Part shown: positions 1-20,579 of the stretch, piece by piece
Position numbering within the stretch: the first letter of the stretch is position 1
How the letters are laid out: every line of letters begins with the position of its first letter
From: a virus
Virus record (IMG/VR): IMGVR_UViG_3300050131_000313
Coordinates: 1-20,579 of that record
DNA: 20,579 bases
Reading direction: 5' to 3' (one strand)
Notes under the pieces: generated by a model
Database searches by the model: none
Seen by the model: the letters and a program-made list of their open reading frames with translations, nothing else
What the model was told of the DNA's origin: nothing
Made by a program: the position numbers and the translations under genes

Positions 1-897
1 AACATTGTAAATACGGCACATGTCTTCGCCGCTGAATCCCATTGACTCGATGTATTGCGCGTCGTGCTGTGGGATATTGAGCTGGCTATAGGTCATGCCC
101 TCTTCGAGTATCATCGGCTTCCAGGAGTTGGCGACGCCTTCGAAATTCTTTAGCCATGAGATTTTATCTTGTTCGCCTTTTACTCCGAGCTTTCCTGGGT
201 GCGTGAATATGCCACGAACTTGAGCTCCACGGCCGTAGAATCGGCCAGCGAACTCAGTCATAGCCATTGAGAGTCCCATCGTCTGCCTGTGAGCTTCCAC
301 CGGCGATACTCCGACTATCCCGTCAATAGTCAGTCCTTTGATGTGGAGCATTCGGTCTTGCGGAAGTGTGATCGTCGGCGCCGAATAGTCTAGCGGCAGG
401 TACGTGTAGAAAATTTCACTGCGTGGATCATTGCGATCCTTCTTCCAGACCTTAACCCGGTCCGGTCGCCACGGCCAAAGCGCAGTTACTTGCCCGCGTC
501 CATTGATCTCAACTTCCGCGTAGGCATTTCCCCAGAGTTGCCGCCATGCCTCCATTATCTTTTTGAAATCGAATCCAGACATCCGCGGATTAGCTTCGTC
601 ATTGAAGAGCGGCCATAGATAATGGTCGCGCGCTTCGGCCCGGCTGACGCCTGGATCAATCCACCGATACGCCGGCAGTGGAAGTGTAGCCCAATCACCG
701 GATAAAATGTCGACGCATCGCCAGACCGCGGCGATTCCGATTGCATTCCGCGGTGAAACCAACTTCCCGGTGTAGGACGGTTGCCCGCCGCCGGCGAGCA
801 TGTCGAGGACGCCATCAAGGTCAGACAGCGACATTCCGCCGCCCACTGGGATGCCACGGCTCTCAACGGCTTGGCGGAAACTACGTACCAGATCCAT
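1..897 (-). CDS. Phage portal protein, HK97 family (partial, C-terminus outside window)
   Basis: Portal proteins form the dodecameric ring at the capsid vertex through which DNA is packaged and to which the tail attaches. I translated 299 codons from an ATG at 897-895 with AAGGAG seven bases upstream; the frame is open to the window edge. It shows the HK97-portal core: AIGIAAVWRCVDILSG, then a WRQLWGNAYAEV segment, then HIKGLTIDGIVGVSPV, and near the edge GEDMCRIYNV, which matches the usual ARIFGVPP region. About two thirds of a normal portal is present. The gene is on the same strand as terL, but about 13.6 kb of mostly opposite-strand DNA lies between them. Family assignment is from recognised motifs. 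Confidence 0.92.
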   Translation of the reverse strand, partial: MDLVRSFRQAVESRGIPVGGGMSLSDLDGVLDMLAGGGQPSYTGKLVSPRNAIGIAAVWRCVDILSGDWATLPLPAYRWIDPGVSRAEARDHYLWPLFNDEANPRMSGFDFKKIMEAWRQLWGNAYAEVEINGRGQVTALWPWRPDRVKVWKKDRNDPRSEIFYTYLPLDYSAPTITLPQDRMLHIKGLTIDGIVGVSPVEAHRQTMGLSMAMTEFAGRFYGRGAQVRGIFTHPGKLGVKGEQDKISWLKNFEGVANSWKPMILEEGMTYSQLNIPQHDAQYIESMGFSGEDMCRIYNV

Positions 898-1090
898 GTC
901 GCGACTCCTTATCGATCACAAGCCCAGTGTAGAACAGCGCCAGTCCGCCAAAGATCCAACCGACTGGTTTATAGATCGACCATAAGCCATAATCGACAGC
1001 AGCGATGCCAGCCAGGCACAGAATATTTTTGCTGGCAACCGGGGCGATCGCTGAGATTTTTCTGAATATCTGCGTCAGGCGGAATCTCAT
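881..1090 (-). CDS. Small membrane protein upstream of portal
   Basis: A 69-residue protein with two hydrophobic stretches (about residues 22-38 and 42-60, ending ALFYTGLVID), so probably two membrane helices with short charged ends. It has a strong ribosome binding site (GGGAGG) five to six bases before the ATG and overlaps the portal start by 17 bases, which suggests translational coupling. I do not recognise a family. Small membrane proteins beside portal genes are common in phages, but their functions are mostly unknown. Confidence 0.65.
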   Translation of the reverse strand: MRFRLTQIFRKISAIAPVASKNILCLAGIAAVDYGLWSIYKPVGWIFGGLALFYTGLVIDKESRHGSGT

Positions 1091-1194
1091 TTATGCCTCC
1101 CGCACCAGAAGATTAACAGCGGCAACCAGGTAATTCCCATTATTATGATTACGACGGATGCCTGCCCACGCTGCAGCCAACCTTCCGACGCGGC
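1087..1194 (-). other. In-frame hydrophobic continuation after a TGA stop
   Basis: Directly after the TGA (1195-1197) of the zinc-binding gene, the same frame stays open for 35 codons and encodes a membrane-helix-like tail (VVIIIMGITWLPLLIFW, then CGRHK). It ends in a TGA that overlaps the next ATG as ATGA, the same coupling used throughout this phage. The only ordinary start in it is an ATG giving 17 residues. It may be a tiny gene, a CTG-started gene, or the tail of the upstream protein cut off by a recent nonsense mutation or reached by readthrough. A GTG-started 35-codon ORF (1091-1198) in another frame is also possible. Confidence 0.4.
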
Positions 1195-1443
1195 TCACGT
1201 TTTTGTCTCCGGTGCGGGGATTCCGCCAATCTTATCCGCACCTTCGATCGGTATCTTGACCTCGGTCATGGTACCTGACATACAGTGAGGAGAACGGCTT
1301 GAATGATCGCGGGATATCGCAGGCATAAAAGTGTTTTCCATCCAGTCAGTGACCGATTCTTCGCCGCGTGAAGGCACCTGAACCGCCTGGTTTTTTAGTC
1401 CACAGGAACTGCAACTATACAGGCACCGAATGGTCTGTGTCAC
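1195..1443 (-). CDS. Small Cys-rich, probably zinc-binding phage protein
   Basis: About 82 residues from a GTG at 1443; an in-frame ATG at 1491 would add 16 residues and overlap the upstream gene. The protein has a CLYSCSSCGL cluster, then a VPSRGEE..V.DWM stretch and an ISRDHSSRSPHC ending that supplies further Cys and His ligands, so one zinc site is likely. It sits between the holin-like membrane gene and the portal-proximal membrane gene on the same strand. Function unknown. The frame continues past its stop codon with a hydrophobic tail (see 1087-1194). Confidence 0.55.
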   Translation of the reverse strand: MTQTIRCLYSCSSCGLKNQAVQVPSRGEESVTDWMENTFMPAISRDHSSRSPHCMSGTMTEVKIPIEGADKIGGIPAPETKT

Positions 1444-1453
1444 AGTTTTTCCA

Positions 1454-1825
1454 TCACTTTGGATCCTGCGCAGACGGCGGAGTCGGCACAACTGGAACGG
1501 TATGCGTCTCCTGAACCGTAGTGGTTACCTTGAGTGGCTGACCAGCCTGCGCTTCCGTAGCGACTGCGGTGGTCACAGTTTTGATGTCATCGGGAAGCGG
1601 GTGCCCAGCCAGAAACTTCGCAATCGAGGTGATCCCGCTAAGGATGAACATTCCGGCTATCAGGATGTAAATCTTGCGATCGTAAAAGTTAAACGTATCT
1701 GGTGCGAGCCCGGTCACCAGCGTGCTACTCCCTACCGCGGCCGCGCCGCCGGCGATGCCAGCGCCGATCAAACCGCGCAACCACCCGCGAAGGTCCAAGT
1801 TGGAAGCCGCCGCCATCATATCCAT
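1454..1825 (-). CDS. Two-helix membrane protein, possibly holin-like
   Basis: About 123 residues from ATG 1825, with TAGG nine bases upstream; an ATG at 1834 is an alternative. Residues 14-40 are glycine/alanine-rich and hydrophobic (LIGAGIAGGAAAVGSS), and residues about 52-73 (IYILIAGMFILSGITSI) form a second helix. The tail is soluble and rich in Thr, Val and Pro. Size and layout resemble phage holins and other small inner-membrane phage proteins, but no lysis enzyme is visible nearby, so the role is inferred. It is divergent from the Ig-like gene, with about 200 bases between them. Confidence 0.6.
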   Translation of the reverse strand: MDMMAAASNLDLRGWLRGLIGAGIAGGAAAVGSSTLVTGLAPDTFNFYDRKIYILIAGMFILSGITSIAKFLAGHPLPDDIKTVTTAVATEAQAGQPLKVTTTVQETHTVPVVPTPPSAQDPK

Positions 1826-2024
1826 AGAATTCATCCTACCGCATTCGGAACAGAGTATCATGGGGTTAGCGATGCGCGACGCGGCAAAAGAGTTATGGCG
1901 AGCAATCTGTGAACACATGGAGTTCTGCCGGAATCGATTTTGCCGGCATCCGCATCACCACCACCCAGCAGCGAGTCTCAGGTTCAGTTTCACAATCGGC
2001 GATCTAACTTTTCAAGGAGTTTCT

Positions 2025-2387
2025 ATGCAAGCGAATGTAGTTATGGGCCAGGTGCCCTTTTCAGTAATCGGCAGTCCCGTTATTTCCGACGGCGTAACGC
2101 CAAGTCTGGCCACGCTGTCAAGCACTTCATACGCCAGCTCGGATCCGACAGTATTCACGGTCGCTCCCAGCACAACCACGCCGAACGGCGCCGTCATCAC
2201 CGTGGTAGGCCCGGGCAGCGCAACTCTTACCGAGAAGGCCGTTGCAACGGAACCAGACGGAACCACGACGGAGACAATCCAGGGAGTCGCAACTATCGTA
2301 GTTGCCGCTGCGCCGCCTCCACCTCCGCCTCCGGCCGCCTCGCTTGTATTTACGTTCGGATTGCCGACGACTACGCCCGCGGTCTAA
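2025..2387 (+). CDS. Small Ig-like (BIG2-type) phage protein with proline tail
   Basis: 120 residues from ATG 2025, preceded by AAGGAG; the frame is open further upstream but without a better start. The core (about residues 20-90) has the pattern of a bacterial Ig-like group 2 domain: TSYASSDPTVFTVAP, GAVITVVGPGSATLT, then TEPDGTTTETIQGVATIVV. A run of eight prolines and a short hydrophobic C-terminus follow. Such domains occur on phage virion surfaces and may bind host surface carbohydrates, but that role is inferred. It is a single-gene transcription unit ending at the hairpin terminator at 2441. Confidence 0.7.
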   Translation: MQANVVMGQVPFSVIGSPVISDGVTPSLATLSSTSYASSDPTVFTVAPSTTTPNGAVITVVGPGSATLTEKAVATEPDGTTTETIQGVATIVVAAAPPPPPPPAASLVFTFGLPTTTPAV

Positions 2388-2440
2388 ACGAAAACGGTTT
2401 CCATCAACCGTAAAAAATGACGGAATGTGGCTATTCCACC

Positions 2441-2480
2441 GGCGGCGCACTGGGCTTATCGGCCATGCGCCGCCTTTTTT
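2441..2480 (+). terminator. Rho-independent terminator after the Ig-like gene
   Basis: A perfect 9-bp stem, GGCGGCGCA (2441-2449) with TGCGCCGCC (2466-2474), extended inside by TGG/CCA, is followed by six T. It lies 54 bases past the stop at 2387 and fits a strong intrinsic terminator. Confidence 0.85.
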
Positions 2481-2503
2481 GATAGAATAATCAGCGGGAG
2501 AAT

Positions 2504-2554
2504 CAACAACATGGCAACGAGCGGCGCCAGCGATGGTGCCGCTTTTTGTTGTTG
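2504..2554 (+). terminator. Second hairpin with T run, imperfect long stem
   Basis: CAACAAC (2504-2510) pairs with GTTGTTG (2548-2554) and encloses an inner GCGGC/GCCGC stem followed by five T at 2543-2547. It may act as a backup terminator between the Ig-like gene and the tRNA operon. Its right arm overlaps the -35 element of the next promoter. Confidence 0.6.
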
Positions 2555-2580
2555 ACTTCGGATTCGTTCTCAGGCATAAT
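2552..2580 (+). promoter_or_regulatory. Sigma70-type promoter for the tRNA array
   Basis: TTGACT (2552-2557), a 17-base spacer and CATAAT (2575-2580) predict a start near 2587, about 90 bases before the first tRNA. It follows two terminators and is the only good promoter I see before the array. Confidence 0.65.
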
Positions 2581-2678
2581 TCAGGCATGCGCCACCAATT
2601 CCTCAGCGCTCGATTGCACGCTTCGCTATCATGGCGACTCTCCTCGTGCAGTTATTGTTTATCATCCCTTTAATTTCT

Positions 2679-2763
2679 GTCCGACTGATGTAATTGGCAG
2701 CCATGCGAGTTTCAGAAGCTCGTGACTTCGGGCGTCTCGGTTCAAGTCCGAGGTCGGACACCA
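2679..2763 (+). tRNA. tRNA-Leu(CAG)
   Basis: The acceptor stem GTCCGAC/GTCGGAC is perfect, the anticodon loop is TTCAGAA, and there is a long class II variable arm (GAC..GTC) as expected for Leu. The T-loop is TTCAAGT. Discriminator A and CCA are encoded. Confidence 0.93.
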
Positions 2764-2772
2764 TGTTTTTAC

Positions 2773-2849
2773 GGCCACGTGGCGCAACTGGCAGACGCGC
2801 AGTTTTGAGATGACTGTTGTTATGGGTTCGACTCCCATCGTGGCCACCA
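2773..2849 (+). tRNA. tRNA-Leu(GAG) with short variable loop
   Basis: The acceptor GGCCACG/CGTGGCC is perfect, the anticodon stem is CAGTT/GACTG with loop TTGAGAT, the T arm is ATGGG/CCCAT, and CCA is encoded. The variable region is only about five bases (TTGTT), whereas bacterial tRNA-Leu normally has a long variable arm. Assignment rests on the anticodon. Confidence 0.85.
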
Positions 2850-2861
2850 AAGTTTTTTCAA

Positions 2862-2938
2862 GGTCCGAATGCCGAAGTGCAGGAGGCGGCGGATTGCAAA
2901 CCCGCTCTTAGTCGGTTGGACTCCGACTCGGACCTCCA
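2862..2938 (+). tRNA. tRNA-Cys(GCA)
   Basis: Acceptor GGTCCGA/TCGGACC, anticodon loop TTGCAAA, and discriminator T, the known Cys identity base. The T-loop TTGGACT is slightly unusual and the last anticodon-stem pair is A-C. CCA is encoded. Confidence 0.9.
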
Positions 2939-2954
2939 GAGTTTTGTAGTATAC

Positions 2955-3045
2955 CGAAGGCGCGGTGACATGGGTTACAGCGGTCCTGAAAACCGTCGCT
3001 CCGGTGATGAGCCGGATGGGGGTTCGATTCCTCCGCCTTCGGCCA
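2955..3045 (+). tRNA. tRNA-Ser(TGA)
   Basis: Acceptor CGAAGGC/GCCTTCG, anticodon loop CCTGAAA, a long variable arm (CTCCGG..GCCGGA), discriminator G and CCA. The base before the 5' end (C2954) could also pair with the discriminator. The D arm is weak. Confidence 0.9.
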
Positions 3046-3053
3046 AAGTTTTA

Positions 3054-3139
3054 GGAGTCGTGGCAGAACGGTATTGCGGCACCCTGCTAAGGTGTAATCG
3101 TTTCGGCGATTGAGTGTTCGAATCACTCCGACTCCGCCA
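3054..3139 (+). tRNA. tRNA-Ser(GCT)
   Basis: Acceptor GGAGTCG/CGACTCC, anticodon loop CTGCTAA, variable arm AATCG..CGATT, T arm GAGTG/CACTC with TTCGAAT, discriminator G, CCA encoded. A canonical class II serine tRNA. Confidence 0.95.
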
Positions 3140-3145
3140 AAGTTT

Positions 3146-3233
3146 GAAGGTATCGGATAGCGGCAATTCCACGAGCCTGTAGAGCTCACGCCCCTTGCGG
3201 GCTACCTCAGTTCGAGTCTGAGTGCCTTCACCA
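3146..3233 (+). tRNA. tRNA-Tyr(GTA)
   Basis: Acceptor GAAGGTA/TGCCTTC with one G-T pair, anticodon loop CTGTAGA, a long variable arm (GCCC..GGGC) as expected for bacterial Tyr, T arm CTCAG/CTGAG, discriminator A, CCA. Confidence 0.93.
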
Positions 3234-3239
3234 TAGTTT

Positions 3240-3324
3240 GCTCCTGTGGCGTAATCGGTAGGCGCGCTGCATTCAAAACGCAGTGCCTTCGGGCGTGAGA
3301 GTTCGATCCTCTCCGGGAGCACCA
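3240..3324 (+). tRNA. tRNA-Leu(CAA)
   Basis: Acceptor GCTCCTG/CGGGAGC, anticodon loop TTCAAAA in stem CTGC/GCAG, long variable arm (TGCC TTCG GGCG), T arm GAGAG/CTCTC, discriminator A, CCA. Confidence 0.93.
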
Positions 3325-3328
3325 AGAT

Positions 3329-3407
3329 GCCGGCGTGAAGGGAATTGGTTTACCTTCCTGACTTAAAATCAGGAGTTTTGTCGGTTCGAAGCCGACCGCC
3401 GGCACCA
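3329..3407 (+). tRNA. tRNA-Leu(TAA) with short variable loop
   Basis: The acceptor GCCGGCG/CGCCGGC is perfect, the D stem is AAGG/CCTT, the anticodon stem CCTGA/TCAGG has loop CTTAAAA, and the T arm is GTCGG/CCGAC. The variable region is about six bases (AGTTTT) instead of a long arm, as in the Leu(GAG) gene. CCA encoded. Confidence 0.88.
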
Positions 3408-3412
3408 AACAT

Positions 3413-3484
3413 ATCGGGCTGACTCTGGGAGTCGGACTGCCTCCAAAACAGTTGAGCGGGGTTCGATTCCCCGGCCCGGTGCCA
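3413..3484 (+). tRNA. tRNA-Trp(CCA)
   Basis: Acceptor ATCGGGC/GCCCGGT begins with A like other bacterial Trp tRNAs; anticodon loop CTCCAAA; T arm CGGGG/CCCCG; discriminator G; CCA encoded. The D arm is cut down to GACT/AGTC around a five-base loop, so the gene is only 72 bases long. Confidence 0.88.
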
Positions 3485-3502
3485 ATCCTCTACAATAAAT
3501 CC

Positions 3503-3727
3503 ATGAGTCGAGCAAGCGGAGATACGTTGCGCATGATATTTGGATTTTCTCTACTTATCATCCTTGCTGGCCTTGCGTTGTCGATCGCGCTCGGCCACGT
3601 CGAAGAGAAATCCAGCTACGGACTGATGCCGCTGTTAGTCGGGGTATCCAATCTCGCAACGCAGTTTGCAAGCTATGCGTTCAGCCACCGCGATAAAAAA
3701 GACAAAGACGACGAAAATAAACCTTGA
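3503..3727 (+). CDS. Small membrane protein inside the tRNA array
   Basis: 74 residues from ATG 3503, 18 bases after tRNA-Trp; no clear ribosome binding site, so the start is uncertain. Two hydrophobic segments, about residues 10-31 (MIFGFSLLIILAGLALSIAL) and 39-57 (YGLMPLLVGVSNLATQFAS), predict two membrane helices. A highly charged tail rich in Lys and Asp follows. I do not recognise it. It is presumably transcribed with the tRNAs. Confidence 0.6.
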   Translation: MSRASGDTLRMIFGFSLLIILAGLALSIALGHVEEKSSYGLMPLLVGVSNLATQFASYAFSHRDKKDKDDENKP

Positions 3728-4032
3728 CGCACCACCACAGCCAGGTGCATACTGACCTCAGGTAGCGGTTTTACCTCAACCGCTGTGAACGGAAGAGGCG
3801 CTTTTAATACTCCGCCGCCAGCACGTGACCGAGTCCGTAAAATTTTCAGGTACACAGCTTTCAAATGAAACACAGAGTCCAATTCGGAATAGCGACACCA
3901 GCAGGGAATACCCCTGAAGGTACAACGCAGCCGCGCGCCAATAGGATTGCGCGCGATGACCCGTAACTGGAGACTCTGATTGCAGAATTTCCGGCCCGGG
4001 TCTTGAAAAAGATTCGGGCTTTTTGATTTTTA
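3728..4032 (+). other. Non-coding stretch with hairpins, ends in a terminator
   Basis: No convincing gene is present. Visible structures: AGGTA/TACCT and AGCGGTT/AACCGCT at about 3754-3774, which overlap and cannot form together; a 7-bp CGCGCGC/GCGCGCG hairpin (3932-3938 with 3949-3955); and the terminator at 3994-4025. It may encode a small RNA or an attenuator, but I cannot assign a family. Confidence 0.4.
3994..4025 (+). terminator. Intrinsic terminator inside the tRNA array
   Basis: GCCCGGGTCTT (3994-4004) pairs over 11 bp, two of them G-T, with AAGATTCGGGC (4009-4019). The loop is GAAA and a T run follows. It sits only eight bases before tRNA-Pro, so either transcription is partly attenuated here or downstream tRNAs have a promoter I cannot see. 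Confidence 0.75.
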
Positions 4033-4108
4033 CGGGAACGAGGAAGACGGTAATCCGCCTGGCCTGGGACCAGGAGACCACTCGGTTCAACCCCGAGGTT
4101 CCCGACCA
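4033..4108 (+). tRNA. tRNA-Pro(TGG)
   Basis: Acceptor CGGGAAC/GTTCCCG, with the C1-G72 pair typical of Pro; anticodon stem CCTGG/CCAGG with loop CCTGGGA; T arm CTCGG/CCGAG; discriminator A; CCA encoded. Confidence 0.93.
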
Positions 4109-4225
4109 TTTTTCAAATCCGGAACGCACTCCGCGGCGCGCTGGGTTCGCTTGATATTTGACAACTTCATAGTTTCAGAACGGGCAGCGTTGAGGATTTT
4201 GCTCCGCTGCCGAAAGGTTTTATGT
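4109..4225 (+). other. Gap in tRNA array with one hairpin
   Basis: No tRNA or gene recognised. GGCAGCG (4183-4189) pairs with CGCTGCC (4205-4211), with an inner GAG/CTC. A TTGACA-like sequence at about 4158 has no matching -10. Confidence 0.35.
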
Positions 4226-4300
4226 GCTGGCGTCATCTAGCGGCTAGGATGGAATGCTTCCAACTTTCTCACGCGAGTTCGAGTCTCGCCGCCCGCACCA
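4226..4300 (+). tRNA. tRNA-Gly(TCC), with acceptor mismatch
   Basis: The anticodon loop is CTTCCAA, the T arm is GCGAG/CTCGC and CCA is encoded. The acceptor GCTGGCG/CGCCCGC has a T-C mismatch at position 3-70. The anticodon stem GAATG/CTTTC has a T-T mismatch. It may be functional after editing, or decaying. Confidence 0.75.
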
Positions 4301-4308
4301 AAAGTTTC

Positions 4309-4382
4309 GCTGGATTCGTATAGAGGCAGTACACAACGTTGCCAACGTTGGAGCGACAGTTCGAGTCTGTCATCCCGCACCA
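4309..4382 (+). tRNA. tRNA-Gly(GCC), with the same acceptor mismatch
   Basis: The anticodon stem CAACG/CGTTG has loop TTGCCAA, the T arm is GACAG/CTGTC, and CCA is encoded. The acceptor GCTGGAT/ATCCCGC again has T3 opposite C70, as in the neighbouring Gly tRNA. Confidence 0.85.
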
Positions 4383-4389
4383 AGTTTAA

Positions 4390-4465
4390 GCTGGCATAGC
4401 TCAGTTGGTAGAGCCGTCCATTTGTAACGGACAGGTCGTGGGTTCGATGCCTACTGCCAGCGCCA
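4390..4465 (+). tRNA. tRNA-Thr(TGT)
   Basis: Acceptor GCTGGCA/TGCCAGC, D stem GCTC/GAGC, anticodon loop TTTGTAA in stem GTCC/GGAC with an A-C last pair, T arm GTGGG/CCTAC, discriminator G, CCA. Confidence 0.92.
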
Positions 4466-4468
4466 TTT

Positions 4469-4545
4469 GCGGGAATAGTTCAAGTGGCAGAACACCGGAT
4501 TCGTATCCCGGAGGTTTGTGGTTTCGATTATCACTTCCCGCGCCA
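4469..4545 (+). tRNA. tRNA-Thr(CGT)
   Basis: Acceptor GCGGGAA/TTCCCGC, anticodon loop TTCGTAT in stem CCGG/CCGG, T arm GTGGT/ATCAC, discriminator G, CCA encoded. Confidence 0.9.
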
Positions 4546-4549
4546 GTTC

Positions 4550-4626
4550 GCCCGTCGTAGATCAGTTGGTAGATTGCACCTTTGGTAAGGGTGAGGCCGA
4601 GGGTTCGATTCCCTCCGCGGGCGCCA
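4550..4626 (+). tRNA. tRNA-Thr(GGT)
   Basis: Anticodon stem CACCT/GGGTG with loop TTGGTAA, T arm GAGGG/CCCTC, discriminator G, CCA. The 5' acceptor strand has eight bases before TA8-9 (GCCCGTCG) against seven on the 3' side, so one base (C) must bulge. Confidence 0.88.
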
Positions 4627-4627
4627 T

Positions 4628-4703
4628 CCAGGCGAGGCTCATATGGATGAGCGCTGTCCTGATAAGACAGAGGTAGCAAGTTCGAATCTTGCGGCCTGGA
4701 CCA
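4628..4703 (+). tRNA. tRNA-Ile(GAT)
   Basis: D stem GCTC/GAGC, anticodon stem CTGTC/GACAG with loop CTGATAA, T arm GCAAG/CTTGC, discriminator A, CCA. The acceptor CCAGGCG/GGCCTGG has a G-G mismatch at the seventh pair. Confidence 0.9.
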
Positions 4704-4722
4704 GAATCTGGTAGGATGATTT

Positions 4723-4799
4723 TGCGGTGTAGAGCAGTCTGGTAGCTCGCCTGGCTCATAACCAGGAGGTCGTGGGATCGAAGCCCACCGCCGCAACCA
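4723..4799 (+). tRNA. tRNA-Met(CAT), initiator-like body
   Basis: Acceptor TGCGGTG/CGCCGCA, anticodon loop CTCATAA, discriminator A, CCA. The D arm (GAGC AGTCTGGTA GCTC) is the one typical of bacterial initiator tRNA. However, pair 1-72 is T-A rather than mismatched, and the anticodon stem CCTGG/CCAGG lacks the three initiator G-C pairs. The T-loop starts with A (ATCGAAG). Confidence 0.9.
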
Positions 4800-5050
4800 T
4801 TTTCGTGGTGAACCAGTGGTACGAGACATTCTCTTCGACTTCAGGCAAAAGGAGAATGAGCGCATCGGAGATCCTGAAGTAAGATCCGAGTCGCAGGGGC
4901 AGCGGGTGCAGGGCTAGGTTAGCCGGGAGCCTTCATCATCGTGAGATTAAAACGTGCCTGCGAAAAGATAGCCCCGGAATCCAACCTACGACGGTTGCGC
5001 GAGTGTGGAGACATACCGCTCCCACTGGCACCACGATCAATTTTCTATGT
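4800..5050 (+). other. Unassigned structured interval in the tRNA array
   Basis: 250 bases without a recognised gene. Potential pairings: CATTCTC/GAGAATG (about 4828-4858); ACTTCAGG/CCTGAAGT across about 4839-4881; GGCTA/TAGCC near 4913; and AGTG.GGAG/CTCCCACT near 5002-5026. The density of complementarity suggests a folded RNA or decayed tRNA-like genes. Confidence 0.35.
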
Positions 5051-5126
5051 GGGGTGTTAGCTCATTTGGTAGAGCGCTTGGCCTGCAACCAAGAGGCGCG
5101 CGGTTCGAATCCGCGACATTCCACCA
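5051..5126 (+). tRNA. tRNA-Ala(TGC)
   Basis: Acceptor GGGGTGT/ACATTCC includes the G3-T70 pair that is the known Ala identity element. The anticodon loop is CCTGCAA, the T arm CGCGG/CCGCG, discriminator A, CCA encoded. Confidence 0.95.
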
Positions 5127-5133
5127 AAATATT

Positions 5134-5209
5134 GCCGATGAAGCTTATGCGGTCAGAGCGCTCGTCTGAAGAACGAGAGAAAACAGTTCAACTCTGTTCG
5201 TCGGCACCA
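5134..5209 (+). tRNA. tRNA-Phe(GAA)
   Basis: Acceptor GCCGATG/CGTCGGC, D stem GCTT/GAGC, anticodon stem CTCGT/ACGAG with loop CTGAAGA, T arm AACAG/CTGTT, discriminator A, CCA. Confidence 0.93.
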
Positions 5210-5210
5210 A

Positions 5211-5282
5211 AGTCTCGGAGATGCGGGTTCGAATCCCGCTCCCGCTTCGGCGGGGTAGCTCAATGGTAGAGTGCCGGGAGCT
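5211..5282 (+). ncRNA. Circularly permuted tRNA-like element with UUCG cap
   Basis: The tRNA parts occur in permuted order. First come the anticodon-stem 3' strand CTCGG (5214-5218), variable AGAT and T arm GCGGG TTCGAAT CCCGC (5223-5239). Then come acceptor 3' strand TCCCGC (5240-5245), tetraloop TTCG, acceptor 5' strand GCGGGG (5250-5255), TA, D arm GCTC AATGGTA GAGT (5258-5272), G, and anticodon-stem 5' strand CCGGG (5274-5278). Acceptor and anticodon strands are complementary to each other, so one tRNA body folds with its ends at the anticodon position. It has no CCA. The outer stem can extend by a few pairs. Bacterial Y RNA tRNA-like modules use this same order. If closed as AGCTGA plus T, the loop would read CTG, but the anticodon is not defined. 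The lack of a CCGGA motif argues against Ro binding. Confidence 0.8.
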
Positions 5283-5290
5283 GATTTATG

Positions 5291-5366
5291 TGGACGTTAA
5301 TCGAGCGGCTTCAGATCGTTGACTGTGAATCAACGCAGATGGGTTCAACTCCCATACGTCCAACCA
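5291..5366 (+). tRNA. tRNA-His(GTG)
   Basis: Acceptor TGGACGT/ACGTCCA, anticodon stem GTTGA/TCAAC with loop CTGTGAA, T arm ATGGG/CCCAT, CCA encoded. The discriminator is A, not the C that normally pairs with G-1, although the preceding base is G. A73 His tRNAs are known in some bacterial groups. Confidence 0.92.
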
Positions 5367-5370
5367 TTAT

Positions 5371-5445
5371 GGGGAGATCGTTCAGCGGCCAGGACGCTAT
5401 CTTTTGAGGTTAGCTACAAGGGTTCGAGTCCCTTTCTCCCTTCCA
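5371..5445 (+). tRNA. tRNA-Gln(TTG)
   Basis: Acceptor GGGGAGA/TCTCCCT with a terminal G-T pair, D arm GTTC/GGAC, anticodon loop TTTTGAG in stem CTATC/GTTAG (one T-T mismatch), T arm AAGGG/CCCTT, CCA. The discriminator is T, which is unusual for Gln. Confidence 0.82.
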
Positions 5446-5452
5446 TGTGTTT

Positions 5453-5530
5453 AGCGCGGTGGCACAGTGGCGACTGCACCTGCCTCTGAAGCAGGCATTA
5501 TCGAAGGTTCGAGTCCTTCCCGCGCTGCCA
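5453..5530 (+). tRNA. tRNA-Gln(CTG)
   Basis: Acceptor AGCGCGG/CCGCGCT, anticodon stem CCTGC/GCAGG with loop CTCTGAA, T arm GAAGG/CCTTC, discriminator G as expected for Gln, CCA encoded. Confidence 0.92.
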
Positions 5531-5532
5531 GG

Positions 5533-10813: not shown

Positions 10814-11644
10814 TCAGGCTACCAAGGCCGCGATATCCTCCAGCGACCACAGCCGGTCTGAAATCCCGGCAGCCATTGCTGGCGTAATCCGCAGCGTCTT
10901 GTGAAGCCGCGCGAAATTGTAGTGCATGAAGTGAAGCGCGACCATCGCAGCGTGATTGCCGAATTTCTTCGAGAAACCGTTGGTCAACCGCGTGAAGCGG
11001 CGCATTCCCATTCTCATTGTGAGGTTGGCCCGTTCCACGTAGGACGTGTTGATGTGGGCCGGATCGGGAGCGCCGATTATCGGATGGCTCTCGCAGGACG
11101 TGCAGATCGCCGGGCTGTAGCGCTTCTCGCCTTCCGGGTCGATCCCGTAAACCTTTACCAATTGCGCATAGTCGATGTCATTGCCGAATGCGTCCGGTAC
11201 GGCCTTCAGGTACATCTTGTGGCCGTCCGTCGTCAACTGAATGCGATTTGCGAGACGACCCGCTACGTCTTGAAGGAATTCAGTCGCCACCCCAGCATCC
11301 CTCTTGCTTGCGACGAGCCAACTGATGGCCAGTTTTGTTTCGGCATCAATCGCGGTGAAAGTCCATACGTCTCCGGCATGGCCAGCCGCCGCAAAATGCT
11401 CCGGCTTCACGTTTTTTGCCTTCGCATAGCAGAACGCCCAAATTTCGTCGATTTGAACGTGCTTGGATGTTATATTGCGGAGCGCGGCATCCTGGTACTC
11501 AGCGCACGCGTGGCCCACGTCAACCAAGAGCTTTGTAACCGTGTTTATAGAAACGTCCGCCATGCGACTGGTGGCGCGAAGGCTGTTGCCTTCGACGAGC
11601 ATCTGAATGATCTGTGCGCGATCACCAATGGACAGCCGGTTCAT
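10814..11644 (-). CDS. IS1-family DDE transposase
   Basis: 276 residues with an N-terminal HTH (about 5-40: GDRAQIIQMLVEGNSLRATSR, then SINTVTKLL). The catalytic core has D66 in QIDEIWAF, D140 in TTDGHKMY and E204 in SYVERANLTMRM, followed by the RFTRLTNGFSKK segment typical of IS1-type enzymes. It appears full length without frameshift, unlike classical two-frame IS1, and matches single-frame members of the family. The element ends and duplication size agree with the assignment. Confidence 0.92.
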   Translation of the reverse strand: MNRLSIGDRAQIIQMLVEGNSLRATSRMADVSINTVTKLLVDVGHACAEYQDAALRNITSKHVQIDEIWAFCYAKAKNVKPEHFAAAGHAGDVWTFTAIDAETKLAISWLVASKRDAGVATEFLQDVAGRLANRIQLTTDGHKMYLKAVPDAFGNDIDYAQLVKVYGIDPEGEKRYSPAICTSCESHPIIGAPDPAHINTSYVERANLTMRMGMRRFTRLTNGFSKKFGNHAAMVALHFMHYNFARLHKTLRITPAMAAGISDRLWSLEDIAALVA

Positions 11645-11717
11645 GTATCCAGTATGAACCTTAGGCGCTCAAATGTCAAGCATACAATTCAGTTTAACGC
11701 GTTACGTTCAGTAGTTG

Positions 11718-11746
11718 TTGACTGACAGAAAAAAACATGCTATCGT
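11718..11746 (+). promoter_or_regulatory. Promoter of the toxin-antitoxin operon
   Basis: TTGACT (11718-11723), a 17-base spacer and TATCGT (11741-11746) lie 20 bases before the toxin ATG. TA promoters are normally repressed by their own antitoxin; no operator is assigned here. Confidence 0.6.
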
Positions 11747-11766
11747 ACACATAGACATAATCTTGC

Positions 11767-12063
11767 ATGGATATCGAGTTCAGGGATTCTCGTCTGTCCC
11801 TGATCGAAACGGAACGGGCAATGGAGACGAGGTTGCCCGTGTCGGTGATAGCGTCATGCAGGCAAAAACTGGTAATTCTTCGGGCGGCCCCGGATGAAAG
11901 AACATTGAGGAACTGGAAGAGCTTGCACTACGAAAAACTTGGCGGAGATCGTTTAGGACAACGCTCGATTAGACTGAACAAACAATGGCGTTTGGTATTT
12001 ACCCTGAATTCGGACCTGACACCTCCAAAGCTCACGGTGTTGTCGGTTGAAGACTACCATTGA
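11767..12063 (+). CDS. higB: HigB/RelE-type toxin
   Basis: 98 residues, beginning MDIEFRDSRLSLIE. The C-terminal half has RTLRNWKSLHYEKLGGDRLGQRSIRLNKQWRLVF in the pattern of HigB toxins, ribosome-dependent mRNA endonucleases of the RelE fold. Expected basic residues (R, K, H in the RNWKSLHYEKL and RSIRLNKQWRL stretches) are present, so it is probably active. It lies directly upstream of its likely antitoxin, the usual toxin-first order of higBA. Confidence 0.88.
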   Translation: MDIEFRDSRLSLIETERAMETRLPVSVIASCRQKLVILRAAPDERTLRNWKSLHYEKLGGDRLGQRSIRLNKQWRLVFTLNSDLTPPKLTVLSVEDYH

Positions 12064-12071
12064 GGCTAAAT

Positions 12072-13202
12072 ATGGGACACACGGCTACAGATTGGGTGAT
12101 GCATCCTGGGTACTATCTAAAGGAAGAGATGGATGCGCGCGGCTGGTTGCAGCGCGACTTGGCTTTTATTCTGGGCGTTCCTGAACAGGCGGTTAACGTG
12201 ATATTGTCCGCAAAACGCGGGATCAGCCCTGATATGGCACTAGCGCTCGGTGAAGCGTTCGACGTGCCAGCCGAATTCTTTGCAAACCTTCAGAAGGCTT
12301 ATGATCTCTCGCGGGCGAATCCTCCAAATCCCAGCGTAGCGGTGCGTGGAAGGATACAGGGCCAATATCCGATTCGCGAGATGATCAAGCGGGGTTGGCT
12401 TATTGACGGCGATTCGGCTATGCTCCAAGGCCAACTAATCCGGTTTTTTGACGTTGCGTCTTCGGATGACATACCATTCCTTGCACACGCTGCAAAGAAG
12501 TCCAGTTACGAGGAACGCGACATCAGCCCGGCTCAACTTGCTTGGCTCTTCCGGGTCAAACAAATAGCGCGGTCCATTGGAGTCCCAGGGTATTCGGACA
12601 AAGCCCTGCGTGATGCCTTAGCAAGATTAACCACGCTGCTATATGCGCCAGAGGAAACGCGACATGTTCCAAAGATACTAATGGACGCTGGCGTTAGGCT
12701 GATCTTTGTCGAGAGGCTTCCCCAAGCCAACATCGATGGCGTGTGTTTCTGGCTTGACCAGAATTCGCCCGTAATTGGCATGTCGCTTCGCTACGACAGG
12801 ATTGACAATTTTTGGTTCGTATTGCGCCATGAAATTGAGCATGTTCTTCGGAGGGACGGGCTAGACCTGGAGATTGTTGACGAGCTTGACGGCGTGCGCT
12901 CCTCGACAGAATCCTCTCTGCCGGAGGAGGAGCGAGCGGCCAACGGAGCGGCGGCCGATTTTTGCGCCTCTTCGGACAAGGTGGATTCGTTTATCGCACG
13001 GAAGCGCCCATATTTCTACGAAAAGGACGTGCTGGCGTTGGCCCGCATACTTAATAGGCATCCAGGTCTGGTAGTCGGGCAGATGCAGAAGAAGCTAAAT
13101 GATTATGCATACCTGAAGCGGTATCAGGTCAAGATACGGTCTCTTGCGCTTCCGGGCGCGATCGCAGATGGTTGGGGGCAGACTATTCCGGTCAGCATGT
13201 AA
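12072..13202 (+). CDS. HigA-type antitoxin fused to an ImmA/IrrE-like metalloprotease domain
   Basis: 376 residues from ATG 12072; a TTG at 12060 overlapping the toxin stop is an alternative. Residues about 8-75 form a HigA-like HTH (HPGYYLKEEMDARGWLQRDLAF, then SPDMALALGEAFDV). The C-terminal half has the ImmA/IrrE pattern with a zinc-protease HEIEH motif at about 253-257 (WFVLRHEIEHVL). Such long antitoxins are known in higBA-like and mobile-element regulators, where the protease domain may cleave a repressor. Here it likely neutralises the HigB-like toxin and represses the operon; the protease role is inferred. Confidence 0.85.
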   Translation: MGHTATDWVMHPGYYLKEEMDARGWLQRDLAFILGVPEQAVNVILSAKRGISPDMALALGEAFDVPAEFFANLQKAYDLSRANPPNPSVAVRGRIQGQYPIREMIKRGWLIDGDSAMLQGQLIRFFDVASSDDIPFLAHAAKKSSYEERDISPAQLAWLFRVKQIARSIGVPGYSDKALRDALARLTTLLYAPEETRHVPKILMDAGVRLIFVERLPQANIDGVCFWLDQNSPVIGMSLRYDRIDNFWFVLRHEIEHVLRRDGLDLEIVDELDGVRSSTESSLPEEERAANGAAADFCASSDKVDSFIARKRPYFYEKDVLALARILNRHPGLVVGQMQKKLNDYAYLKRYQVKIRSLALPGAIADGWGQTIPVSM

Positions 13203-13218
13203 ATGAGCGAGGTTTGAA

Positions 13219-13698
13219 GTGACGAAACAGGAAAGACTACAGCGGGCGTGGCATCATTTCGACGATCAACAAGATCATCTTCCATCCAGCGCCCGGCAGG
13301 CGTGCGAATGGGCCGTAGCTGCCAATCTGTTGCAACTACCCGAGATTGACCCTTACGACGCCCTTGCGGAGGACATGGCACAGGCGCTTCGGGCTGAGCA
13401 CGGCATTGATGACGAAGGCCGTCGCTACCGAATTAATCATGCTATGCGCGTTAGTAAGGCTGGGGTGCAGTACACGTTCTGGGCGGCGATGGGACATGCT
13501 CCACACGATCACATGGAAAAGGCATTCGCGCAAAGGCGCGAACAAATCGTGGGAGACTGCTTCCAACTAAAAACAGACGTGGATGTTTATAACAGTCTGA
13601 CCGCCAAAAATATGCCCAAGGTGCAGACTGTGCTGGACTTCACCGACGACGTTGCGGAGCGCGAAGAACAGCGTAGATTCGGGAGCAGGGCAGCCTAG
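13219..13698 (+). CDS. Protein of unknown function, transposon cargo
   Basis: 159 residues from GTG 13219, 16 bases after the antitoxin gene, so probably the third gene of that operon. It is soluble, mostly helical by composition, with acidic stretches (PEIDPYDALAEDMAQAL, DDVAEREEQRRFG) and one central hydrophobic-aromatic patch (VQYTFWAAMGHAP). No catalytic motif or family recognised. Its stop overlaps by four bases that of the convergent gene. Confidence 0.6.
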   Translation: MTKQERLQRAWHHFDDQQDHLPSSARQACEWAVAANLLQLPEIDPYDALAEDMAQALRAEHGIDDEGRRYRINHAMRVSKAGVQYTFWAAMGHAPHDHMEKAFAQRREQIVGDCFQLKTDVDVYNSLTAKNMPKVQTVLDFTDDVAEREEQRRFGSRAA

Positions 13699-13922
13699 TT
13701 GGTTTTTTTCCATCTCGCCGCAGCGGCCACCCGTGCAATGTCTGTACGTTGCTCCGGGCTGAGTTTACTGGCCCTGGCTTTACCGCCCTCCAGTCCACCG
13801 CTGCGACCGCGAACCGAGAACGCCTTCTTTTTGTCGGAAACGTCGTCTGACACTTCGCCGGTGGCGATGTCTACGATCAGCTTGGCTAGTTGGTTCGGAT
13901 CGCGCGGGCGCTTCGATTCCAT
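13695..13922 (-). CDS. Small basic protein of mobile-element type
   Basis: 75 residues. It begins MESKRPRDPNQLAKLIVDIATGE, a start shared by many short proteins on mobile elements. A glycine-rich basic segment (SGGLEGGKARASKL) and a SPEQRTDIARVAAAARWKK tail follow and may bind nucleic acid. Function unknown. It is convergent with the preceding gene and ends 45 bases inside the right transposon end. Confidence 0.65.
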   Translation of the reverse strand: MESKRPRDPNQLAKLIVDIATGEVSDDVSDKKKAFSVRGRSGGLEGGKARASKLSPEQRTDIARVAAAARWKKTN

Positions 13923-13966
13923 GCGACCATTATCCCATCAGTCGCGGCAAGCATGGAATACCAAGA

Positions 13967-13988
13967 TTTTTCAAACTGAGACACTACC
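13967..13988 (-). repeat. Right terminal inverted repeat of the transposon
   Basis: It begins TTTTTCAAACTG and ends GACACTACC, the exact inverse of the left end. Confidence 0.93.
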
Positions 13989-13996
13989 GTAGTTTG
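13989..13996. repeat. Target site duplication, right copy
   Basis: GTAGTTTG, identical to 10238-10245. Confidence 0.92.
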
Positions 13997-14007
13997 CTAT
14001 GTGACAC
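13989..14007 (-). pseudogene. 5' piece of the gene split by the transposon
   Basis: A GTG at 14007-14005 followed by codons for SHSKL, with AAAGG seven bases upstream. It joins in frame to 10237-10089 when the transposon is removed (168 bases, 56 codons including stop). Confidence 0.6.
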
Positions 14008-14023
14008 CGTGATACCTTTACCT

Positions 14024-14533
14024 ATGATGACGCTGGACCGACCACAGTTCGAACTGCTCTACGCGGAATATTCCGCCAGGCTCGTGCGTTTCATATCCTC
14101 GCACACCAACGATGTCGATGACATTGCGGCCGAGACCTGGTTTAAGGCGTGGCGCGGACGCGCTGTATTCCGCGGCGATTCGCTATTCTACACGTGGCTC
14201 TGCACGATCGCCATCAATGAAATCCGCCAACGCGTCAGATCCAACGCGCTCAGGCGAGCCCGCGCTGAAATGGTTCCTCTCGATGCACTGACAGACAGTT
14301 CCATTCCGACCGTCCCGGCGTCGGTCGAGCGAGCGCTGATTGCACGCCAAAAGATCGAAAAAATCATGGACCGGGTGCCAGCGAGAGACCTGCCGCTATT
14401 CCACATGCGCTTTGTACTCGGGTACGGCCCGGTTGAAATTGGAGCCATAACTGGCATTCAGCAGGAGACAGTCAAGACTCGTATCTACCGGTCGCTCAAT
14501 CACTCCACGACAAGCGGCCCGCGGGTCGCATAG
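14024..14533 (+). CDS. ECF-like sigma-70 family factor
   Basis: 169 residues from ATG 14024 (ATG 14027 also possible). Region 2 covers about residues 8-70: LLYAEYSARLVRFI, DVDDIAAETWFKAWRG, FYTWLCTIAINEIR. Region 4 covers about 107-160 with a helix-turn-helix: FHMRFVLGYGPVEIGAITG and QETVKTRIYRSLNH. It directs RNA polymerase to specific promoters, perhaps phage late genes. It was divergent from the small gene now split by the transposon, so its promoter region is altered. Its end overlaps the terL end by 34 bases. Confidence 0.88.
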   Translation: MMTLDRPQFELLYAEYSARLVRFISSHTNDVDDIAAETWFKAWRGRAVFRGDSLFYTWLCTIAINEIRQRVRSNALRRARAEMVPLDALTDSSIPTVPASVERALIARQKIEKIMDRVPARDLPLFHMRFVLGYGPVEIGAITGIQQETVKTRIYRSLNHSTTSGPRVA

Positions 14534-17265
14534 ACGCTTTCAGGTTTGTACAGCAGCATGGCGCGCGCAAGGGCCGTAATGATAGCTGCGCATCCATCAA
14601 TGCGTTTGGATGCCGTCGTCCGGTCTGGCTTCGATGGCTTTATATTGTCCGCGCCGTCGCTCAGGATCGCCAGGCAGGAAGCGTTCCAGTTCAGGATCGG
14701 ATTGTTCCCGTGGGCGATTCTGTTTGCCATGTGCATCGCCAGAAACTCTTTGGTTGGCGCCGAAATGGTTGCGAATCCCTGGCGGATATCGATCGCCGTC
14801 ATACCTTCCTCGTCACTCAGTTTCTGCCCTATGGCGCGCATGCCGCCCCACTTGTCGAACGTGAGCTCCCGCATGTCGAACATTTCCGCGGCCCATTTGA
14901 TCTTGTCTTCGATCACCTTCGCATGCACTTCATACCCAGGTACCATGTCGATGAATTTTCTCTCCATCCAATCGTTCAGGGGAGCCCGAGTCCGCGTCTC
15001 GAAGAATTTCCGGCGCTTCTCCGGGAGCCAATAAAACATCAGGACCTTCCACTGGTCTACGCTGTTGTTGTCGAAGTCGTCCGTTGGCGGGAACAGGCAG
15101 GCCAGCGCTGTCATATCGATTGACCATGCCAGATCGACGCCAACAATGCAGGGCCTGTCGACAAGTCCCCATTTTTTAATGAGCAACTGTACGTCGTAGG
15201 TTGCCCACTCGCGCAGGTCGACGCCGCCGCCGCCTTCATACCACTGCGCCATGTCGATCGCCGGCGTCTCGCTCATCGAGAATGGCACATTGAGGTTGAG
15301 TCGGACGTAGCTGCCCTTCTTTTCCGGCTTAGTCAAAGCATCATTCAAATTCTCTTCGATGTCCGCATCTTTGAGAAATCCGCGATGGTCCTCATGGCTT
15401 GGGTTGGCCGCCACCCGAGCTTCGCGCGACTTCCAGTATTCCGGGTCCTTGATTATCCGCTTTGGATCCGCCTGCCAGATCGCCGCGTGAAACCGCGGGT
15501 TGACCAGACTTCCATCAAGGATGTGTTGAGCATTTTCGTATTCGTCAAACCACAACTTGCTTTCCTGCTCATCGCCGGACGTTGTAGTCTCGACCATGAG
15601 CGGCTCTTTTCTGGAAAGTTGCCCCTTGATCAAAACGGAGTGAACTTCCGCGGCGCCTTTCCGGGTGAAACGGTGAAGTTCGTCGAAAAGAAGAAGGCTG
15701 GGGCGCTTACCATCCTGCGTTTTACCTTCTGCGGCGAGCACGCGGTATACACCGCGGCCGTCTTTCCGGACGATCCGCAGCCGCGATGCGCGGACATCCA
15801 GTATTTGTTTCAGCCGCGGGTTATTGTCGACGAAGAGCTTCGCCGCGTCGAATGTAATCTTTGCCTGATCCGTAGCGCTGGCGATCCCAAAGGCCTCCGG
15901 CATCATCTCATCTGCAACTTCGACCACGATGTGATATATCGGCAACCCGCCGACAAGGAAGCTGTTGTGCGTGGGGACGAATGATTTTCCGACGAGGTAC
16001 AGGTGGGTAGGGTTATCCACCTCGATACACTGCATGGGTCGCTTCTCAACCTCTTTTATGGTTATGTGGTGATACAGTCCGCGAGCCCCTTTGAGTCGCG
16101 GCCACCGACGCTCTAGTTTGCGCGGCAATTTCGAGCACGGCATATCATCCAAGGCTGTAAATTGAACCCGGTAATTCGTGGCGTTCGGAACACCATACCG
16201 ATCTGACTCCACGGGATTGCAGGTAGCTTTGACACCGAGTGATCGAAGAAGCTCCATAACGTCCCGCGATAGTGCCTCGACAGATGTCGAATAAATTGCC
16301 TGCCCTTTGTTGGTCGATATGCAACCGTCCGAATCCATCAGGCCGGCGACAAGTTCCCAGCGCTGCTCAATCGACGCCCTAAGATACTCCAGACGTATCC
16401 TCTTCATGGAAAAATGGGGGACCACAATAGGTCTGAGTTGTGGAATTCGGTATACATTGCTTTCCCCTGCCTGCTCGCGCATCCAAGTGAACTCATATCC
16501 AATGAATGCCATGTTAGCTAAGAACATGTCCACATCAGCGCGATTTACCGTCACCGTGGAGGCGTCAGACTTTCCGTTCCCTAACCAGAAACCGAACGCA
16601 TAAGGATGCACTGGAAGGTCAGATCCGGAAGTGGCGTATTCGACGGCCATCGCCTGTTTTATTCGAAAATATGATTTTTTGTAACCCCCATTTTTAGGAC
16701 ACTGCTCAAACATTTGCAGTGTGGTGAAAACTTGTGGGCCGTAGCGTCCGCTGTATTTCTCAGCAAGCCATTCGTGGCGCTCCCCGGCTATGACGGACGT
16801 ACCGTCACCAAAACACACCTCGAAGGCTCTTTCAGTGTCGACGACATCACTCTTGGCGGTAACGCGCGTAGGCAGCCCGTTTTCGGAGAAAACATAATCG
16901 CCTACTGCGACATTTCCCATGGTCGACCAACCCGACGGAGTTGGTATAAGTTCATTAGAATCAATTAATTTGCCATTTTGTTTTGCAACAGATTCATAGG
17001 CTTTTCGGTACTGGCGGAGTCCGGTGAACTGATCTACGGTTCCGTAGAGGATGCGCAGCTCGTCGTGCTGCCATTTCATCAGATCGTAGCCGAAAGGCTT
17101 GTAGAGGACGTTCCGGAAGAACCGCACCACCCTGCAGCCGCGGCACTGCCAGGCGATAGTCCTGCTCTGGAGGATGAGCCGATCGCACCACGTCTCCACG
17201 CCGCAATAGTTACAGCGTTGCGGCCGGTACTTGGAGCCAGGCGGAATTGGAATGGTCTGGTTCAA
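14500..17265 (-). CDS. Terminase large subunit with internal intein
   Basis: 921 residues from a TTG at 17265 that overlaps the stop of the preceding gene (TTGA). The extein is 586 residues after removing intein 100-434. It has an N-terminal zinc ribbon (CNYC 18-21, CRGC 41-44) and Walker A AKQNGK at 94-99 continuing with S435 after splicing. It also has Walker B LLLFDE 524-529, coupling motif TTTSG 560-564, a nuclease aspartate in VDLAWS (D711) and a later KRIDG Asp (about 890). This is an HK97-type ATPase/nuclease that packages DNA. The intein sits exactly in the P-loop, so the enzyme is inactive before splicing. A longer frame starts at 17358 but overlaps the upstream gene. It is last of a coupled minus-strand operon. 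Confidence 0.93.
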   Translation of the reverse strand: MNQTIPIPPGSKYRPQRCNYCGVETWCDRLILQSRTIAWQCRGCRVVRFFRNVLYKPFGYDLMKWQHDELRILYGTVDQFTGLRQYRKAYESVAKQNGKLIDSNELIPTPSGWSTMGNVAVGDYVFSENGLPTRVTAKSDVVDTERAFEVCFGDGTSVIAGERHEWLAEKYSGRYGPQVFTTLQMFEQCPKNGGYKKSYFRIKQAMAVEYATSGSDLPVHPYAFGFWLGNGKSDASTVTVNRADVDMFLANMAFIGYEFTWMREQAGESNVYRIPQLRPIVVPHFSMKRIRLEYLRASIEQRWELVAGLMDSDGCISTNKGQAIYSTSVEALSRDVMELLRSLGVKATCNPVESDRYGVPNATNYRVQFTALDDMPCSKLPRKLERRWPRLKGARGLYHHITIKEVEKRPMQCIEVDNPTHLYLVGKSFVPTHNSFLVGGLPIYHIVVEVADEMMPEAFGIASATDQAKITFDAAKLFVDNNPRLKQILDVRASRLRIVRKDGRGVYRVLAAEGKTQDGKRPSLLLFDELHRFTRKGAAEVHSVLIKGQLSRKEPLMVETTTSGDEQESKLWFDEYENAQHILDGSLVNPRFHAAIWQADPKRIIKDPEYWKSREARVAANPSHEDHRGFLKDADIEENLNDALTKPEKKGSYVRLNLNVPFSMSETPAIDMAQWYEGGGGVDLREWATYDVQLLIKKWGLVDRPCIVGVDLAWSIDMTALACLFPPTDDFDNNSVDQWKVLMFYWLPEKRRKFFETRTRAPLNDWMERKFIDMVPGYEVHAKVIEDKIKWAAEMFDMRELTFDKWGGMRAIGQKLSDEEGMTAIDIRQGFATISAPTKEFLAMHMANRIAHGNNPILNWNASCLAILSDGADNIKPSKPDRTTASKRIDGCAAIITALARAMLLYKPESVYATRGPLVVE
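15964..16968 (-). mobile_element. Class 3 intein with LAGLIDADG endonuclease in terL
   Basis: 335 residues between GK and SFLVGGLP of the terminase P-loop. The Hint blocks are LIPTPSGW near the start, GDYVFSENGLPTRV, an AGERHEW segment, MQCIEVDNPTHLYLVG and the end VPTHN, followed by Ser. The first residue is Leu, so the usual Cys/Ser1 nucleophile is absent. Instead W67, C314 and T333 form the WCT triplet of class 3 inteins. Between the blocks lie two endonuclease motifs, AFGFWLGNG and ELVAGLMDSDG, each with an acidic or Asn residue at the active position. Splicing should be autocatalytic, and homing into inteinless terL alleles is likely. Confidence 0.9.
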
Positions 17266-17747
17266 ACGGGTAAACCGCCAACAAGGAAACTGTCGTGTGT
17301 CGGTACCATGCTCTCGCCAACAAGGTATAGGTGTGATTCGGAATCCACTTCGACACACTGCATCGGCCGCGGATCCACCTCGGTGATGGAGGAAACAACG
17401 TGCTCGCCAGCCATTCCGTCGCGGGCCGCTTTAGCTATGCGAAAAGACGATTGTAGCTGTTCGAACATTTCGAGAGACGTCCAAACACGTGCTGGTTCTC
17501 GGTTGTTCCGGCACAACCACTGCTGGCGAGAGCCGGCAGTAATGGAAGATCCATCGCTGAATCGGAGTTCGAATACCCTCTCTGTCTCTTCGGCGTCGCT
17601 CTTTGCGATGACCTGAACCGGGCGCATCTTTTCCGATAGCACCGAAGCCCCGACACGAATGTCTCCCATGCTAGTCCATCCACCCGGCCGGGGGACAGGA
17701 GTGCCAAGGTCCATGGCGCCATGCGGGATTGTAATTGTAGTAGTCAC
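17262..17747 (-). CDS. Stand-alone class 3 mini-intein with terL-like ends
   Basis: 161 residues from a GTG that overlaps the stop of the methyltransferase gene (GTGA). The Hint domain is residues 11-152: VPRPGGWTSMGDI, GSRQQWL with W77, MQCVEV with C131 and VPTHD with T150. The WCT triplet is complete, but the final residue is Asp152 instead of Asn, and there is no endonuclease. After it come SFLVGGLPV and a stop, nearly the same as the terminase C-extein. The first ten residues (MTTTITIPHG) resemble the terL N-terminus (MNQTIPIPPG). It looks like a tandem partial duplicate of terL with internal deletions. It may splice, cleave, or be inert. Confidence 0.85.
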   Translation of the reverse strand: MTTTITIPHGAMDLGTPVPRPGGWTSMGDIRVGASVLSEKMRPVQVIAKSDAEETERVFELRFSDGSSITAGSRQQWLCRNNREPARVWTSLEMFEQLQSSFRIAKAARDGMAGEHVVSSITEVDPRPMQCVEVDSESHLYLVGESMVPTHDSFLVGGLPV

Positions 17748-18250
17748 GGTACCATGACTTGCCCGCTGACAAAATATCCGGCAATTCCTGATCCCTTCAG
17801 TATTCGGGCGTCCGCAGTGGAATAAGCTATCAGCGCCGACGGGCCGCCGGCGTTCTTATTCGGATCCGTTCCGTCCGGAAATCTGAAATTGATACGCCCG
17901 CGAATGAATAAAATCCCACTGGCAAATGGAAACACGTACCGCTGCCAGAAGTCCGTTTCCGTTCGCGCAAACGTGATGGCGATTCCATTGCGATGTTCGC
18001 TCATCTTTTGCATCCATGCTTTTATTACAGCACCATACGGGGGGTTTAAGAAAACCCTGCCTTCCCAATCAGCAGCGAGACCATCCTCCGGAAGTTCAAT
18101 ATGACGTTTTGCTGTCGGCCATGGCCGGGGCGACGGCGCTGCGCACGGGTCCAAGTCAAATGGCCCCAGTGCCTCCACGATAGCGCGCGGGGTTAGCCAG
18201 GTGTCAAACTCTCCCTCAGTCGCGTGATGGGAACCTATGCCGCGTTTCAT
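17744..18250 (-). CDS. Phage N6-adenine DNA methyltransferase (Dam-like)
   Basis: 168 residues. DTWLTPRAIVEALGPFDLDPCAA at about 16-38 and the catalytic FLNPPYG at 67-73 are hallmarks of the phage Dam methyltransferase family, which methylates adenine in DNA and protects phage genomes from restriction. GGPSALIAYS near the end completes the fold. Its start overlaps the stop of the upstream methyltransferase gene by four bases, so two DNA methyltransferases are made together. Confidence 0.9.
   Translation of the reverse strand: MKRGIGSHHATEGEFDTWLTPRAIVEALGPFDLDPCAAPSPRPWPTAKRHIELPEDGLAADWEGRVFLNPPYGAVIKAWMQKMSEHRNGIAITFARTETDFWQRYVFPFASGILFIRGRINFRFPDGTDPNKNAGGPSALIAYSTADARILKGSGIAGYFVSGQVMVP

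Positions 18251-20579: not shown

What the first reader, a model, noticed from the sequence alone, without database searches (positions are those of the whole stretch)
5211..5282. Stand-alone permuted tRNA-like RNA capped with a cUUCGg tetraloop
In the middle of the ordinary tRNA array lies a tRNA body in permuted order. Acceptor strands are joined by an extra-stable UUCG loop and both ends are at the anticodon stem. Acceptor (6-7 bp) and anticodon-stem (5 bp) strands pair although they lie on opposite sides, so it is not just fragments of two different tRNAs. It lacks CCA and a Ro stem. It may be a tRNA decoy, a precursor of Y-RNA modules, or a link showing how Y RNA modules arose from tRNA arrays.
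Basis: partly seen in the sequence, partly recalled or inferred. Interest (0 to 1): 0.88.

Follow-up and report, generated by a model that had tools for sequence, protein, structure and literature searches.

The report
Stand-alone permuted tRNA mimic in phage
In a virus of bacteria, a tRNA-shaped RNA with its two halves in swapped order and its amino-acid end sealed by a loop sits as its own unit inside a row of normal tRNA genes; relatives in unrelated phages have kept the same shape while the letters changed, so it is probably a working tRNA mimic rather than a broken gene.

Summary
Window 5214-5278 is a complete tRNA body in permuted order: anticodon-stem 3' strand, T arm, acceptor 3' strand, cUUCGg, acceptor 5' strand, D arm, anticodon-stem 5' strand. 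It lies 4 nt after tRNA-Phe and 12 nt before tRNA-His. A covariance model built without it scores it 63.0 bits; the best ordinary tRNA-tRNA junction here scores 36.8.

It is not a lone deletion scar. Similar stand-alone modules, some as tandem pairs, are wedged between tRNA genes in about 15 fetched loci. One keeps the same tRNA-Pro/tRNA-Gly slot in three Streptomyces phages. Stems covary (17 of 20 pairs changed on both sides), and the tertiary 15-48 pair covaries in 27 of 28.

The fold is that of the tRNA-like domain of bacterial Y RNAs (YrlA), but the Ro60-binding stem is missing. Complete genomes of three phages that carry it (Percival, BAjuniper, Abafar) have no detectable Ro60. This phage does encode Ro60 and, separately, likely Ro-stem Y RNAs.

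Most likely it is a tRNA mimic or decoy freed when its tRNA neighbours are processed. Its target is unproven: tRNA-cleaving nucleases, PNPase or tRNA-modifying enzymes. I found no published description, but the key Y RNA papers could not be read.

The parts
5214..5218 (+). anticodon-stem 3' strand CTCGG (5' end of the module)
   Evidence: pairs with 5274-5278; all five positions of this helix covary across relatives
5219..5222 (+). variable region AGAT; its last base U (tRNA position 48) matches A5263 (position 15)
   Evidence: 15-48 Watson-Crick in 27 of 28 modules, 0 of 20000 shuffles
5223..5239 (+). T arm GCGGG-TTCGAAT-CCCGC
5240..5255 (+). acceptor hairpin TCCCGC-TTCG-GCGGGG (cUUCGg cap in place of CCA and leader)
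   Evidence: helix covaries at every position
5256..5272 (+). U8, A9 and D arm GCTC-AATGGTA-GAGT
5274..5278 (+). anticodon-stem 5' strand CCGGG (3' end of the module)
5134..5209 (+). upstream tRNA-Phe(gaa) with encoded CCA; its 3' processing would give the module's 5' side
   Evidence: processing inferred
5291..5366 (+). downstream tRNA-His(gtg); RNase P cleavage at its 5' end would release the module
   Evidence: processing inferred
8287..9900 (+). Ro60 orthologue (TROVE plus Ro60 vWA domain)
   Evidence: PF05731 4.2e-45, PF25045 6e-46
7836..7980 (+). likely Y RNA with Ro-type stem and its own permuted tRNA-like domain (7871-7952), for contrast
   Evidence: fold; model match 36.4 bits; Ro binding inferred from the motif

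Best explanation
A phage-encoded stand-alone tRNA mimic with the architecture of the tRNA-like domain of bacterial Y RNAs. It is built as a circularly permuted tRNA whose acceptor end is sealed by a UUCG loop and whose 5' and 3' ends lie at the base of the anticodon stem. It occupies one slot of the tRNA array, so RNase P cutting at the next tRNA and 3' maturation of the previous one would release it as a small stable RNA (inferred). It keeps the tRNA core and elbow but cannot be aminoacylated, trimmed at an acceptor end or read a codon, so it should act as a competitive decoy for a protein that recognises the tRNA body. I rate tRNA-cleaving host defence nucleases first, PNPase second and tRNA-modifying enzymes third. 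Shown: structure by comparison, recurrence, covariation, position, lack of a Ro stem, occurrence without Ro60. Inferred: transcription, processing, target. Identity as a real permuted tRNA-like RNA about 0.9; some decoy or competitor function about 0.5; the nuclease target in particular about 0.25.
For: Leave-one-out covariance model: 63.0 bits against 36.8 or less for ordinary tRNA junctions. In 40 modules 93.4% of cells pair; 17 of 20 pairs change on both sides; covariation score 0.672 against 0.189 shuffled and 0.184 or less when slid. Position 15-48 is Watson-Crick in 27 of 28 modules. Modules fit between tRNA genes with gaps of 0-5 nt upstream and mostly 2-12 nt downstream, some as tandem pairs (L117, L256, L257, L299, L303, BAjuniper). 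Synteny: tRNA-Pro / module / tRNA-Gly in Streptomyces phages Abafar, JXY1 and Percastrophe and contig L273 (L288 is cut after the module), with T, D and anticodon arms nearly fixed and the acceptor hairpin rewritten but still paired. No TROVE protein in complete genomes of Percival, BAjuniper and Abafar, nor in 16 of 20 records with such modules. Published work suggests the YrlA tRNA-like domain, which the anticodon nuclease does not cut, as a competitive inhibitor of that nuclease (PMC7790460), and reports it as bound by PNPase and modified by DusA and TruB (PMC8394870).
Against: No expression, binding or phenotype data. No close relative of this phage with the same array was found, so conservation of this particular copy is untested. 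The two matched halves could carry covariation inherited from one ancestral tRNA; against a mere relic, stems have diverged while pairing stayed. With flanks the single-sequence fold prefers an alternative. The module set was chosen partly by a finder that asks for paired stems, and alignment A4 was fitted to the model, so pair counts lean towards the structure. No gene tested is a constant partner: TROVE in 4 of 20 records, RtcB in 2 of 20.
Confidence: 0.5

Rival explanations
1. PNPase ligand: the domain binds PNPase as the YrlA tRNA-like domain does but, lacking the Ro stem, does not bring Ro60, so it occupies PNPase or competes with the phage's own Ro60-Y RNA-PNPase complex.
For: A review reports that the YrlA tRNA-like domain binds PNPase while the basal stem binds Rsr/Ro60 (PMC8394870). 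This phage encodes Ro60 and likely Ro-stem Y RNAs.
Against: Stand-alone modules also occur in phages without detectable Ro60, so competition with a phage Ro complex cannot be the general role; PNPase binding was not testable here.
Confidence: 0.2
2. Non-functional relic: a Y RNA that lost its Ro stem, or a tandem duplicate of one tRNA that collapsed by deletion.
For: The halves look like one tRNA-Gly type (judgement from the sequence). In Caulobacter phage CcrColossus two adjacent normal tRNA-Gly genes show how such halves can lie side by side.
Against: Recurrence in about 15 loci including several named phages, tandem pairs, conservation at one site in three Streptomyces phages, and stems that changed on both sides.
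Confidence: 0.12
3. Permuted tRNA gene whose transcript is circularised and re-cut to give a translating tRNA, as in algal and archaeal permuted tRNA genes.
For: Permuted order with ends at the anticodon side.
Against: No CCA or leader between the acceptor strands, only a 4-nt cap in the window; no room for a 7-nt anticodon loop in tandem pairs with 1-3 nt between them; RtcB in only 2 of 20 records. The T4-type ligase search is uninformative because nothing rang in its controls.
Confidence: 0.03
4. Sponge for tRNA elbow-modifying enzymes (TruB, TrmA, Dus), or a spacer that helps processing of the crowded tRNA transcript.
For: T loop, D loop and elbow-forming bases are kept; YrlA is reported as a substrate of DusA and TruB (PMC8394870); module spacing resembles a tRNA slot.
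Against: A single low-copy RNA seems a weak sponge (inference); most neighbouring tRNA pairs in the arrays have no such spacer.
Confidence: 0.12

Closest known systems
YrlA-type bacterial Y RNA, tRNA-like domain (Rfam RF02553; PDB 6CU1)
   Same: Permuted order T arm / closed acceptor hairpin / D arm with ends at the anticodon side; tRNA-like core and elbow bases
   Different: No Ro60-binding basal stem or GGUUA-type motif; sits inside a tRNA array with about 4 and 12 nt to its neighbours; tandem forms; occurs in phages without detectable Ro60; scores below the Rfam cut-off (36.5 vs 69 bits)
Circularly permuted tRNA genes (Cyanidioschyzon, some archaea)
   Same: 3' half before 5' half in the gene
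   Different: Those restore a standard tRNA after circularisation and cleavage; here a tight loop seals the acceptor stem, with no CCA or leader, and no anticodon loop is encoded
Phage tRNA arrays as counter-defence
   Same: Genomic setting; plausible purpose against tRNA-cleaving defences
   Different: The module cannot serve as a replacement tRNA

Membership tests
YrlA / bacterial Y RNA | permuted tRNA-like domain (T arm, capped acceptor, D arm) | tested here: met
YrlA / bacterial Y RNA | basal Ro60-binding stem with conserved motif | tested here: not met
   4 nt upstream and 12 nt downstream before tRNA genes; no GGUUA-type motif upstream; flank pairing across modules is at chance
YrlA / bacterial Y RNA | Rfam gathering score for RF02553 | tested here: not met
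   36.5 bits against 69; no YrlA row among the 150 matches shown for 12 other loci
YrlA / bacterial Y RNA | encoded near Ro60 | tested here: inconclusive
   Ro60 lies 3 kb downstream here, but Percival, BAjuniper and Abafar with such modules have none detectable
YrlA / bacterial Y RNA | binds Ro60 or PNPase | not testable with these tools
   needs biochemistry
Circularly permuted tRNA gene giving a functional tRNA | CCA/leader between halves and a restorable anticodon loop | tested here: not met
Ordinary tRNA or tmRNA | recognised by ARAGORN or Rfam RF00005/RF00023 | tested here: not met

The most novel reading that the evidence does not exclude
Phage tRNA arrays carry a hitherto undescribed class of Ro-independent, acceptor-sealed permuted tRNA mimics, one per slot or in tandem pairs, that serve as counter-defence RNAs against tRNA-targeting nucleases.
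Probability: 0.25. Interest if true: 0.85.

Novelty: new variant of a known kind. Interest (0 to 1): 0.66.

Why it matters
The permuted tRNA-like fold is known as half of a Y RNA, tied to Ro60. Finding it alone, in tandem, inside phage tRNA arrays and in phages without detectable Ro60 shows that the fold is an independent module and gives simple, testable RNAs for asking what the tRNA-like half does. If it blocks tRNA-cleaving defences it would be an RNA counter-defence that current annotation misses, since ARAGORN and Rfam at its thresholds do not report it. Isolated phages with the module exist (Streptomyces, Microbacterium), so tests are direct.

Tried and rejected
Exact pattern close to the window copy in viral contigs: no hits. 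Megablast of the window against phage records: only one tRNA-sized match. Syntenic relative through Ro60: five loci; of the four compared, none shares this array. Listeria phage P100, chosen because a related phage has abundant RNAs near tRNA genes and an Rsr-like gene: only low-scoring tRNA-like matches, no clear module. GX15bay, the top-listed BLAST hit, reads as two adjacent ordinary tRNAs. Bacterial genome scan: most of 54 hits are chance or ordinary tRNAs, a few are modules. RtcB as a constant partner: 2 of 20; the T4-type RNA ligase search had no positive control, so it says nothing. The pattern for a module followed by a D arm gave mostly unrelated matches. Y RNA papers PMC4201824, PMC10870794, PMC6281776 and PMC6047535 are not held. 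Literature searches for permuted tRNAs in phages gave nothing on this.

Full report
What is there. The window is a 20.6-kb virus record with a large tRNA array. Between tRNA-Phe (ends 5209) and tRNA-His (starts 5291) lies a module at 5214-5278 made of tRNA parts in permuted order: CTCGG - AGAT - T arm - TCCCGC<UUCG>GCGGGG - UA - D arm - G - CCGGG. The anticodon stem has 5 bp, the acceptor stem 6 bp, the T stem 5 bp and the D stem 4 bp, each at or near tRNA length. As an isolated RNA its predicted minimum-energy fold is this permuted cloverleaf; with flanks another fold wins narrowly. ARAGORN and Rfam at its thresholds do not report it; Rfam's YrlA model matches below its cut-off.

More than chance. 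Acceptor strands taken from two different tRNAs of the array match at 6 or more of 7 positions in 28 of 812 combinations, and the module needs the anticodon stem to match as well. Two copies of the same tRNA would match by descent, so the real test is recurrence. A pattern for 'T arm, then T arm and D arm, with no D arm between' (a tRNA followed at once by a permuted module) gave 59 stretches in viral contigs, many of which hold modules. Across all loci fetched, the finder lists 21 distinct modules wedged on both sides between tRNAs or sister modules, in 15 loci, and 15 more with one close neighbour; a few of the weaker ones may be false. A model built from 24 of these without the window copy scores the window copy 63.0 bits; the best ordinary tRNA-tRNA junction in the window gets 36.8.

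Selection. On 40 modules, 93.4% of cells pair, 17 of 20 pairs have changes on both sides, and the covariation score is 0.672 against 0.189 in shuffles and 0.184 or less when partners are slid. The alignment was fitted to the model, so these counts lean towards it. The tertiary 15-48 pair, which was not part of the model or the finder, is Watson-Crick in 27 of 28 modules as G-C, A-U or U-A; this may partly reflect descent of both halves from one tRNA, but it shows that the halves belong together and fit a tRNA core. In Streptomyces phages Abafar, JXY1 and Percastrophe the module keeps one slot between tRNA-Pro and tRNA-Gly; T, D and anticodon arms are nearly identical while the acceptor hairpin and its loop differ but remain paired. 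Microbacterium phage BAjuniper and contig L282 share a tandem pair, with acceptor stems changed on both strands.

Relation to Y RNAs. The fold is that of the YrlA tRNA-like domain, known to superpose on tRNA as a circular permutation (PMC11472068; PMC8394870). Y RNAs have in addition a basal stem that binds Ro60. Here there is no room for it, no motif, and flank pairing across modules is at chance. In this window Ro60 is encoded at 8287-9900, and just upstream of it are likely Ro-stem Y RNAs (7644-7732, 7836-7980, 7988-8078; folds), one with its own permuted domain. TROVE is absent from the complete genomes of Percival, BAjuniper and Abafar and found in 4 of 20 records with stand-alone modules, against 12 of 20 in a mixed comparison set of other records with permuted modules. 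Many of these contigs are fragments, so single absences mean little.

How it may work. Flanking tRNA processing would release the module with only a few extra bases (inferred). It can neither be charged nor decode. The simplest role is competition for a protein that grips the tRNA body. Published work on Salmonella proposes this for the YrlA domain against an anticodon nuclease (PMC7790460); PNPase binding and modification enzymes are rivals (PMC8394870). None was tested here.

Limits. No expression data; no close relative of this phage; modules were collected by patterns that favour common T- and D-arm sequences; the main Y RNA papers could not be read, so priority is uncertain.

Noticed in passing
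window 7644-7732: Likely Y RNA with a Ro-type stem capped by a small hairpin and no tRNA-like module, the complement of the stand-alone module
   Followed up: partly
window 7836-7980 and 7988-8078: Two further likely Y RNAs upstream of Ro60; the first has a permuted tRNA-like domain with a 14-16 nt acceptor cap, the second a hairpin plus T arm only
   Followed up: partly
window 4800-5050: About 250 bp between tRNA-Met and tRNA-Ala with no tRNA or Rfam call; may hold an intron-bearing or odd tRNA
   Followed up: no
window 14500-17747 (-): Terminase large subunit with LAGLIDADG homing-endonuclease sequence (intein-like), and a second terminase/intein-like fragment beside it
   Followed up: no
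L117 2816-2946 (-), L256 2032-2167, L257 6220-6366, L299 393-536, L303 12203-12346 (-): Tandem pairs of stand-alone permuted modules between tRNA genes
   Followed up: partly
L102 6627-6759 (-), L058 11375-11439: Two permuted modules in tandem (L102) or near another T arm (L058) in contexts that look like Y RNAs
   Followed up: no
L332, L338, L326, L309: Permuted modules in Cellulomonas, Leifsonia, Microbacterium and a Corynebacterium-like genome, with no ARAGORN tRNA beside them
   Followed up: no
L256 2306-2384, L117 2616-2695 (-): Rfam tmRNA matches only about 80 nt long, near the permuted modules
   Followed up: no
Microbacterium phage Percival (MH271308.1) 43739-44872: RtcB RNA ligase gene about 1.7 kb upstream of the tRNA-Lys and stand-alone module
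   Followed up: partly
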